DNA from: an uncultured Maribacter sp.
GTDB taxonomy: Bacteria > Bacteroidota > Bacteroidia > Flavobacteriales > Flavobacteriaceae
Length of the DNA: 64,000 bases
Reading direction: 5' to 3'
NCBI RefSeq assembly: GCF_947496775.1
Contig: NZ_CANMDU010000001.1
Coordinates: 62,001 to 126,000 of the forward strand
A program made the translations under genes and the position numbers. This document shows positions 1 to 64,000 of this stretch, piece by piece. Under the pieces are notes generated by a model. That model was not told the DNA's origin. It saw only the letters and a list, made by a program, of their open reading frames with translations, and searched no databases. The stretch's first letter is position 1. Each line of letters begins with the position of its first letter.

Positions 1-87
1 TACAGAAACCTCTTCTGTCTCCACTGTATTTTCTTGTGCTTCAGAAACAGAGTTTTCTAACTCTTCTTCTTTATTTTTATCACTCAT
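1..87 (-). CDS. Partial protein with acidic N-terminus, possibly GrpE
   Basis: Only the first 29 codons lie in the window; the gene continues past base 1. The N-terminus is strongly acidic and rich in Glu, Asn and Ser, starting MSDKNKEEELENS. Such disordered acidic tails are usual for bacterial GrpE co-chaperones, but many other proteins have them, so the name is a guess. A good Bacteroidota promoter lies just upstream at 125-158 on the same strand, so this is probably the first gene of a transcript. Confidence 0.5.
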   Translation of the reverse strand, partial: MSDKNKEEELENSVSEAQENTVETEEVSV

Positions 88-124
88 TTTTTAAGTCACT
101 TTTTATTTACCAAATTTGAAATGG

Positions 125-158
125 CAAAAGTACTGCCAATTCTTTAAAAATGTCAAAA
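125..158 (-). promoter_or_regulatory. Promoter for the partial gene at the window start
   Basis: On the minus strand TACTTTTG (125-132) matches the Bacteroidota -7 box TAnnTTTG. A TTG at 154-156 lies 21 bases upstream of it, as expected for the -33 element. The start codon at 85-87 is about 38 bases downstream of the -7 box. Confidence 0.5.
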
Positions 159-248
159 TGTCACGCAACTTTATAAAACATAAAATTAAATAAAGATTTT
201 ACATCGGAGAAATTTGCTCAAAAACCCTCACACAAGGAGTTTTTAATT

Positions 249-1190
249 CTATTTTTTATTATGTGTAGATACAATAGAAACTCTATCGCACAAGTCTTTA
301 AGAGCTAAACGTATATTCGGAAACAGAAACACAAAACCTTCTTCTTCTATTTTTTTACTACTAACCCTCTGACTTGCAAATAAGAGATAAGACATTTTAC
401 CTAAAATTAAACGCATAATAATTACTGGTATATTTGGTAAAAATAAAGGGCGATCTACTGCTTTTGCTATTTCTCTTACCATTTTTGTATTAGTTACTGG
501 ATTAGGTCCTACACCATTAAAAATACCTTCTAAATTGTTTTCCATTACAAACAAAAACATTCTTGCTACATCTTTAACATGAATCCAAGATTGCCATTGC
601 GCTCCATTACCAAAGGCTGCCCCAAGATAATGCTGTATTGGTTTTAGTAATTTTGGTAATGCACCTTTTTTTTCGGACAAAACTAATCCTATTCTTATTT
701 TAGATAATGCAAAATTAAACGTTTTAAAAGCATCTATTTCTTGTTCCCAGGCACGTACAACATCTCCCAAAAAACTGGAATCAACTTCCTTTTCATCTTC
801 CGTATAGTAATTTGATAAAGAATTAGGGTAAATACCTATTGCAGATGCAGAAATGAAAGAAGAAATTTCTCCTCCACCAAATTGTTGCAGTCCATTACGC
901 AGCGTTTTTAAGGAATTAATTCTACTGTCTAGAATTTGTCTTTTATTTTCAGGTGTCCACCTGGTAGCTATAGAACTTCCCGCTAAGTTTATAATAGATG
1001 TTACTCCTAGAAAACATTTTACATCTATTTCCCCTTTGGAGGGGTTCCAATAAAAACCTCGACATTCTTTTGTACTTTCAATTTTATCTCTAGAAGTAGT
1101 TAAATAATGTACCAAAAAGTTCTTAGAAAGACAGCATTCTACAATCTCTCTACCAACCAAACCCGTAGCTCCTGTTATTAGGACTTTCAT
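249..1190 (-). CDS. TIGR01777-family NAD(P)-dependent epimerase-like protein (YfcH/SulA type)
   Basis: This 313-residue protein has an N-terminal Rossmann fold with the dinucleotide-binding motif GATGLVG at residues 7-13. The downstream INLAGSSIATRWTPENK stretch and the WQSWIHVKDVARMF segment are typical of the TIGR01777 branch of the extended short-chain dehydrogenases. The C-terminal part carries the DUF1731-like tail seen in this family. The substrate is not known for the family and cannot be inferred here. It is transcribed alone, with the methyltransferase gene at 1309 upstream on the same strand and about 118 bases between them. Length is normal. Confidence 0.85.
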   Translation of the reverse strand: MKVLITGATGLVGREIVECCLSKNFLVHYLTTSRDKIESTKECRGFYWNPSKGEIDVKCFLGVTSIINLAGSSIATRWTPENKRQILDSRINSLKTLRNGLQQFGGGEISSFISASAIGIYPNSLSNYYTEDEKEVDSSFLGDVVRAWEQEIDAFKTFNFALSKIRIGLVLSEKKGALPKLLKPIQHYLGAAFGNGAQWQSWIHVKDVARMFLFVMENNLEGIFNGVGPNPVTNTKMVREIAKAVDRPLFLPNIPVIIMRLILGKMSYLLFASQRVSSKKIEEEGFVFLFPNIRLALKDLCDRVSIVSTHNKK

Positions 1191-1308
1191 TCCTCAAAGA
1201 TATAGGTTTTAATCCCTAATGAATATAGTTTTACAACCCTTTTAACAATAGATGTTAACTCATTGTTAGAAAACAAATAACTTCCTTCGCTTTTTAACTT
1301 TTTAGAGC

Positions 1309-1977
1309 TTAAATTCGGCTTTTATAACCTCTCAACATTTCTCTTTTCCCGGGAGGGCCAGGCAATCTTTCAACAATAAAACCAACAGCTTGCATTGCTC
1401 TACGCACACTTCCTTTTGCAGAATAAGTAACTAAGTATGCCTCTTCTTTTAATGCCAAGAACATAATTTTAAAAATTTCCTCCGTCCACAATTCTGGTTG
1501 TACACGAGCTCCAAAAGCATCAAAATAAATTAAATCAAAAGCATTATTATCTTCTATTTCTCTAAAATCTTTTTGTTCTTTTTTTAGCCTAAATTTTTCT
1601 GTAATCTTATTTTCATTCTCCCAAGTAACTGCATGCATTTTATGAAAAATATTTGAAAAGGCTTCCGCTTTTAACTCAGTTAAATAATTTAAAGAGCTTA
1701 ATTCTTCCGAAGATACAGGATAAGCTTCTATTCCTTTATAATCAATAGTTAAATTTTGTTTTTCAGCCTCCATACAGGTAATTAAAGCATTTAACCCCGT
1801 ACCAAAACCAATCTCTAAAATAGATAGATGCGTATTAGAAAATAGAGACAGCCCATGTTTTATAAAAACGTGATACGCCTCCTGTATTGCTCCGTGTTTG
1901 GAATGATATTGTTCATTCCATTCTGGTATATGAATGGTTTTAGAACCATCCGCTGTAGTAATTATTTCTCTCTTCAC
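1309..1977 (-). CDS. mnmD: tRNA U34 methyltransferase MnmD (MnmC2-like)
   Basis: This is a 222-residue SAM-dependent methyltransferase. The opening residues REIITTADGSKT and the segment HSKHGAIQEAYHVFI are hallmarks of the MnmC N-terminal/DUF752 family. The SAM-binding motif ILEIGFGTGLNAL lies at about residues 53-65, and the catalytic-side motif DLIYFDAFG with a following Pro is present. It is the stand-alone enzyme that completes mnm5(s2)U34 in the tRNA wobble position; it lacks the FAD oxidase half found in Escherichia coli MnmC. The stop of the DUF4920 gene upstream (2470-1979) is one base away, so the two are cotranscribed. Confidence 0.88.
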   Translation of the reverse strand: MKREIITTADGSKTIHIPEWNEQYHSKHGAIQEAYHVFIKHGLSLFSNTHLSILEIGFGTGLNALITCMEAEKQNLTIDYKGIEAYPVSSEELSSLNYLTELKAEAFSNIFHKMHAVTWENENKITEKFRLKKEQKDFREIEDNNAFDLIYFDAFGARVQPELWTEEIFKIMFLALKEEAYLVTYSAKGSVRRAMQAVGFIVERLPGPPGKREMLRGYKSRI

Positions 1978-1978
1978 A

Positions 1979-2470
1979 TTATTTTTTTAATAATACTCCT
2001 TCTGCCATAAAACCGTATGTCTTTTTTGTTTTTGTAATTTTAGCAATTTCTTCTTCTGACTTTCCAGAATCTTTTGCATAATGTTGTTGATCTTGTACAC
2101 TCATCTCTTCTACAAAAGCATAGCCACTTACTACTACTTCTTTTCCTTCAATATCTTTAGGCATAAAAAAGCCATAATCTTTAAAACGAACCATAACTTC
2201 CTGCTTACCTTCTACATCTAATTTCATCCAACAACCTTTAGCCTTACAAACATCTGAGACTGTTGCCGAAAATTTCACCTTTATAGTATCTGACACCTTT
2301 AATTTTTGATATTTTTCCAACGCCATATCAAAAGAAATCATTTTTTTAGTATTTATATTTTCCCCGAAGGAAGAATATTCTAAAGTATTATTTTCATCCG
2401 ATACAACTTCTTGTGAGTATACATTAACACACGTTACGAATAACACAATCAATATGTTAATTCTTTTCAT
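1979..2470 (-). CDS. DUF4920-domain exported protein
   Basis: The 163-residue product begins with a signal peptide (MKRINILIVLFVTCVNVYSQ). The mature part contains FGENINTKKMISFDMALEK, then VSDVCKAKGCWMKL with two Cys (about residues 75 and 80), then VRFKDYGFFMPKDIEGKEVV. This matches the DUF4920 family of Bacteroidota, which has an OB-like fold and no known function. A conserved CxxxxCW pair may bind metal or form a disulfide. It is upstream of mnmD with one base between the genes. Function remains unknown. Confidence 0.82.
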   Translation of the reverse strand: MKRINILIVLFVTCVNVYSQEVVSDENNTLEYSSFGENINTKKMISFDMALEKYQKLKVSDTIKVKFSATVSDVCKAKGCWMKLDVEGKQEVMVRFKDYGFFMPKDIEGKEVVVSGYAFVEEMSVQDQQHYAKDSGKSEEEIAKITKTKKTYGFMAEGVLLKK

Positions 2471-2576
2471 TTTTATTAAAATTTAATTTTCACTTTACAA
2501 AACTGATTAATTTTAAATAAAAAAGGAAGTGTAACTCGTAAATTTTTCTATTTTTATTCTTTAAACCATTTTTCTA

Positions 2577-3641
2577 ATGAACATTACAGAACAAAACATT
2601 ACGATTGAGAAAGTAAAACAATCCAAAATTAATCAGGTAGATTTTGATAATTTATCCTTTGGGAGTGTATTCACTGATCATATGCTGGTCTGTGATTATA
2701 AGGATGGAGCTTGGGAGGCACCAAAAGTTGTACCCTACCAACCTATTACATTAGACCCTTCTTCTAAGATTTTCCACTACGGCCAATCTATTTTTGAAGG
2801 AATGAAGGCTTACAAAGACAAAGAAGATACTATCTGGTTATTCAGACCTTTAGAAAATCAAAAGCGACTTAATATTTCTGCTAAGCGTATGGCTATTCCT
2901 GAAATTCCTGAAGAATATTTTATGGAAGGACTTAAAACTTTACTAAAAGTTGATAAAGAATGGATTCCACAAAATGAAGGTAGCTCTCTGTATATTAGAC
3001 CCTTTATTTTTGCCTCTGGAGAAGGCTTCCATGCCTCCCCGGCGAATGAATACAAGTTTATTATTGCTTGTGCTCCTTCTGGGGCTTATTTTTCTGGAAA
3101 AGTAAAAGTACTTATCGAAGAAAAATACTCTAGATCTGCAAATGGTGGTGTTGGTTATGCGAAAGCTGGAGGTAATTATGCTGGCCAATTTTACCCAACG
3201 CAATTGGCTGTTGACAGAGGCTATAATCAGGTAATCTGGACGGACGATAATACGCACGAATATATCGAAGAAGCTGGAGCAATGAATATTTTTGTTCGTA
3301 TAAACGATACCTTAATTACGGGCCCAACAAGCGATAGAATTTTAGATGGAATAACTAGAAAAAGCATTTTAGAAATTGCCAAAGATGAAGGTATTAAAGC
3401 TGAAGTAAGAAAAATAACTGTTTCGGAAGTAGTTGCTGCAGCTAAAGATGGCTCTCTTAAAGAAATGTTTGGTGCAGGTACTGCCGCCGTTATTTCTCCT
3501 ATTGCCGGATTCGGTTTTAGAAATACCGATTACGATTTACCAGAAATAGAAGACAGTATTGCTGAAAGATTAAAAAAGAGAATCACAGATATTCAATACA
3601 ATAGAGCTGAGGATACATTTGGCTGGCGCTACAAAGTTTAA
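2577..3641 (+). CDS. ilvE: Branched-chain amino acid aminotransferase
   Basis: This 354-residue fold-IV PLP enzyme reversibly transfers the amino group between Val, Leu or Ile and 2-oxoglutarate. The catalytic Lys is Lys196 in VGYAKAGGNYAG. The motifs HYGQSIFEGMKAY, SLYIRPFIFASG and EEAGAMNIFV are typical of the eukaryote-like type II BCAT found in Bacteroidota. Length is normal. It stands alone, diverges from the DUF4920-mnmD unit and is followed by a strong bidirectional terminator at 3660-3695. The annotated ATG directly follows an AT-rich leader without a clear Shine-Dalgarno site. Confidence 0.95.
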   Translation: MNITEQNITIEKVKQSKINQVDFDNLSFGSVFTDHMLVCDYKDGAWEAPKVVPYQPITLDPSSKIFHYGQSIFEGMKAYKDKEDTIWLFRPLENQKRLNISAKRMAIPEIPEEYFMEGLKTLLKVDKEWIPQNEGSSLYIRPFIFASGEGFHASPANEYKFIIACAPSGAYFSGKVKVLIEEKYSRSANGGVGYAKAGGNYAGQFYPTQLAVDRGYNQVIWTDDNTHEYIEEAGAMNIFVRINDTLITGPTSDRILDGITRKSILEIAKDEGIKAEVRKITVSEVVAAAKDGSLKEMFGAGTAAVISPIAGFGFRNTDYDLPEIEDSIAERLKKRITDIQYNRAEDTFGWRYKV

Positions 3642-3659
3642 TATTTCTATTTATTCAGT

Positions 3660-3695
3660 ATAAAAAAAAGGGGGCGAATTGCCCCTTTTTTTTAT
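3660..3695. terminator. Bidirectional intrinsic terminator between ilvE and the MazG-like gene
   Basis: The stem GGGGC/GCCCC (3671-3675 and 3681-3685) has the loop GAATT. It is flanked by an A run on the left and a T run on the right, which makes it work in both directions. The two flanking genes converge on it. Confidence 0.88.
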
Positions 3696-3709
3696 ACTAA
3701 ATAACAAGA

Positions 3710-4096
3710 TTACTTATCCAAAATCTCCTGAATATTTGGCTTAAAATAATTAGGCCCTTTTAACACCTTACCATCCTCCCTATATATAGGTTTGCCATCT
3801 GCTCCCAACTTACTCATATTACTTCGTTGAATTTCTTCAAAAACCTCTTCTATCTTATATTGCATACCATGTTCTAAGATAGTTCCACATAATATGTACA
3901 ACATATCTCCCAAGGCATCTGCCACTTCAACCATATCATTATTAGTTGCAGCTTCTAAATACTCTTTATTTTCTTCATCCATTAGGTTAAAACGTAACTT
4001 ATTTTTCGCCTCTCCTAAATCCGCCTTTTTGTCTTGACGTACTCCAAGCCCAAATGACTTATGAAATAACTCTACTGCTGCTATTTTATCTTTCAT
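3710..4096 (-). CDS. MazG-like nucleoside triphosphate pyrophosphohydrolase
   Basis: This 128-residue all-alpha protein contains the metal-binding pattern of the all-alpha NTP pyrophosphatases: DEENKEYLEA near residues 40-49 (ExxE helix), and VEVADALGDMLYIL near residues 57-70 (EExxD-like helix). The C-terminal region SNMSKLGADGKPIYREDGKVLKGPNY-like segment is typical of the bacterial subgroup annotated as nucleoside triphosphate pyrophosphohydrolase family. A role in hydrolysing non-canonical NTPs or dUTP is likely, but the substrate is not determined by the sequence. Single gene, convergent with ilvE. Confidence 0.82.
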   Translation of the reverse strand: MKDKIAAVELFHKSFGLGVRQDKKADLGEAKNKLRFNLMDEENKEYLEAATNNDMVEVADALGDMLYILCGTILEHGMQYKIEEVFEEIQRSNMSKLGADGKPIYREDGKVLKGPNYFKPNIQEILDK

Positions 4097-4144
4097 ATTA
4101 TTTTTTTATTGTTTTCCCTTAGATTTGCGTAAAAATATAAAAAT

Positions 4145-4333
4145 ATGTTCAGTACAGGGCAAATGATTTTTGCAGGACTTTTCGCAATCTCTTTTATCGC
4201 TATAATTGCGTTTTCTTACTTAAAAGACAAAAAAATGCATGCCAAAAACTATAAAGGAGTAAAATGGGTAGCTATTACCTTTATCATATTCTTAATATTC
4301 CTTTTCTGTATTAAGTTTATGTTCAAATATTAA
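4145..4333 (+). CDS. Small two-helix membrane protein
   Basis: The 62-residue product has two predicted membrane helices (about residues 5-25 and 43-60) joined by a basic loop containing KDKKMHAKNYKG. It has no recognised domain, and small proteins of this shape are common in Flavobacteriaceae. It diverges from the MazG-like gene with 48 bases between the start codons, so the two share a promoter region. Function is unknown. Confidence 0.65.
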   Translation: MFSTGQMIFAGLFAISFIAIIAFSYLKDKKMHAKNYKGVKWVAITFIIFLIFLFCIKFMFKY

Positions 4334-4413
4334 CTTTTAAATTACCTACACCACAAAAATGTAAGATTTGACAACATTATTTCAAAATACTGCGTATAAT
4401 ATAACAAACGTAG

Positions 4414-4421
4414 TAATTTTG
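4414..4421 (+). promoter_or_regulatory. -7 box upstream of the 59-residue protein and crcB
   Basis: TAATTTTG matches TAnnTTTG perfectly and lies 31 bases before the ATG at 4453. There is no clear TTG at the -33 position. It would drive the small protein and crcB together. I looked for a fluoride riboswitch between here and crcB and saw none. Confidence 0.4.
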
Positions 4422-4452
4422 CGTTATTCATTTAAAGGGGCAAAATAAACTA

Positions 4453-4632
4453 ATGATGACATTCTTTACCATACTTTTTGTATTAATAGCGCTAAACGCG
4501 ATAATGATGTTGTTTAGTCTTAAGAATATAAACCAAAAATCTAAATCTGGACAAGGCGAACTTTCTAATAACACAGACGCCAAAATATATCCAATAGATT
4601 TAGCTAATCCAAAGTACAAGAAAGCAGTATAG
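4453..4632 (+). CDS. Small single-pass membrane protein upstream of crcB
   Basis: The 59-codon frame starts with ATGATG and encodes one hydrophobic helix (about residues 3-22, MTFFTILFVLIALNAIMMLF) followed by a hydrophilic tail ending NPKYKKAV. It has a -7 box 31 bases upstream and ends 16 bases before crcB, so cotranscription is likely. The helix-then-polar-tail layout fits an expressed membrane microprotein. No family was recognised, and no role in fluoride export can be claimed from position alone. Confidence 0.6.
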   Translation: MMTFFTILFVLIALNAIMMLFSLKNINQKSKSGQGELSNNTDAKIYPIDLANPKYKKAV

Positions 4633-4648
4633 TTTATATCTTTAAGGT

Positions 4649-5017
4649 ATGAAACAATTGTTGCTTGTATTTTTAGGTGGGGGCCTAGGTAGCGTTCTTA
4701 GGTATTATATATCCAAAACTTTCAACTCGTTTTTTCATAATATTTTTTTAGGCACATTTATAGTTAATATAATAGGATGCTTAGTCATTGGATTTGTATT
4801 AGGCCTGTCTTTTAAAAACAACCTCCTAACTCAAAATCAAACCCTATTATTAACCACTGGTTTTTGTGGAGGCTTCACTACTTTCTCGACTTTTGCTTTT
4901 GAAGGCCATTCTGTTCTAAAAACAGGAGATTTTTTATATTTTACAATCTACACCATATTAAGTATAATAATAGGTATCGCCTCTATTGCATTAGGGTTAT
5001 GGTTATCAAAACTATAA
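4649..5017 (+). CDS. crcB: Fluoride channel CrcB/Fluc
   Basis: This 122-residue four-helix membrane protein carries the family signatures GGGLGSVLRYYISK near the N-terminus, LGTFIVNIIGC with the pore Asn, and TTGFCGGFTTFSTFAFE with the Thr/Phe-rich pore motif. CrcB forms dual-topology dimers that export fluoride. Length is normal for the family. It follows a 59-residue membrane protein and is not preceded by any recognisable crcB-motif riboswitch. Confidence 0.92.
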   Translation: MKQLLLVFLGGGLGSVLRYYISKTFNSFFHNIFLGTFIVNIIGCLVIGFVLGLSFKNNLLTQNQTLLLTTGFCGGFTTFSTFAFEGHSVLKTGDFLYFTIYTILSIIIGIASIALGLWLSKL

Positions 5018-5233
5018 TCTAATTCCCTTTCTGCCCCTTCTACATATTATTTACTCTTTTTTGTCCAAAGAATACATCTAACAAAAGAAGATTTAGATGC
5101 GTACACCCTTCCATAATTTATCTATACCATCACAAAATTGAGGAATTTCTCAAAACAAATTCACACATTTTAAACTTATAAATTATAAAACCCATAATTT
5201 AACAGGGTATATTTATTAAAATAATAAAAATAT

Positions 5234-5269
5234 ACAACATACCCCCTATTTTTTTAGGGGGTATGTTGT
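5234..5269. promoter_or_regulatory. Perfect 15-bp inverted repeat just upstream of the glnK -7 box
   Basis: The arms 5234-5248 and 5255-5269 pair perfectly around a T6 loop; the core reads TACCCCCT...AGGGGGTA. The right arm ends 8 bases before the -7 box at 5277. This is the position expected for an operator or activator site. A terminator for crcB is less likely, because crcB ends more than 200 bases upstream and no long T run follows. A similar TACCCCCCT block sits at the same distance from the glnA -7 box. Confidence 0.6.
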
Positions 5270-5276
5270 TTTAACA

Positions 5277-5284
5277 TATATTTG
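5277..5284 (+). promoter_or_regulatory. -7 box of the glnK-amtB-porin unit
   Basis: TATATTTG matches TAnnTTTG exactly and is 24 bases before the glnK ATG. The expected -33 position falls inside the inverted repeat at 5234-5269, which has no TTG there. This suggests activator-dependent transcription. Confidence 0.55.
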
Positions 5285-5307
5285 ACCCCATAAACAACAA
5301 ATTAGTC

Positions 5308-5646
5308 ATGAAAAAAATCGAAGCAATTATCAGAAAATCAAAGTTTGATGATGTCAAAGAGGCACTACATCAAATAGAGGTTAACTTTTTTAGTTACTGG
5401 GATGTAACAGGAGTTGGCAACGAGAAACAAGGACATGTATACAGAGGTATCGCTTACAGTACAGCAGATATACAAAGAAGATACCTATCCATAGTTGTAT
5501 CCGACGATTTCTTACAAAAAACAGTGGATGCACTTTTAGAAGCTGCCTACACAGGTAATGTTGGTGATGGAAAAATATTTGTTTCTGACATCCAAGAAGG
5601 ATACAGAATTAGAACCAAAGAAAGCGGTCACGCAGGAATCAACTAA
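5308..5646 (+). CDS. glnK: PII nitrogen-signalling protein GlnK/GlnB
   Basis: The 112-residue protein starts with MKKIEAIIRKSKFDDVKEAL as PII proteins do. It has a T-loop around residues 37-55 with YRGIAY, where the second Tyr aligns with the Tyr51 uridylylation site of E. coli PII. It ends with the PII signature GDGKIFVSDIQEGYRIRT. PII senses ATP/ADP and 2-oxoglutarate, and here would gate the ammonium transporter encoded 32 bases downstream. The glnK-amtB pairing is widely conserved. The T-loop sequence after YRGIAY (STADIQRRY) is unlike the proteobacterial VDFLPK stretch, as in other Bacteroidota. Confidence 0.93.
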   Translation: MKKIEAIIRKSKFDDVKEALHQIEVNFFSYWDVTGVGNEKQGHVYRGIAYSTADIQRRYLSIVVSDDFLQKTVDALLEAAYTGNVGDGKIFVSDIQEGYRIRTKESGHAGIN

Positions 5647-5678
5647 AAAAACTAACCAACAACTAAAATTATTACAAT

Positions 5679-6923
5679 ATGGACGCAGGATTATTTACAG
5701 CCAATAATGTATGGATGATGCTAGCAACAGCTCTAGTATTCTTTATGCATACCGGTTTCGCCTTTTTAGAAATAGGCTTAACAAGACAAAAAAACACAAT
5801 TAACATTTTATTTAAAAATATATTTATTATTACAGGAGGCCTTCTTCTTTATTACGCTTGGGGTTTTAACTTAATGTACCCAGGTTTTGAGGACGGAGAC
5901 ATGGGAATTCTTAAATTCTCTATGGACAGCTTTGGAATATCTGCTCCTGAAAATGGAATGACAGCTGATTACGCAGATGGTGGATACACATGGTGGACAG
6001 ATTTCTTATTCCAAGGAATGTTTGCAGCTACAGCGGCTACTATTGTATCTGGAGCTGTTGCGGAAAGAATGAAAATTGGTTCTTTCATGATTTTCACAGT
6101 TATCTATGTAGGTCTTGTATACCCTATAGTAGGAGCATGGAAATGGGGTGGTGGATTCTTAGACAACTGGGGATTCTATGACTTCGCAGGTTCTACATTA
6201 GTACACTCTGTTGGAGGATGGGCTGCATTAGTTGCTGTTGCATTATTAGGTTCTAGAATTGGAAAATTCGGAACCGATGGCAAACCAAAAGCAATACCAG
6301 GACACAACATACCTTTAGCAACTGCAGGAGTTCTTATTCTTTGGTTAGGATGGTTTGGATTCAACGGTGGATCTGTTCTTTCTGCCGACCCAGAATTAAC
6401 TTCTTTAGTACTAGTTACAACTAGTTTAGCTGCTGCTGCTGGTGGATTTGGGGCTTTTATCACCTCAACAATACTATACAAAAACTTAGATTTAACAATG
6501 TTCTTGAATGGTATTCTTGGAGGTTTAGTAGGTATTACTGCTGGTGCAGATTTAATGTCTCCTAACGAAGCTGTTGTTATAGGCTTTATAGCTGGTATCA
6601 TTATAGTATTTGGTGTTTCTTTAATAGACAAATTAAAATTTGATGATCCAGTAGGTGCTATTGCAGTACACTTAATATGTGGAACATGGGGAACATTAGC
6701 CGTAGGTCTTTTCGGTAGCATGGCTGGCTTTGACCAATTCCTAACGCAACTATACGGAGTATTAATAGTAGGTGCATTTTGCTTAATAACCTCAGGTATT
6801 ATTCTAGGCGTACTTAAAGCTACTTTAGGATTAAGAGTTTCTAAAGAAGAAGAATTGGAAGGATTAGATATTCATGAACACGGAATGGATGCTTATTCTG
6901 ACTTTAGAATGAACCAACACTAA
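5679..6923 (+). CDS. amtB: Ammonium transporter AmtB
   Basis: This 414-residue inner-membrane protein of the Amt/MEP/Rh family has about 11 hydrophobic segments. The twin pore histidines are His176 (LVHSVGGWAALV) and His331 (AVHLICGTWGT). The family signature around residues 205-230 (AIPGHNIPLATAGVLILWLGW-like) is present. The C-terminal cytoplasmic tail ends with GLDIHEHGMDAY, the segment that contacts GlnK. It is the second gene of the glnK-amtB-porin unit and is followed by a hairpin. Confidence 0.95.
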   Translation: MDAGLFTANNVWMMLATALVFFMHTGFAFLEIGLTRQKNTINILFKNIFIITGGLLLYYAWGFNLMYPGFEDGDMGILKFSMDSFGISAPENGMTADYADGGYTWWTDFLFQGMFAATAATIVSGAVAERMKIGSFMIFTVIYVGLVYPIVGAWKWGGGFLDNWGFYDFAGSTLVHSVGGWAALVAVALLGSRIGKFGTDGKPKAIPGHNIPLATAGVLILWLGWFGFNGGSVLSADPELTSLVLVTTSLAAAAGGFGAFITSTILYKNLDLTMFLNGILGGLVGITAGADLMSPNEAVVIGFIAGIIIVFGVSLIDKLKFDDPVGAIAVHLICGTWGTLAVGLFGSMAGFDQFLTQLYGVLIVGAFCLITSGIILGVLKATLGLRVSKEEELEGLDIHEHGMDAYSDFRMNQH

Positions 6924-6932
6924 AAAAACAAT

Positions 6933-6958
6933 ACGGAGTGTTGTTCTAACACTCCGTT
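6933..6958 (+). terminator. Hairpin after amtB
   Basis: The arms ACGGAGTGTT (6933-6942) and AACACTCCGT (6949-6958) form a perfect 10-bp stem. It is followed by TATTTACACTTTTTT rather than a clean T run, so it may attenuate or process the transcript between amtB and the porin gene instead of stopping it fully. Confidence 0.6.
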
Positions 6959-7026
6959 ATTTACACTTTTTTCACACAAACTAAAATAGTCCTCTTAAAT
7001 AGAATGGACAAGAAAATTATTGAATT

Positions 7027-8073
7027 ATGAAAACGATTATGAGTACAAAATCTTTAAAAAACATCTTCGCATCTGCTTTAATGCTAGCTGCAACAGCTAC
7101 TACTTTCGCTCAGGAAGAAGAAGCTGCAGAAAAGCCAAAGTTAGAAATTAGCGGTAGTGTTGATGCTTACTATAGAACAACATTTAATGATGCAGGTGCT
7201 GCTACAACTGCTACCTCTACGTCATTTGCAAACCAAACAGGATTTGCTTTAGGTATGGCAAACTTAGTTGGATCATACGAAACGGGTTCTACAGGTGTAG
7301 TTGTAGATTTAGTTTTTGGACCAAGAGGTACTGAAGCTACTTTTAACAATGATGTCTTAAATGGCATTATTAATCAGGCTTACGTGTACTGGAATGTTTC
7401 AGAGAAAACTACTTTAACAATTGGACGTTTTAATACTTTCTTAGGATATGAAGTTATAGCTCCACAAGGAAATTTCAATTATAGTGTTTCTCATTTATTT
7501 TCCAACGGGCCTTTCTCTCATATGGGGCTGAAAGCTGACTTTGCTTTATCTGATGATGTAAGTTTAATGGTTGGTGTAATGAACCCATGGGATACTAATG
7601 ACATTTCAGGAACTGGAGAGTATTCTTTTGGAACTCAATTAGGAGTTCATGGACAATACTTAAACCTGTACTATGACAGTGGCAAAAATGATGGCCTTGG
7701 TTTTGAAATAGATTATACTGGTGGATTCGATATTACTGACAGCTTTTTCTTTGGAATTAATGCTGCTTATAATAACAATAGCGAAACAGACACTGGATTC
7801 TACGGAGCTGCAATATACCCTCAAATTGCTACTTCAGATGCTTTCTCCTTAGGCTTAAGAGGTGAATATTTCGTTAAAACTGCTGATGGTTTTGAAGACG
7901 CCCCTGTAACTGCTTTAACATTAACAGGAAGCTTTACTAAAGATAATTTAATTATTAAGCCTGAAATTCGTTTAGATACTTTTGGAAATGATAATGAACC
8001 ATATTTAGATAGCGATGGAAACGCAACAAATAATCTTTCTTCTTTTGCTTTAGCAGCAATCTACTCTTTCTAA
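7027..8073 (+). CDS. Outer-membrane beta-barrel porin (OmpL/BBP2-like)
   Basis: The 348-residue product has a signal peptide ending near residue 28 (TTFAQ). Many alternating amphipathic strands follow, including EISGSVDAYYRTTF, TLTIGRFNTFLGYE and a closing strand ending SSFALAAIYSF with C-terminal Phe. This fits the putative beta-barrel porin-2 family. It follows amtB, and a porin after glnK-amtB is a recurring arrangement in Bacteroidota. A role in passage of ammonium or small nitrogen compounds through the outer membrane is inferred from position only. The ATG at 7027 may be replaced by one at 7039 (MSTKSLK). Confidence 0.8.
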   Translation: MKTIMSTKSLKNIFASALMLAATATTFAQEEEAAEKPKLEISGSVDAYYRTTFNDAGAATTATSTSFANQTGFALGMANLVGSYETGSTGVVVDLVFGPRGTEATFNNDVLNGIINQAYVYWNVSEKTTLTIGRFNTFLGYEVIAPQGNFNYSVSHLFSNGPFSHMGLKADFALSDDVSLMVGVMNPWDTNDISGTGEYSFGTQLGVHGQYLNLYYDSGKNDGLGFEIDYTGGFDITDSFFFGINAAYNNNSETDTGFYGAAIYPQIATSDAFSLGLRGEYFVKTADGFEDAPVTALTLTGSFTKDNLIIKPEIRLDTFGNDNEPYLDSDGNATNNLSSFALAAIYSF

Positions 8074-8098
8074 GAAAGAAAACAAGTTCATAATGTTA

Positions 8099-8128
8099 AA
8101 GGCTCAGCAGCAATGCTGGGCTTTTTTA
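8099..8128. terminator. Terminator between the porin gene and the DUF1684 gene
   Basis: The arms GCTCAGCA (8102-8109) and TGCTGGGC (8114-8121) form an 8-bp stem with one G-T pair, followed on the plus strand by seven T. The two genes converge here. Confidence 0.8.
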
Positions 8129-8776
8129 TTTGTTATCGCTCTGAAAAGATTTAACACCTGCTAAAACTTTAACATTTAAATTATTAACACTAGGAACTAT
8201 AGGGCAAGAGTATTTTTTATTGTAAACACAATAAGGATTGTATGCCTTATTAAAATCAATCTGCATTTTATTTCCTTCGGGTATTCTTAAATCTATATAT
8301 CGTCCACCCGCATAGGTTTCCTCTCCATTAGACTCATCGGTAAACGGTAAAAACAAATAGTCTCTATACCCTTCTTCTAACATTAATTTCCTGTTCTGAT
8401 ACACCTCTAATTGGTGTTTTTCACCCTGTAAAACAAAGGTTAAGATACCATACACCACCTCTTTTGATTTTCTACCAGTTGTTGTCGGCATCATAAAAGG
8501 GATTGCTTCGGGAGTTCTTTCTAAATCAGCAATAACGATATAATTTACATCTGGTTTAAAGAAATCCAAACTTTCAAAATCTTTTCTATATCTATCTGGT
8601 AATGGAGAAGTTTCTGGATTAGCGTACTCTTTATTAAGTTTTCCTTGCCAATGCAAAACACTATTTACCAGAGTATCTTGTTGAACTATCTCGTTCTGCT
8701 TTTCTACATCATGATATTTTTTTTTCTGTTTACAAGACAATCCCAACACAGCAATAAACAGTAATAAATGTTTCAT
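8126..8776 (-). CDS. DUF1684-domain lipoprotein
   Basis: This 216-residue protein has a lipoprotein signal (LLLFIAVLGLSC, Cys near residue 15). The DUF1684 core includes LNKEYANPETSPLPDRYRK near residue 47, the central YGILTFVLQGEKHQLEVYQ-like strands, and the conserved C-terminal block GGRYIDLRIPEGNKMQIDFNKAYNPYCVYNKKYSCPIVP with NPYC and CP. The family is widespread in Bacteroidota and actinobacteria and has no assigned function. It is likely anchored in the envelope. Single gene, convergent with the porin gene. Confidence 0.87.
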   Translation of the reverse strand: MKHLLLFIAVLGLSCKQKKKYHDVEKQNEIVQQDTLVNSVLHWQGKLNKEYANPETSPLPDRYRKDFESLDFFKPDVNYIVIADLERTPEAIPFMMPTTTGRKSKEVVYGILTFVLQGEKHQLEVYQNRKLMLEEGYRDYLFLPFTDESNGEETYAGGRYIDLRIPEGNKMQIDFNKAYNPYCVYNKKYSCPIVPSVNNLNVKVLAGVKSFQSDNK

Positions 8777-8885
8777 CCTAATATATTTTAATTAGACAGC
8801 GTAAAAATACAACATATACCTATTTTATTTTTAAGTGCAAAGTGCCGTTAAAGTAATTTACTACTTTTACACTTAAAGAAAACCG

Positions 8886-9629
8886 ATGAAAATAACCCTA
8901 TATAGTATTCTTGTAATTTTAACTTTAATTGGTTGCAATTTAAAAACCGAACCGGAACATTCTAATAAAAAAGATATGACGGATAGAGCTCTTCCCAAAC
9001 TATCTCCAAATCGCTACAATGTTGCATTTCTTATCATGGACGGCACCTTCAATACAGAATTTACCGCCCCTTATGATATTTTTCAGCATACCAAATTCCG
9101 AAAAAACATAAAAGCAATGAATACGTTTACTATTGCAAATACCCTGAACCCAATTACAACCTTTGAAGGCGTTCGCATACTACCCGATTTTGATTACACG
9201 CAGGATTCTATACCTAAAATAGACATCCTAGTGGTACCAAGTGCTGAACATCATTTGGACTCCGATTTAAAAGACACTACTATGCTGAACTTTGTTAAAA
9301 AAGTAGACCAACAAGCTCTTTATATTACAAGTCATTGTGATGGGGCATTTGTTCTCGCCAAAGCTGGATTATTAAACAACGTTACCTCTACTACATTTCC
9401 CGGAGATATTAAGAAGTATAAAGAAACCTTCCCCCATTTAAAAGTAAAAGACAGTGTATTTTTTGTACATCAAAATAAATACATAACTTCTGCTGGTGGA
9501 GCAAAAAGTTTTGAAGCCGCCTTATATTTATGCGAGGTTTTATACGGAAAAGAAATTACCCAATCTCTTGCTGGAGGACTTGTTATTGATTGGAATTTAG
9601 ATAAAGTACCACATCTTATTCTTCCGTAA
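8886..9629 (+). CDS. DJ-1/PfpI-family lipoprotein
   Basis: This 247-residue protein has a lipobox with Cys17 (TLIGC) and a DJ-1/PfpI (ThiJ) domain. The nucleophile-elbow Cys is Cys151 in YITSHCDGAFVLAKAGLL. Glu59, in NTEFTAPYDIF, is in the position of the conserved acid of the family. The domain resembles the amidotransferase-like half of GATase1-AraC proteins (GlxA), but no DNA-binding domain follows. Export as a lipoprotein is unusual for DJ-1 proteins but common in Flavobacteriaceae. It overlaps the convergent gene at 9616 by 14 bases. Confidence 0.82.
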   Translation: MKITLYSILVILTLIGCNLKTEPEHSNKKDMTDRALPKLSPNRYNVAFLIMDGTFNTEFTAPYDIFQHTKFRKNIKAMNTFTIANTLNPITTFEGVRILPDFDYTQDSIPKIDILVVPSAEHHLDSDLKDTTMLNFVKKVDQQALYITSHCDGAFVLAKAGLLNNVTSTTFPGDIKKYKETFPHLKVKDSVFFVHQNKYITSAGGAKSFEAALYLCEVLYGKEITQSLAGGLVIDWNLDKVPHLILP

Positions 9630-11028
9630 TTTCATAACGAGCCTCTTTTAAATATTTAGCAACAGTCTCATTAAATTCTGGGGTAATACGCAGCAAAGCA
9701 GTATGCTCTAGTTTATACAATTCTTCCTTATTTCTATACCCATTCATAAGAAGTTCTTCTAAATAGAACAAAGCGGTACCGTAATCTTCATTCTTAGCAC
9801 TGATAGAAATTATATTTAAATAATTCTTATATTCTTTAGGAGATACAACTGTTTTAATCATATACACTAAATTCAAAGCTTCTTCATCCACCAAATCCGC
9901 TCCTTTAATTAAATCAATATAATCTTCCAATAATGCGTTTAAATAACCATCCAAACGTTTACCCAATTGCTTTTCTCCTAATTTGGAGCTATTTCCTAAT
10001 TTCGTTATTTGCTCCATTTGATATTTCCACCAGCCCAAGTTATTATAATTATAGCTAGCAATATCTTCCTCTAAAAAGTAATTATAATCATCAATAGCAA
10101 AGGACTCCTTTAAAAGAATACCATTTTCCTCATTCTTTCTTGATCGGTATAATTTGCTTCTTTTTACATATTTTCGTTTTTCTTTTACAGAATCAATGTT
10201 CATTAAAGGACGGTACACATCTAACATTTGACTTAATATATTTTCAGCCAACAATGGTTTATTTTCCTTTAATAAGGTATTTATTCTCATTAAATTCTTC
10301 TGATAGGTTTCTCTAACAAAAAATGTATCTAACTCTTCTTTGTTTTTTGCCATTGCAGACAATTTAAAATACTCCAATGCAGAATTAAAATAAGTGCTTA
10401 GAGGCCATTCTTCTCCTCTACCATGAAATAACAATTGATTAGGGTATTTTAATTTATTTAAAAATTTTCTATTGTTTATCATATCAGAATATGAATAATC
10501 TTCCTTACCAACAATACCAATAAAATAATAAGGTTTTTTAACATCTAATACCTCTCTATTAGCCACAGAAGCACTTAAGGACAAAACTCCCGAAACACCT
10601 TTAATAAAAGCAGGAATAAGACTAGCAAACTTACCTCCTTCTTTATACCCTGCTGTATAAACTCTTTCTTTCTTAATTGGTAAAATAGAATACACTCTGT
10701 TAAACATTCTACTACTAATCAAAAGGTTTTTGGTAAGCGACAAAGAATCGTTAACATTATTTGAAGCTGCCAAAATATATTCTTGCTCTTCGGCCGCAGA
10801 AACAAACATACTTAAGGCTTGCTTTCCTTTATTTTTCATATTAAAAACAAATAATACTGGCCAAGCCTTATTTGTATTAAAAGAAGATGGTAAATAGAGA
10901 GAAAAGCTTTCCGCAAGAGTATCATGAACTTTTAAATTTGTCATAATAACCCCTTTTTTTAATCTTATTTCCTGAGCACCAACATTCCATGTTAACACAA
11001 ATAATAGTAAAACACGTATAATTTTCAT
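9616..11028 (-). CDS. Exported alpha/beta-hydrolase-like protein without a catalytic Ser, with helical C-terminal half
   Basis: The 470-residue protein starts with a signal peptide ending near residue 19 (WNVGAQ). Residues 40-230 look like an esterase-type alpha/beta hydrolase: SFSLYLPSSF, WPVLFVF, ERVYTAGYKEGGKFASL, then KPYYFIGIVGKEDY. At the nucleophile elbow the sequence is GYKEGG, with Lys129 where GxSxG would place Ser. The enzyme is therefore probably inactive as a hydrolase and may bind a ligand. Residues 230-470 are mostly helical and hold pairs resembling TPR helices. No named family was recognised. The 3' end overlaps the DJ-1-like gene. Confidence 0.7.
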   Translation of the reverse strand: MKIIRVLLLFVLTWNVGAQEIRLKKGVIMTNLKVHDTLAESFSLYLPSSFNTNKAWPVLFVFNMKNKGKQALSMFVSAAEEQEYILAASNNVNDSLSLTKNLLISSRMFNRVYSILPIKKERVYTAGYKEGGKFASLIPAFIKGVSGVLSLSASVANREVLDVKKPYYFIGIVGKEDYSYSDMINNRKFLNKLKYPNQLLFHGRGEEWPLSTYFNSALEYFKLSAMAKNKEELDTFFVRETYQKNLMRINTLLKENKPLLAENILSQMLDVYRPLMNIDSVKEKRKYVKRSKLYRSRKNEENGILLKESFAIDDYNYFLEEDIASYNYNNLGWWKYQMEQITKLGNSSKLGEKQLGKRLDGYLNALLEDYIDLIKGADLVDEEALNLVYMIKTVVSPKEYKNYLNIISISAKNEDYGTALFYLEELLMNGYRNKEELYKLEHTALLRITPEFNETVAKYLKEARYEITEE

Positions 11029-11087
11029 AGTACAATAGTTATCAAAAATCTAGCCAAAAAAAACAGATACTTAGAAAGATTAAAAAA

Positions 11088-11912
11088 TTATTCCCCAATA
11101 GCTCCTATTTCTATTCCTTCAGAGTAAGCTACAGTAACTCCATGCATACTAAATGCCTTTTTAATAGCTTTATTCGTCTCAAAAGTAACTTCCCAATAAT
11201 CATCTGGCGAAACATAAGGTCTAACAAGTAATTCTATATTGTGAGAATCGAAAGTACTAATACCTATTTCGGGCTTAGGATCTTTCATAATTTTAGGAAT
11301 AGTAATCAACGCACCTTCTATAATTTCTTGAACTTTAGGAAAACTCTCTGCATAAGGCATTGTTACATTAATCTCTAAACGAATCATTCCTTTTTCAGAA
11401 TAGTTAGTAACTATGGTATCTGTAATTTTAGAATTTGGAATTATTAAAATCTTATTCCCTGGGGTTAGCACATCGGTACTGAATATGCCTATTTCTTCTA
11501 CTTTACCAAACTTATCCTCTAATTGAATCCAGTCGCCAACTTTATAAGGCTTAAGAGTTAGTATTAATATCCCAGAGGCAAAATTACCCAAACTCCCCTG
11601 AAGAGCCATTCCTATTGCAAAACCAGCAGCAGCTAAAATAGCCACTAAACCAGTTAAATCTGCGCCTATTATCGTTGCTATAATAAATAAAACAGCGCCT
11701 TTAAGAACCACCCCAACAATAGAGGTTAAAAATGGCCTTAAAGTTGACGAAAAACCTGTTTTTTCAAGAGCCGTATTTGTCCATTCTACGAGCTTTTTTA
11801 CAATCTTAAAACCTATCCAAAAAATAAGCCCTGCCATTATTATTTTAGGCAGAAAAAAAACTATTTTCTCCTGAGCAATTTCTAAATATTCGTAAATTTT
11901 TTCCGTATCCAT
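11088..11912 (-). CDS. Small-conductance mechanosensitive channel (MscS family)
   Basis: The 274-residue inner-membrane channel has three N-terminal hydrophobic helices. The pore helix is near residues 93-115 (LAAAGFAIGMALQGSLGNFASGI), with the Gly/Ala packing typical of MscS TM3. The beta domain follows with FKVGDWIQ-like PYKVGDWIQLEDKFGKVEEIG and IPNSKITDTIVTNYS, then the C-terminal alpha/beta domain. It opens under membrane tension to release solutes in hypo-osmotic shock. Length is close to E. coli MscS. Single gene, with a 59-base gap to the Lrp gene upstream. Confidence 0.93.
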   Translation of the reverse strand: MDTEKIYEYLEIAQEKIVFFLPKIIMAGLIFWIGFKIVKKLVEWTNTALEKTGFSSTLRPFLTSIVGVVLKGAVLFIIATIIGADLTGLVAILAAAGFAIGMALQGSLGNFASGILILTLKPYKVGDWIQLEDKFGKVEEIGIFSTDVLTPGNKILIIPNSKITDTIVTNYSEKGMIRLEINVTMPYAESFPKVQEIIEGALITIPKIMKDPKPEIGISTFDSHNIELLVRPYVSPDDYWEVTFETNKAIKKAFSMHGVTVAYSEGIEIGAIGE

Positions 11913-11973
11913 GTTTCTAAAATAAAAGTAAAAATAAGCAACAACAAATTTTACTAATACTATTTAATAAAAC

Positions 11974-12426
11974 TTACAATTTTGTTTTCCCAACAGGTGC
12001 ATTTGTTACCACATTCGAAAGTATAATATGTGTTCTTGTTTCTCCATACTGTATCAATCTATCAATAAACTGCTCCAGATGAAATTGATCTTTCAAAACT
12101 ACTTCCATAACAATATTCTCGTTTCCAGTAATCCTATAACAATTGACTACTTCTTCGAACTTAGGAATCACCGCTAAAAATGGTTTTAATTTCCCCATAA
12201 AAGCTTTTAAAGTAATTATTGCTTTTAATTGATGCCCCGTTAAGGCATGAGAAACTTTAGCATTATACCCCTCAATAATTCCTATATCCTCCATCTTCTT
12301 AACACGCTCCGCAACTGCCGGAGCTGTAAGTCCTATTTTACGTCCAATGGTAGCATATGATTCTCTAGCATTTTCTTGTAAAAAATGAAGTATTTTCCAG
12401 TTAAGTTCGTCTATTTTTGTTTTCAA
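11974..12426 (-). CDS. Lrp/AsnC-family transcriptional regulator
   Basis: This 150-residue regulator has an N-terminal winged helix-turn-helix (residues 5-60: DELNWKILHFLQENARESYATIGRKIGLTAPAV-type) and a C-terminal RAM effector-binding domain (about residues 65-150). It has the normal length and order for the family, which usually responds to amino acids. It diverges from the small helical-protein gene that starts near 12544. Target genes cannot be told from the sequence, though self-regulation is common. Confidence 0.92.
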   Translation of the reverse strand: MKTKIDELNWKILHFLQENARESYATIGRKIGLTAPAVAERVKKMEDIGIIEGYNAKVSHALTGHQLKAIITLKAFMGKLKPFLAVIPKFEEVVNCYRITGNENIVMEVVLKDQFHLEQFIDRLIQYGETRTHIILSNVVTNAPVGKTKL

Positions 12427-12527
12427 AATTATTTTACGTTTATTTTTTGCTTTGCAAAGTATAATAACAAAAATACTAATTATTACAAATTAAATATTAA
12501 AAATAGCAACGTAACTTTATATTATAA

Positions 12528-12535
12528 TAATTTTG
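12528..12535 (+). promoter_or_regulatory. -7 box before the four-helix-bundle-like gene
   Basis: TAATTTTG matches TAnnTTTG exactly. It lies only 9 bases before the in-frame GTG at 12544. If it is used, either the message is nearly leaderless or translation starts at the ATG at 12604. Confidence 0.4.
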
Positions 12536-12543
12536 CTAAAACT

Positions 12544-12933
12544 GTGTCTCACAAAAGTTTAAGAAAAACACCCGTCTACAGAAAAGCTCTTGAGCTTTGT
12601 ATAATGAGCAGGGAGATTGCAAGCTATGTTTCCTTAAATAAGGATTTACTAAAGCTTTACAAATCTACTAGCTTAAGAGACTCTATTGCCAATTCTCTTT
12701 TAACAGATGCCATTCTTATTCCTCAAAAAATTGCACAGGCTGAATACACAGAATGTAGAACAGAACGATTAAAAAATGCGCTACACATAAATATTATGCT
12801 CCGTAATATTAGCTCCTATTGCACTGGCTTGGAAAAAGACGGTGTAAAAGAAAAAGAGTATATTCATTTATTAAGGACGGAGATTAACTTATTCCGAGTA
12901 TCTTTTAAAAATTGGAGAAAATCTTTAGCTTAA
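12544..12933 (+). CDS. Small helical protein, possibly of the four-helix-bundle (S23/IVP-like) family
   Basis: The 129-residue helical protein has the shape of the S23/intervening-sequence four-helix-bundle family: a first helix VYRKALELCIMSREIAS, then SLRDSIANSLLTDAILIPQKIAQAE, which echoes the usual RRAAxSIPxNIAEG segment, then two further helices. The match is divergent, so the family call is tentative. The start is uncertain: an in-frame GTG at 12544 keeps the whole first helix, while the first ATG is at 12604 and would cut it. A frame extending farther upstream to 12385 overlaps the Lrp gene and is unlikely. It diverges from the Lrp gene. Confidence 0.6.
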   Translation: MSHKSLRKTPVYRKALELCIMSREIASYVSLNKDLLKLYKSTSLRDSIANSLLTDAILIPQKIAQAEYTECRTERLKNALHINIMLRNISSYCTGLEKDGVKEKEYIHLLRTEINLFRVSFKNWRKSLA

Positions 12934-12981
12934 ACATTTTTTTTCTTAATTCTACATATTTTATTTAGTTTGATATAGATA

Positions 12982-13013
12982 ATGTGCTAATTTTGAAAGC
13001 TAAAATAGCACAT
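12982..13013. promoter_or_regulatory. Dyad spanning the purU promoter
   Basis: ATGTGCT (12982-12988) and AGCACAT (13007-13013) are perfect inverted arms. A further ATTTT/AAAAT pairing lies inside. The -7 box TAATTTTG (12988-12995) sits in the dyad, and the TTG start of purU follows one base after it. The position fits an operator. Confidence 0.5.
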
Positions 13014-13014
13014 C

Positions 13015-13866
13015 TTGAAAACTTCCATTTTAATTCATTGCCCAGATAAAGCCGGAATAATAAGTACAGTAACAGCATTTATACATTCGAATGGCGGCAA
13101 CATTATTTATTTGGACCAACATGTAGACAAAGAAGCTAATGTGTTTTTTATGAGACTCGAAAGCGATTTTGAACAATCTACATTTAACCTGACAAACTTT
13201 AAATCTGAATTCGAAAATACTTTAGCTAAGCCATATCAAATGGAATGGAGTATTAACACCGATGAAGAAAAAAGTAAAATGGCTCTTTTTGTATCGAAAT
13301 ACAATCACTGTCTTTATGATTTATTAAGCCGTTTTAAATCTGGTGAATTAAATGTAGAAATTCCATTTATATTAAGCAATCATAATGATTTAAGGCATAT
13401 TGCAGAACAATTCAATATACCCTTTTACCATATACCAATATCTAAAAGCACGCGGGAAGAAGCCGAAAAAAAACAACTACAACTATTACAAGATAACAAT
13501 ATAGATTTTATTGTTCTTGCAAGATATATGCAAATTGTAAGCAGTACTGTTATAGAAAAATTCCCCAATACTATTATAAATATTCATCATTCCTTTTTAC
13601 CTGCATTTGCTGGAGCAAAACCTTACCATGCCGCATTTAAAAGAGGAGTGAAAATTATTGGAGCAACTAGCCATTATGTAACCGAAGAATTAGATGCTGG
13701 ACCAATTATTGAACAGGATGTAACTACTGTTTCCCATTCCCACTCTATTAGCGATTTTATTGCAAAAGGAAGAGATCTGGAGAAAATTGTATTATCACGT
13801 GCCGTTAAGCTTCACCTTCAAAGAAAAACTATGGTATACAATAACAAAACAGTAATCTTCTCATAA
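13015..13866 (+). CDS. purU: Formyltetrahydrofolate deformylase
   Basis: This 283-residue enzyme releases formate from 10-formyltetrahydrofolate, feeding PurT and balancing one-carbon pools. An N-terminal ACT domain (residues 1-80, starting MKTSILIHCPDKAGIIST) is followed by a formyltransferase-like catalytic domain. That domain contains LARYMQIVSS, the active-site motif NIHHSFLPAFAGAKPY and GATSHYVTEELDAGPIIEQD. The start is TTG, because family members begin at this position and no ATG is available. A dyad overlaps its promoter. The DUF4197 gene follows 32 bases later. Confidence 0.92.
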   Translation: MKTSILIHCPDKAGIISTVTAFIHSNGGNIIYLDQHVDKEANVFFMRLESDFEQSTFNLTNFKSEFENTLAKPYQMEWSINTDEEKSKMALFVSKYNHCLYDLLSRFKSGELNVEIPFILSNHNDLRHIAEQFNIPFYHIPISKSTREEAEKKQLQLLQDNNIDFIVLARYMQIVSSTVIEKFPNTIINIHHSFLPAFAGAKPYHAAFKRGVKIIGATSHYVTEELDAGPIIEQDVTTVSHSHSISDFIAKGRDLEKIVLSRAVKLHLQRKTMVYNNKTVIFS

Positions 13867-13898
13867 AAAATCAATTAAATAATTAAAACTACGTATTA

Positions 13899-14606
13899 AT
13901 GACCAAAAGAATTCTTCCTTTATTTTTTATACTCTTTACATTCTCTTGTGGAGAACTACAACAAATTGTAAATCAATTACCCCAAGAAACAAATGGTATC
14001 GGAAATATAGAAATAGCCAGTGGTCTACAAGAGGCGCTGCAATTTGGTATTGATAAACAAGTGACCAAACTTACCCAAAAAGATGGTTTCTTTAAAAACG
14101 AATTAGTAAAAATAGTTTTACCAGAAGAATTGCAAAAAGTAGACAAAACCCTACGGAATATAGGATTAGGGCAATTAGCGGATGAAGGCCTTAAAGTTCT
14201 TAACCGGGCCGCCGAAGACGCAGTAAGTGAGGCCACTCCTATTTTTGTAGATGCTGTAAAGAATATTTCATTTTCAGATGCCAAAAGTATTTTATTAGGT
14301 TCTGATAATGCCGCTACGCAATATCTTACCAAAGCCACAAAAAGTAATTTATATAATAAATTTCAACCTGTAATCTCCAATTCTTTTAAAAAGGTTGGTG
14401 CAGAAAGAATTTGGAAAAATTTAATTACAAAATACAACAACATACCATTAACAAACGATGTTAACCCTGACATTACTGAATATGTAACACAAGAGGCTCT
14501 CTCTGGTGTATATACTATGATTGCTGTAGAGGAAAAGGAAATAAGAACAAAAGTATCATCCAGAACCACTGATTTGCTTAAAAAAGTGTTTATTCTTCAA
14601 GATTAA
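13899..14606 (+). CDS. DUF4197-domain lipoprotein
   Basis: The 235-residue product has a lipoprotein signal (LFFILFTFSC, Cys near residue 17). The DUF4197 core includes GLQEALQFGIDKQVTKLTQKDGF, VKIVLPEELQKVDKTLRNIGLG, NISFSDAKSILLGSDNAATQYL and a helical C-terminus. The family is common in Bacteroidota and Proteobacteria and has no assigned function. It follows purU by 32 bases and may share its transcript. A strong terminator follows at 14764-14790. Confidence 0.87.
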   Translation: MTKRILPLFFILFTFSCGELQQIVNQLPQETNGIGNIEIASGLQEALQFGIDKQVTKLTQKDGFFKNELVKIVLPEELQKVDKTLRNIGLGQLADEGLKVLNRAAEDAVSEATPIFVDAVKNISFSDAKSILLGSDNAATQYLTKATKSNLYNKFQPVISNSFKKVGAERIWKNLITKYNNIPLTNDVNPDITEYVTQEALSGVYTMIAVEEKEIRTKVSSRTTDLLKKVFILQD

Positions 14607-14763
14607 GAAGAAAAGATTACACTATAAACAATAAATTTAACATTTCTACGTTAAAAATTGTAAGAGAACCTGAAAATACAATCTTTTGATAATTTAATAA
14701 AGATGTTGTCTAAGGATTTATATACAAAACTATTTGAGTTAGTAATTTTTGAGTTAGTTAGTT

Positions 14764-14792
14764 AAAACCGGTGGGAGCACCGGTTTTTTTTT
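14764..14792 (+). terminator. Intrinsic terminator after the DUF4197 gene
   Basis: The arms AAAACCGGTG (14764-14773) and CACCGGTTTT (14778-14787) surround the loop GGAG. The hairpin runs into ten or more T. The rest of 14607-14912 shows no gene. Confidence 0.88.
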
Positions 14793-14912
14793 TAATCTAT
14801 TAATTTCACAAAAAAAACAAAATTTTACCAATAATAATCTTTCTAGTGTTTAAAACCTCTTGTTTACTTACTTTTACCATTCGCTTTTCTAATTAAAGTA
14901 ATATAACCACTC

Positions 14913-16373
14913 ATGAGAAAACTAAGAATCTTAATCACATTCTTATTATTATCAATCAATTTATATCCTTCTCTATTAAAAATAGAAATAAAGAAAGATG
15001 TACATAAACGAGTATTCGTTCATAGCTTTCATAAAAAAACTAGCAATACATTTAACGAGAAAAAGGATTTCGAAACTTTAGAAAGTAATACCTCAGCTTT
15101 AAAAAAAAGTAACAAAATAGCTCTTAGAAAAGAATTAGTTCCAAAATACAAAGAACAGCCCTTTACAGATAAAAACAAATCATCTAATTTATCGGATAGC
15201 ACGCCAAAAACAATTAATAAAAATAGCGTTTCTGAAAAATATACTCCAGGCGTTAATATTTGGTCTTTTATATATCTTTATGTATCCTTAATAGGCTTTT
15301 ATATTACTATTGTTATACACTTTAACAAACAAATTGATTCGATAGCTAAAAAGCTAATTAGTGCTTTTCTATTCACACATTCTATTTTTATCATTCATAT
15401 ATTCTTATTCCTAAGTAACTACCAGTTCAATCTCCCACATTCCTACTTAATATCTACGGGATTTTCATTTCTATACGGCCCATTACTTTACTTTTATTTT
15501 AAACGAATAACAGAAAAGTATGTTTTTAAACCAAAAGACCTTATTCATCTTCTACCGACTTTGTTAATGTTTATTTATTTAATACCAAAATATTTACTAC
15601 CAGCAAGCGTAAAGTTAAAAATACTTATAAGTGAGGCAAGTGGCTATACTTCAGAAAATTCTTCTGAATTTATTACTATAATGACACTTAAGATAATATC
15701 CTTATTCCTATATGGAATCTTCATTAGAAAAATATTCTTAAAAAGCCAAGAGAACACTAATCTCTCCAACCAAAATAAACAATGGAAAAAGAACATTTAC
15801 AGAATACATTTTCTATATCTAATTTGCTATTTTTTCTATGGCTTTCTTTCTTTATACAACATTAACTCTGGGCTCTTTTTTAATATGCAAATATTTGCAA
15901 TGGCAATTATGATATTATACATAGGATACTCAGCGAATGCGCAACCCGCTGCTTTTAGTGGTAGCATTAACACAAATAGCAATCAACAATTGAAATACCA
16001 AAAATCCGGATTAACAGATAACTTCTCTAATGAACTTAAAGATAGTCTTATCCGTCTCTTTGATATAGATAAAATTTACAGAGAAAATCAGATTAATTTA
16101 GAATTATTAGCAAAAAAATTAGATACTACCAAGCACAATACATCGCAAGTAATAAATGAACATTTTAAAATGAATTTTCATGAGCTCGTAAATTGGTATC
16201 GCATAAAGGAAGCTAAGGACATTTTAGATAAGGATGTAGCCAAGAATTTAAATATTATTGATATTGCATATGAGGTTGGATACAATAACAAAGTAACATT
16301 CAACAAAGCATTCAAAAAAGAAACATCACAAACTCCTAAGCAATATCAAAAACAAATAAGAAGCAAAAATTGA
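14913..16373 (+). CDS. Membrane-bound AraC-family transcriptional regulator
   Basis: The 486-residue protein has a signal-anchor helix (residues 5-22), a polar linker to about residue 115, and six or seven hydrophobic helices between about 117 and 340. The C-terminal AraC-type double helix-turn-helix occupies residues 395-486, with LELLAKKLDTTKHNTSQVINE and the second motif NIIDIAYEVGYNNKVTFNKAFK. This 7TM-plus-HTH_18 layout is common in Flavobacteriaceae and is thought to sense envelope or extracellular signals. It stands alone, so target genes are unknown. The gap to the convergent hydrolase gene holds a 9-bp long-range inverted repeat. Confidence 0.85.
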   Translation: MRKLRILITFLLLSINLYPSLLKIEIKKDVHKRVFVHSFHKKTSNTFNEKKDFETLESNTSALKKSNKIALRKELVPKYKEQPFTDKNKSSNLSDSTPKTINKNSVSEKYTPGVNIWSFIYLYVSLIGFYITIVIHFNKQIDSIAKKLISAFLFTHSIFIIHIFLFLSNYQFNLPHSYLISTGFSFLYGPLLYFYFKRITEKYVFKPKDLIHLLPTLLMFIYLIPKYLLPASVKLKILISEASGYTSENSSEFITIMTLKIISLFLYGIFIRKIFLKSQENTNLSNQNKQWKKNIYRIHFLYLICYFFYGFLSLYNINSGLFFNMQIFAMAIMILYIGYSANAQPAAFSGSINTNSNQQLKYQKSGLTDNFSNELKDSLIRLFDIDKIYRENQINLELLAKKLDTTKHNTSQVINEHFKMNFHELVNWYRIKEAKDILDKDVAKNLNIIDIAYEVGYNNKVTFNKAFKKETSQTPKQYQKQIRSKN

Positions 16374-16510
16374 GTTATTTTGTTTTTATATTAAACCGTA
16401 ACTATCATTAAAAGGTAAAAAAAAGGTAACAATACGTCGGCATTGGTAATAAATTATAAGGATTGCCTATTTATTTTTCAGCAAAGTCTTTCTTTGGATT
16501 TTTAAATAAC

Positions 16511-16587
16511 AGCCTTGACTACCAACTAGCTTCTAAGTATAAAATTAGTCGTTTTTAAATTTGAATTAGCCATCAAACGTCAAGGCT
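16511..16587. repeat. Long-spaced inverted repeat between convergent genes
   Basis: AGCCTTGAC (16511-16519) and GTCAAGGCT (16579-16587) are perfect inverted copies with 59 bases between them. They lie between the convergent AraC-type and hydrolase genes and may form a large terminator-like hairpin. Nothing else is seen in 16374-16602. Confidence 0.4.
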
Positions 16588-16602
16588 TTATTTATATTCA
16601 TC

Positions 16603-17424
16603 CTAAAACCCGGAAAGGTACCCTATAACCATATTATTATACAATTGTGGTTGCTCCACGTTAACAACATGACCACAATCCTGCACCACAAATAAATTAG
16701 AACTACTATGTTTATCTGCAATTTTACGAATTGCTGGAAGGAAAAGGTAATCTTCTTCTCCCATTATATAAAGTGTCGGGATTTTTATTTCTACCGATCT
16801 AAAGAAATGAAGTATTGGTTTTAAATTCACCGCCAGTCTAAACCATTTAAGAAACTCTTCTTTATATATTTTTTTTGATTCTTTAATAAACAAATTCCTA
16901 GATTCCTTATGGTTCCTATAAGGCATTATTAAAAAAATAAAGACATTATATAGTTTATGGTATGGCACTATTTTTTTTAATAACATACCAGTTCGCAAAA
17001 TTAATCTAGATTTAAAACCCAATTTCATAATTGCCCCACCCATAATCATGCTTTGCACTCTTTCTGGGTGTTTTTCTGCTATTGTACGTATTATAATTGT
17101 ACCAAGAGAAATACCTATAAAATGAGAGGTATTAATTCCTTCAAAATCTATAACTTCTATTATATCCTCGGCAAGAGTATCAAAAGTATATAATTCTTGT
17201 AATTCCTCTACAAAATCAGAAGAAACAGAAGCTCCATGTCCTTTTAAATCTAAGAGAAGAACATTAAAATGTTTTCTAAATTCTCGGACTTGCTTATGCC
17301 ATATAATGGAACTCCCTCCTGCTCCGTGCACAAAAGTGACCCAAGTATTAGAATTCTCGTGTATATATTTAGTATAATTAAGCAATGTATTCTGTTTGCC
17401 ACCCTTTTTTTGAGCAGAACACAA
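16603..17424 (-). CDS. Alpha/beta hydrolase
   Basis: The 273-residue protein is an alpha/beta hydrolase of the small esterase/lipase type. The oxyanion motif is in TFVHGAGGSSIIWHKQ, the nucleophile Ser in HFIGISLGTII (GxSxG form), an Asp in IMGEEDYLF and the catalytic His in QDCGHVVNVEQP. The substrate is unknown. The ATG at 17422-17424 adds a charged stretch before the usual family start. A TTG at 17385 (giving M-L-N-Y-T-K-Y) fits better to typical relatives, so the real protein may be 260 residues. Single gene, facing the AraC-type gene. Confidence 0.88.
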   Translation of the reverse strand: MCSAQKKGGKQNTLLNYTKYIHENSNTWVTFVHGAGGSSIIWHKQVREFRKHFNVLLLDLKGHGASVSSDFVEELQELYTFDTLAEDIIEVIDFEGINTSHFIGISLGTIIIRTIAEKHPERVQSMIMGGAIMKLGFKSRLILRTGMLLKKIVPYHKLYNVFIFLIMPYRNHKESRNLFIKESKKIYKEEFLKWFRLAVNLKPILHFFRSVEIKIPTLYIMGEEDYLFLPAIRKIADKHSSSNLFVVQDCGHVVNVEQPQLYNNMVIGYLSGF

Positions 17425-17574
17425 TGTATTAAAACTTTTTCAACTTTCGATGAAATACACTTTTTTTTAACATTCTTAATTTTTTTTAATAGTAACAAAT
17501 CGCAAAAAAGATAAATGGCAAAAATATTAGTTGTACGTCATAGCAAGGGCTAGTCCGGATCCAGATTCTGATCG

Positions 17575-17582
17575 TATATTTG
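17575..17582 (+). promoter_or_regulatory. -7 box before the 65-residue hypothetical gene
   Basis: TATATTTG matches TAnnTTTG and lies 20 bases before the ATG at 17603. It supports that ATG rather than earlier in-frame starts. Confidence 0.4.
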
Positions 17583-17602
17583 CATACACATTAACTACAA
17601 CT

Positions 17603-17800
17603 ATGGAAAAGCAATATTGTAAAGTTGGGTCTACCACCCCTTTAGGCAACGGAAATCAATCTATTTCTTTATTAGAGTATCAATATCAAAACTTTATGGA
17701 GAAAGCCAGTAACATAAAATATTCCGATTCGAAACTTGGAGAATTTTTTGAGTTAAAAGCTAAAAAAATAAAAAAAGACTTAGAGAATTTAATGCATTAA
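17603..17800 (+). CDS. Small hypothetical protein
   Basis: This 65-residue basic, helical protein starts MEKQYCKVGSTTPLG and ends with a Lys-rich helix (ELKAKKIKKDLENLMH). The start was chosen because a -7 box lies 20 bases upstream; a longer frame from 17531 would run through that box. No family was recognised. It converges with pyrF, whose stop codon is adjacent to its own with no base between the two genes. Confidence 0.5.
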   Translation: MEKQYCKVGSTTPLGNGNQSISLLEYQYQNFMEKASNIKYSDSKLGEFFELKAKKIKKDLENLMH

Positions 17801-18622
17801 TTATTTTAATTTTTGCAATTCTACCTCCATTTGTATCTGCAATACCGAGGCACTTTTTGCAGCTTTTTCCGCAAAATCAATTCCTTGGGAAGCGTATATT
17901 ATCCCCCTAGAAGAATTTACAAGCAAACCTACTAGACTATTCATGCCGTATTTACAAACCTCTTCTAAACTACCTCCTTGCGCTCCTACTCCTGGAACTA
18001 ATAAAAAGCTTTTAGGTACAATTTTTCTTATATCTGTTAAAAAAGTAGCTTTGGTTGCGCCTACTACATACATTAAATTTTCGGAATTGTCGTAGGTAAC
18101 AGAAGTTTCTAAAACTTCTTTATACAACTCTTTTCCATCTATTAGTTTTGTTTGAAAATCAAAAGCCCCCTTATTAGATGTTAACGCAAGTAATATTGTA
18201 TGCTTATTCTTAAACGCTAAGAACGGCTCCACAGAATCCTTTCCCATATAGGGTGCTATGGTAACGGAATCGAAATTCATATCCTCAAAAAAAGCTTTTG
18301 CATACCTGGTAGAAGTATTCCCTATGTCTCCTCTTTTTGCATCTGCAATAGTAAAAATTTCAGGATGTTTTTCATTTAGATACTTTATAGTTTTATCTAA
18401 AGCAACCCAACCTCTTATACCATACGCTTCATAAAACGCAATATTAGGTTTATAAGCTACACATAAATGATGCGTAGCATCTATAATTGCCTTGTTAAAT
18501 GCAAATAAAGGATCTTCTTCTTTTAATAAATGAGAAGGAATTTTCTCTAAATCGGTATCTAATCCAATACATAGAAAGGATTTTTTTTTATGTATTTGCT
18601 CTACTAATTCTGTTGTAGTCAT
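17801..18622 (-). CDS. pyrF: Orotidine 5'-phosphate decarboxylase
   Basis: The 273-residue TIM-barrel enzyme makes UMP in the last step of de novo pyrimidine synthesis. The catalytic Asp-Lys pair lies in [14 protein letters not shown] with Lys96. The motifs [15 protein letters not shown] and [16 protein letters not shown] mark the longer type 2 subfamily found in mycobacteria, myxobacteria and Bacteroidota. Its start is 6 bases from the prfA stop, so the two genes form one unit with prfA first. Confidence 0.95.
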
Positions 18623-18628
18623 TTTGTT

Positions 18629-19705
18629 TTAAAAAATTCCGGAAGCTTCTTTTAATTTTTCTGTATTCTCTACTAAACTAAGCTCATCTATTATTTTTTG
18701 AATATCGCCATTAATAATATTCTGCAAATCGTACAATGTTAACCCTATTCTATGATCTGTAACCCTTCCTTGCGAATAATTGTAAGTTCTAATCTTGGCT
18801 GAACGATCACCACTACTAACTTGCGAATTTCTTTTAGCCGCATCCTCCTCTTGTTTCTTTGCTAACTCTAAATCATACAAACGAGAACGTAACACTCTAA
18901 AAGCTTTTTCTTTATTTTTATGCTGAGATTTTTGATCTTGGCATTGCGCCACCAAACCTGAAGGAACGTGCGTTAAACGAACTGCTGAATATGTCGTATT
19001 TACCGATTGCCCACCTGGACCGGAAGAACAGAAAAAATCTATACGCACATCTTTTGGATCTATTTGAACATCAAAATCTTCGGCTTCTGGCAGAACCATT
19101 ACAGTAGCAGCACTTGTATGTACCCTACCTTGGGTTTCCGTTTGTGGCACTCTTTGCACACGATGCACTCCCGCTTCAAACTTTAGTGTACCGTACACAT
19201 CTGCTCCACTAACTTCAAATTGAATTTCTTTATATCCACCATTAGTACCTTCACTTAAATCTATAACGTTAGTTTTCCAACCTTTAGATTCGCAATATTT
19301 AGTATACATTCTAAACAAATCTCCAGCAAAAATACTTGCTTCATCTCCACCTGTTCCAGCTCTTATCTCTACCACAACATCTTTAGCATCCTCTGGATCT
19401 TTTGGAATCAGCATTAATTTAATATCGTCTTCTAATTGCGGCAAGGATTCTTTAGCTTCTTCTAACTGCATTTTGGCCATTTCTACCATTTCAGCATCGC
19501 TCCCATCCGCAAGTATTTCTTCAGCCTCTTGAATATTATTAGTAAACGCAAGGTATTCTTCACGCTTATCCATCAAATCTTTAAGATCTTTATATTCTTT
19601 GGTTAATTGAACGTAACGCTTTTGATCCGAAATAACATCTGGTTGAATTATTAAATCCGATATCTCATCAAAACGCTGCTTAACAATATTTAATTTATCT
19701 ATCAT
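18629..19705 (-). CDS. prfA: Peptide chain release factor 1
   Basis: This 358-residue factor reads the UAA and UAG stop codons and triggers peptide release. The GGQ motif is at residues 231-233 ([10 protein letters not shown]), and the codon-recognition PxT tripeptide appears as PQT near residue 187 ([11 protein letters not shown]). The N-terminal helical domain 1 and the C-terminal [19 protein letters not shown] segment are complete. It is followed by pyrF 6 bases downstream. A 98-base gap separates it from the apbE stop. Confidence 0.96.
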
Positions 19706-19803
19706 AATCTTACATCACTTGGATTGCGAATTTACAATAAATTTGCACATTTTATACCATTAAAGAATCAAGTTAAAACAAGGAACAGGTATTAAAAAGG
19801 CAA

Positions 19804-20805
19804 CTACTTTAGAATGGCATTATCTAAAATTAAACCATTTGTTTTATGAATTCTATTGTTATCATCTACAAAAATAGCCTCTGTTCCGCCTAGTTGATTA
19901 ATTAAAGATACCCCTTTATCTAGACCCAAAACGAGAACAGCGGTGACTAAAGCATCACATAATTCTGCACTTTTAGCAAATACGGTTGCTTTTTTTAATC
20001 CTCTTACGGGGCTACCTGTCCTTGGATCAAGGATATGCCCGTATTTTTCCCCTTTAAAGCTTACGTATTTTTCATATACATCTGTAGTGGAAACAGATGA
20101 TTCTAAAATGGGTAACCAAGTAAGTATTTTATAATTACTAACTGGGTCCGCCACTCCCAACAACCATTTTTCACCACTTACTTTTGTACCCCAAGTAGTT
20201 ATATCTCCAGAAGCATTAATAACACCTGAAATTACTTGATTAGACATTAAAAGTGCTTTAGCTTTATCTACAGCGTACCCTTTTCCTATGGCTCCAAAAG
20301 AAATACGCATTCCCTTCTTTTTTAAAAATACAGTTTGCTCTTCTTTATTTAGAATAATATTTCGATAACCAACACTACTAATTGAGGTGCTTATTTCTTC
20401 TTTAGTAGGTGGATATTTCATTTTACCATTAAACTGCCAAACATTTTTTTTTGAAGCAAACGTTATATCAAAAGCTCCATCCGTTATTTCAGAAATTTGT
20501 ATTGCTCTTTCTATCAAAGCAAACAATTCCATTTTAACTTTTACAGGTTTAATACCTGCATTTTCATTTATTTTATGCGTTTCTGAATTAGAATCCCAAG
20601 AAGAAATTAGTTTATTTATTCGGTTGATTTCTGCCGCAGCTTCTTCAATATTAATATAACCAAGCTCTTCGTTAACCGCCACTACGGTAATACCAAAAGA
20701 TTCTCCCATGAGAGGAACACTTTTCTTTACGGTTACATATTTTTTCTCTTGACTGTACCCAACAACAACCAGAAAACCAAAAAACAACGTAATAAAGGTT
20801 TTCAC
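19804..20805 (-). CDS. apbE: FAD:protein FMN transferase
   Basis: The 333-residue exported enzyme attaches FMN covalently to Thr or Ser of target proteins such as NqrB, NqrC or RnfG. The N-terminal signal peptide ends near residue 18 (VVGYSQ). Family motifs include SSWDSNSETHKIN, ISFGAIGKGYAVDKA (flavin-binding), VINASGDITTWG and EKYGHILDPRTGSPV. Length is normal. It precedes the Rieske protein gene in genomic position but lies downstream of it on this strand, 45 bases from its end; cotranscription is likely. No target protein is encoded nearby. Confidence 0.94.
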   Translation of the reverse strand: MKTFITLFFGFLVVVGYSQEKKYVTVKKSVPLMGESFGITVVAVNEELGYINIEEAAAEINRINKLISSWDSNSETHKINENAGIKPVKVKMELFALIERAIQISEITDGAFDITFASKKNVWQFNGKMKYPPTKEEISTSISSVGYRNIILNKEEQTVFLKKKGMRISFGAIGKGYAVDKAKALLMSNQVISGVINASGDITTWGTKVSGEKWLLGVADPVSNYKILTWLPILESSVSTTDVYEKYVSFKGEKYGHILDPRTGSPVRGLKKATVFAKSAELCDALVTAVLVLGLDKGVSLINQLGGTEAIFVDDNNRIHKTNGLILDNAILK

Positions 20806-20850
20806 TAGGTATTTTTTTTGTAGAATTAGATTTGGTTTTATTAAGTATTC

Positions 20851-21288
20851 TTATTCAAATACACGTAAGGTAGTACCTGTAAGCTCTGTATTGTAGATTT
20901 TTAACGCTTTAGCAGGATTACTGTCTACCTGATTTAATGGCGTACCATCTTGAGAAAATTTAGAACCATGAACATCGCAATAAAAAAGATCTTGATTTGC
21001 CTGAAAACGTACTTGATCATACCCTTGATGACTACAAATTTGACTTGCGGCCACAAAATCTCCGTTTGCATTCTTTGCCACAACCACTAAATCCTTTAAA
21101 ATAAAGTCTCCAGAGTTGGCTAGTTTACTCCCTTCTGATGAAGACAAATCTATTGTAAAATCAATTCCAGTAGGTAGTGGCAATATTTCTCCATTTTCTT
21201 CATCTTTGGAGCATCCACCCAAACAAGGGAATAGTACCGCAAAAGCAGCTCCTGCTCCTATACTCTTTAAAAACTCTTTACGCTCCAT
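20851..21288 (-). CDS. Rieske [2Fe-2S] lipoprotein
   Basis: The 145-residue protein starts with MERKEFLKSIGAGAAF and a hydrophobic segment ending LGGC, which suggests export and lipid anchoring. The Rieske ligands are in QICSHQGYDQV (CxH) and LFYCDVHGSKFS (CxxH), about 16-20 residues apart, as in Rieske domains. It is probably a periplasmic electron carrier. There is no full twin-arginine motif (only RK). It lies upstream of apbE on the same strand, and the pair may act in the same redox pathway. Confidence 0.87.
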   Translation of the reverse strand: MERKEFLKSIGAGAAFAVLFPCLGGCSKDEENGEILPLPTGIDFTIDLSSSEGSKLANSGDFILKDLVVVAKNANGDFVAASQICSHQGYDQVRFQANQDLFYCDVHGSKFSQDGTPLNQVDSNPAKALKIYNTELTGTTLRVFE

Positions 21289-21429
21289 AACAAACCTATT
21301 TACTCGATAGTCGATATTAAAATACTCCGAGATACTCCTCGAAATAAGATCAGGGTTTAACTAATACTACATGGACTTCCCCAAGGTAGTTCATTAAGTA
21401 AAACGGAAGAATAATAGTATTCGTATGCC

Positions 21430-22608
21430 TTAATAAACAAAGGTTCCAAACTCACTTTGAATGGTCAGTTTTTTGGAAGAAAATTCTTCCACCTTACCTA
21501 TTATCTGAGCATCTACATTAAACTCTTGAGCTATTTTAATTAGATCCTCTGCAACATCCGAATTAACATATGCTTCTAATCTATGACCACAATTAAAAAC
21601 TTGATACATTTCTTTCCAATCTGTATTAGATTGTTCTTGTATTAGTTTAAACAATGGAGGAACAGCCATCATGTTATTTTTTACAATATGTAAATTATCT
21701 ACAAAATGCAAAATCTTGGTCTGCGCTCCTCCACTACAATGGATCATTCCATGAATATCATCCGAAGAATATTTCTCCAAAATTCTTTTTACAATTGGCG
21801 CATATGTTCTTGTCGGAGATAACACCAATTTACCTGCATCAATAGGAGAATCCTTAACACCATCTGTTAATTTTACATTACCAGAATACACCAAATCTTC
21901 TGGAACGGAAGCATCAAAACTTTCTGGGTACTTAGCTGCTAAATATTTAGAAAAAACATCATGCCTTGCCGAAGTAAGGCCATTACTTCCCATTCCTCCA
22001 TTATATTCCGACTCATAAGTTGCCTGACCGTAGGAAGCAAAACCTACAATAACATCGCCAGCCTTAATATTTGCATTATCTATTACATTACTTCTTTTTA
22101 CTCTAGCAGTAACCGTTGAATCTACAATAATGGTACGAACCAAATCTCCTACATCCGCAGTTTCTCCGCCAGTAGAATGTATTGTAATTCCGTGCTCCCT
22201 TAAATCCGAAATTATTTCTTCTGTACCGTTGATGATTGCGGAAAGAACCTCTCCTGGTATTAAATTTTTATTTCTTCCAATAGTAGAAGACAGCATTATA
22301 TTATCTGTAGCTCCAACACAAATAAGGTCATCAATATTCATTATTAGTGCATCTTGCGCTATGCCTTTCCATATAGAAACATCTCCTGTTTCTTTCCAGT
22401 ACATATAGGCTAACGAAGATTTTGTTCCAGCTCCATCCGCATGCATTACCAAACAATAATCAGAATCATTAGTTAAATAATCTGGCACTATTTTACAAAA
22501 CGCTTTAGGAAACAATCCTTTATCAATGTTCTTTATTGCATTATGCACATCTTCTTTAGATGCAGAAACCCCTCTTTGATTATACCTTTCACTATTAGAT
22601 GAACTCAT
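21430..22608 (-). CDS. purM: Phosphoribosylformylglycinamidine cyclo-ligase (AIR synthetase)
   Basis: The 392-residue ATP-dependent enzyme makes AIR in purine synthesis. It has the AIRS/PurM two-domain fold with GDVSIWKGIAQDALIMNIDDLICVGA-type metal-binding segment (MNIDD), the motif HSTGGETADVGDLV and a C-terminal domain with IIGKVEEF. It is longer than the roughly 345-residue E. coli enzyme and belongs to the Bacteroidota type. Single gene between the Rieske-apbE pair and glutamine synthetase III. Confidence 0.9.
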   Translation of the reverse strand: MSSSNSERYNQRGVSASKEDVHNAIKNIDKGLFPKAFCKIVPDYLTNDSDYCLVMHADGAGTKSSLAYMYWKETGDVSIWKGIAQDALIMNIDDLICVGATDNIMLSSTIGRNKNLIPGEVLSAIINGTEEIISDLREHGITIHSTGGETADVGDLVRTIIVDSTVTARVKRSNVIDNANIKAGDVIVGFASYGQATYESEYNGGMGSNGLTSARHDVFSKYLAAKYPESFDASVPEDLVYSGNVKLTDGVKDSPIDAGKLVLSPTRTYAPIVKRILEKYSSDDIHGMIHCSGGAQTKILHFVDNLHIVKNNMMAVPPLFKLIQEQSNTDWKEMYQVFNCGHRLEAYVNSDVAEDLIKIAQEFNVDAQIIGKVEEFSSKKLTIQSEFGTFVY

Positions 22609-22678
22609 TACTTAAATATTTGTGGCAAAAATAACAGAAACCTTAAAGATGTAAACTATAATTAATACTTTATCTACA

Positions 22679-24865
22679 TTATTTAATGAACAACAACTCT
22701 CTATACTTAGTTAATGGCCATAATTGATTGTCTATTAATTGCTCTAACTTATCGCAATGGTATCTAATTTCATCAAAATAAGGCTTCACATTTTCACAAT
22801 AAGCATTTGCTTTTTTAGCACTTTCCTTTAGCTTATTTGCTTTTTTCCGTGCATCGGTCATATTATCTGTCAACTTTTTAAGAGAAACCATATGTTCGGC
22901 AATTTCTTCTAAAATAGTAAGTTGTCCATCTGCTAATTTCTTATGTGCTGCTCCATAAATATCTTTTAAACCTATAACATTTTGCATTAGTTTATTTTGA
23001 TATTCTATCGCAGCGGGTATTATATGATTATACACCAGCTCATTTAAAACTCTACCCTCAATTTGTAAGTGTAAAATATAAGTATCTAGCTCTACCTCTT
23101 GTCTTGCCTTTACCTCTACCTCACTCATTACTTTAGTAACTTTAAAAAGCTCTAAAGTTTCTTTTTTAGTAAGTACTTTTAATGCCTCAGGAGTAGTTTT
23201 GTTATTGCTTAATTTTCTTCTTTTCGCCTCCTTTTCCCAATCTTCACTGTACCCGTCTCCATCAAAACGAATTCGTTTTGATGTCTTTATATACTCTCTT
23301 AAAACGTTAAAAATTGCTTCATCCTTCTTAAGACTCTTTTTATCAACAAGAGCATCTACCTCTTTTTTAAAGTCTCTCAATTGTTTTGCTACAATAGTAT
23401 TTATTATAGTCATTGGTTTCGCACAATTGGTTTTAGAACCAACCCCACGCATTTCGAATTTATTCCCTGTAAAAGCAAAAGGAGAAGTTCTATTACGGTC
23501 GGTGTTATCTAGTAAAATTTCTGGTATTTTACCAACAACATTAAGCTTTAATTCCGTTTTTTCTTCTGGAGAAAGTTTTCCTTGCGAAACCCCCTCTAGC
23601 TCATCTAAAACCCTACTTAGCTGAGACCCTACGAATATCGAAAATATTGCTGGCGGAGCTTCGTTTGCTCCTAATCTATGATCATTACTTGCCGATGCAA
23701 TAGAAGATCGTAACAATTCCTCATACGTATCTACCGCTTTAATGGTATTTACAAAAAAGGTTAAAAATTGTAGGTTTTTCATTGGGGTACTACCTGGACT
23801 AAGAAGATTAACGCCAGTATCTGTAGCTAAAGACCAATTATTATGCTTGCCCGAACCATTTATATCTGCAAAAGGTTTCTCATGAAAAAGTACTTTAAAC
23901 CCATGTTTATCGGCTACTTTCTCCATTACATCCATCAGTAAAAGATTGTGATCTATCGCTAAATTTGCCTCTTCAAAAACCGGAGCCAATTCAAACTGAT
24001 TTGGTGCAACCTCATTATGTCTGGTTTTTACAGGTATGCCTAATTTAGTACACTCCTGTTCCAATTCGCTCATAAAACCTAAAACTCTATTAGGAATTAC
24101 ACCAAAATAATGGTCATCTAACTGTTGGCCTTTTGCAGCAGTATGGCCTATTAATGTTCTTCCTGTTAAAACAATATCTAATCTAGAATGCGCTAGAGCT
24201 TTATCTATTAAAAAGTACTCTTGTTCCCAGCCTAATGTAGCATTAACCTTAGCCACAGTTTTATCAAAATATTTAGCCACAGCAGTAGCTGCCTCGTCTA
24301 CGGCATGTAGTGCTCTTAATAAAGGAGCTTTATTATCTAAAGCCTCTCCTGTGTAAGACACAAAAACGGTTGGAATACATAGTGTAGTACCATATATAAA
24401 TGCTGGAGATGTGGGATCCCATGCAGTGTAACCACGAGCTTCAAAAGTATTTCTTATTCCTCCACTAGGAAAACTAGAAGCATCTGGTTCTTGCTGTACC
24501 AATTGTCCTCCTCCAAATTTTTCCAAAGCAGTTCCATCTGGCAATAAATCAAAAAAAGCATCATGTTTTTCTGCCGTACTACCTGTTAAAGGCTGAAACC
24601 AATGCGTATAATGTGTTGCCCCCATAGATATTGCCCAAGCTTTCATGGCTTCTGCAACTTGGTCTGCAATCTTCCTATCTATTTTTGTTCCAGAAAAAAT
24701 AGCTCCTTGCACACTTTCTAAAGCATCCTTGGTAAGATATTGCAACATTTTATGTTCATTAAAAACATTTGCACAAAATAACTCAGACCTTCTTCCACTC
24801 TCTTCTATCGTTTTACTCTCTCTTTTTGCACTTTCTGAAATTGCTTCAAATCGAATTTTAGACAT
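22679..24865 (-). CDS. glnN: Glutamine synthetase type III
   Basis: This 728-residue ATP-dependent enzyme forms glutamine from glutamate and ammonia. Family features include the N-terminal domain with ATHYTHWFQPLTGSTAEKHD, the catalytic EQEYFLID segment near residue 219, the ammonia-site region FEEANLAIDHN, HEKPFADINGSGKHNNWS with its NGSGKH metal/ATP motif, and a long helical C-terminal extension. Type III enzymes are dodecamers typical of Bacteroidota and cyanobacteria. The gene diverges from a type II-like glutamine synthetase, with 204 bases between the starts. A minus-strand -7 box (CAAAATTA on plus, 24907-24914) fits its promoter. Confidence 0.96.
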   Translation of the reverse strand: MSKIRFEAISESAKRESKTIEESGRRSELFCANVFNEHKMLQYLTKDALESVQGAIFSGTKIDRKIADQVAEAMKAWAISMGATHYTHWFQPLTGSTAEKHDAFFDLLPDGTALEKFGGGQLVQQEPDASSFPSGGIRNTFEARGYTAWDPTSPAFIYGTTLCIPTVFVSYTGEALDNKAPLLRALHAVDEAATAVAKYFDKTVAKVNATLGWEQEYFLIDKALAHSRLDIVLTGRTLIGHTAAKGQQLDDHYFGVIPNRVLGFMSELEQECTKLGIPVKTRHNEVAPNQFELAPVFEEANLAIDHNLLLMDVMEKVADKHGFKVLFHEKPFADINGSGKHNNWSLATDTGVNLLSPGSTPMKNLQFLTFFVNTIKAVDTYEELLRSSIASASNDHRLGANEAPPAIFSIFVGSQLSRVLDELEGVSQGKLSPEEKTELKLNVVGKIPEILLDNTDRNRTSPFAFTGNKFEMRGVGSKTNCAKPMTIINTIVAKQLRDFKKEVDALVDKKSLKKDEAIFNVLREYIKTSKRIRFDGDGYSEDWEKEAKRRKLSNNKTTPEALKVLTKKETLELFKVTKVMSEVEVKARQEVELDTYILHLQIEGRVLNELVYNHIIPAAIEYQNKLMQNVIGLKDIYGAAHKKLADGQLTILEEIAEHMVSLKKLTDNMTDARKKANKLKESAKKANAYCENVKPYFDEIRYHCDKLEQLIDNQLWPLTKYRELLFIK

Positions 24866-24906
24866 AATTTCTTGTTCTAAATAAATAATTGATTTTAAAA
24901 ATATAT

Positions 24907-24914
24907 CAAAATTA
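24907..24914 (-). promoter_or_regulatory. -7 box of the glutamine synthetase III gene
   Basis: On the minus strand this reads TAATTTTG, a perfect TAnnTTTG, 41 bases before the start codon. Upstream, at 24943-24960, lies a partial dyad CCCCT...AGGG that resembles the glnK inverted repeat. Confidence 0.45.
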
Positions 24915-24992
24915 CTATCAAAAATTAGATATTTAACAATTTCCCCTGTAAAAATTAGGGCAAAAAGAAAAAATACATACTTTCAACAGATT

Positions 24993-25037
24993 TACCCCCC
25001 TGAAATTTAGAAGATAAGGACAAAAAACATATTTTTG
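24993..25037 (+). promoter_or_regulatory. glnA promoter with TACCCCCCT block
   Basis: TATTTTTG at 25030-25037 matches the -7 box, 32 bases before the ATG. TACCCCCCT at 24993-25001 ends 29 bases upstream of the box. In the glnK promoter, TACCCCCT ends 30 bases upstream of its box. The equal placement suggests a common regulator for nitrogen genes. Confidence 0.5.
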
Positions 25038-25069
25038 TTCGAATCTAAAAGAATTACAATAATAATATT

Positions 25070-26083
25070 ATGGCAAAAATTAAATTAGAATACCTTTGGT
25101 TAGATGGTTATAAGCCAACTCAAAATTTGAGAAGTAAAACTAAGGTAGAAGAGCATGAAAACTTCCAAGGTACAATAGAAGAATTAGGAAACTGGTCTTT
25201 CGATGGTTCATCAACAAAACAAGCTTCTGGAGGAGCCTCTGATTGTATTTTAAAGCCTGTTGCTATCTACCCAGATCCAGCTCGTATCAATGGATATTTA
25301 GTAATGACTGAAGTATTGAGTGCCGATGGAACTCCACATGAGTCTAATGGTCGTGCTACTATTGAAGATGATGATAACGATTTCTGGTTCGGTTTTGAGC
25401 AAGAATACTTTATCATGGATAGAAAAACTCAATTACCTTTAGGATTCCCTATCGGTGGTTACCCAGGACCTCAAGGTATGTACTACTGTTCTGTTGGTGG
25501 AAAAAACACTTACGGAAGAGACTTCGTAGAAGAGCATGCTAACTTATGTATTGATGCTGGATTAAACTTTGAAGGAATTAACCAAGAAGTTGCATCTGGA
25601 CAATGGGAATTCCAATTGTTTGCTAAAGGAGCTAAGAAAGCTGGCGATGAAATTTGGATTGCTAGATATTTATTAGACCGTTTAACAGAAAAGTACGGAT
25701 GGTACATTGAATACCACCCAAAACCAATCAAAGGAGACTGGAATGGTTCTGGAATGCACGCTAACTTCTCAAATTCAATCTTGAGAGAATGTGGTTCTAA
25801 AGAAAAGTACGCTGAAATCTGTGAAGCTTTCCGTCCTGTAACTAAAGAACACATTGAAGTTTATGGAGAGTATAACGAGCAACGTTTAACTGGTGATCAC
25901 GAAACTGCTTCTATTAAAGATTTCTCTTGGGGTGTTTCTGATAGAGGAGCTTCTATTCGTATTCCAATTATCGCTGTAGAAAAAGGATATAAAGGATGGT
26001 TAGAAGATCGTCGTCCAGCTTCAAACGGAGACCCATACAAAATTGCTGCAAGAATTATCAAAACTGTTAAACCAGTTAAATAA
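25070..26083 (+). CDS. glnA: Glutamine synthetase, type II-like (beta-Grasp)
   Basis: The 337-residue enzyme is much shorter than type I and resembles the eukaryotic type II form. Visible motifs are EYLWLDGYKPTQNLRSKT at the start, LGNWSFDGSSTKQASGG, the catalytic FGFEQEYFIMD near residue 107, NFEGINQEVASGQWEFQ, and GDWNGSGMHANFS with the ATP/metal-binding NGSGMH. The ending KIAARIIKTVKP completes the domain. It diverges from the type III enzyme, so the organism has two synthetases encoded back to back. A 17-bp terminator follows. Confidence 0.94.
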   Translation: MAKIKLEYLWLDGYKPTQNLRSKTKVEEHENFQGTIEELGNWSFDGSSTKQASGGASDCILKPVAIYPDPARINGYLVMTEVLSADGTPHESNGRATIEDDDNDFWFGFEQEYFIMDRKTQLPLGFPIGGYPGPQGMYYCSVGGKNTYGRDFVEEHANLCIDAGLNFEGINQEVASGQWEFQLFAKGAKKAGDEIWIARYLLDRLTEKYGWYIEYHPKPIKGDWNGSGMHANFSNSILRECGSKEKYAEICEAFRPVTKEHIEVYGEYNEQRLTGDHETASIKDFSWGVSDRGASIRIPIIAVEKGYKGWLEDRRPASNGDPYKIAARIIKTVKPVK

Positions 26084-26103
26084 TCTTAACAATTTTATAC
26101 TAT

Positions 26104-26145
26104 AAAAAATCTCCTTTGCAATATGCAAAGGAGATTTTTTAGTTA
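26104..26145. terminator. Strong intrinsic terminator after glnA
   Basis: The arms 26104-26120 and 26124-26140 pair perfectly over 17 bp around the loop ATA, with A and T runs as the outer part. It should work in both directions, stopping glnA and the convergent glpQ. Confidence 0.92.
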
Positions 26146-26160
26146 TTAAATGTTAACACT

Positions 26161-27309
26161 TTATTTCCAAGTGGACAAAGCTCTTACAGCCTCATCTGTA
26201 TAATCTGTAAAAACACCATCTACTCCTGCGTTAAAAAATAAATGATACTCACTTTCATGATTACCATTACTCCACTTTACATCTTCATTTCTAAAAGTAT
26301 AAGGGTGCACTTTTAAATCATATTTATGTGCTAAACTTATAAAGTTCGTTTTTGGTAAAATAGTAATATCACCTGCTTCATCTTTTGCAAAAGATATAAT
26401 AAATGGTTTCCATGGACCTATGCCATCTGCATAATTAGCAGTATAACGCATTCCTTCTTCTGTTGTAAAAAATTCATACGTTCTAGTATCTCCATTAGCA
26501 TAAAAGTCGTATGGCGCTGCATAAGAAATAAAATCTCCTGCTGGAACATTAAAATCTAATGAGCCATCTGCATTCACATTATACGTAGATATTAGTTGTA
26601 CTAATTTTACAGTAGATTTTGTATTTATGTACTGTAAAGGAGCTACTTCAAAACACTGAACAAAAACTGGTGCTTCATAAGAATTCCACCCTGCTTTTTC
26701 TAACACTTCTAATAATGCATCTTCAAAATTATAACCTAATTGGCTATGAAAATAAGGATGTTTCATTTCTGGATAAATACCTACAGTTTTCCCAGATGTG
26801 GTTTTCCTAGATTTAGCCAAAGCTATTATCTCTTGGATGGTTGGTATAGAATACAAATTATCAAACTGATTAGACCTGTCCGATCTAGCCTGTTTAGCTT
26901 TTAAGGTTTTTATTTCTTCCAAAGTAAAGTCAGAAACAAACCAATCAGTTATTTCTTTACCATCTAATTTCTTAGTAGATTTTAAATGTGCATATTCCGG
27001 CATATCGGCAACATTTGTAGTTCCGGAAATAAAAGGTTCATGACGAGCTACCAAGGCCCCATCTTTTGTCATTACTAAATCTGGCTCAATAAAATCTGCC
27101 CCCAACTCAATGGCTTTAGCATAAGCTTCTAAAGTGTGCTCTGGGTAGATAGATTGTGCTCCCCTGTGCGCAATTACTAGAGGTTTATCTTGTTTTCCTC
27201 CAGAAGGTCCTCCCCCAACAAAATCGTCCACTTTGTGACAAGAATTTAAACCCAACATAAGGGTTACAATTGATACGGATACTAATTTTAGGTTTTTCAT
27301 AATAATCAT
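26161..27309 (-). CDS. glpQ: Glycerophosphodiester phosphodiesterase lipoprotein
   Basis: This 382-residue protein cleaves glycerophosphodiesters to glycerol 3-phosphate and an alcohol. After a lipoprotein signal (LMLGLNSC, Cys near residue 24), the GDPD TIM-barrel begins with PLVIAHRGAQSIYPEHTLEAY, which supplies the catalytic His and Glu. It continues with GADFIEPDLVMTKDGALVARHEP, which holds the second catalytic His and the metal ligands Glu and Asp. The ending GVDGVFTDYTDEAV is typical. It is most like the long GlpQ type. Single gene, anchored in the envelope. Confidence 0.93.
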   Translation of the reverse strand: MIIMKNLKLVSVSIVTLMLGLNSCHKVDDFVGGGPSGGKQDKPLVIAHRGAQSIYPEHTLEAYAKAIELGADFIEPDLVMTKDGALVARHEPFISGTTNVADMPEYAHLKSTKKLDGKEITDWFVSDFTLEEIKTLKAKQARSDRSNQFDNLYSIPTIQEIIALAKSRKTTSGKTVGIYPEMKHPYFHSQLGYNFEDALLEVLEKAGWNSYEAPVFVQCFEVAPLQYINTKSTVKLVQLISTYNVNADGSLDFNVPAGDFISYAAPYDFYANGDTRTYEFFTTEEGMRYTANYADGIGPWKPFIISFAKDEAGDITILPKTNFISLAHKYDLKVHPYTFRNEDVKWSNGNHESEYHLFFNAGVDGVFTDYTDEAVRALSTWK

Positions 27310-27463
27310 AGTTTTAGATTACCATAAAAAAACAAAACCCATATTAACGAATTTATAATCTAATATTACGCAATTAACACTATTAGGTTTCCTTAATAAA
27401 TTTTAGAAACCATAAGTTAACTTTACTCGAGAATAAAAGTTTAAATACTCTGAAGTTATTTAT

Positions 27464-28405
27464 TTAAGAGACTGTTAAATAAACAAAGGTTATATATATT
27501 CCTAAAAGTAATATCCCATCTCTCCAACCTAATCGCAAGCCTTTTGGAACAAAAACTAAAGGGAGGATAAGAAAAGAAATACCCAACATCCAAAAGATAT
27601 CAAAATCTAACAACCCTTGATCAACAACGGTAATTGGTGTTATAATAGAGGTTATACCCAATACTGCCAATAAATTAAAAATATTAGACCCTATTAAGTT
27701 CCCTACGGAAATTGCTTTTTCCTTTTTTAATATTGCAATAATAGAAGCTGCTAACTCCGGAATACTTGTTCCTACAGAAACAACTGTTACACCTATTACA
27801 CGTTCACTAACCCCATATAATGTTGCTAAACCAACCGCACCATTTATTAATAATTCTGAGCCCCCCCATAATGCTACACCGCCAATACCCAGAAACAAAA
27901 CTACTTTGTATAACTCTAAAGGAGTTTCATCCTCCTCATCCATATCTTCTTCAACAGCTTTCTTTTGAAAACGTAACAAATAAACTAAAAAGGCAAAAAG
28001 AAATACTACCATAATAATACCCTCATACTGCTCTATAACTCCATCTGTGTATATAAAACCAAAAAACAATAAGGATGCTAACATCATTACTGGCCAATCT
28101 GTAGTATAAAAGGTCTTTTTAACATCTATTGCACCCAATACTATTGTAACTCCTAAAACTAAACCTAGATTAGCAATATTAGAACCTACAACATTTCCTA
28201 AAGCTAAATCTGGAGAACCATTTAAAGCAGCTTTAATACTAACGATTAACTCTGGCGCAGAGGTAGCAAAAGACACGACAGTCATCCCCACTACAATTTT
28301 AGGAATATTTAATCTATAAGAAATTGCAACTGCCGATTTAAGTAACCAATCTCCTCCAGCAATTAATAAAGTTAATCCTAAAATTATATATAAAATATTC
28401 TGCAT
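27464..28405 (-). CDS. Calcium/sodium antiporter (YrbG/CaCA family)
   Basis: The 313-residue inner-membrane exchanger has about ten hydrophobic helices and the two inverted alpha repeats that define the family. The first is SFATSAPELIVS with GNVVGSNIANLGLVLG, the second SVGTSIPELAASI with GNLIGSNIFNLLAVLG. A central acidic loop (EEDMDEEDETP near residue 152) could bind cations. It is likely to export Ca2+ in exchange for Na+. Single gene. Confidence 0.92.
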   Translation of the reverse strand: MQNILYIILGLTLLIAGGDWLLKSAVAISYRLNIPKIVVGMTVVSFATSAPELIVSIKAALNGSPDLALGNVVGSNIANLGLVLGVTIVLGAIDVKKTFYTTDWPVMMLASLLFFGFIYTDGVIEQYEGIIMVVFLFAFLVYLLRFQKKAVEEDMDEEDETPLELYKVVLFLGIGGVALWGGSELLINGAVGLATLYGVSERVIGVTVVSVGTSIPELAASIIAILKKEKAISVGNLIGSNIFNLLAVLGITSIITPITVVDQGLLDFDIFWMLGISFLILPLVFVPKGLRLGWRDGILLLGIYITFVYLTVS

Positions 28406-28813
28406 CTTTAAATTTTGTGCAAATATAAGTGAAGATTTTGGCTTTAAACCATCTCTTTTTAATCCTTTTATTTTTATAAAAACACCACTAATTTATATGC
28501 CACTATTAATGAAAATGAAAAAAAATGGTCAAAAATTAACAAAAAAGCCCTTGCAATAAACAATTACATCAAAATATGCTCTACATTTATTACAGAATAT
28601 AACTATAATTTAATAATAAAATTACATTTAAAAACATAAATGAAGAGAATGTATAAAATATTGATATCATAATCATCATATTAGTTACATATATGCATTT
28701 AATTATATCGATTTAACTAAAATTCCTTGTAAGTGAATATTTAATTTATATATATTGATTGAATAATCGATTATTACTTCCTTTTTTATTAACCTTTTAA
28801 AATCAAAAAAAAT

Positions 28814-28900
28814 ATGATCACGCTCGCAAAATTTTTATTATTAATTATTCTATCAGTAATTATCCTTATTGCTCAAGTAGTATCATATAGGCCTATATAA
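28814..28900 (+). CDS. Possible 28-residue membrane microprotein
   Basis: A short frame encodes MITLAKFLLLIILSVIIL followed by IAQVVSYRPI, which is one hydrophobic helix. An intrinsic hairpin begins 4 bases after the stop, which suggests a dedicated short transcript. No similar family was recognised; KdpF has this size but a different sequence and no kdp genes are near. The remainder of 28406-28970 is very AT-rich and shows no other gene. Confidence 0.35.
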   Translation: MITLAKFLLLIILSVIILIAQVVSYRPI

Positions 28901-28904
28901 AAAC

Positions 28905-28930
28905 AGACTGTCATTGGGCAGTCTTTTCTT
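28905..28930 (+). terminator. Hairpin after the 28-residue frame
   Basis: The arms AGACTG (28905-28910) and CAGTCT (28919-28924) surround an 8-base loop and are followed by TTTTCTTTTTAA. It fits a small intrinsic terminator and lies in the leader of the DUF885 gene. Confidence 0.55.
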
Positions 28931-28970
28931 TTTAATTATCTTTCAGCGACTAATTAAAAGACATATTAAA

Positions 28971-30743
28971 ATGAACAACAAATTGAAATTACTCGTAATT
29001 TTTCTTGCAACTATCTATTCCTGTACAGAAGAACCTAAAAAAGCTGAAATAAACATATCAGACGATTTTGCTACGTTACTCAACAACTATTATGAAGAAA
29101 GTCTTAAACTAAATCCTATTAATGCTACTACGGCAGGTGATTATAGGTATAATGATATTTTTATTGATAATCTTTCTGAAGCAAACATTACCAAATCAAA
29201 AGCTCATTTTGAATACTTTAAAAAACAATTAGATTCTTTTCCAAATGAAAGCCTAACACAAAGCGAACAATTAAGTAAATCTATTTTAGCCTGGGAGTGC
29301 ACTATTAATCTAGATGAATTTAACTTTAATGCGAATCTTACCCCTATTGACCAAATGTGGTCTCCTAACCTCTTTATGGGACAACTGGCAAGTGGAAGTA
29401 GCGCCCAACCCTTTAACACCACAGAAGATTATAAAAAATGGCTCCTAAGAGTTGAAGGATATCTAGATTGGATGTCTAGTGCTGAGCAAAGAATGAAAGA
29501 GGGAATAAAAAGTGGTCATGTTTTACCTAAATCCTTAATAGCAAAGGTTATACCGCAACTAAATTCGCTCACCAACTCCAATATAGAAAAACACTTATTC
29601 TATCAGCCTATAAACAAGCTACCAGATAATTTTACCGATACTCAAAAATCTGAATTAACAGATGCCTACAAAGACATGGTGACTAATAAAGTTATTCCTG
29701 CTTATGAAAAACTACACAAATTCATGAGTACTGAATATTTAAATGCTGGCCGAGAAACAAGTGGTATTCAAGGAGAACCAAATGGCGACGCATATTACGC
29801 GCATCAAATTAAAAAGTACACAACAACAAACATGACAGCTTCCGAAATTCATGAATTAGGTTTAACAGAAGTAGCCAGAATACGTGCTGAAATGGAAAAA
29901 ATTAAAGCGCAAGTAGGTTTTAAAGGAGACTTAAAAGCTTTTTTCGATTTTGTAAGAAGTAGTAAAGAACTAATGCCCTTTAATGACCCTAATGAAGTTA
30001 TTGCTAATTTTAATGCTATTCATGAAAGAATGAAACCGCAGATAGAAATACTCTTTGATGTAAAACCCAAAACTCCTTTTGAGGTTAGACGCACAGAATC
30101 TTTTCGTGAAAATTCTGCAAGCGCCGAATATAACCCAGGGTCTTTAGACGGTACTAGGCCAGGTATTTTCTACACGCCAATTCCTGAAGTAGAAAAATAC
30201 AATACCTATTCGGATGAATCTTTATTTTTACATGAGGCTATCCCTGGGCACCACTATCAAATTTCACTTACACAAGAAAGCAATATATTACCAAAGTTCA
30301 GAAAAACACTATGGTACAGCGGCTATGGCGAAGGATGGGCTCTTTACTGTGAGTCTTTAGGGTCAGAATTAGGATTATACACCGACCCTTATCAACTTTT
30401 TGGAATGTTAGGAGCAGAAATGCATAGAGCAGTTCGCTTAGTTGTAGATACAGGATTACATTCTAAAGGCTGGACCAGAGAACAAGCTATACAATATTCT
30501 TTGGACAATGAAGCGGAATCCGAAGCAGGTATCACCTCTGAAATTGAACGTTACATGGCAAATCCAGGACAAGCATTATCCTATAAAATAGGACAATTAA
30601 AAATCCAAGAACTTAGAAAAAAAGCCCAAGAAGCTATGGGAGATAAATTTGACATTAGAGAATTTCACAATCAAATTTTAGAAACCGGCTGTGTTCCATT
30701 AGCATTACTAGAAGAAAAAATTAATAAATGGATTAATGAATAA
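28971..30743 (+). CDS. DUF885-family putative metallopeptidase lipoprotein
   Basis: The 590-residue protein starts at ATG 28971 with a lipoprotein signal (LLVIFLATIYSC, Cys near residue 18). A longer frame from a TTG at 28914 would run through the upstream hairpin. Near residue 435 the zinc-site-like motif LHEAIPGHHYQISL is present, followed by GYGEGWALYCESLG, which supplies the downstream Glu. The family is annotated as DUF885 and resembles gluzincin peptidases. The protein is probably a periplasmic or surface dipeptidase or carboxypeptidase, but this is inference. A clear terminator follows. Confidence 0.88.
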   Translation: MNNKLKLLVIFLATIYSCTEEPKKAEINISDDFATLLNNYYEESLKLNPINATTAGDYRYNDIFIDNLSEANITKSKAHFEYFKKQLDSFPNESLTQSEQLSKSILAWECTINLDEFNFNANLTPIDQMWSPNLFMGQLASGSSAQPFNTTEDYKKWLLRVEGYLDWMSSAEQRMKEGIKSGHVLPKSLIAKVIPQLNSLTNSNIEKHLFYQPINKLPDNFTDTQKSELTDAYKDMVTNKVIPAYEKLHKFMSTEYLNAGRETSGIQGEPNGDAYYAHQIKKYTTTNMTASEIHELGLTEVARIRAEMEKIKAQVGFKGDLKAFFDFVRSSKELMPFNDPNEVIANFNAIHERMKPQIEILFDVKPKTPFEVRRTESFRENSASAEYNPGSLDGTRPGIFYTPIPEVEKYNTYSDESLFLHEAIPGHHYQISLTQESNILPKFRKTLWYSGYGEGWALYCESLGSELGLYTDPYQLFGMLGAEMHRAVRLVVDTGLHSKGWTREQAIQYSLDNEAESEAGITSEIERYMANPGQALSYKIGQLKIQELRKKAQEAMGDKFDIREFHNQILETGCVPLALLEEKINKWINE

Positions 30744-30763
30744 ATATTAATTTCACCAAAAAT

Positions 30764-30792
30764 AAAACCTCGGCGATTGCCGAGGTTTATTG
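30764..30792 (+). terminator. Intrinsic terminator after the DUF885 gene
   Basis: The arms AAACCTCGGC (30765-30774) and GCCGAGGTTT (30779-30788) have loop GATT. The tail is a short, interrupted T stretch (ATTGTTTTACC). Confidence 0.75.
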
Positions 30793-30824
30793 TTTTACCT
30801 TATTTTTAAGAAAAAGTATTTCTT

Positions 30825-30977
30825 ATGAAACTTGTATTTTTTAAATTTTTGGCTAAAATGAATAGAATAATACTCCCGTCCTATTCCAAAAAACAACTAG
30901 ACCTTTCAAAAGCATCTAGGCTACAGTTAGCTATTATAGGTTGGCGCTATTGGATTACTACCAGAGCTCTAGATTAA
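30825..30977 (+). CDS. Small conserved flavobacterial protein
   Basis: The 50-residue product starts MKLVFFKFLAKMNRIILPS and ends with LAIIGWRYWITTRALD. I recall similar 50-residue proteins in other Flavobacteriaceae with the same ILPSYSKKxLDLSKA...IGWRYW pattern, sometimes annotated as SsrA-binding protein, a name the sequence does not justify. The Trp/Tyr/Arg-rich end is unusual for a random frame. Its stop overlaps the 3' end of the convergent apt gene by 4 bases. Function is unknown. Confidence 0.7.
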   Translation: MKLVFFKFLAKMNRIILPSYSKKQLDLSKASRLQLAIIGWRYWITTRALD

Positions 30978-31486
30978 TAATGCAGTAAAGAAGATATTTC
31001 ATATCCCTTTAATTTTTTGTTTCCTTTCAAAAAATCTAACTCTAGCAGAAAATTACATTGTACAATTTCCCCTCCTAACCTTTCTACCAACTTACAAACA
31101 GCTTCTGCAGTACCTCCTGTTGCCAAGACGTCATCATGAATAAGTACTTTTTCTCCTTTAGAAATACCATCAGCGTGTATTTCTAAAGTATCTGTACCAT
31201 ATTCTAACTCATAAGTTTCCTTAATTATTCTAGATGGTAATTTCCCAGGTTTTCTTACAGGAACAAAACCAGCGTTTAATTCTCTTGCTAAAATAGGCGC
31301 AAAAAAGAAACCTCTGCTTTCCATACCTACCACCTTATCTACTTTTACATCTTTCACCAATTCTTTCAAGGCACTTGCTGCATAGTGTAACGCCTTCGCA
31401 TCTTTAAGAAGTGGCGTTATATCCTTAAAAACAATACCCTCTTTAGGATAATCTTTAATATCTCTTATGTAGGTGTTTAAATCCAA
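30974..31486 (-). CDS. apt: Adenine phosphoribosyltransferase
   Basis: This 170-residue enzyme salvages adenine to AMP using PRPP. It has the N-terminal IRDIKDYPKEGIVFKDITPLL, the segment VVGMESRGFFFAPILA, the KPGKLP loop and the PRPP-binding motif VLIHDDVLATGGTAEAV. Length is standard. It lies 3 bases downstream of the LacI-type regulator on the same strand, so the two are cotranscribed. Confidence 0.96.
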   Translation of the reverse strand: MDLNTYIRDIKDYPKEGIVFKDITPLLKDAKALHYAASALKELVKDVKVDKVVGMESRGFFFAPILARELNAGFVPVRKPGKLPSRIIKETYELEYGTDTLEIHADGISKGEKVLIHDDVLATGGTAEAVCKLVERLGGEIVQCNFLLELDFLKGNKKLKGYEISSLLHY

Positions 31487-31489
31487 AAG

Positions 31490-32488
31490 TTATTCATATA
31501 TTTTTTTACCAATACTATCTAAAGAAATAGTATGCACTCCTTCTTTATAGTTTTCTAATTGCTCTATTAAAAGTTCTGCCGATTTTTCTCCTAAGAATTT
31601 TCCCCTTTGCGAAATTGGCTTCACTCCTTTCATAGCTTCAAAAGTAGATTTCCTATTAGAAAAACCATAAATAAATAATGCTTCTTTATCTAACAGTTTT
31701 CTAGTATCCTTATAAACTAATATAGTTTCTAGAAGATACTGATTCATAACAATTAATGTTGTGTTCAATGCTTTTTTAGCTTCTGCAACCACTTCACTAG
31801 CAAAGGATTCTTCGCCATTAGATTTCATTATTTTAAAATCCGTAATTCCATGATGTGTTTCTAATGCATCTACAATGCCTTTTTTACGTTTATCTAAATA
31901 CATTTCATTAGAAAAAGAATCTACTACTATTACAGAATTTTTATGTCTTATTTCTAAATTTTTAACTGCGTTACAAGCCTCTTTGTAAAAATCTATACTA
32001 ACTTTATTAATCCCTAAATCCTCTGGTACTTTATTAGCTAACACCACAGAAATACCTCTATTCCTAGCTCTCTCTATATGACTATAATCCCCTAAAGTTA
32101 ATGTGTCATCCGTTAAAGAAACGATAACTCCGTCTACTCCCTTCTCTATAAGAATATCAATATTATGAGCTTCTCTTTCTTTGTTATAGTTAGATGTGGA
32201 GAGAATGGCATTATATCCTTTAGAATAAGCCACCTTTTCTATACCGATAAATAATTTCGCAGAAAACCGATCTAATACACTTGGTATAACCACACCAATA
32301 GTTCTGCTTTTTCCTTTTTTAAGACTTAAAGCCAAAGGATTGGGCCTATAATTTGTTTTTCTAGCAGCTTCTTTTACTCTATTCTTAGTGATGTCACTTA
32401 TCTCTAAGCTATCATTTAAAGCTTTGGAAATTGTTGAAACTGATAGATTTAACAATTTAGAAAGATCCTTTAAGGTAGTGTTCTTCAT
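31490..32488 (-). CDS. LacI-family transcriptional regulator
   Basis: The 332-residue regulator starts with a LacI-type HTH (residues 4-25: TLKDLSKLLNLSVSTISKAL) and the hinge helix region RPNPLALSLKKGKSRTIG. A periplasmic-binding-protein-like sensor domain follows (residues 62-332). It lies just upstream of apt with 3 bases between them. Whether it controls apt or senses a purine cannot be told; most relatives in Bacteroidota control carbohydrate genes. The 3' end of the protein is complete. Confidence 0.93.
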   Translation of the reverse strand: MKNTTLKDLSKLLNLSVSTISKALNDSLEISDITKNRVKEAARKTNYRPNPLALSLKKGKSRTIGVVIPSVLDRFSAKLFIGIEKVAYSKGYNAILSTSNYNKEREAHNIDILIEKGVDGVIVSLTDDTLTLGDYSHIERARNRGISVVLANKVPEDLGINKVSIDFYKEACNAVKNLEIRHKNSVIVVDSFSNEMYLDKRKKGIVDALETHHGITDFKIMKSNGEESFASEVVAEAKKALNTTLIVMNQYLLETILVYKDTRKLLDKEALFIYGFSNRKSTFEAMKGVKPISQRGKFLGEKSAELLIEQLENYKEGVHTISLDSIGKKIYE

Positions 32489-32667
32489 AAAGTACAGATA
32501 TGATGTAACGTTTACTTATTCTAATTAAACCACACTAATTTAGTCATAGTTTAACAATGATTCCCAAAAATACAACAGAAATAAGGGTTAATCTCTAGTA
32601 TTAAGGACGAAATTTACATTTATTAGTTTAATGTAGCAATTTTTAAAATATTTTACCCAATCTTCTT

Positions 32668-32697
32668 TTGTCATAATTATAAAAAGAAATATATTTG
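32668..32697 (+). promoter_or_regulatory. Consensus promoter of tRNA-Arg
   Basis: TTG at 32668-32670 is followed after exactly 19 bases by TATATTTG (32690-32697). This is the Bacteroidota consensus in full, 25 bases before the tRNA. Confidence 0.8.
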
Positions 32698-32721
32698 CAG
32701 CCCGTTAAAGGGAACTATAAT

Positions 32722-32795
32722 GGCCTCGTGGCGCAACTGAATAGCGCACTTGATTACGGCTCAAGAGGTTACAGGTTTGAATCCTGTCGAGGTCA
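32722..32795 (+). tRNA. tRNA-Arg (anticodon ACG)
   Basis: The 74-base sequence folds as a cloverleaf. The acceptor stem is GGCCTCG (32722-32728) with CGAGGTC (32788-32794), with one G-T pair. The anticodon stem is CTTGA/TCAAG with loop TTACGGC, giving ACG. The T stem is ACAGG/CCTGT with loop TTTGAAT. Position 74 is A, and CCA is not fully encoded. A consensus promoter precedes it and a terminator follows at 32821-32860. An integrase gene starts 234 bases downstream, so the tRNA 3' end is a likely integration site. Confidence 0.95.
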
Positions 32796-32820
32796 CAACG
32801 AAAACTTACAAAAAGTTTCA

Positions 32821-32862
32821 AAACCGTGCAAATCCTATGATTTGCGCGGTTTCTTAGTTTTT
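32821..32862 (+). terminator. Terminator downstream of tRNA-Arg
   Basis: The arms AAACCGTGCAAATC (32821-32834) and GATTTGCGCGGTTT (32839-32852) pair with one G-T wobble around CTAT and are followed by a T-rich stretch. Confidence 0.8.
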
Positions 32863-32905
32863 GGGCCATCATTTAAATTGATTTGATTTGATGTAAAAAG
32901 GTCAC

Positions 32906-32945
32906 AGACCGTCAACAAAAATTTAGACCGTCAACATTGTTGACG
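32906..32945. repeat. Repeated CGTCAAC motifs between tRNA and integrase
   Basis: AGACCGTCAAC occurs at 32906-32916 and again at 32925-32935, 19 bases apart. The second copy forms a palindrome with GTTGACG at 32939-32945 (CGTCAAC-ATT-GTTGACG). The site between an attachment tRNA and its integrase fits arm-type integrase or excisionase binding sites. Confidence 0.5.
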
Positions 32946-33029
32946 ATTTGATTTGTGAACACACAAGCTACTCAGTATAGTTGATTTGACTTTCGTCTTA
33001 CTAAATGTTTAATTTAAAAGACAACAACT

Positions 33030-34280
33030 ATGAGAACATCAAACACATTTGCAATCCTTTTTTGGGCATACTCTACTCGTGCCAAAAATAACCTAACCGG
33101 TATGTACGCCAGAATTACAGTAAATGGAAAAAAAGTCAACATTAGCTTAAAACAGCAAGTTGATGTTAGAGTATGGGATTCAAAAAGACAGCGAGCAAAA
33201 GGGAACAGTGAAACGACAAGGGCTTTAAATTCTTATTTAGACCAAGTTCATGCACAGCTCGTGCAACTTTATCAAGATTTAAAATTTAAAGGGCAATTAA
33301 TTACCGCTGAGTTAATCAAGGCTGAATATTTAGGTGAAAGTGATAATTCTAAAACTCTTCAAAACCTTCTTGAATATCACAACAAAAAAACTGAAAAAAC
33401 ATTAGCCGTCGGAACCTTGAGGAATTTTGGAGTAACTGAAGGATACCTTAACAAGTATTTAAACAATGTATTAAATACTTCAGATATTTTTTTGAAAGAA
33501 CTCAACTACAAATTTATTTGCGATTTTGCTAATTTTCTAATTTGCTTTTGGCCTAAGGGACACCCCAAAGCAATGAGCAATAATACGGTTATGAAACATA
33601 TTCAAAGGTTTCGAAAAATCATAACTCTTGGTTATCACATAGAATGGATAGACAAAGATCCCTTTGTTAGGTGGAAACCTACTTATGAAAAAAGAGAACG
33701 CCCGTTTTTAACTGAAAACGAATTATCCAATATCGAAACCTATAATTTCTTAATTGCAAGACTTGAAAGAGTACGGGACTTATTTGTTTTTAGCTGCTAT
33801 ACAGGTATTGCCTATGTTGACTTAATGAGCTTATCTAATGATAATATTATCAAAGGTATTGATGGCAATGATTGGATATTTACAAATCGTCAAAAAACCA
33901 AGTCTCCTGTAAAAATACCCTTGCTCGCTAAAGCTCGAATACTAATAGATAAGTATCACAACCATCCAATGACACAAATTACAGAAACATTGTTTCCAGT
34001 AATTACGAATGAAAAAGTAAATTTTTATCTCAAAGAGATTGCAAAAGCAGTTGGCCTAAAAAAAAATCTTACTTTCCATATGGCTAGACATACGTTTGCC
34101 ACAACTGTAACCTTAAGTAATGGTGTTCCCATAGAGACCGTCTCTAAATTGTTAGGGCATTCAAAAATTGCATCTACACAAATATATGCAAGAGTAGTGG
34201 AGAGAAAAGTAAGTGAGGACATGCAGACACTAATGAATAAGATAAATATCCCCAACTTTCTTAAAGAAAAACAGAATTAG
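33030..34280 (+). CDS. Tyrosine recombinase/integrase of a mobile element
   Basis: The 416-residue site-specific recombinase has an N-terminal arm-binding domain (about residues 1-100), a SAM-like core-binding domain (about 110-210) and a C-terminal catalytic domain. The catalytic region shows VFSCYTGIAYVDLMSLS (box I), the Lys-containing strand TNRQKTKSPVKIPL, HMARHTFATTVTLSNG (HxxR), LLGHSKIASTQIYARV (box II with the nucleophile Tyr). This is the Bacteroidota conjugative-element type. It looks complete. It reads away from tRNA-Arg, 234 bases downstream of it, in the orientation usual for tRNA-integrated elements. Confidence 0.93.
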   Translation: MRTSNTFAILFWAYSTRAKNNLTGMYARITVNGKKVNISLKQQVDVRVWDSKRQRAKGNSETTRALNSYLDQVHAQLVQLYQDLKFKGQLITAELIKAEYLGESDNSKTLQNLLEYHNKKTEKTLAVGTLRNFGVTEGYLNKYLNNVLNTSDIFLKELNYKFICDFANFLICFWPKGHPKAMSNNTVMKHIQRFRKIITLGYHIEWIDKDPFVRWKPTYEKRERPFLTENELSNIETYNFLIARLERVRDLFVFSCYTGIAYVDLMSLSNDNIIKGIDGNDWIFTNRQKTKSPVKIPLLAKARILIDKYHNHPMTQITETLFPVITNEKVNFYLKEIAKAVGLKKNLTFHMARHTFATTVTLSNGVPIETVSKLLGHSKIASTQIYARVVERKVSEDMQTLMNKINIPNFLKEKQN

Positions 34281-34321
34281 ATATTTTGAAATGCTTCTGA
34301 GAGAATCAGAAGCATTTTTTT

Positions 34322-34984
34322 TCAAAGCTTAGAATTCAAAACCACCTTTCTACTCACAATAATATGGATGTGACTTTGGTTGCCATCCTTTTGCATGCCT
34401 TGAACAATCCGCTTTCCGTTTTGTTGGTGTGGTGCTTCCTTTTCCAATCTGGCGATTTTGCTTTCTATTTTTTTGATATCCCCAATAGAAACGCCTTGTC
34501 TTATCTCTCTTAGTGCGTTTTTAAGCTGCAATATTTTTGTAGCATACGGTTGGTTTTCTTGTATTTGCTTATCCGTTCCTTTATAAGTGCGCACTTGTTC
34601 TATTTTACCATAGTATTTAATATCCTCTACCATTACAGCTCGTCCTTCTATCTAGCGGTTAAAAGCTTTAGCGTAATCTTTCATCAATTCTCGTGTATAC
34701 GCTTTTAATTCCGTTTTAGAATCTTGTAAATGTTGGAGTTCCCTTTGGCTTGGATTAATCGTAATGGAATAAAACTTAGGTTCCGTTTTCTTTAGTTTTG
34801 CCGTGTTACCATCTATTTCTTTTATGACTTCTGCAGCTGTAATTTCTTCTCCATATTGATTAAAAAAATGTTCGTAATCCCCTATCGCCTTTTCTTCGTT
34901 TTCTTTTTCTAGATAGGCAACAAAATCTCCTGCACTCTGTGCATAGTTTCCGCCTGTTTTATGTGGTGATATAGTAATATACAT
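34322..34984 (-). pseudogene. Broken relaxase/mobilization gene (DUF5712 MobB-like)
   Basis: The reading frame opens at ATG 34984 with MYITISPHKTGGNYAQSAGD, the typical start of Bacteroidota DUF5712 mobilization relaxases. It continues through HFFNQYGEEITAAEV to KAFNR, where an in-frame TAG (34652-34654) stops it. The same frame then continues without shift as IEGRAV, MVEDIKYYGKIEQ, KIARLEKEAPHQQNGKRIVQG and the His-rich relaxase motif SHIHIIVSRK, ending soon after at 34322. Relatives extend well beyond this motif, so the 3' end is also lost. Mobilization by this protein is unlikely. It follows the BfmA-like gene by one base. Confidence 0.85.
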
Positions 34985-34985
34985 G

Positions 34986-35513
34986 CTATATTTTTTTCTT
35001 TAATGCCTCCAATGTTGTCCTGTCCATTTCCACTTTAAAGTATCCACTTCCAAAGTTGCTCTTTACATACTGTATTTTATTTAGGATATGCTGCATATCC
35101 TGTTGTAGTGCAGTGTAGTTTTCTTTTACTTTAAAATATTCCTTCCGGTAATAATCGAGTTCTTCATTTTCTGTAATTACGTTTGGAGTTTCAAAATCAA
35201 AACTCTCTTCTTCCTTTTCAAGATTGGTGGTTTCTTCAAATAAAGTTTGCAGCATGGCAGTGGTAGGTTTGGTCTGGTGTTTTTCAATATTTTTTACGAT
35301 AGCTATAAGTGCATTGATTCGCTTTTTTGTACCGTCATTCTTTACCCCCAAATCGTCATTGGGATGCAGGCTATTCCAATGAAAAAAGTTAAGCATGGCT
35401 TCCAAAGCTTCCGTATTAGATTTGGATATCTCTTTCGAAAACTTCCTAAATCTAAGCGCTACTTTTTTCTTGACATTAATAGCCGAAAAATGATATTTTG
35501 AAAATTCTCCCAT
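34986..35513 (-). CDS. BfmA/BtgA-family mobilization accessory protein
   Basis: The 175-residue protein has a ribbon-helix-helix-like N-terminal part with VKKKVALRFRKFSKEISKSNTEALEAMLNF, as in BfmA/BtgA proteins of Bacteroides transposons. A long coiled-coil-like segment follows near residues 125-165. BfmA-type proteins bind the transfer origin with the relaxase. It is intact and directly precedes the broken relaxase gene, with one base between them. Confidence 0.85.
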   Translation of the reverse strand: MGEFSKYHFSAINVKKKVALRFRKFSKEISKSNTEALEAMLNFFHWNSLHPNDDLGVKNDGTKKRINALIAIVKNIEKHQTKPTTAMLQTLFEETTNLEKEEESFDFETPNVITENEELDYYRKEYFKVKENYTALQQDMQHILNKIQYVKSNFGSGYFKVEMDRTTLEALKKKI

Positions 35514-35640
35514 TCTTTTTGCTGTAAAAAATCACCTGTTTATAGAGGCTTTGCAGCTGTTTGCTGCAAACTCTAAAATCTTGATATTTACTAAATATTG
35601 TATTTATTTGATTATCAATACCTTAAAAATAAAATATAAA

Positions 35641-35725
35641 CATAACATCGCTCTGCGTGTTACCCTCTTGCTTCTCCTTTTCGTTCGCCCAAAGCGAACA
35701 AAAGCTCCGAACAATCGGACTAAAA
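35641..35725. other. Candidate transfer origin (oriT) upstream of bfmA
   Basis: In an AT-rich gap this stretch is locally richer in G+C. It holds two hairpins: GTTCGC (35683-35688) with GCGAAC (35694-35699), and TCCGA (35706-35710) with TCGGA (35715-35719). Inverted repeats next to mobilization genes are typical of oriT. No nic site was identified, so this is a proposal. The rest of 35514-35920 has no gene that I would support. Confidence 0.4.
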
Positions 35726-35923
35726 AAGCCTGTTTTAAGCTTGTCAAAAGATTCGTTGCTTTTTCTTATTAATCTTGTTGTATAAATGTATCCAATTGCA
35801 ATGCAAAATGGAAACGTGCATTAGTCTCTAATACGCTGTTTTTAAACCATTGTATATGATTTTAAAGTTTGACTTAAAATAGAACGTCAGGTTAGGAAAT
35901 ATCCGCCTACATTTTTCAATAAA

Positions 35924-35952
35924 AAAAGACCTTTGAAAATCAAAGGTCTTAA
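35924..35952 (-). terminator. Terminator after the 65-residue mobile-element gene
   Basis: AAGACCTTTG (35926-35935) and CAAAGGTCTT (35941-35950) form a perfect 10-bp stem with loop AAAAT. On the minus strand it is followed by a T run (35921-35927 on plus are A). Confidence 0.85.
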
Positions 35953-35969
35953 CACTTACTTGTACTGGT

Positions 35970-36167
35970 TCAAATGTTGAAAACATAGGTATATGCATAT
36001 AAATTTTTGACGGCTTCCTCATATAAAATAGTTTCATATTCCAAATGGTTTTCTTTAGCATATATTTTAAAATCCGTACCAAATTTATTTTCAATTTCTT
36101 CTTTAGAAACGGATAGCAAATGTTGTTGGGTTTCTTCATCGAGATTGTTATAATTTAAGTATATCAT
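35970..36167 (-). CDS. Small conserved mobile-element protein
   Basis: The 65-residue acidic protein starts MIYLNYNNLDEETQQHLLSVS and ends NLYAYTYVFNI. Similar small proteins with the NYNxLDEETQQ start and the YTYVFNI end occur beside RadC genes in Bacteroidota conjugative elements, from memory of the family. It lies 11 bases downstream of the RadC-like gene and is followed by a terminator. Function is unknown. A longer frame on the same strand at 35828-36139 is a shadow. Confidence 0.7.
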   Translation of the reverse strand: MIYLNYNNLDEETQQHLLSVSKEEIENKFGTDFKIYAKENHLEYETILYEEAVKNLYAYTYVFNI

Positions 36168-36178
36168 AATCTAAAAAA

Positions 36179-36628
36179 TTATAATAGGCAATTATCTGCA
36201 AAACTGTAGTATTCCTCATTTGGGGTAATAATCAAATGGTCTAAAACTTTAATATCAAAAAGAGTTGCTGCCTTTTTTATTTTCTCCGTAATTCTTTTAT
36301 CCGCTTCACTAGGAAGTAACTTTCCTGACGGATGGTTATGTGCTAAAATAATTGCAACGGATAGTGTTTTTAATACCACGGCAAATAATATGCGTAGGTC
36401 TACCATAGTTCCCGTTATTCCACCCTGAGAGACTTGAAAAACCCCTTTTACCTTATTACTATTATTTAGTAGCATAACTTTAAAAGTTTCATGCAGTTCA
36501 ATGGTGTTTTTATTCCAATGTTCAAATAATAGTGCATTAGCATCCTGCGATGAATTTATCTTTTTCCAAAATGGTGATTTTACACGCTCTTTGTAACTAA
36601 TCTGGATTTCGTTAACTTTATCTTTCAT
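36179..36628 (-). CDS. RadC-like JAB-domain protein
   Basis: The 149-residue protein carries the JAB/MPN metalloprotease-like motif: HETFKVMLLNNSNKV with the Glu, then AIILAHNHPSGKLLPSEAD (HxHPSG...D) and VLDHLIITPNEEYYSF. Only the C-terminal RadC domain is present. Such short RadC proteins are a mark of integrative and conjugative elements in Bacteroidota. Despite the name, a role in DNA repair is not proven for this family. It lies downstream of ssb, with a terminator between the two. Confidence 0.87.
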   Translation of the reverse strand: MKDKVNEIQISYKERVKSPFWKKINSSQDANALLFEHWNKNTIELHETFKVMLLNNSNKVKGVFQVSQGGITGTMVDLRILFAVVLKTLSVAIILAHNHPSGKLLPSEADKRITEKIKKAATLFDIKVLDHLIITPNEEYYSFADNCLL

Positions 36629-36656
36629 TGTTCTTTTCTTTAGAGATTAATAATGA

Positions 36657-36700
36657 AAAAGAGGGCTGAACTTTTGTGGGTGATGCCCTCTTTCTTTTTT
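36657..36700 (-). terminator. Terminator between ssb and the RadC-like gene
   Basis: AAAGAGGGC (36658-36666) pairs with GCCCTCTTT (36685-36693) around an 18-base loop. On the minus strand the hairpin is followed by CTTTTTC. Confidence 0.65.
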
Positions 36701-36703
36701 GGT

Positions 36704-37039
36704 TTACTTACTACCTAAAAGCAATATTTCGTTGGCTTCCACTTCGGTAACATAGCGTTGATTGCCTTCTTCGGTTTCATAGGTTCTAGTTCTTAGTTTT
36801 CCAACAATTCCGATCTCCTTACCCTTGTTTACATACTTTTCGATAATTTCAGCAACCTTTCCCCAAGCTACAACAGTATGCCAATTGGTGTCGGTCTGTT
36901 TTTCCCCTTTGTTATCTTTGTAATTCTCATTGGTAGCTAATGAAAAACGAGCTACTTTTTTTCCGTTTTCTAAATTTGTAACCGTGGGTTCTTGTCCAAC
37001 GTTTCCGATTAACTGTACATGATTTTTAATAGTACTCAT
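36704..37039 (-). CDS. ssb: Single-stranded DNA-binding protein of the mobile element
   Basis: This 111-residue protein is a lone OB-fold domain: HVQLIGNVGQEPTVTNLENGKKVARFSLAT, TNWHTVVAWGKVAEIIEKYV and KGKEIGIVGKLRTRTYET. It lacks the acidic C-terminal tail (DDDIPF type) that chromosomal SSB proteins use for protein contacts. Short, tail-less SSBs are usual for conjugative elements. It is the last recognisable gene of the mobile element on the right side. Confidence 0.9.
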   Translation of the reverse strand: MSTIKNHVQLIGNVGQEPTVTNLENGKKVARFSLATNENYKDNKGEKQTDTNWHTVVAWGKVAEIIEKYVNKGKEIGIVGKLRTRTYETEEGNQRYVTEVEANEILLLGSK

Positions 37040-37274
37040 AATTATTGATTTAAAGATTAATATTCCTTTGTTTTAAAAATGATTTACTTAGTATATCCAG
37101 AGTGTTTTCCTTTTTCCAGCAGTGCTGGTTTTGTTAGTTTTAGTTCCACTTCCTTTTTGGATATTTTGAGATGATTTCATAGTTCGATATTTTGATTTAC
37201 TTTCCATAGAGCCTTCGTTGTTACCTTTTTTTGATGCCCTGTGTAATTCAATATTCAGATTTGATAAGACGTAT

Positions 37275-37303
37275 AAAAAAGAGACCCGCTTAATAGCGGG
37301 CCT
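37275..37303 (-). terminator. Orphan terminator inside the element's right edge
   Basis: CCCGCT (37285-37290) and AGCGGG (37295-37300) form a hairpin that runs on the minus strand into CTCTTTTTTATAC. It would end a minus-strand transcript coming from the right, yet no minus-strand gene exists there before 42455. A gene was probably deleted. Nothing else codes in 37040-37631. Confidence 0.6.
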
Positions 37304-37667
37304 GATTTATGCCGTTGTTCAAAACGGAATGTTGTTGTTTTGCGGTCAAAAAAAAGTGATAATGGAGGTTCAGTAAGTGAATTAAAAGACTAGGTGAAGT
37401 TTAAAATGGAAGGGAGTGGGGCTGTATATAAAAAAGCCAACTTGAATATATACAAAAAACGAAAAAGTATTATTCCTTCTACATAATACAACAGAATACT
37501 TCAATAAAGAATTTAAATTAAGAAACAATAAATTTCACATCTCGCATAATTATTTTATTTATTTTTATCAAAAACTAATGGTCGCTATTTCTATGTATAA
37601 ATATGAAACATTTGACAAAGTAACATAGCCCATGAATTTACAGATTATATATAACCCACAATATTTT

Positions 37668-38279
37668 ATGAAAGTTACAAGTAGTATCCTTTTAGGTTTT
37701 TTATTGTTTTTATTTTTAGGTTGCTCTTCTTCCACCAAATTAATGGACTCATGGAAATCTAGCAATTTCAATAGCCTATCAAATGCCAAAATTCTAGTAA
37801 TTAGTGAACACTCTGAAATGTCCGTAAGAGAATTATATGAATCCTCTATTGCAAACAAACTCCGTTCACAAAATATTAATGCTATTGAAGCTCACTTGCA
37901 ATTTCCTACTTTGAAAAAAGCTGAAACACCAGAAGCTATAGATAAAATATTGAACCAATTTAAAGAAGCTAAAATATCTGCCATTATTTTAACCTCTTTA
38001 AAACAAACCATTGAAACTTCAAATATGTCATTATCTTCCAAAAAAGAAGTTCCAGAGACTTATTCAGAAAAAGCAAGTTTTTCATCAGTCAGCCATCAAA
38101 AAAATAATCAAGCGATTGCCAACTCTAAAACATATGTACTTGAAGCCATTACCTATAATCTTGCCTTAGAAAAAGACAAACAATTAGTTAACGTATGTCT
38201 TGTAGATGTTACTGACCCCAGTTCTGGAGACAAAATATTGAAAAGTTTCACTAAAATTATTGGAGCACAATTTCAATAA
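37668..38279 (+). CDS. Lipoprotein, paralogue 1 of a four-member family
   Basis: The 203-residue product starts at ATG 37668 with a lipoprotein signal (LLFLFLGC then SSSTKLMDSW). An in-frame upstream start at 37632 would only lengthen the signal. The core has AKILVISEHSEMSVRELYE, LRSQNINAIEAHLQFP and AIILTSLKQ, and the end has TYVLEAITYNLALEKDKQL. These blocks align with the proteins at 39588, 48672 and 51305. The fold is unknown; the pattern of a short strand and helix repeats is reminiscent of CsgG or TolB N-terminal domains, which is speculation. A DUF2235 gene follows 11 bases later. Confidence 0.8.
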   Translation: MKVTSSILLGFLLFLFLGCSSSTKLMDSWKSSNFNSLSNAKILVISEHSEMSVRELYESSIANKLRSQNINAIEAHLQFPTLKKAETPEAIDKILNQFKEAKISAIILTSLKQTIETSNMSLSSKKEVPETYSEKASFSSVSHQKNNQAIANSKTYVLEAITYNLALEKDKQLVNVCLVDVTDPSSGDKILKSFTKIIGAQFQ

Positions 38280-38290
38280 AACAATTGTAC

Positions 38291-39526
38291 ATGGAATTAT
38301 TGAATTCAAGACTATCTTACAAAATTATCAGAGGTATAACATTTTACTCAACGCTACTTTTTTTTATTAGTTGTGGCAGTAAAAAAGCAATTGTTCATCA
38401 ACCAGTTTCGTTAGAAATTGCTCCAAAAAAACTGGCTCTTTTTATGGATGGCACCACCAATAATGAACGCAACCATACAAACGTTTCTAAACTTTACAAT
38501 TTAGTTTCTTTACAAAACAACCCAAATATTGGCGCAGCTTATTTAAGAGGTGTTGGTAATGGAGCAGATTTTATTGGAATTATTACTGGCTCTGGCATTA
38601 AAGGAGAAGTTTGTAATGCGTATTTATATCTAACTGAACACTATAATCACGAACGTCAAGACGAGATTTATTTGTTTGGATTTAGCCGTGGAGCTTATGC
38701 TGCCCGAATTTTAGCAGGAATGATACATTCGGCTGGTATTGTTGATGTAAGTAATATTCCCGAGGATAAAAGATTAAAATTTATTAAAAAAATATATAAC
38801 GCGCACAAGGGAGACAAAACACTACAAGAAAGAAGGAATGATGTTTATAAAGTAACCAAACAGCAACTAGACCATGACTCTTACGAAATTGAATTCATGG
38901 GGCTTTGGGATACTGTAGCATCATTAGGAATACCAGATTATAAAGACGATTATTATGTAGAAAAAACTAAATATAATGACCAACTATGTAACGTAAAAAA
39001 AGCGGTACAGGCATTATCATTAAATGACAACAGAGGTTCTGTATTTACACCTTCCCTATTAACTCACGAATATTTAGTTCGCGACTGCAACAGTATTAAT
39101 CCAAAAAATATCGCTGATGAAGTTTGGTTCTTCGGTGCTCACTCTGATGTTGGTGGAGGAGCTTTTAATACCAATATAAGTGGTGTTTCTCTAAATTGGA
39201 TGATTGCACAACTACAAAAATATAAAATACTGCCAGATGGTGTTAAAGTTTATGAAAATCGTTTTGATATTACCAACAACCCAAGGAAAGGCTTTTTAAA
39301 ACTCTTTTACCCTAAAAAAGGTCGTAAACTTGTTTTTTTTAGCTCTAAAAATGGTTATAAGAAAGAAAAACTAAAAATACATCGTTCTGTATTAGATAGA
39401 ATGGAGAGCTCACTACAAACTTATGAGATTAATCTTATTAAGTTATTTGGAGAGTGTTTTAGAAAAAACGAAAAAGGTGGCTATACTTATTCAGAGAATT
39501 CAGAGTGTTTTCAAGTTGTAAATTAG
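38291..39526 (+). CDS. DUF2235-family putative phospholipase lipoprotein
   Basis: The 411-residue protein has a lipobox (STLLFFISC, Cys28). The DUF2235 alpha/beta-hydrolase domain starts with KLALFMDGTTNNERNHTNVSK. It contains the nucleophile elbow LFGFSRGAYAAR with Ser132 and the conserved EVWFFGAHSDVGGGAF, which supplies acid residues. The family includes the T6SS phospholipase effectors Tle1, but many members are not effectors. Here a lipoprotein signal argues for a resident envelope lipase. The ATG at 38291 was chosen over a TTG two codons earlier. It sits between two paralogous lipoprotein genes and before an HtrA-like protease gene. Confidence 0.88.
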   Translation: MELLNSRLSYKIIRGITFYSTLLFFISCGSKKAIVHQPVSLEIAPKKLALFMDGTTNNERNHTNVSKLYNLVSLQNNPNIGAAYLRGVGNGADFIGIITGSGIKGEVCNAYLYLTEHYNHERQDEIYLFGFSRGAYAARILAGMIHSAGIVDVSNIPEDKRLKFIKKIYNAHKGDKTLQERRNDVYKVTKQQLDHDSYEIEFMGLWDTVASLGIPDYKDDYYVEKTKYNDQLCNVKKAVQALSLNDNRGSVFTPSLLTHEYLVRDCNSINPKNIADEVWFFGAHSDVGGGAFNTNISGVSLNWMIAQLQKYKILPDGVKVYENRFDITNNPRKGFLKLFYPKKGRKLVFFSSKNGYKKEKLKIHRSVLDRMESSLQTYEINLIKLFGECFRKNEKGGYTYSENSECFQVVN

Positions 39527-39587
39527 TATTTACAATTACTTAAATTAAAAAGATTAATCTTAATTTCGTATTTTAAAATAAAGAAAA

Positions 39588-40247
39588 ATGACGATTAAAT
39601 ACCCTTTTGCAATACTTCTATTAAGCATTCTACTTTTTTCCGGATGCTCTGGGATGAAATTATCCAACTCCTATAAATCAGATAGTTTTGAAAACTTAAA
39701 CAAAAAGAAAGTTTTAGTGATTTCTAGAACACCCTTGGAAGACATTAGACAAGAATATGAATTAGAAATAGTTGCTAAATTAAAGAGCAAGGGAATTAAT
39801 GCCGTTGCTAGCCATATAGCTTTTCCTAATTTAAAACGAATTGACAATAACACTTCAGAGAGAATTTCTGAAGTTATTAGTCAATTTAGAAAAGAAGGAT
39901 TCGACCATTTACTATTAACCTCACTTAAAGATGTTCAAGAGCAAGAAGTATTACAAAAACAAGGAGGTTATAGTTCCCTAAATGAGTATTACGGCAATAA
40001 ATATATCACTTTAAAAGGTTATTATGATGATTTAAATGCTGCACCAAGGCTACCCACCAGAGAAATAGAAGAAACAACCAACATCATTCTTCTTACTACC
40101 TATATTTTGGAAGCCGTAACCTATAATTTATCTCTAGAAGAAGAAAAGAGATTGTTATCTGTAACTACAGCAGAAGTTACCAATCCAGATTCCGGCAAAG
40201 AGGTTAGAAGAGCTTTCGCTACAATTCTGGCTAGTGAATTAAAATAA
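39588..40247 (+). CDS. Lipoprotein, paralogue 2 of a four-member family
   Basis: The 219-residue protein has a lipobox (LLFSGC, Cys20) and then SGMKLSNSYKSDSFENL. The shared core is KVLVISRTPLEDIRQEYELEI, LKSKGINAVASHIAFPNL, HLLLTSLKD, and at the end TYILEAVTYNLSLEEEKRL. It is the closest relative of the protein at 37668. The serine protease gene begins 6 bases after its stop, so they are cotranscribed. No function is known. Confidence 0.82.
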   Translation: MTIKYPFAILLLSILLFSGCSGMKLSNSYKSDSFENLNKKKVLVISRTPLEDIRQEYELEIVAKLKSKGINAVASHIAFPNLKRIDNNTSERISEVISQFRKEGFDHLLLTSLKDVQEQEVLQKQGGYSSLNEYYGNKYITLKGYYDDLNAAPRLPTREIEETTNIILLTTYILEAVTYNLSLEEEKRLLSVTTAEVTNPDSGKEVRRAFATILASELK

Positions 40248-40253
40248 AAAACT

Positions 40254-41264
40254 ATGCGCCATTTTGTTTTTACGTTAATTTTACTGGCTTCTATAGCAGT
40301 AAAGTCTCAAGATTTATCTTCACTTTATGACAAAGTAAACCCGTCCGTTGTTGTCATTTTTACAGAAGAAAAAGCAATCAAACAGGTTGGCAATTATAGT
40401 AAAATGGTAAAATCAGAAGGGATAGGTTCTGGTTTTTTAATTTCTAACAACCAAATTTTAACAGCAGCTCATGTAGTTGATGTTGCCGAAAGTGTTTTGG
40501 TTAGGTTTACAGATGGCGAAACCATTAAAGCAACAGTAACTTCTAGTTTTAAAGACCCTGACATAGCCCTAATTACGTTAGCCCTTCCTAAAAAAAATGC
40601 AAAACCTGTTGTATTAGGAGATTCTGACATGGCTAAAGTTGGAGAAAGAATTTTTGTAGTTGGAGCACCCTTTGGATTAGCACATTCCCTTTCTTCAGGT
40701 TATATAAGTGGTAGAATAAAAAATGATGGAGCGCTAAATCCTTTTACAAATAGTGAGTATTTACAAACGGATGCCGCCATTAACACTGGTAATTCCGGTG
40801 GGCCAATGTTTAATTTAAAAGGCGAAGTTATTGGAATTGTAAGTCATATCAAATCAATTACAGGAGGATTTCAAGGCATTGGCTTTGCTGCTAGCTCCAA
40901 TATTGCAAAAGAACTCCTTTTAGACAAAAATATTCCATGGTCTGGCGCAGAAGTTTTACCTCTTTCTGAAAGTGCCTCTAAAGTACTTAATGTCCCGCAA
41001 AAGAATGGATTGTTGGTACAGCGAGTTGTTAATTCTTCTCCATATGGAAAATTAGGTTTAAAAGGTGGCACAGTAAAAGCTACCATAGATAAAAATGATA
41101 TTTTATTAGGAGGCGACATCATTTTAGCCATCAATGGCATTCGTTTTGAAATGACAGATGAAACTTTAAAAAAATTAGGTGATTATGCTGCTTCAGTTAA
41201 ACCTGAAGACCCTATTGTTCTGGAAGTACTTAGAGAAGGTAAAATAATATCATTGAGAAATTAA
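40254..41264 (+). CDS. HtrA/DegP-like serine protease with PDZ domain
   Basis: The 336-residue exported protein has a signal peptide ending near residue 18 (AVKSQ) and a trypsin-like domain. The catalytic triad is His73 (LTAAHVVD), Asp103 (KDPDIALI) and Ser181 (INTGNSGGPMF). A single PDZ domain follows from about residue 230 (NGLLVQRVVNSSPYGKLGLKGG) to the end. It is shorter than DegP, which has two PDZ domains, and is closer to DegS in layout but without a membrane anchor. It is probably a periplasmic quality-control or regulatory protease. It is the last gene of the lipoprotein-DUF2235-lipoprotein unit. Confidence 0.9.
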   Translation: MRHFVFTLILLASIAVKSQDLSSLYDKVNPSVVVIFTEEKAIKQVGNYSKMVKSEGIGSGFLISNNQILTAAHVVDVAESVLVRFTDGETIKATVTSSFKDPDIALITLALPKKNAKPVVLGDSDMAKVGERIFVVGAPFGLAHSLSSGYISGRIKNDGALNPFTNSEYLQTDAAINTGNSGGPMFNLKGEVIGIVSHIKSITGGFQGIGFAASSNIAKELLLDKNIPWSGAEVLPLSESASKVLNVPQKNGLLVQRVVNSSPYGKLGLKGGTVKATIDKNDILLGGDIILAINGIRFEMTDETLKKLGDYAASVKPEDPIVLEVLREGKIISLRN

Positions 41265-41560
41265 TAACGTCTAGCTCATTAATCTTCGTAACTATACAAT
41301 TTACTGTCCCTAAACTAAATAAATACTTCTACTTATTATACTCCTCCCAGTTTTCTTGTCTTTTTTTAGACGAGTTATCACCTATTGATTTACATGTTTT
41401 TCTAGCATAATTGTATAAAGCAAACCGGTATCTATATCAAAAAACACTTTAAATATATTTAAAGTTATTTCAAGTTACAATTTAGGCGATTCACTTAAAA
41501 TGGCACAACTTAAAATGCAAAATGCCAATATATTTGATTAGAAATTAAAAATAAAATAAG

Positions 41561-41977
41561 ATGAAAAATTTTAAGTATTTACTAATTATGATTATTGTCT
41601 TTACCATATCATCATGTAGTAAGGATACCTACAACGACCACGACTACCATTTAGAACGTATAAATGTAATAAGTGCGGAACTCCCCGATGAACTTATTTA
41701 TGGAAGAACATATGAAATTAAGGTTAATATAGAATTACCAAATAGTTGCTATTTCTATTATAATCAATATGACTACATCTATGACGAAAACACAAGACTC
41801 ATTTACCCTATAGTACATGTTGATGATGACATTTCTTGTAATCAAAAAATTACAGAAACTACATTTTCTATACCATTACAAGTGTTACAGAAAGAATCTT
41901 ATATTTTCAAATTTTATCAAGGTAAAGATTCTGATGGAAAAGATACCTTCTTAACTTTTGAAGTACCTGTTATTTAA
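41561..41977 (+). CDS. Hypothetical lipoprotein
   Basis: The 138-residue product has a lipoprotein signal (IIVFTISSC, Cys19) followed by a polar Asp/His/Tyr-rich stretch SKDTYNDHDYH. The remainder is beta-rich (ELIYGRTYEIKVNIELP, TTFSIPLQVLQ, DTFLTFEVPVI) and could be an immunoglobulin-like sandwich. No family was recognised. It stands alone with a 296-base empty gap upstream and a terminator at 42086-42125 after it. Confidence 0.65.
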   Translation: MKNFKYLLIMIIVFTISSCSKDTYNDHDYHLERINVISAELPDELIYGRTYEIKVNIELPNSCYFYYNQYDYIYDENTRLIYPIVHVDDDISCNQKITETTFSIPLQVLQKESYIFKFYQGKDSDGKDTFLTFEVPVI

Positions 41978-42085
41978 AACCCTCAACAGAAGTAAAAAAT
42001 AAATTACAAAGTTTAATACATTTTAAAAAGACTCTTAACTCAATAAATAAGAATATAGTTAGTTTTTCACATGGTTGGTTAGTTT

Positions 42086-42125
42086 AAACCGCTCTACCTT
42101 TAAAAGGACTGAGCGGTTTTTTTTG
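42086..42125 (+). terminator. Intrinsic terminator
   Basis: AAACCGCTC (42086-42094) pairs with GAGCGGTTT (42111-42119), with an inner CCTTTAAAAGG hairpin, and a run of eight T follows. The gap from 42126 to 42454 shows no gene. Confidence 0.85.
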
Positions 42126-42454
42126 TTTTTGTAATGATACTGTGAAAAATTAAAGATTAGTTCAATTATGAACTTCCAAGCAAATAAGTATAACCACTTT
42201 CCTTCTCATACAAATTCCTGCCATATCATTTATCATATTATAACTGAAACTAACAGAAAGCTCTTCTTTGTTGGAGTTTTAATCACTTCTATGTTTACAT
42301 GGTGTAGTTAATCTCCATTTTTAAGTTCAACTGTCAAATGAAAACCATCTAAATTCATTTTTTAAACCCCATCTCTCTATTAAGAGCAAGTTTTTAAGTA
42401 AAATAATTTATCATTATAAAATACTACTATCTACAATGGACTTCTTTTATATTT

Positions 42455-43435
42455 TCATAATTTATATTTAAAGATTACTCTGGCATATACATGTCTTTCA
42501 TTAGACAAAACTTGTCCGAAAGTAAAATAATGCTCTATACCAAAAGAAAATCTATTAGCAGAAAAATATGTATTTAGGGTTATTATGGTATGTAACATAT
42601 TTAAACTATCCACAGCATACTCAAAATTTCTTTGAAATAAACTTCCTTGAGCTGTACCATTGAAAAAACTTACGGAACTACTTATGGTAGATTGAAAAAA
42701 CAATTCAATAATCGAAGAATTTGATAAGAGACTAGTGTCCGTTCCTACAGATTGTGATAATTTATTAAATTTCCCAAATCTAAGCCCTAAAGTAGGTGTA
42801 GCATCTATATATAAGTTCCCTAATCTGGCATCTAAAACCCCATAAATATCTATCCATTTTTGATCTGGAATAAAATCATAGGCATAGGTAAAATTTAGGT
42901 TTACTACTGGCTGATTCGGCACCTGATATTTCCATTCTTCAAAAACAGGATCATCTGTTACTTTATCATGAAACCACCCCTGAAAATCTCCAGCTAAAGA
43001 TGAAGGCCCCATTATTCCAAGTATTGTTCCTCCTTTAAAAAATGAACGATTAAATGCATACGTTACATTAAATGTAGTGAATAACAATCCAGCGTAGGGT
43101 CTGTCGAAAGATATATTATCTGATAGAATCTCTATTGGCGTTATTACCTTATTAGTAGGAGTATATCATTCTATACGGAGTCCTATATCAAAAAAGTAAT
43201 CCTCTTTTTTTGAAAAATATTTTTGAAGTCCAAACAGTTTTTCTTTTTTAACCTTTAAGTTTAATCCAACACCGTAGCTATAAAATCGGTCGGAGTTTTG
43301 CCAAATTACATAGGCATCATTTGCCGAGGAAAATGAAATTTCACTTTTAAAAGTGTTAGTCCTTTGTGCATTAGACCGAATGATAAGAAAAAGTAGAAAG
43401 CATAAAGGATAGCTTCGAAATTTGACTAAACTCAT
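42455..43435 (-). pseudogene. lpxR: Lipid A 3'-O-deacylase LpxR-like gene interrupted by TGA
   Basis: Starting at ATG 43435 the frame gives a signal peptide (YPLCFLLFLIIRSNAQ) and the LpxR start SFSSANDAYVIWQNSDRFYSYGVGL with the catalytic Asn-Asp region. An in-frame TGA at 43166-43168 follows GLRIE. The same frame then continues with YTPTNK, FDRPYAGLLF and GPSSLAGDFQGWFHDKV, the LpxR motif that carries the active-site His. It ends with a C-terminal barrel strand RVIFKYKL. LpxR removes the 3'-acyloxyacyl group of lipid A at the outer membrane. Only this one codon breaks the gene, so it is a recent pseudogene, a sequencing error, or a case of readthrough. Confidence 0.82.
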
Positions 43436-43490
43436 ATAATCTTTTTCATTGGAAAAGTCGTAATTTTGATATAAACAAACGCCATTTGAA

Positions 43491-43817
43491 ATGGGATTTT
43501 TAGAACGAATATCTAGAGCTTTAATTTGTTTCATTTGTCCAATTCTACTATTCTTTATAGTTCCTAGAATAATGTTTTTCGCTGAACAAATTTTGAAAAA
43601 TTTAGGACAATTTCAAGTAACTCCATCATCCAAGTATTTATTAGGATGGCTACTATTATTATATTTTGCAAAAGTGTCCCACAAACTTACTAAACTAGAT
43701 GCACTAGAATTTAAGACGGAAATTCGAATAATCGGCATTTTCACTACGCTCATTTTGGCAACATGTATCATGGGGCTAATCGTAATGACATTACTATTTA
43801 TAAACGCTATGGTATAG
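43491..43817 (+). CDS. Small hypothetical membrane protein
   Basis: The 108-residue frame has two or three hydrophobic segments (near residues 11-32, 48-60 and 82-106) and a short polar stretch HKLTKLDALEFKTEIR. The start may be ATG 43491 or ATG 43572. It diverges from the LpxR-like gene and ends 7 bases before the convergent PagL-like gene. No family was recognised, but codon use and hydrophobic pattern fit a real gene. Confidence 0.5.
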   Translation: MGFLERISRALICFICPILLFFIVPRIMFFAEQILKNLGQFQVTPSSKYLLGWLLLLYFAKVSHKLTKLDALEFKTEIRIIGIFTTLILATCIMGLIVMTLLFINAMV

Positions 43818-43824
43818 TTCTTAT

Positions 43825-44976
43825 TTACCATTTAAAAGGCTTAAACCCAAATCCAAATTCCAGATAATCTGCAGCACCTCCATCAAGGGTTTTTAGACCA
43901 AACTGCGCAAAGAGTGTTTTATTAATGTTATAACGGATGGCAGGTCTCATAAAATAAGAGCCTTTTCCTAAATCGTCGGTAACATAGGTGCCAATCTGAG
44001 CTTTTATGACCATTTTCCAAAAATTGAAATCATAACCAGCATGTATTCCAATTGCCGTACGGTCTCCTGCTTTTTTAAATTCTTGAAGCGTATTATCATA
44101 AAAAAAATCTAAACCAGCACTAATACCATGTATTTCATTAAATCTATGCTCATAATCTAAAACTCCTGTAAAAACTCCAAACTGTCTATCCGTTCCTCCA
44201 TCTTCCGAAGTTTGTTTTCCTCCTCCTGCAAAATACAGTGCAATAGAATCATCATTGATTTTAGTCATTTCTCTTTTCTCGGGGGACTTAAATCTTGCTT
44301 GCAATAGGTTACTAGAATAAGGGTCATTGTCAACAATACGTTGAACTGCATTATAATTATATTTTATCCCAAGATTAATACCAAATAAATTTAATCCTAA
44401 ATTGGGTTGATAACTACTACCATTACTAAAATGTGTAAAATCAAACCCATAAGTCAAATCTAATTCTCTTGTAAAACGGTATTCAAAGCCAAAATCTAAA
44501 CCAAAATAAACAGCTGCTCTGGCACCAAATGCATCGTTTACTGGGTTTTCTTCCGCATTATATTCTTGTAAATTATATGTTATTCCTAAGGAAGGTTCTA
44601 TACTAAATGTATTTCGTCTATTTGGATTACCTATTGGAAAATCTACAAATCCATATATAGCACTTGGGTTACCAAACACTTGGGCATTACCCAAAAATCC
44701 GGAATATAAACCAATACCATACGTTGGATATTTATAATAACTCGCCCAACTTTCTGAATCACTAGATTGCCATCCAATTTTTACATTAATAGCTCCATAA
44801 CCCGCATCTAAAAAACCCGCTTCACTTAAAGCCGTTCCTGTATACAGATAACTACCATAATTAGATTTTACTTCAATCGTCCTAAATTTATTAGAATACG
44901 TCAAATTAGTCTCCTCTTGAGCTTTTAGAACAGTAAAAAAACAAAACAGACATAGAGTTATATATTTAGTCCTCAT
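43825..44976 (-). CDS. PagL-like acyloxyacyl hydrolase (lipid A 3-O-deacylase)
   Basis: The 383-residue outer-membrane protein has a signal peptide ending near residue 19 (FTVLKAQ). Its first half matches the PagL family: FEYRFTRELDLTYGFDFTHFSNGSSYQPNLGLNLFGINLGIKY contains the catalytic His-Ser pair in HFSNG. The second half (from about residue 225) is a further set of beta strands ending in GFGFKPFKW with a C-terminal aromatic. PagL removes the 3-O-acyl chain of lipid A. At 383 residues it is about twice as long as Pseudomonas PagL, as in other Bacteroidota members. It lies beside the broken LpxR-like gene. Confidence 0.85.
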   Translation of the reverse strand: MRTKYITLCLFCFFTVLKAQEETNLTYSNKFRTIEVKSNYGSYLYTGTALSEAGFLDAGYGAINVKIGWQSSDSESWASYYKYPTYGIGLYSGFLGNAQVFGNPSAIYGFVDFPIGNPNRRNTFSIEPSLGITYNLQEYNAEENPVNDAFGARAAVYFGLDFGFEYRFTRELDLTYGFDFTHFSNGSSYQPNLGLNLFGINLGIKYNYNAVQRIVDNDPYSSNLLQARFKSPEKREMTKINDDSIALYFAGGGKQTSEDGGTDRQFGVFTGVLDYEHRFNEIHGISAGLDFFYDNTLQEFKKAGDRTAIGIHAGYDFNFWKMVIKAQIGTYVTDDLGKGSYFMRPAIRYNINKTLFAQFGLKTLDGGAADYLEFGFGFKPFKW

Positions 44977-45093
44977 TTTAATTATTAAAAAATTTACGCC
45001 GTTTTTTTATTTCTCTATTACAGCTCAAAAAATACTATTCTTTTAGCCTAAAAACAAGATAATGTCTATTAAAATAGATTCACTTACACCTCT

Positions 45094-45540
45094 TTAATTT
45101 TTTTGGACATTTTTAAAGCGCATCATTACTATACCATCCATCATTAAGTTTAACCGTCCTAAATGATCTATTGTATAGGCATTGATTTTTTTTATTGAAT
45201 TTAAAAATACTTTTTCACCGTTTCCACAGAACATCATGGTTGTTGGTCCTGGCATACCAAATGTAATTTCCTTACCAGATAAAGTGTAATCTGCGGAATA
45301 GCCATTACAACTATTGCTACCTTCCACTTTACTCGTAGTTTCATTAAAGGTTATCATTGGTTTTTTATTTGGATACATACCCGAAAAAGCTATTCTTGGT
45401 CCAGAAATAAACTCCAATTCCCAAGTAGCATTAAAAAGGTTGTCATTTATTTTTCCATTTAATGATGAGCAAGCACTAGCAATTACACACAATACAAGTA
45501 AGGAAAAAAATATTATTGTTTTTAAAACTTTAGATTTCAT
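45094..45540 (-). CDS. META-domain lipoprotein (HslJ-like)
   Basis: The 148-residue product has a lipobox (VLCVIASAC, Cys24). One META domain follows: ATWELEFISGPRIAF, PMITFNETTSKVEGSNSCNGYSADY with the conserved NSCNGY, and the Met-rich GMPGPTTMMFCGNGEKVFL. META/HslJ proteins sit in the envelope and are linked to heat or novobiocin resistance in E. coli; the role here is unknown. It lies downstream of the frameshifted lipoprotein gene, with 34 bases between them. Confidence 0.87.
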   Translation of the reverse strand: MKSKVLKTIIFFSLLVLCVIASACSSLNGKINDNLFNATWELEFISGPRIAFSGMYPNKKPMITFNETTSKVEGSNSCNGYSADYTLSGKEITFGMPGPTTMMFCGNGEKVFLNSIKKINAYTIDHLGRLNLMMDGIVMMRFKNVQKN

Positions 45541-45574
45541 AACACCTGTTTTTTCATAGTTTATTTAATCATTT

Positions 45575-46724
45575 TTATGCATTTTTCTTAAACTTTGCTT
45601 TCGCCAAGTAATATCCAGCAAGGAATGGAATTCCAAAAAATAAAGCTATAAGAATAATAGAACAGAGAACTATAATCCAACTAACTTCCTTAATTATGTT
45701 ACTCACACCTCTAGCGCCCTCATTAATCATTTGTTTTCCCGAAGCATTTATATCTTTAATTAGCAACTCTCTTTGTTCATCTATATAGATTTGCATACGA
45801 ATTCGTTCTTCACTTAATTGACCAATAGAAGAATCTAACCCATTATTAAGATTATAAATAAGTGGCATCAATTCATTTCTTAGATTAGCACTTACTTCAC
45901 CAGCAAGTTCTGGTGATTTTTCTGCTACAAGAGCAAGTTTATCTAATAGTAAACTTAGGGAGTCTACTCTAGATAAAAATTCTTCCGACGGGTTTGCATC
46001 TCTCCATTCTAACGCTAGACGTTGTTTTTCCCACTCTAATTGCTGCCCAATCTGTTCTTTTGCAATCCCAATTCGATCCCCTATATCACTCAGAGCTTCT
46101 GCTCCAGAACCCAAAGTTTTTACATATGAAGTATCTGCCACACCTAGATGCTGAAACAATGGCGATAAAATATTAGATCTTGGAAAATTAAATGAAGTAA
46201 CTGGATTCTCTTTGGTAAACTTTGTAACAAAAGCATCTAATACCATAAAACGTTCTTGATTAAGTAATGATTTTGCTATACCTGAAATTTGCTTTTCCAG
46301 AGCTAAACTCTCAACTTCTAACAAATGATATTCATTACCTAAGTATTCTTTTCCAAAATCAGACTTTATAACATCCACTAATTGCTTACATAAAACCCAA
46401 GTATCAACTAAAGATAATTCTGGCACCGATTGGAATGCTGTTTTTCCGGATGCAGCAACCAAGCCCATTTTAAAATCTATAATATTTAATTTGGTTTGAA
46501 CATCAACAGTAGAACTAATCAGACTATCTGAAACTTTTATTATTCTAGTAGCAAATTCGTTTTGAAAAGCTCTAACTGCAATTCTTGTATTTAATTCACT
46601 CTTTCTTAGGTAAAGGAATGTCATTCGACTCAACCGAAAGCTTCATTAAAGAACAACTGGATACAAGAATCAAAGCCAGAGTTGCATAAAAACTCTTTAA
46701 AATGTTTTTTTTAAGTATACACAT
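45575..46724 (-). pseudogene. Frameshifted lipoprotein gene with C-terminal membrane helix
   Basis: The main frame (from about 46633 down to 45575) encodes about 350 residues, largely helical, ending in a membrane helix SWIIVLCSIILIALFFGIPFLAG and a basic tail. It has no signal peptide. Just upstream, in the next frame, an ATG at 46724 opens a clear lipoprotein signal, MCILKKNILKSFYATLAL then ILVSSCS with Cys24, which runs into a TGA at 46596-46598. A stop in the main frame at 46643-46645 confines the shift to 46596-46645. One extra or missing base would join the two. It is either a damaged gene or a sequencing error. The protein family was not recognised. Confidence 0.7.
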
Positions 46725-46906
46725 AAAATATTTTTAAAAAAAATTGTAATCCTTCATCAGTAAAAGAAAACAACCGATTAATTAAAATACCCCTTAACTA
46801 CCCTACTATTTTGTTGGCAGTAGTAATAAATATATTTATAAGCCTAAACTTAAATTTAAGTAGGGCGGACTGTTCCTAATTTGAGAAAAAACGTATTACT
46901 GAATTG

Positions 46907-47449
46907 TTATTCCGGAACACTAAAATCATTTATTTCCTCATTAATTCTATATAATTTACCTGAGTAATATATAGCTGTTCTATATATAGACCCTACCATA
47001 ATATTTGCTTCTCCATTTTTAAAAACTAGAACTTCAAACTCTAATCTTTCACCTAAATTAACACTAGAAAATTTTAGTCTTATTCTTTTCTTTATATCAT
47101 CATATTCAATTTTTAAAGTTTCTGCTAGGCTTTTAAATTTAATTCCACCCCCATCTCTATAGCCATTAGATGAGTATAATACTCCAAAATATGGAAGTAT
47201 TGTATTTACACTATCCTTTTTCAAATTTAAATAGTAACCTTCCCCAACAATACTTATAGAAGACCCTGTATTAATAGTAACACGATTTACAAAAAAAAGA
47301 AAAGACTTAGATTCTATAATTTGTTTTACTTTCAAGTATTCTCTTTTTGCTTTTTCCTCCCTAATGATTTTTTTTTCAACTCTTGTTTGTCCCCAAACAC
47401 CACTGAAAGTGAGTATTAATATCAAAGTAAATATAAGTGCTTTTTTCAT
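46907..47449 (-). CDS. DUF4251-domain exported protein, copy 1
   Basis: The 180-residue protein has a signal peptide ending near residue 20 (SGVWGQ). The DUF4251 core includes FLFFVNRVTINTGSSISIVGEGYYLNLKKDSV, LPYFGVLYSSNGYRDGGGIKF and a central YDDIKKRIRLKF strand. It is homologous to the protein at 47509, which lies 59 bases upstream on the same strand, so this is a tandem duplication. Members of the family are exported proteins of Bacteroidota with unknown role. Confidence 0.85.
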   Translation of the reverse strand: MKKALIFTLILILTFSGVWGQTRVEKKIIREEKAKREYLKVKQIIESKSFLFFVNRVTINTGSSISIVGEGYYLNLKKDSVNTILPYFGVLYSSNGYRDGGGIKFKSLAETLKIEYDDIKKRIRLKFSSVNLGERLEFEVLVFKNGEANIMVGSIYRTAIYYSGKLYRINEEINDFSVPE

Positions 47450-47508
47450 TATGAAAATTTATAGCAGGTTAAGTTTATTTTACTCTTTATTTATATTTAT
47501 AGATAGTA

Positions 47509-48018
47509 TTAACTTATAGAACTAATTTTGCCCGAATAACTAATTGTATTTCTATTAATACTCTGAACCGAAAATGATGAATTACCATTTTTAAATACCG
47601 TTAGAATTATATCATAGTTTTCAAGTTCATTATTTGCTTTAAACTTTATAACAATTTTTTGTTTTTTATCCTTGCAGTTTACTTCGTAATTTTCATAAGT
47701 AGCATCCAAAACAATACTTCTACCATTCCCATAACCAGATGTATGTACCACTCCAAAGTAGGGAAGATTACATTCAACTGTTTTACTAGATATTTTTAGA
47801 TAATACCCGTCTCCGTACCTATTAATTGAAGAGCCTCCCATGGGATGTACAAATTTCACATCTACTCTATAAGCGCCTGAGTTTACCATTTCTTTTATTT
47901 TTAAATATTGTTTTTCAGAACTTTGTTCTTTTATTATTCTTTCTTCTGCCTTTGTTTGTCCACATAAAATGCTTGTTATTAGTAAACAAAGCATAGTTGT
48001 AATTAATTTTGTTTTCAT
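47509..48018 (-). CDS. DUF4251-domain exported protein, copy 2
   Basis: The 169-residue protein starts with a signal peptide (LLITSILCGQ) and then the blocks shared with the neighbouring copy: TKAEERIIKEQ, YRVDVKFVHPMGGSSINRYGDGYYLKI, NLPYFGVVHTSGYGNGRSI and ENYDIILTVFKNGNSSFSVQSI. Its ATG overlaps the TGA of a 46-residue membrane protein as ATGA, which points to translational coupling. Function is unknown. Confidence 0.87.
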   Translation of the reverse strand: MKTKLITTMLCLLITSILCGQTKAEERIIKEQSSEKQYLKIKEMVNSGAYRVDVKFVHPMGGSSINRYGDGYYLKISSKTVECNLPYFGVVHTSGYGNGRSIVLDATYENYEVNCKDKKQKIVIKFKANNELENYDIILTVFKNGNSSFSVQSINRNTISYSGKISSIS

Positions 48019-48155
48019 TGTTGTATTCTTTTATTTGTTAATTCGTCTTTATTATTAATTTCTGAACCAAAAAGCCCATAAACTCCTAATGTTAATAAAA
48101 GAACAAAAGGAATAACTATAACTAACAATTTCACTGAATATATAAGTATGTTCAT
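48015..48155 (-). CDS. Small single-pass membrane protein coupled to DUF4251
   Basis: The 46-residue frame encodes a hydrophobic helix (ILIYSVKLLVIVIPFVLLL onward) followed by a polar tail ending NKDELTNKRIQQ. Its stop codon overlaps the start of the DUF4251 gene at 47509-48018 (ATGA). This overlap and the helix-plus-tail layout support a real gene. No family was recognised. Confidence 0.6.
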   Translation of the reverse strand: MNILIYSVKLLVIVIPFVLLLTLGVYGLFGSEINNKDELTNKRIQQ

Positions 48156-48413
48156 AATCTAAAAGTTTACTATTTAATAACACAACAAAGATCTAGAATG
48201 CTTCATTTAGTTTTTGATTTAAAACATTAGAACGACCAAAATGATAAGTGAAATGACTTATTAGGCTCTTGAATTAAAATGGTTTCTGGCAAAAAGAAAA
48301 ACAAGTATTAATTAAAATATTTGGAAAACCACTTCACTATTTATTTAAGACGTTTCACTTATGGTTTTAGCTGTTACACCCACAATCTCATTAAACCGCT
48401 CGGCATATAAGAT

Positions 48414-48421
48414 TACTTTTG
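48414..48421 (+). promoter_or_regulatory. -7 box before a 34-codon frame
   Basis: TACTTTTG matches TAnnTTTG and lies 22 bases before the ATG at 48443. There is no TTG at the -33 position. It is on the plus strand in an otherwise empty gap. Confidence 0.35.
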
Positions 48422-48442
48422 AAGTGTATTAAAACAAAATAT

Positions 48443-48547
48443 ATGAAAACAACAAGTATAAGTATTAGCACTCAAAGTGTATCAGGATTTGGTGTAGGGC
48501 CAATATCTAATGAGAATACACTAATTATGTATGTAATTAAAATATAA
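48443..48547 (+). CDS. Possible 34-residue peptide
   Basis: The frame encodes MKTTSISISTQSVSGFGVGP followed by ISNENTLIMYVIKI. It is rich in Ser and Thr with a Gly-Phe-Gly core and has a -7 box at a plausible distance. There are no Cys residues and no modification enzyme nearby, so a bacteriocin-type peptide is not supported. It could equally be chance. Confidence 0.25.
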   Translation: MKTTSISISTQSVSGFGVGPISNENTLIMYVIKI

Positions 48548-48671
48548 AAAAAAACCAAATTAAGTTTGCAGAAATTACTTATAGAAACAAAAAAGAAAAA
48601 AATTAATTTTCAGATATTTCCTCCAAAAATATAAACCCTATGCTTATGTAATTATATAAAACTTAGAAATC

Positions 48672-49298
48672 ATGAAAAAACTAAAATCAATTACAAGCGT
48701 ACTTATTCTTATAACATTACTTATAGGATGTTCTTCTGTAAGAATAACAGATTCTTGTAGAGTTAGCAAAACTTTAAATATTAAGAAAAAAAATATTTTA
48801 GTTGTTAGCAAAACAGAAGACAGAGCTACACAAATACGGTTTGAAAAAGATATGGTATTGAATCTTAACAAAAACGGACTTACTTCCATAGAAAGCCATA
48901 TTAAGTTTCCGAACAGTGACCCAACTGAAAAAGTTGAAAAAAATAAAGAAAAAGAGATCATTAAAAATCTTCGAAATAATAATATTGATATAATTATAAT
49001 ATCGCATTTGGTGGATTCCAGAAAGTATAAAAATACCATAACTACAAATGAAAACATATATCCTTTTCCTTATAGATATAGAAGTTTTTATGATTACGCT
49101 AATCAATTTCATCAAGAGCAGAGTACTATAGAAATGGAAGGTACTACTTATATACTAGAGACCCTAGTTTATGATATAACCCAACAAACTCAGGACCAAT
49201 TAATTTCAATTATTACTTCTGAGGTAGATAACCCAAACAATCTGAGCACCACATCTAATGAATTCTCCAAAAGCATTATAAAAGATTTAATGAAATAA
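48672..49298 (+). CDS. Lipoprotein, paralogue 3 of a four-member family
   Basis: The 208-residue protein has a lipobox (LITLLIGC, Cys20) followed by SSVRITDSCRVSK. The family core is KNILVVSKTEDRATQIRFEKDM, LNKNGLTSIESHIKFPNS, and IDIIIISHLVDSRKY. The end is TYILETLVYDITQQTQDQL. It aligns over its length with the proteins at 37668, 39588 and 51305. It is a single gene followed by a strong terminator. Confidence 0.78.
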   Translation: MKKLKSITSVLILITLLIGCSSVRITDSCRVSKTLNIKKKNILVVSKTEDRATQIRFEKDMVLNLNKNGLTSIESHIKFPNSDPTEKVEKNKEKEIIKNLRNNNIDIIIISHLVDSRKYKNTITTNENIYPFPYRYRSFYDYANQFHQEQSTIEMEGTTYILETLVYDITQQTQDQLISIITSEVDNPNNLSTTSNEFSKSIIKDLMK

Positions 49299-49349
49299 GT
49301 TTTGTTTAGTTTTTTTGATTGTTAATATAATGAAGAGAGATGATGCTGT

Positions 49350-49402
49350 AAATAACTGTCGAAGAATCCCCCCGAGCTTCGGCAGTTATCTTTTTTTTTT
49401 TA
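49350..49402 (+). terminator. Intrinsic terminator after lipoprotein paralogue 3
   Basis: The 13-bp arms 49352-49364 and 49377-49389 pair with one G-T wobble. They are followed directly by a C and then more than ten T. Confidence 0.9.
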
Positions 49403-49483
49403 ATAAAACCTAACTAAGTTTTAAACGCCATCAACTTTTTAATAAAACAAAATTCTTTACATTCGTATGTAGCACTTAAAAAA

Positions 49484-50533
49484 GTGTTCATTAAAATTTG
49501 TGAAATTTTGAGGTTTAAAAAAGTAAAAAAATCCGTTATTCTTTTCATAGCTCTTTTAGTGGCTTTATTAATTACCTTGCCTAGAATATTATCTCTTTAC
49601 AATATAACTGAAGAACTTACTGACTCCTTTACAGCCGCTAGTATAAATGACATTATTTTTAGGTTTATTTTTGCTCTAGTTCTTTTCTGGATAATTCTAC
49701 AGTTTAACACCAATTGGAAATATATTTACCAAACAAGCTCCAAGTTAATTAGAATTACTGCTACCATAGCTTTAAATGCCATAATATTTGGTTTTTCAAT
49801 TGTAATATTTAACTACTGCTATGCCCTTCTAGTAAATCAAGAAATTTCTAAAAATGAACTTGGGCTTATTCATTTTGTCTATTTAATTATAATATTGGTA
49901 CTCATATTTGTTTCTGGTGTTTTACGATATCAGTTAATACACAAAGAAGATATCATTGAAAAAGAACAACTTAAACAAGAAATACTACAAAATGAGCTGA
50001 CTGCTCTTAAAAACCAAATAAACCCACATTTTCTATTTAACTCCTTAAATTCATTAACCTCATTGGTCAGAGATAATAAAGAAGCTACTATCTTTATAGA
50101 CAAACTATCTTATTTATATAGATATATTTTACAAAGTAGCAATCAGGACTTAATTACAATTAAAGAGGAGCTTACCTTTTTAGAAAGTTATGTGTATCTA
50201 ATAAAAATGAGATATCGTAATCGTTTTTCTATCACTATTAAAATAGATGAAAAATTATTGCTTACCAAAATTCCTATACTTGCTTTACAATTATTAGTAG
50301 AAAATTGTGTAAAACATAATGAAATATCTGAAGAATTACCATTACTAGTAAAAATCGTAGCAACAAAATATTATTTAATAGTAGAAAATAGAATTCAACC
50401 GAAACGCGCCCCTGTAGATAGTACTGGTAATGGTTTAAATAATTTAAACAAGCGTAATCTAATGCTTAAAGGAAAACGTATTGTAATTACAAATACAAAT
50501 AATACCTTTACTGTAAAGCTTCCATTAAAATAA
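49484..50533 (+). CDS. LytS-type membrane sensor histidine kinase
   Basis: The 349-residue kinase has four hydrophobic segments in residues 18-150, a coiled linker (IIEKEQLKQEILQNELTAL) and the His_kinase domain with NQINPHFLFNSLNSLTSL, where His182 is the phosphorylation site. The ATP-binding region includes LALQLLVENCVKHN (N box) and GNGLNNLNKRNLML. This layout matches the LytS/YehU family that works with LytTR regulators. The start is GTG at 49484. The stop overlaps the start of the regulator gene as TAATG. Confidence 0.9.
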   Translation: MFIKICEILRFKKVKKSVILFIALLVALLITLPRILSLYNITEELTDSFTAASINDIIFRFIFALVLFWIILQFNTNWKYIYQTSSKLIRITATIALNAIIFGFSIVIFNYCYALLVNQEISKNELGLIHFVYLIIILVLIFVSGVLRYQLIHKEDIIEKEQLKQEILQNELTALKNQINPHFLFNSLNSLTSLVRDNKEATIFIDKLSYLYRYILQSSNQDLITIKEELTFLESYVYLIKMRYRNRFSITIKIDEKLLLTKIPILALQLLVENCVKHNEISEELPLLVKIVATKYYLIVENRIQPKRAPVDSTGNGLNNLNKRNLMLKGKRIVITNTNNTFTVKLPLK

Positions 50534-51300
50534 TGTCCATGAAAGTTGTAATTGTAGAAGATGAAATAACAGCTAGTGATAATCTAAAACATTTATTGAA
50601 CACTATAAATGTTGATATTGAGGTTCTTCAAATACTAGATACTGTAAAATCTTGTATAGCATATTTCTCTAAACCAATAGACGCCTCTTTGGTTTTTATG
50701 GATATTCATTTAGCAGATGGGCTAAGTTTTGAAATTTTTGATCATGTAGAAATAAATATTCCTATAATATTTACAACAGCATATGACGAATACGCTTTAA
50801 AAGCTTTTACTGTAAATAGTATTGATTATATTTTAAAGCCTATACAACAAAAAGAACTCTCTAAAGCTATTATTAAATTCGAGAACCTTACTAATATCGA
50901 ACGCACTACTAAGCCAGATATTACTGCTTTGTTACATCTATTGCAAGAACAAAAGAAGACTTACAAATCTAATTACTTAATTTCACATCGCGATGAATTA
51001 ATCCCTATAAAAACGAGTGATATTGCTTATTTTTATATTGATACGGGAATTATTAAGTTAGTAACTTTTGCTCATAAAGTTTATAACATAGATAAAAAAT
51101 TAGAAACCTTAGAAAAAGAGTTGAATCCTGAGATGTTTGATCGAGCCAATAGACAATACATTATAAACAGAAATGCTATAACCAAAATAGCGCATTATTT
51201 TGGTGGTAAACTTATTGTTAATTTAAACCCCAAGACCACTGAACGAATTATTATTAGCAAAGGCAAAGCAAGAGAATTTAAAGACTGGATGAACTCTTAA
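50533..51300 (+). CDS. LytTR-family response regulator
   Basis: This 255-residue regulator has an N-terminal receiver domain with VVIVEDE, the phospho-acceptor Asp57 (LVFMDIHLADG), Thr near 82 (IIFTTAYDEYAL) and Lys in YILKPIQ. A LytTR DNA-binding domain follows from about residue 150 (YLISHRDELIPIKTSDIAYFY) to the end. It is the partner of the overlapping kinase gene. LytTR regulators bind direct repeats, but its targets are not evident here. The lipoprotein and MBL genes convergent with it are candidates only by position. Confidence 0.93.
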   Translation: MSMKVVIVEDEITASDNLKHLLNTINVDIEVLQILDTVKSCIAYFSKPIDASLVFMDIHLADGLSFEIFDHVEINIPIIFTTAYDEYALKAFTVNSIDYILKPIQQKELSKAIIKFENLTNIERTTKPDITALLHLLQEQKKTYKSNYLISHRDELIPIKTSDIAYFYIDTGIIKLVTFAHKVYNIDKKLETLEKELNPEMFDRANRQYIINRNAITKIAHYFGGKLIVNLNPKTTERIIISKGKAREFKDWMNS

Positions 51301-51304
51301 AAAT

Positions 51305-51958
51305 TTATTCTGAAACTATAATTTCATCCTTTATTAATTGATCCACCATTATTTTTGTAAAACTCTCAGATGCATTCTTTAATGAATATGGTTCTAAAAG
51401 TGTAGATTGTCCTGTCCATACCATAGTCTCTTTTCCTTTATACAAATCTCCTTTTACATCATATAAAATTGCCTCGATAAGAAAAGATTTTGACGTTGTA
51501 TAATAACCTGGAGTATCTATTGTTTGATAACTCCGTACAATATACTTCCCTACTCGGTAATAAGTCGGAATATGTAAAGCTTCTCCAGGCACATAACGAT
51601 CTTTTTCTTTAGAATCTATCAAAGCCATTGTTATCACTCCATCTAAGTTATTTTCTTTAATAATTTTTATATAATCCTCAGCTGTTTTATTTTTATCTGC
51701 TCCTAGAGGAAACATTTTTATCCCCTCTACAGCATTTATCCCTTGTTTTTTTAAAAGCTTAACCGCATCTTGCTCAAAGGTATTTTTTGCCAAAAGATCA
51801 TTACTAATACCAATTATTGCAATTTTAGAATATTTTTTTTCTTTATACGTATCCTTAGTCCATGTAGAGCTCATTTTGGCAGGTCCGCATCCGAGTAAAA
51901 AACTAACAACTAAGCAGATACTCAAGCTCATCATTGTTTTAAAAAATTGCTTTTTCAT
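51305..51958 (-). CDS. Lipoprotein, paralogue 4 of a four-member family
   Basis: The 217-residue protein has a lipobox (CLVVSFLLGC, Cys24) then GPAKMSSTWTKD. The core has SKIAIIGISNDLLAKNTFEQD, LKKQGINAVEGIKMFP and LDGVITMALID. The end keeps SFLIEAILYDVKGD plus an extra block TMVWTGQSTLLEPYSLKNAS, which is the form most often seen in other Flavobacteriaceae. It may represent the ancestral member. It converges with the LytTR gene, with 4 bases between the ends, and follows the MBL-fold gene. Confidence 0.82.
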   Translation of the reverse strand: MKKQFFKTMMSLSICLVVSFLLGCGPAKMSSTWTKDTYKEKKYSKIAIIGISNDLLAKNTFEQDAVKLLKKQGINAVEGIKMFPLGADKNKTAEDYIKIIKENNLDGVITMALIDSKEKDRYVPGEALHIPTYYRVGKYIVRSYQTIDTPGYYTTSKSFLIEAILYDVKGDLYKGKETMVWTGQSTLLEPYSLKNASESFTKIMVDQLIKDEIIVSE

Positions 51959-51997
51959 AGTACTCTCCTTTTAAAAAAATAAAGATAATATTTTTAA

Positions 51998-52834
51998 TTA
52001 AATTTTAATTTCTTCCCCTTCTCTTGCGAAATAACATTTTTTGAAAATGGCCTGACATTTTTTTTCTTCTTCTAGAATAAAAGCATCATTATGCTCTGGA
52101 TCATGGTGCGTCATATATAACTTTTTCACACCAGCCAATTTGGCTACTTCTATCGCTTGCCCCCAACTACTATGCCCCCATCCTCTATACATAGGGAGTT
52201 CCTCCGGTGTATATTGTGCTTCATGGATTAAAACATCCGCCCCTTTAGCAAAATCAATCACTTTTTGATCTAGAGTATCGCCATGTTCTATATCTGTACA
52301 ATAAACTAAAACTTTTCCATTTACTTCCAAACGATAACCATGAGCTCCACCAGGATGAGAATGTGCATTTGACAGTAATTTCCCCGTACTTCCAGTTCGG
52401 AACATTTCTTCATTACTTTTTTTTAAATGGAATATAAACTCAGCCCCCATATTTTCTAAACTAACAGGAAAATACGTACTCTTCATTTGATTAGTGAATA
52501 TGGATTTAAGATCTGTAATTTTTAATTCATCACCTAAAGCAATAATATCAATTTTCTTAGAAGAATCATACGCGGGAGCAAAAAAAGGAAATCCTTGAAC
52601 ATGATCCCAATGAAAATGAGAAAATGCAATTACTATCTTACTTTCTTCTTTAAAAGACCTCTTCATCAATTCTTTTCCTAAATTCCGAATTCCAGTACCA
52701 GCATCGAAGATTAAAACATCTCCAATTTTACTATCATCCATAACTGCAACACAAGTGGTATTACCTCCAAATTCTTGAAAACCTTTTTCACACACAGGTA
52801 TTGAACCTCTAGTACCGTAAAATTTTATAATCAT
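51998..52834 (-). CDS. MBL-fold metallohydrolase
   Basis: The 278-residue enzyme has the metallo-beta-lactamase core motif FSHFHWDHVQGFPFF (His73, His75, Asp77, His78). Further ligands are in SHPGGAHGYRLEV, VLVYCTDIEHGDTLD and LYMTHHDPEH. The start FYGTRGSIPVCEKGFQEFGGNTTCV is typical of a branch related to RNase Z and PqqB-like phosphodiesterases. The substrate could be a cyclic nucleotide or other phosphodiester, but this is not settled. It has no signal peptide and should be cytoplasmic. Confidence 0.88.
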   Translation of the reverse strand: MIIKFYGTRGSIPVCEKGFQEFGGNTTCVAVMDDSKIGDVLIFDAGTGIRNLGKELMKRSFKEESKIVIAFSHFHWDHVQGFPFFAPAYDSSKKIDIIALGDELKITDLKSIFTNQMKSTYFPVSLENMGAEFIFHLKKSNEEMFRTGSTGKLLSNAHSHPGGAHGYRLEVNGKVLVYCTDIEHGDTLDQKVIDFAKGADVLIHEAQYTPEELPMYRGWGHSSWGQAIEVAKLAGVKKLYMTHHDPEHNDAFILEEEKKCQAIFKKCYFAREGEEIKI

Positions 52835-52952
52835 GAATTCATTTTTAGAATCGGATTTTAGCCTAATATAAAGATTTATTCCTTATTGCTATTATGTCAT
52901 TTTTACGAGTCTAGATATTTGTCTATTTTTATCAAAATATCAAATAAACTAC

Positions 52953-53618
52953 ATGAGAATTTTATATTTGTTTTTTGTATTATTTTCATTTGGAATTCTT
53001 TTTCTCAGAGCTCAAAGTAATTCTATTCCCTCCGACTCTATTGCAACTCCATTTCGTGAAGGGAGATGGTTAACAGGATTAGCAGGAACTATTAGCTCAA
53101 ACACTAACAAAACAAAATCTTCTGATAAAAAGACCATTACCAATGAATTCGGATTAAATTTTTCCACAGGAAAATTTATAAAAGAAAGATGGCTTCTTGG
53201 TGGTAGATTAAATCTCAATAGAGCAAGTTCTTCTAATAATGTTGATCGAACTACAGAATCATTATATGTAGGACCATTTTCTTCTTATTATTTAAGTAAA
53301 AACAACAGAGGGTCTCTATTTACTACTTTATCTATGGGTTATGTTCGTTATAGAGAAGAAACGAGTTTTAATGATTTAGCAAGCCCTATCACCGAAATTG
53401 CTGAAGGTGGTGGGTTTGGAACTTTATTTGGACTTGGATATTCTTATGTAATTAATGATCAAATTGCTTTTGATATTGGTTTTGATTTAAATATTTTTTT
53501 GGTAGATATTAGTCAAGAACAACGACCATCAGGAACAACTGCTTCCGAAAACTTAACGGTTAGTAATACCGCTTTTACTTTTGGATTTAATGTTATTTTA
53601 GACGATTTCTTTTTTTAA
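52953..53618 (+). CDS. Outer-membrane beta-barrel protein
   Basis: The 221-residue product has a signal peptide ending near residue 20 (GILFLRAQ). Amphipathic strands follow, including RWLTGLAGTISSN, FGLNFSTGKFIKERWLLGGRLNL, LYVGPFSSYYL and a C-terminal strand NTAFTFGFNVILDDFFF ending in Phe. It resembles OmpW/OmpA-type eight-strand barrels. It overlaps the next gene by one base (TAATG), so the two are translated together. Confidence 0.75.
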   Translation: MRILYLFFVLFSFGILFLRAQSNSIPSDSIATPFREGRWLTGLAGTISSNTNKTKSSDKKTITNEFGLNFSTGKFIKERWLLGGRLNLNRASSSNNVDRTTESLYVGPFSSYYLSKNNRGSLFTTLSMGYVRYREETSFNDLASPITEIAEGGGFGTLFGLGYSYVINDQIAFDIGFDLNIFLVDISQEQRPSGTTASENLTVSNTAFTFGFNVILDDFFF

Positions 53619-54733
53619 TGAGAAAACTACAACTATTTATATTTCTTTTAACAATTCTACCAATAGCTTTATCTGGGCAAGGAAGAGAAGAAGGTTTTGT
53701 ACGTACGGACACACTAGGAAAAACAAAAAAAATAAAAATCATTGGTTTACCTATAGCATTTTATACCCCAGAGACAGAATTTGGTATTGGCGGTGGTGGC
53801 CAAATTTTTCTATTAAACAAAACAAATCAATATAATCAGCGTCTTTCTAATATTTTATTTAGTGGTATTTATACTACTGCTGGTCAAATCATGTTTAACG
53901 CTACACCCCAAATCTATTTAGGGAAAGGAGATTATTTTATTGATGCAGATTACTTATTTGAAATATACCCAAATTCTTTTTGGGGTATTGGACCAAAAAC
54001 TCCAGAAAATAATTTAGAGAACTATAATCAAACAACTCATAAATTTAAATTAAGTTTTTTAAAAAGACTCCCCCCAGATCTAAATTTTGGTTTTACTTAT
54101 AACTTTGCTAATCACCAAGTAACCGAAGTAGAAGAAGATGGGATACTAGATTCTGGAACTATTTTGGGTTCAAGTCGTACCGTTATTAGTGGATTAGGAG
54201 CCGAATTCAATTTAGACACTCGAAATAACACCTCTTCACCAACAAATGGGCAGTTATTTGAAATAGGTGCACATTTCTCAAGTCAAATTCTAGGTGCAAC
54301 TCATAGCTTCAATAAATTCACATTAGATTTACGAAACTATGAACCTTTAAATAAACGCAGCACTCTAGCAACTCAAGTCTACATCGAAAATAATTATGGG
54401 AACGTTCCTTTTCAGGGAATGGCATTTTTTGGCGGAAGTAATAGTGCGAGAGGATACTTCTATGGTCGTTTTTTAGATAAAAACATGTTTGTTATACAAG
54501 CCGAATATCGTTATAGATTAAAACCTAGATGGAAATTAGCTGTATTTGGCCTCGTAGGGAGCGTTGCCGGAGATGCATCTGATCTTTTAAAATTTAACTC
54601 TGTAAAACCAGGTTACGGAGCAGGAGTACGATTTAAGGTAATAAAAGACCAAAACACTTGGCTTAGACTTGACATAGGTAATGGTAAAGATGGTCAAAAC
54701 GGAATCTATTTTGGGGTTAATGAAGCTTTTTAA
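53618..54733 (+). CDS. BamA/TamA-family outer-membrane barrel protein
   Basis: The 371-residue protein has a signal peptide (ILPIALSGQ) and a surface-antigen (D15/Omp85) barrel of about 16 strands. The region GLGAEFNLDTRNNTSSPTNGQLFEIGAHF is typical. It also has GMAFFGGSNSARGYFYGRFLDKNMF with the conserved ARGY turn, and the ending GYGAGVRFKVIKDQNTWLRLDIGNGKDGQNGIYFGVNEAF. There are no POTRA domains, so it is a barrel-only member and not the essential BamA. Its role is unknown. It overlaps the preceding barrel gene by one base. Confidence 0.85.
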   Translation: MRKLQLFIFLLTILPIALSGQGREEGFVRTDTLGKTKKIKIIGLPIAFYTPETEFGIGGGGQIFLLNKTNQYNQRLSNILFSGIYTTAGQIMFNATPQIYLGKGDYFIDADYLFEIYPNSFWGIGPKTPENNLENYNQTTHKFKLSFLKRLPPDLNFGFTYNFANHQVTEVEEDGILDSGTILGSSRTVISGLGAEFNLDTRNNTSSPTNGQLFEIGAHFSSQILGATHSFNKFTLDLRNYEPLNKRSTLATQVYIENNYGNVPFQGMAFFGGSNSARGYFYGRFLDKNMFVIQAEYRYRLKPRWKLAVFGLVGSVAGDASDLLKFNSVKPGYGAGVRFKVIKDQNTWLRLDIGNGKDGQNGIYFGVNEAF

Positions 54734-54738
54734 AAACT

Positions 54739-54775
54739 AAAAGAAAATATAATGAGATATATTTTCTTTTTCCTT
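54739..54775. promoter_or_regulatory. 13-bp A/T inverted repeat upstream of nrfH
   Basis: AAAAGAAAATATA (54739-54751) and TATATTTTCTTTT (54758-54770) pair perfectly around ATGAGA. It lies 6 bases after the barrel-gene stop and 39 bases before nrfH. The weak A/T stem may end the barrel transcript or be an operator; the sequence does not decide. Confidence 0.45.
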
Positions 54776-54809
54776 CAGAAAAGAATATTTTTAAGTAAAT
54801 AATTTAAAT

Positions 54810-55403
54810 GTGAAATTCAACTTCCTACCAAAAAAAGGCACTCCTCTGCGTTCTTTTGCTATTTTTGCGATAGCGGCTGTTCTTGGCATTGGCTTTTTTT
54901 TGATGAAAGAAGGTGAAGTGGTTTCCTATTTGTCAGATGACCCGCAGGCTTGTGTAAATTGTCATGTAATGACGCCAGTTTATAATAGTTGGATGCACAG
55001 TTCGCATCGTGAATGGGCTTCTTGTAATGGATGTCATGTGCCTCAAGATAATGTTGTAAATGCTTATTATTTTAAGGCTATGGATGGTCTATACCATGCT
55101 TCGATTTTTACGGCAAGAGCAGAACCTGAAGTTATTTTCATGCGCGAAGGTTCTCAGGAAGTAGTACAAAACAATTGTATTCGCTGCCATGTCCAACAAG
55201 TCACTCAAACGAAATACGATGGTTTTATAGATAACCATGCGAAAAACAGAACCGACCGACAGTGTTGGAGCTGTCATAAAGAAATTCCCCATGGTAGAAT
55301 CCATGGTATGTCAACCATAAAATATAATATTGCCCCTTTACCAACCGACCAAGAAGAAATGGTTATTCCCACTTGGTTAGAAAAAGAAATGGCATCTAAA
55401 TAA
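54810..55403 (+). CDS. nrfH: Cytochrome c nitrite reductase small subunit
   Basis: The 197-residue tetraheme quinol dehydrogenase has one N-terminal membrane anchor (residues 15-32). Four heme-binding motifs follow: CVNCH (48-52), CNGCH (72-76), CIRCH (123-127) and CWSCH (152-156). It oxidises menaquinol and passes electrons to NrfA. Start is GTG at 54810, within the sequence ATGTGA, where an out-of-frame ATG is at once followed by a stop. nrfA begins 8 bases after its stop. Confidence 0.95.
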   Translation: MKFNFLPKKGTPLRSFAIFAIAAVLGIGFFLMKEGEVVSYLSDDPQACVNCHVMTPVYNSWMHSSHREWASCNGCHVPQDNVVNAYYFKAMDGLYHASIFTARAEPEVIFMREGSQEVVQNNCIRCHVQQVTQTKYDGFIDNHAKNRTDRQCWSCHKEIPHGRIHGMSTIKYNIAPLPTDQEEMVIPTWLEKEMASK

Positions 55404-55410
55404 CATTCCT

Positions 55411-56910
55411 ATGAAAAACAAAATTCTGTTTGTCGTAACCTTAGTAGTAGTATTTTTATTAGGTTTGCTTGCCTCAAGTATCATCAATAGAAAGAGCGAG
55501 GCAAAATACCAATATGTACCGCAGGTAGATATTAGTGAAAACGAACCTCGAAATGAAGAATGGGGAAAAAACTACCCTCGGGAGTATCAGTCGTTTTTAC
55601 AGACTTCCGAAACTTCTTTTGCCTCTTATCAAGGCGGGTCTGCAATGCGTGATGTGCTTGAGGAAGACCCTAGATTGGTCTTATTGTTTGCTGGCTATGG
55701 TTTTTCCAAAGATTACAACCAAGGTCGTGGTCATTTTTATGCCATAGAAGATATTCAAAATACGTTGCGAACGGGTGGTCCTAAAGGCCCAGGCGATGGA
55801 CCGATGCCTGCCACTTGTTGGACTTGTAAAAGTCCTGATGTTCCTCGTTTAATGAATGAAATAGGAATTTCGGAATTCTACGATGGAAAATGGGCGGATA
55901 AAGGTGCTGAAGTTGTAAACCCCATCGGCTGTGCTGATTGCCATGACCCTAACAATATGAAATTACGCATTACACGCCCAGCACTTGTGGAGGCGTTTGA
56001 TGCTATGGGTAAGGATATTAACAAAGCAACCCATCAAGAAATGCGTTCTTTAGTTTGTGCCCAATGCCACGTTGAATATTATTTCGACAAGAAAAAACCC
56101 GGAGCTGAAGGCACGCCATATCTTACGTTCCCATGGAAGAATGGAATGACTGTGGAAGCCATGGAAGAATATTACGATGAAATGGAATTTTCAGATTGGA
56201 CGCACAAAATTAGTAAGGCACCCATGTTAAAAGCACAACACCCGGGCTACGAAACCTATTTGACAGGTGTTCATGCCGACCGTGGTGTTTCTTGTGCAGA
56301 TTGCCATATGCCTTATAAAAGTGAAGGTGGTCAGAAATTTACCGACCACCATTTGCAATCACCTTTAAATAATGTTGCGAATTCTTGTCAAGTCTGTCAC
56401 AGACAGGAAGCCGATAAATTGCGTGCCAATGTATATGAACGTCAGCAAAAGGCAACCGAAAACAGACTGAAATTAGAAGACTTATTAGTTAAGTCTCATA
56501 TTGAAGCAGGAAAAGCATGGGAGTTAGGCGCCACCGAAGAACAAATGAAACTAATACTAACTGATATTCGTCATGCGCAATGGCGTTGGGATTATGCTGC
56601 TGCTTCTCATGGAGCATCATTCCACTCTCCTGTGGAAACAGCACGAGTATTGGGTGGCGGACTTAATATAGCACAAGAAGCTAGAGTAAAATTAGCTCGT
56701 TTGTTGGCTACCCTAGGTTTTAATCAAGAAGTGCCAATGCCAGATATTGCTTCCAAAGAAAAGGCACAGGCTTTTATAGGTTTAGATATGGAAAAACTCA
56801 TTAAAGAAAAAGAGGAGTTTAAAACCAATTTATTACCCAAATGGCTAGAGGAAGCCAAAGCCCGTGAGGATAAAATGGATTCCAAAGAAGTAAGCATGAC
56901 CAATAAGTAG
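55411..56910 (+). CDS. nrfA: Ammonia-forming cytochrome c nitrite reductase
   Basis: The 499-residue periplasmic pentaheme enzyme reduces nitrite to ammonium with six electrons. The active-site heme uses CWTCK (136-140), the hallmark Lys-ligated motif. The other hemes use CADCH (174-178), CAQCH (216-220), CADCH (295-299) and CQVCH (326-330). The N-terminal segment (residues 5-26) may be an uncleaved signal anchor. All motifs are intact. It lies between nrfH and a cytochrome c biogenesis gene, which makes the unit self-sufficient for heme attachment. Confidence 0.97.
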   Translation: MKNKILFVVTLVVVFLLGLLASSIINRKSEAKYQYVPQVDISENEPRNEEWGKNYPREYQSFLQTSETSFASYQGGSAMRDVLEEDPRLVLLFAGYGFSKDYNQGRGHFYAIEDIQNTLRTGGPKGPGDGPMPATCWTCKSPDVPRLMNEIGISEFYDGKWADKGAEVVNPIGCADCHDPNNMKLRITRPALVEAFDAMGKDINKATHQEMRSLVCAQCHVEYYFDKKKPGAEGTPYLTFPWKNGMTVEAMEEYYDEMEFSDWTHKISKAPMLKAQHPGYETYLTGVHADRGVSCADCHMPYKSEGGQKFTDHHLQSPLNNVANSCQVCHRQEADKLRANVYERQQKATENRLKLEDLLVKSHIEAGKAWELGATEEQMKLILTDIRHAQWRWDYAAASHGASFHSPVETARVLGGGLNIAQEARVKLARLLATLGFNQEVPMPDIASKEKAQAFIGLDMEKLIKEKEEFKTNLLPKWLEEAKAREDKMDSKEVSMTNK

Positions 56911-56958
56911 TCGATTTTAAACCTTATTCTTTAAAGGCTTTTAAGCCGAACATTTTTC

Positions 56959-59900
56959 ATGAAAATATTCTATCGCATTTTTTCCTCACCAGTATTGGCA
57001 CTTGTTTTATTGTTGGTTTTTGCCATAGCCATGGGTACCGCAACTTTTATAGAAAATGACTTTGGCACAGCCACAGCTTGGATAAAAGTCTACGACTCCA
57101 GTTGGTTTGAGTTGGTAATGTTCGGGCTCGGGCTTTGCTTTGTGGCCAATATTTATAAATACAAACTTTGGCGCAAGGAAAAATGGGCCATACTCCTTTT
57201 TCATATTGCTTTTATCGTAATTCTTATTGGTGCAGGTATTACAAGGTATGATTCCTATGGAGGTATCATGCGCATTAGAGAAGGGGCATCTTCAAGTACA
57301 ATCATTTCCGATAAGAATTATTTGCAAGTCCACCTATCCAATGGAAAGCAAACAAAACATTTGGAAAGAGAACTTTACTTTTCTCCTTTGAATGATAATG
57401 ATTTTTCTATTCAAACGGATTTGGATGCCACTCCAATTACCATTTCGCATAAGCAATTTGTAGCAGATGCTATTCCCGAAATTGTTGATGACCCTGAAAA
57501 AGGAGCTCCATTACTGCAATTAGTAGTTACCTCAGGAAATGGTAGAGAAACATTGTTCCTAAAAAAAGGAGAGATTGAAGAAATAGGAAACCATAAACAT
57601 AAAATAGGCTTTGAGGCGGCAGGAGAAGATGTTATCAATCTTATAGAAAAAGAAAGTGAATTTCAGCTATTGGCGCCACATCAGCTAGATTTTTTTATAA
57701 TGGCCGACCAAACGGCGGGTATTATTAAAGGGGACACCTTACAGCCCATGACTTTGCGAACCTTATACCGCTCAGGTGATTTGTCTTTTGTGCCTCTATC
57801 TTTTCACGAATCAGGCAGAATCGACATTATAAGCTCGGCGGAAAAACCAAAAGATAATGATAAGGTAAAGGATGATGCTCTGATATTGAACGTACAGGTA
57901 AAAGATAAAACCGAAGAAGTGACTTTACTCTATCGTGACGGCTTTTTACCTACTACCCATGAAGTTGACGTGAATGGTATGAACGTAAGTTTATCGTATG
58001 GAGCTAAGCCTATTGAGACCCCATTTTCAGTACAGTTGAATGATTTTCAATTGGAACGCTATCCAGGTTCTGAGAGTCCGTCTGCATATGCGAGTGAGGT
58101 TACTGTGTTAGATGCAGATACAAAAATGCCTTTCCGAATTTTCATGAATAATGTTTTGGATTATGGCGGATTTCGATTTTACCAAGCCAGTTACGATACC
58201 GATGAAAAAGGAACTGTTTTATCTGTCAACCATGATGTTTTAGGTACCAATGTAACCTATGCTGGTTATTTTCTAATGATGATTGGAATGTTCTTTACGC
58301 TTTTTGGAAAGAGTTCTCATTTTATGGCCATCAACAAGAAGCTGAAAAAATTAAAAACAAAAAAGGTAATCACAGCCTTATTCCTGATTGGGGTAATGAA
58401 CATAAGTCTTAAGGCACAAGAAACAAATGATACCATTTCAATTTCTGAATTGGTTGCCGAACAAGCCATTGATAAACAGCATGCGACACTCTTTGGTCGT
58501 TTGATGGTTCAAGATTTAGATGGAAGAATAAAACCAATCAATACTTTAGCTTCTGAGTTTTTGCGAAAAGTTTCGCGTAAACCCTATTTCAAATACAAAG
58601 GAGCAAATGAAGAAATTCGGTTGGATGCTAATCAGGTATTTCTAGCAATGCATGTTTCTCCAGGAGCTTGGCAACAGATTCCCATCATAAAAATTGATAC
58701 GGAAAAAGGCGGAAGTTTTTTCGAAGTCCTAAAGATTACCGATGAAGGTTTGATTTCCTTTGACGATTTAATAAATCCCACTGGTGATTATGTACTGACA
58801 AAAGTAGCGGAGAAAGCAAATGCCAAAAAGCCAGCGGAGCATAATGAATTTGATAAAGAAGTACTCAAGGTAGACGAGCGCTTTAATATTTTGTTCAATA
58901 TTTTTTCGGGCAACTATTTAAAGATTTATCCCAACAGTCTTGATGAGAAGGATACATGGTATAGCTATACCCATCATTTTAAAGATTTCCCTAAGGAGGA
59001 CGCTCGTTTTGTTCAAACCATAACTCCTTCGTATTTTAATGATGTAGCGTCCAAAAAATGGGCAGCCGCTACTGAAAAATTATCGTATATAAACACCTAC
59101 CAAAGTACCTTGGGAAAGGCTATTATTCCCAACAGTCAGCGAGTAGAAGCTGAGTTGTGGTATAATGAAATAAATCTTAATTTTTGGTTGTTCCAAGTAT
59201 TTTTCACTTTTGGTTTTATACTGCTCGTATTGGCCTTGACTAAAATATTTGTACAAAAACGTTTTATAGATGCATTATGGAATGCTCTTGTTATCTTTTC
59301 CCTAATCAGCTTTCTAGTATTTACTGGGAATATTTTACTTCGTTGGTATGTAGCCCAACATGCGCCTTGGAGCAACGGTTATGAAATGCTGGTTTTTGTA
59401 GCCTGGGTTTTAATGCTATGCGGATTAATGACCTTCCGAAAATCAGATTTCTCATTGCCTTTAGCTACACTTTTTACAGGTTCTTTGCTCTTTGTTAGTT
59501 ACTTGGACTGGTTAAGTCCAGAGATTACAAACTTAATGCCTGTATTAAAATCCTTCTGGCTAAAAGTACATGTAGCGACCATTGTTAGTAGTTATGCTCC
59601 TTTGGCTTTATCTGCAATCTTAGGTTTTATGGTCTTGATTCTGATGATTATTGAAACCAAAAAATCCAAGGAAGCAATAACAATTCGTATAAAAGAACTC
59701 ACTTATATTAACGAAATATCAATGACCATTGGTTTGTTCGTGTTGGCTATCGGAACCTTTCTAGGTGGTATTTGGGCCAACGAATCATGGGGCCGTTATT
59801 GGGCTTGGGATCCTAAAGAAACATGGGCTCTAATTTCCATAATTGTTTATGCGGTGGTATTGCACCTTCGTTTTGTTCCCGCCTTAAAAAGTAGATATAT

Positions 59901-60105
59901 ATTAAACGTTGCGAGCGTATTTGCTTTCGGTTCTATTATTATGACCTCCTTCGGCGTGAACTATTATTTATCCGGATTACATAGTTACGCAGCAGGAGAC
60001 CCTGTACCAGTACCTAAGTTTATTTATGTTTTGATTGCTGTTGTAGTGCTTGTATCAATAGCTGCCTTTTTTAGGTTTCGGCTAAGAAATAAACTTATTG
60101 ATTAA
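56959..60105 (+). CDS. ccsA: Fused CcsB-CcsA cytochrome c synthase (NrfI-like)
   Basis: This 1048-residue membrane protein is a fusion. The N-terminal ResB/CcsB part (residues 1-465) has membrane helices near 8-28, 48-65 and 73-95 and a large soluble domain. A second soluble segment (about 480-740) with a hydrophobic start follows. The CcsA part (about 740-1048) carries the heme-handling WWD-type motif WGRYWAWDPKETWAL near residue 950 and flanking His residues. It attaches heme to apocytochromes outside the membrane and here probably serves NrfH and NrfA. The gap to nrfA is 48 bases. Confidence 0.92.
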   Translation: MKIFYRIFSSPVLALVLLLVFAIAMGTATFIENDFGTATAWIKVYDSSWFELVMFGLGLCFVANIYKYKLWRKEKWAILLFHIAFIVILIGAGITRYDSYGGIMRIREGASSSTIISDKNYLQVHLSNGKQTKHLERELYFSPLNDNDFSIQTDLDATPITISHKQFVADAIPEIVDDPEKGAPLLQLVVTSGNGRETLFLKKGEIEEIGNHKHKIGFEAAGEDVINLIEKESEFQLLAPHQLDFFIMADQTAGIIKGDTLQPMTLRTLYRSGDLSFVPLSFHESGRIDIISSAEKPKDNDKVKDDALILNVQVKDKTEEVTLLYRDGFLPTTHEVDVNGMNVSLSYGAKPIETPFSVQLNDFQLERYPGSESPSAYASEVTVLDADTKMPFRIFMNNVLDYGGFRFYQASYDTDEKGTVLSVNHDVLGTNVTYAGYFLMMIGMFFTLFGKSSHFMAINKKLKKLKTKKVITALFLIGVMNISLKAQETNDTISISELVAEQAIDKQHATLFGRLMVQDLDGRIKPINTLASEFLRKVSRKPYFKYKGANEEIRLDANQVFLAMHVSPGAWQQIPIIKIDTEKGGSFFEVLKITDEGLISFDDLINPTGDYVLTKVAEKANAKKPAEHNEFDKEVLKVDERFNILFNIFSGNYLKIYPNSLDEKDTWYSYTHHFKDFPKEDARFVQTITPSYFNDVASKKWAAATEKLSYINTYQSTLGKAIIPNSQRVEAELWYNEINLNFWLFQVFFTFGFILLVLALTKIFVQKRFIDALWNALVIFSLISFLVFTGNILLRWYVAQHAPWSNGYEMLVFVAWVLMLCGLMTFRKSDFSLPLATLFTGSLLFVSYLDWLSPEITNLMPVLKSFWLKVHVATIVSSYAPLALSAILGFMVLILMIIETKKSKEAITIRIKELTYINEISMTIGLFVLAIGTFLGGIWANESWGRYWAWDPKETWALISIIVYAVVLHLRFVPALKSRYILNVASVFAFGSIIMTSFGVNYYLSGLHSYAAGDPVPVPKFIYVLIAVVVLVSIAAFFRFRLRNKLID

Positions 60106-60134
60106 TATTCATAAATATCAAGATTAGCACCTTC

Positions 60135-60350
60135 TTATATCATTTTAATAGACTTATCGGCAATATAAGAAACGTTTTGGTGTGCAAAACCCATCCCTTT
60201 TCCCATTCGATCTAACCAAGATTTTTGCTCATCACCTGTTATGGAATCATCTTTACATACCAATTGTGTCAAAGTATATAAATTCTGTAATTTCATTTTA
60301 TTCGTTGGTATTGTCACCAATGGATAGGTAATTTTCCATAATACTTTCAT
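60135..60350 (-). CDS. Small hypothetical protein
   Basis: The 71-residue frame ends in GFAHQNVSYIADKSIKMI and has the acidic helix CKDDSITGDEQKSWLDRM. The start may be ATG 60350 or the internal ATG 60296 (MKLQNLY). It converges with the ccsBA gene. No family was recognised and it could be a fragment of a longer protein. The gap 60351-60497 shows nothing else. Confidence 0.5.
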   Translation of the reverse strand: MKVLWKITYPLVTIPTNKMKLQNLYTLTQLVCKDDSITGDEQKSWLDRMGKGMGFAHQNVSYIADKSIKMI

Positions 60351-60497
60351 ATTTAGAAGATAACATCCCTAATTTTATAACAAGATGACTTAAAAATTCA
60401 TATCAGATTTAGTATCGTTACAATCAGTTATAGTTATTTTTACAAATGCAACGAATTCAATGCGATATTGATTCTGTTCTTTCTATACTAATTGACT

Positions 60498-61181
60498 TTA
60501 AGACTCGCTTTTAACGCCTTTTTGATTAATAAATTTTCCAACCACGACCGCAGTAATAACCACAAGATAAAATTGTCCTATTAAACCTATTAAAATTGCT
60601 GCCTTCTGCGCTAAAGGTGTTATTGGTAATATATCCCCATAACCTATAGACATCATCGTAATAAAGCTAAAATACATAAGTTGTTCTGTAAGGGCATTTG
60701 GCTGAACTCCTTGCATAGCCAATAGCCCCCCCTCAAAAGAATTTGGGTTGGTTAATTCTATACTCATACAAATAAAGAAACCTATAAGTCCAAGTGATAT
60801 AAAACCGCTTATCAACCCATATATTATTGTTTTATTCACTTCTGGTGTTTGCCATACTTGCTTTATTATTTCGTAAGTAACAAATAAGTAAAAAGAAAAA
60901 TAAATAGCAAATTGTATATAACTTACTAGAAGTGGCTTTTCATCATGTGTCTCTGCAAAACCAAATAAAAAACTACTTGCTATTAATAAAATTAAAAAAA
61001 ACCAAAAAAGCTCTTTCCTTTTAGATATAAAAATGACGCCGGCTATAAGATTTAATAAAAAGGAAATTGGAGCAATTGTATCTTCAAATACATGGCCAGG
61101 AATTAACAATGAGCCAAATAAAATAACTAGTTGGGTTACAAAGAAGAACTCAAAACGATATGAATATATTCTTTTGAACAT
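60498..61181 (-). CDS. Two-pore-domain-type potassium channel family protein
   Basis: The 227-residue protein has six hydrophobic segments. Its C-terminal pore module has the selectivity filter in ITMMSIGYGDILPIT (SxGYGD, near residues 178-183) between two helices, as in Ion_trans_2 (PF07885) channels. K+ conduction is inferred from the GYGD filter. No RCK/TrkA-N cytoplasmic domain is present. Its start is 3 bases from the stop of the RND permease gene, so the two are cotranscribed, which is an unusual pairing. Confidence 0.88.
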   Translation of the reverse strand: MFKRIYSYRFEFFFVTQLVILFGSLLIPGHVFEDTIAPISFLLNLIAGVIFISKRKELFWFFLILLIASSFLFGFAETHDEKPLLVSYIQFAIYFSFYLFVTYEIIKQVWQTPEVNKTIIYGLISGFISLGLIGFFICMSIELTNPNSFEGGLLAMQGVQPNALTEQLMYFSFITMMSIGYGDILPITPLAQKAAILIGLIGQFYLVVITAVVVGKFINQKGVKSES

Positions 61182-61184
61182 TAT

Positions 61185-64000
61185 TTAATCTAATAATTCA
61201 TTATTAAATATATACCCTTTATAATCAACCTTATATAAAACGCTATAAAAAGCAGGAATAAATAATAAAGTTATTACAGTTCCAAACAATAGGCCTACCA
61301 TGATAGTAACAGCCATGGGCTCCCACATTTCTCCTCCACCCAAATAAAGTGGTATTAAACCGAGTACTGTAGTAAAAGTAGCAAGTAATATTGGTCTAAA
61401 GCGTTGTAAACAAGCTGCAATAATAGCATCTTGTGGGTTTCGTTTAACTATGTCTTCTTCCATTTCTATCCGATCCACCAGAACTATAGCATTATTTATG
61501 ACTATACCTGCTAAGGAAATTACCCCCAAAAAGGCCATGAATCCAAAAGGAACATTAAAAATAAGCAAGCCTAATACCATACCAATAACTCCTAAAGGTA
61601 TGGTACAGACAATCATAACCGTTTTTCGGAAAGAATTAAATTGTATTATTAATAGCATTATAATGATAAAAGCGGATAATGGTAAATAACTCGCAACCGC
61701 ACCCATATTCTCTGCAGTACTTTCTGCATCACCCCCAAGATTATAACTATAATCTGGTCCCCATGTAGCAGCTTGCTCCTCTAGCCAAGGTATAATTTCA
61801 GCAGTAATAGCGGACGCATTACCGCCTTCAGTCAGCTCACTAGAAACATTAATTGTTCTTGTAAGGTTCAATCTTTTAATTCTTGTATACTGCCATTTCG
61901 GAATTATAGAAGCCACCTGCAATAACGGTACACTTTTTCCAGAACTTTGTGCATAAATATTTAATGTCTCTAAAGATGCTAACGTTTGCTGTTTATCTTG
62001 ATTACTTAACATTACTATAGGGATAGTTTTATCATTCTCCCGATATTCCCCGGTACTAAATCCATCTAGTACCGTCTGTAAAGATGTTGCTATATCCTGA
62101 TTCGAAACTCCTGCTAATTGCGCTTTATTCTGATCAATATCAATTATAAACTTTTTACCTTTTGGCCCCCAATCATCCTTAATGTTTTTTGTACCAGAAA
62201 TACCAAATAACTTAGTTTTAATGCTTTCTGATATTTCTGCTAATTTATTAGGGTCATCTCCAGAAACTTTAATTTCTATAGGAGTACCTCCACCTCCTGA
62301 ACCTAAAAGACCAACTTTTATATCTGCATTTGGAAATGATGCGAAGCTAAAAGAGTCTAATTTTCTAACCATTTCATTATTTATCAAAAAATTAGAGGTG
62401 TTAATTAAGATGTGTGCATAATTGGAATTTGCTTCATCTGGGTTATAGCCTAAATCATAAGCAGATGGACCTTCTCCTATATATGCAGACCAATCTACAA
62501 TTCCCTCTGAAGAATTTTCAGAAACCTGAAGTTCTCTTTTCATAAAAGCTTCAATAGCAGAGACCATTTCCTCGGTACGTTCTATTTTAGTTCCTTCAGG
62601 AAGGTTAATATCTGCAGTAATCATATTACGATCACTATCTGGAAAAAACACAAATGCCAATAAGCCAAAACCTAAAATTGATAAAACAAACATTCCGACA
62701 ATAGCAACAAGTACAGATCGTTTCCAGGATAAGGCTATTAATATTAAATCTTTGTATTTAGATTTTAAACCATTAATCAAGCGATCTAAAAAACCAACTT
62801 TTCCTTCCTCTTGTTTTTTTACTTTTAGAAAGAATACACAAAACAATGTAATAATGCTTAGAGAAATAATCCATGAAGACAAAAGTGCTATTGTTATTAC
62901 CACAAAAATTGGCCCCATGATATCCCCCATGACGGATTCTGCCATATAAAAAGATAAGAACGCAGCAGAAGTTGTTAAAGTAGAAATTAAAAGAGGCGTA
63001 AACAACTCTGAACAAGAATCTATAGCTGCCTTTTTAACATCGGCACCATTTTCCATTTTTACCATGACTGATTCTGCTACCACAATACCATTATCCACCA
63101 TCATTCCTAAGGCCATAATTAAAGCTGCAAGAGTTATCTGATTTAAACCCACATCAATTAAACCCATTATGAACAAAGTGGTAATAGTTACAATTGGAAT
63201 TAAACTCGCAATAACCAAACCAGTTCTGAAGCCAAGGAATATAAGCATAACAGCTAAAACAATTCCTATGGATTGTAAAAGGTTACCAATAAAATCACTA
63301 ATCTTTAAATCAATATAGGTGTCAATGGAGGCCAATCGTGATACTTCTAAACCGACAGGTAATTTCTCTTTCCATGTACTAAGTACAACATCTAATTCTT
63401 CTCCTAATTTTATAATATTTGCTCCATCTTTAAGAGATACATGCAAAGACAAAGCGTCTTTACCATTAATACTTACAATTTGAGTTGGAGGATTAATATA
63501 GCCTTTTCTAACATTTGTAATATCTTTTAAAGGAAGTACCCGTCCTCCTTCTCCAAGCGGAATCAACATCTCTTCGATATCGGAAATGTCGTTAAAATTT
63601 CCGGTTGGCTCTAATATAATTCGCTCATCATCTACATTTATTTGTCCTCCAGAACTTAAAATATTAGTATTACTAATTAAACTTTGCAACCCATTGGCTG
63701 TTAAGCCATAACTTTTTAATTTAGTATTATCAAACTCTACAAATACACGTTCGGATTGATCGCCATTAATCTCCACTTTTGCAGCATCTGAAAGTTTAAT
63801 TAAATCGTCTCTCATATCATCTGCATAGTCTTTCATATCAGAAAATGAAAAACCATCACTTGTAAGGCCTACTGCTATACCAAAAACCTCTCCAATTCCA
63901 TCATCTTTTAATTGTGGTTGTACTCCACTGGGTAATCCTTGTATATCATTAAGTTTTCTTCGTAATCTATCCCAAACCGCTTGTAAATCCTGAGGCTCTA
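61185..64000 (-). CDS. RND-family efflux permease, N-terminus outside the window
   Basis: The frame stays open to the window edge at 64000, so 938 codons are present and the N-terminal part is missing. The porter domain has DRLRRKLNDIQGLPSGVQP and MKDYADDMRDDLIKL, and the first membrane bundle follows with the charged motif ALGMMVDNGIVVAESV (helix 4 acid residue). The second half repeats this with GFMAFLGVISLAGIVINNAIVLVDRIE and RFRPILLATFTTVLGLIPL. It belongs to the AcrB/HAE superfamily of proton-driven exporters. The adaptor and outer-membrane genes should be farther right. The potassium-channel-like gene follows after 3 bases. Confidence 0.93.
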   Translation of the reverse strand, partial: EPQDLQAVWDRLRRKLNDIQGLPSGVQPQLKDDGIGEVFGIAVGLTSDGFSFSDMKDYADDMRDDLIKLSDAAKVEINGDQSERVFVEFDNTKLKSYGLTANGLQSLISNTNILSSGGQINVDDERIILEPTGNFNDISDIEEMLIPLGEGGRVLPLKDITNVRKGYINPPTQIVSINGKDALSLHVSLKDGANIIKLGEELDVVLSTWKEKLPVGLEVSRLASIDTYIDLKISDFIGNLLQSIGIVLAVMLIFLGFRTGLVIASLIPIVTITTLFIMGLIDVGLNQITLAALIMALGMMVDNGIVVAESVMVKMENGADVKKAAIDSCSELFTPLLISTLTTSAAFLSFYMAESVMGDIMGPIFVVITIALLSSWIISLSIITLFCVFFLKVKKQEEGKVGFLDRLINGLKSKYKDLILIALSWKRSVLVAIVGMFVLSILGFGLLAFVFFPDSDRNMITADINLPEGTKIERTEEMVSAIEAFMKRELQVSENSSEGIVDWSAYIGEGPSAYDLGYNPDEANSNYAHILINTSNFLINNEMVRKLDSFSFASFPNADIKVGLLGSGGGGTPIEIKVSGDDPNKLAEISESIKTKLFGISGTKNIKDDWGPKGKKFIIDIDQNKAQLAGVSNQDIATSLQTVLDGFSTGEYRENDKTIPIVMLSNQDKQQTLASLETLNIYAQSSGKSVPLLQVASIIPKWQYTRIKRLNLTRTINVSSELTEGGNASAITAEIIPWLEEQAATWGPDYSYNLGGDAESTAENMGAVASYLPLSAFIIIMLLIIQFNSFRKTVMIVCTIPLGVIGMVLGLLIFNVPFGFMAFLGVISLAGIVINNAIVLVDRIEMEEDIVKRNPQDAIIAACLQRFRPILLATFTTVLGLIPLYLGGGEMWEPMAVTIMVGLLFGTVITLLFIPAFYSVLYKVDYKGYIFNNELLD

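Follow-up and report, generated by a model that had tools for sequence, protein, structure and literature searches.

The promoters of the ammonium-assimilation genes glnK and glnA, both located in the window (the whole 64,000-nt stretch of uncultured Maribacter sp. DNA analysed here), carry a short C-rich block at almost the same distance from a -7 box of the TAnnTTTG type (Table 1), which raises the question of whether a common regulator acts on both. An earlier note on this DNA had proposed so, taking TACCCCC as the shared element, its equal placement as beyond chance, and the regulator as undescribed. The distances were re-measured and are as given there: the gap between the end of the block and the -7 T is 30 nt at glnK and 29 nt at glnA, and 35 nt separate the first C of the block from the -7 T in both. 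TACCCCC occurs four times on the plus strand of the window and its complement once, where it forms the right-hand arm of the dyad at glnK described below; TAnnTTTG occurs 54 times on the plus strand, the boxes at 5277 and 25030 being the sole ones in 5200-5310 and 24850-25080, respectively. Taken by itself, the coincidence between two promoters is suggestive at most; it can be placed beyond chance because each of the two promoters has a second dyad, 52.5-53 bp further upstream, and because orthologous promoters conserve the layout.

Table 1. Features of the glnK and glnA/GSIII promoter regions, in window coordinates.
Feature	Position	Strand	Centre	Remarks
glnK (P-II protein)	5308..5646	+		followed by amtB, 5679-6923
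C-rich block of glnK, TACCCCCT	5240-5247
glnK distal dyad, ACCCATAATTTAACAGGGT	5190..5208		5199	counterparts in relatives
glnK proximal dyad, TACCCCCTATTTTTTTAGGGGGTA	5240..5263		5251.5	core of inverted repeat 5234-5269
glnK -7 box, TATATTTG (TAnnTTTG type)	5277..5284	+		proximal dyad centre 25.5 nt away
GSIII-type glutamine synthetase	22679..24865	-		divergent from glnA
Candidate GSIII -7 box, TAATTTTG	24907..24914	-		exact TAnnTTTG, sequence match alone; T at 24914
Dyad TCCCCTGTAAAAATTAGGGC	24942..24961		24951.5	distal for glnA, proximal for divergent GSIII
C-rich block of glnA, TACCCCCCT	24993-25001
glnA proximal site, TACCCCCCTGAAATTTAGAAGATA	24993..25016		25004.5	left arm intact, right arm degenerate
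glnA -7 box, TATTTTTG (TAnnTTTG type)	25030..25037	+		proximal site centre 25.5 nt away
glnA, GSII-type glutamine synthetase	25070..26083	+		best NCBIfam model GlnII, score below cut-off

The unit is not the TACCCCC block but a dyad of the form ACCCC-AT-rich-GGGGT, present twice per promoter with 52-53 bp between the copies (52.5 bp between the two centres at glnK, 53 bp at glnA). The glnK block is the left arm of TACCCCCT-N8-AGGGGGTA and is contained, as one arm, in a perfect 15-bp inverted repeat (5234-5248/5255-5269) that the first reading had missed. On the GSIII side of the divergent region, the CCCCT...AGGG at 24943-24960 was correctly placed by the earlier note, although what had been called a partial dyad is one of the two sites, the distal one of glnA; the centre of this common dyad lies 37.5 nt from the T of the candidate GSIII -7 box. 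Across 258 distinct dyad strings the consensus is approximately ACCCCTAAAAATTTAGGGGT, with a CCC-GGG gap of 10-12 nt in most. Elsewhere in the window, at 33030-34984, a phage-type integrase gene is followed by short mobilisation-like ORFs, which suggests an integrated element (the integrase alone was checked).

The glnK element might instead be an RNA hairpin, or the intrinsic terminator of the upstream gene, with the likeness at glnA due to chance. In our Maribacter sequence it can indeed form a strong hairpin (-26.5 kcal/mol, z -7.05) with a short T run behind it, but the upstream ORF has its end at 5017, at a distance of more than 200 nt. Folding is absent at the proximal site of glnA (z 0.24) and weak at both distal sites (z -0.43 and -1.45). 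Among 15 glnK promoters, the pairs running out from the CCC/GGG core number 12 in our own sequence alone, 7-9 in four promoters (9 in three, 7 in one) and 3-5 in ten (5 in one, 4 in three, 3 in six); the core letters are kept and the outer hairpin arms are not. The conserved stem with a T run that an intrinsic terminator would place where the upstream gene ends was not found at glnK, and the CCC/GGG core also occurs at the alanine dehydrogenase gene (ald) and at GSIII, with fixed spacing to the -7 box. Since the core letters are kept while the stem is not, and since the glnA proximal site has no fold, the element most likely acts as DNA rather than RNA, and a hairpin or terminator is highly improbable.

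With 0 mismatches, TACCCCCT-N8-AGGGGGTA is a single-copy sequence in the 3.96-Mb genome, at glnK; genome-wide, its 3-mismatch matches equal those of the control (5 vs 5), L003 lying within an ORF. The looser pattern ACCCCN{8,12}GGGKT yielded 10 distinct loci, L071/L072 and L076 among them, of which seven were examined. Six of these seven (L068, L069, L070, L073, L075, and L077) overlap ORFs, and the intergenic one is a dyad before ald (G000:C4:17661-17680, minus strand, L074) with a second ACCCC 53 bp on, a third promoter with the layout, unlinked to glnK and glnA. The two-dyad pattern has 11 distinct loci in this genome, namely glnK, glnA, ald, and eight inside ORFs, with 8 and 8 rows versus 3 and 2 for its reversed control. 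The single-dyad pattern showed no clear genome-wide enrichment over its reversed control, and single-dyad scans were dropped as a genome-wide test because of the many control matches. The same palindrome precedes the functionally linked genes glnK, glnA/GSIII, and ald in one genome. It does not extend to gltBD, which the earlier note had suggested checking: inspection by eye of the gltB promoter in this one genome showed that the TATTTTTG box there is not preceded by the layout. A terminator-like stem, TACCCCTTACATTTTAGGGTA, that resembles the operator core follows the preceding gene, some 320 nt before gltB (L236).

We scored the layout in relatives as CCC-N8-12-GGG-N31-37-CCC within 300 nt before the gene. 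It was found at 16 of 30 glnK loci, a set in which three members (L034-L036) are weak or partial homologues, and at 22 of 30 GSII glnA loci, against shuffle means of 0.135 and 0.035, respectively (200 shuffles each). The corresponding figures are 51/80 for named glnA loci (shuffle mean 0.02, 50 shuffles) and 12/22 for ald (0.09, 200 shuffles), the latter set deriving from 57 genomes with an ald match, of which the 23 close ones were taken, less L145, whose start is missing. These counts are non-independent because the loci are phylogenetically related and the sets overlap partly, the two glnA sets having L038/L156, L041/L205, L043/L221, and L039/L169 on common contigs. As background, 140 unrelated Lrp/MerR/Crp loci contained 10 layout starts in 655,836 strand-bases, or 0.0046 per 300 nt. 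When a TAnnTTT[GA] box at 24-33 nt was also required, 15 glnK, 20 glnA, 26 named glnA, and 0 ald loci were retained, and none in the shuffles. The layout is missing at 14/30 glnK and 8/30 glnA loci; in some glnK loci another gene lies closely upstream. Alignment A1 comprises 33 promoters and is an illustration, not a test, because its rows were chosen for showing the layout. Rather than being absent from orthologous promoters or standing there at random distances, the element and its TAnnTTTG spacing recur at the glnK and glnA genes of relatives.

The dyad also accompanies GSIII in genomes devoid of GSII. Of 20 such genomes, 12 have a strict AT-rich dyad before GSIII, with families f5, f7, f9, and f13 represented among them, and the two-dyad layout is present in 4 on the gene strand and in 9 on either strand. 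In G045 (family f10, 92% complete), both dyads are present at GSIII, 53 bp apart and followed by the -7 T at 26.5 nt, whereas the GSIII region of G030 has no CCCC and no GGGG anywhere. Before one or more of glnK, glnA, ald, and GSIII, the strict test finds a dyad in 36 of 52 genomes; this test excludes L035 and L036, and misses G045 and G014, which other scoring finds dyad-bearing. Several of the 16 dyad-negative genomes are small; G009, G026, and others are not.

The distance between dyad centre and -7 T, measured with the exact TAnnTTTG unless stated otherwise, clusters at a few values. The 20 dyad/-7 pairs at glnK are split evenly between 26 nt (10 pairs) and 78-80 nt (10 pairs), the proximal centre standing at 26 nt in every one of the 10 scorable promoters. 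At glnA, 19 of 20 pairs fall at 77-78 nt and, in the second set, 28 of 31 at 76-79 nt. For ald, 8 of 12 pairs fall at 90-91 nt using [CT]AnnTTTG, a promoter box that is a guess because the strict TAnnTTTG scores 0/22. GSIII is more variable: in genomes without GSII, 5 of 12 pairs are at 36-37 nt and 3 at 78-79 nt, the others at 10, 25, and 58 nt. Three control octamers gave 0-10 pairs per set, without these spacing peaks. The steps from 26 to 37 nt and from 78 to 90 nt correspond to about one helical turn, and that from 26 to 78 nt to five turns. According to PMC9723704, TAnnTTTG is the -7 box of sigma-A and spans -12 to -5; with the -7 T at -12, the proximal centre falls at about -38, the distal one at about -90, and the GSIII-type position at about -49. 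The fixed distance from block to -7 box might also be expected if TACCCCC belonged to the core promoter, say as the -35 element recognised by an alternative sigma factor. We find this hardly credible, as the element is a dyad that is repeated 52-53 bp upstream and placed at either 26 or ~37 nt, and the -7 box is of the sigma-A type (PMC9723704).

Three things were observed directly: the layout, its conservation, and a constant spacing from the -7 box. On these sequence grounds, we consider it likely that the dyads are tandem palindromic operators of one dimeric ammonium-assimilation regulator, which would activate the glnK-amtB, GSII glnA, GSIII, and ald promoters. The same dimer would occupy both operators, five helical turns (52-53 bp) apart; from the promoter-proximal one, centred at about -38, it would touch RNA polymerase, and the distal one may add co-operative binding or a second contact. 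Activation of glnK, glnA, and ald would take place under nitrogen limitation, and in the common glnA-GSIII region a single operator pair could serve both divergent promoters.

The same operator could also bind a repressor that keeps RNA polymerase out under nitrogen excess by occupying the -33 region, the distal site then serving for co-operativity or looping. The proximal dyad does overlap the expected -33 region and, at GSIII genes divergent from glnA (78 named loci), the dyad is centred 9 nt from the -7 box in 13 of 54 pairs, the rest being at 35-38, 48, 100 nt, and elsewhere. In these Polaribacter-type loci (L155, L157, L160, and similar), the dyad ends right at the GSIII TAnnTTTG box, possibly a different use of the site, perhaps repression. 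Repressor sites usually drift more, however, and the near-fixed, helically phased distances to the -7 box (26, ~37, 78, and ~90 nt) are more typical of contact with the polymerase, from which we infer that activation is favoured; repression as the general mode appears rather unlikely.

Several known systems share traits with this putative activator. In cyanobacterial nitrogen control, NtcA, with CRP-type class II-III activation, recognises GTA-N8-TAC centred at -41.5. As here, palindromes occur at nitrogen genes, one immediately before the promoter and another about five turns of the helix farther upstream, but the half-site here is ACCCC/GGGGT, with ~15 bp between half-site centres, and the centre is at about -38. 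HTH_Crp_2 (PF13545) is present in at least 53 of 60 genomes and Crp/Fnr presence seemed to correlate with the operator among the matches listed, yet G045, with the full layout at GSIII, has no HTH_Crp_2 among these matches. A tree of 80 Crp-like proteins contained no clade tracking the operator: a 17-genome clade holds our own 229-aa L346, and the one Crp protein that G044 and G057 each possess lies outside it. GlnR and TnrA of Bacillus are short MerR-like proteins that bind TGTNA-N7-TNACA, unlike the ACCCCT...AGGGGT consensus found here; the likenesses are the nitrogen genes, the paired operators, and a short MerR without effector domain that is near-universal in Flavobacteriales. As MerR (PF13411) is found in 59 of 60 genomes, operator-less ones too, its presence is uninformative. 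The short MerR-like protein of our genome (L332, 109 aa) resembles, by equal length and family, MliR of Bizionia, a 109-aa MerR-like protein with iron-related effects that has asparagine synthetase B among its strongly lowered transcripts and for which the accessible part of the source names no nitrogen-assimilation target (PMC9478572). It is unlikely to be the regulator.

Sigma-54 activators (PF00158, a search that also catches other AAA proteins) are present in 60/60 genomes. The NtrC box likewise consists of G/C half-sites flanking a short spacer at glnA and glnK genes, and NtrC/sigma-54 promoters are of the -24/-12 type; those of glnK and glnA here carry the sigma-A TAnnTTTG at conserved spacing. 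The sigma-54 set of F. psychrophilum is described as concerning mainly envelope stress, protein quality control, and gliding (PMC9723704). Close to ald, our genome (L237:6086-6556) and 5 of 10 relatives' ald regions contain a gene of the Lrp/AsnC family. AldR is an Lrp/AsnC-type ald regulator, and such regulators resemble the present case in ald control, an AT-rich palindrome, and the conserved Lrp/AsnC gene near ald. This protein is unlikely to be the regulator and was set aside because a close orthologue is missing from several operator-bearing genomes, with no Lrp match in G045 and no orthologue at E <= 1e-30 in G014, G042, and G048. The window contains a second Lrp/AsnC-family regulator gene at 11974-12426. 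Across the 60 genomes, none of PF13411, PF13545 (among the matches listed), and PF00158 discriminates operator bearers, and no obvious regulator gene was found in the neighbourhoods of the 80 named glnA loci. Of these loci (L153-L232), 19 have a gene for a BlaI/MecI-like protein close to glnA and 17 have one for an M56-like membrane protein (identities by eye). The common regulator proposed earlier thus gains from the recurrence of the element at glnK, glnA, and ald and from its conservation in relatives, and is still something that we infer since the candidate search gave no protein.

The open-access literature that we searched holds no description of this operator, in agreement with its having been called undescribed. 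We put forward tentatively, as an idea with somewhat less than even chances, that Flavobacteriales possess a nitrogen regulator outside NtrC, NtcA, GlnR/TnrA, and AmtR, which occupies two ACCCC-N10-GGGGT sites in each promoter, separated by whole helical turns, that its targets are glnK-amtB, both glutamine synthetases, and ald, and that it may be at least as old as the ancestor of several families of the order. Flavobacteria are major marine degraders of algal material, and we found no description in the open-access literature of how their ammonium uptake and glutamine synthesis are controlled. With a precisely defined operator and four target genes, the missing regulator can be sought directly, and nitrogen control elsewhere in the group can be read from genomes with the operator as a signature.
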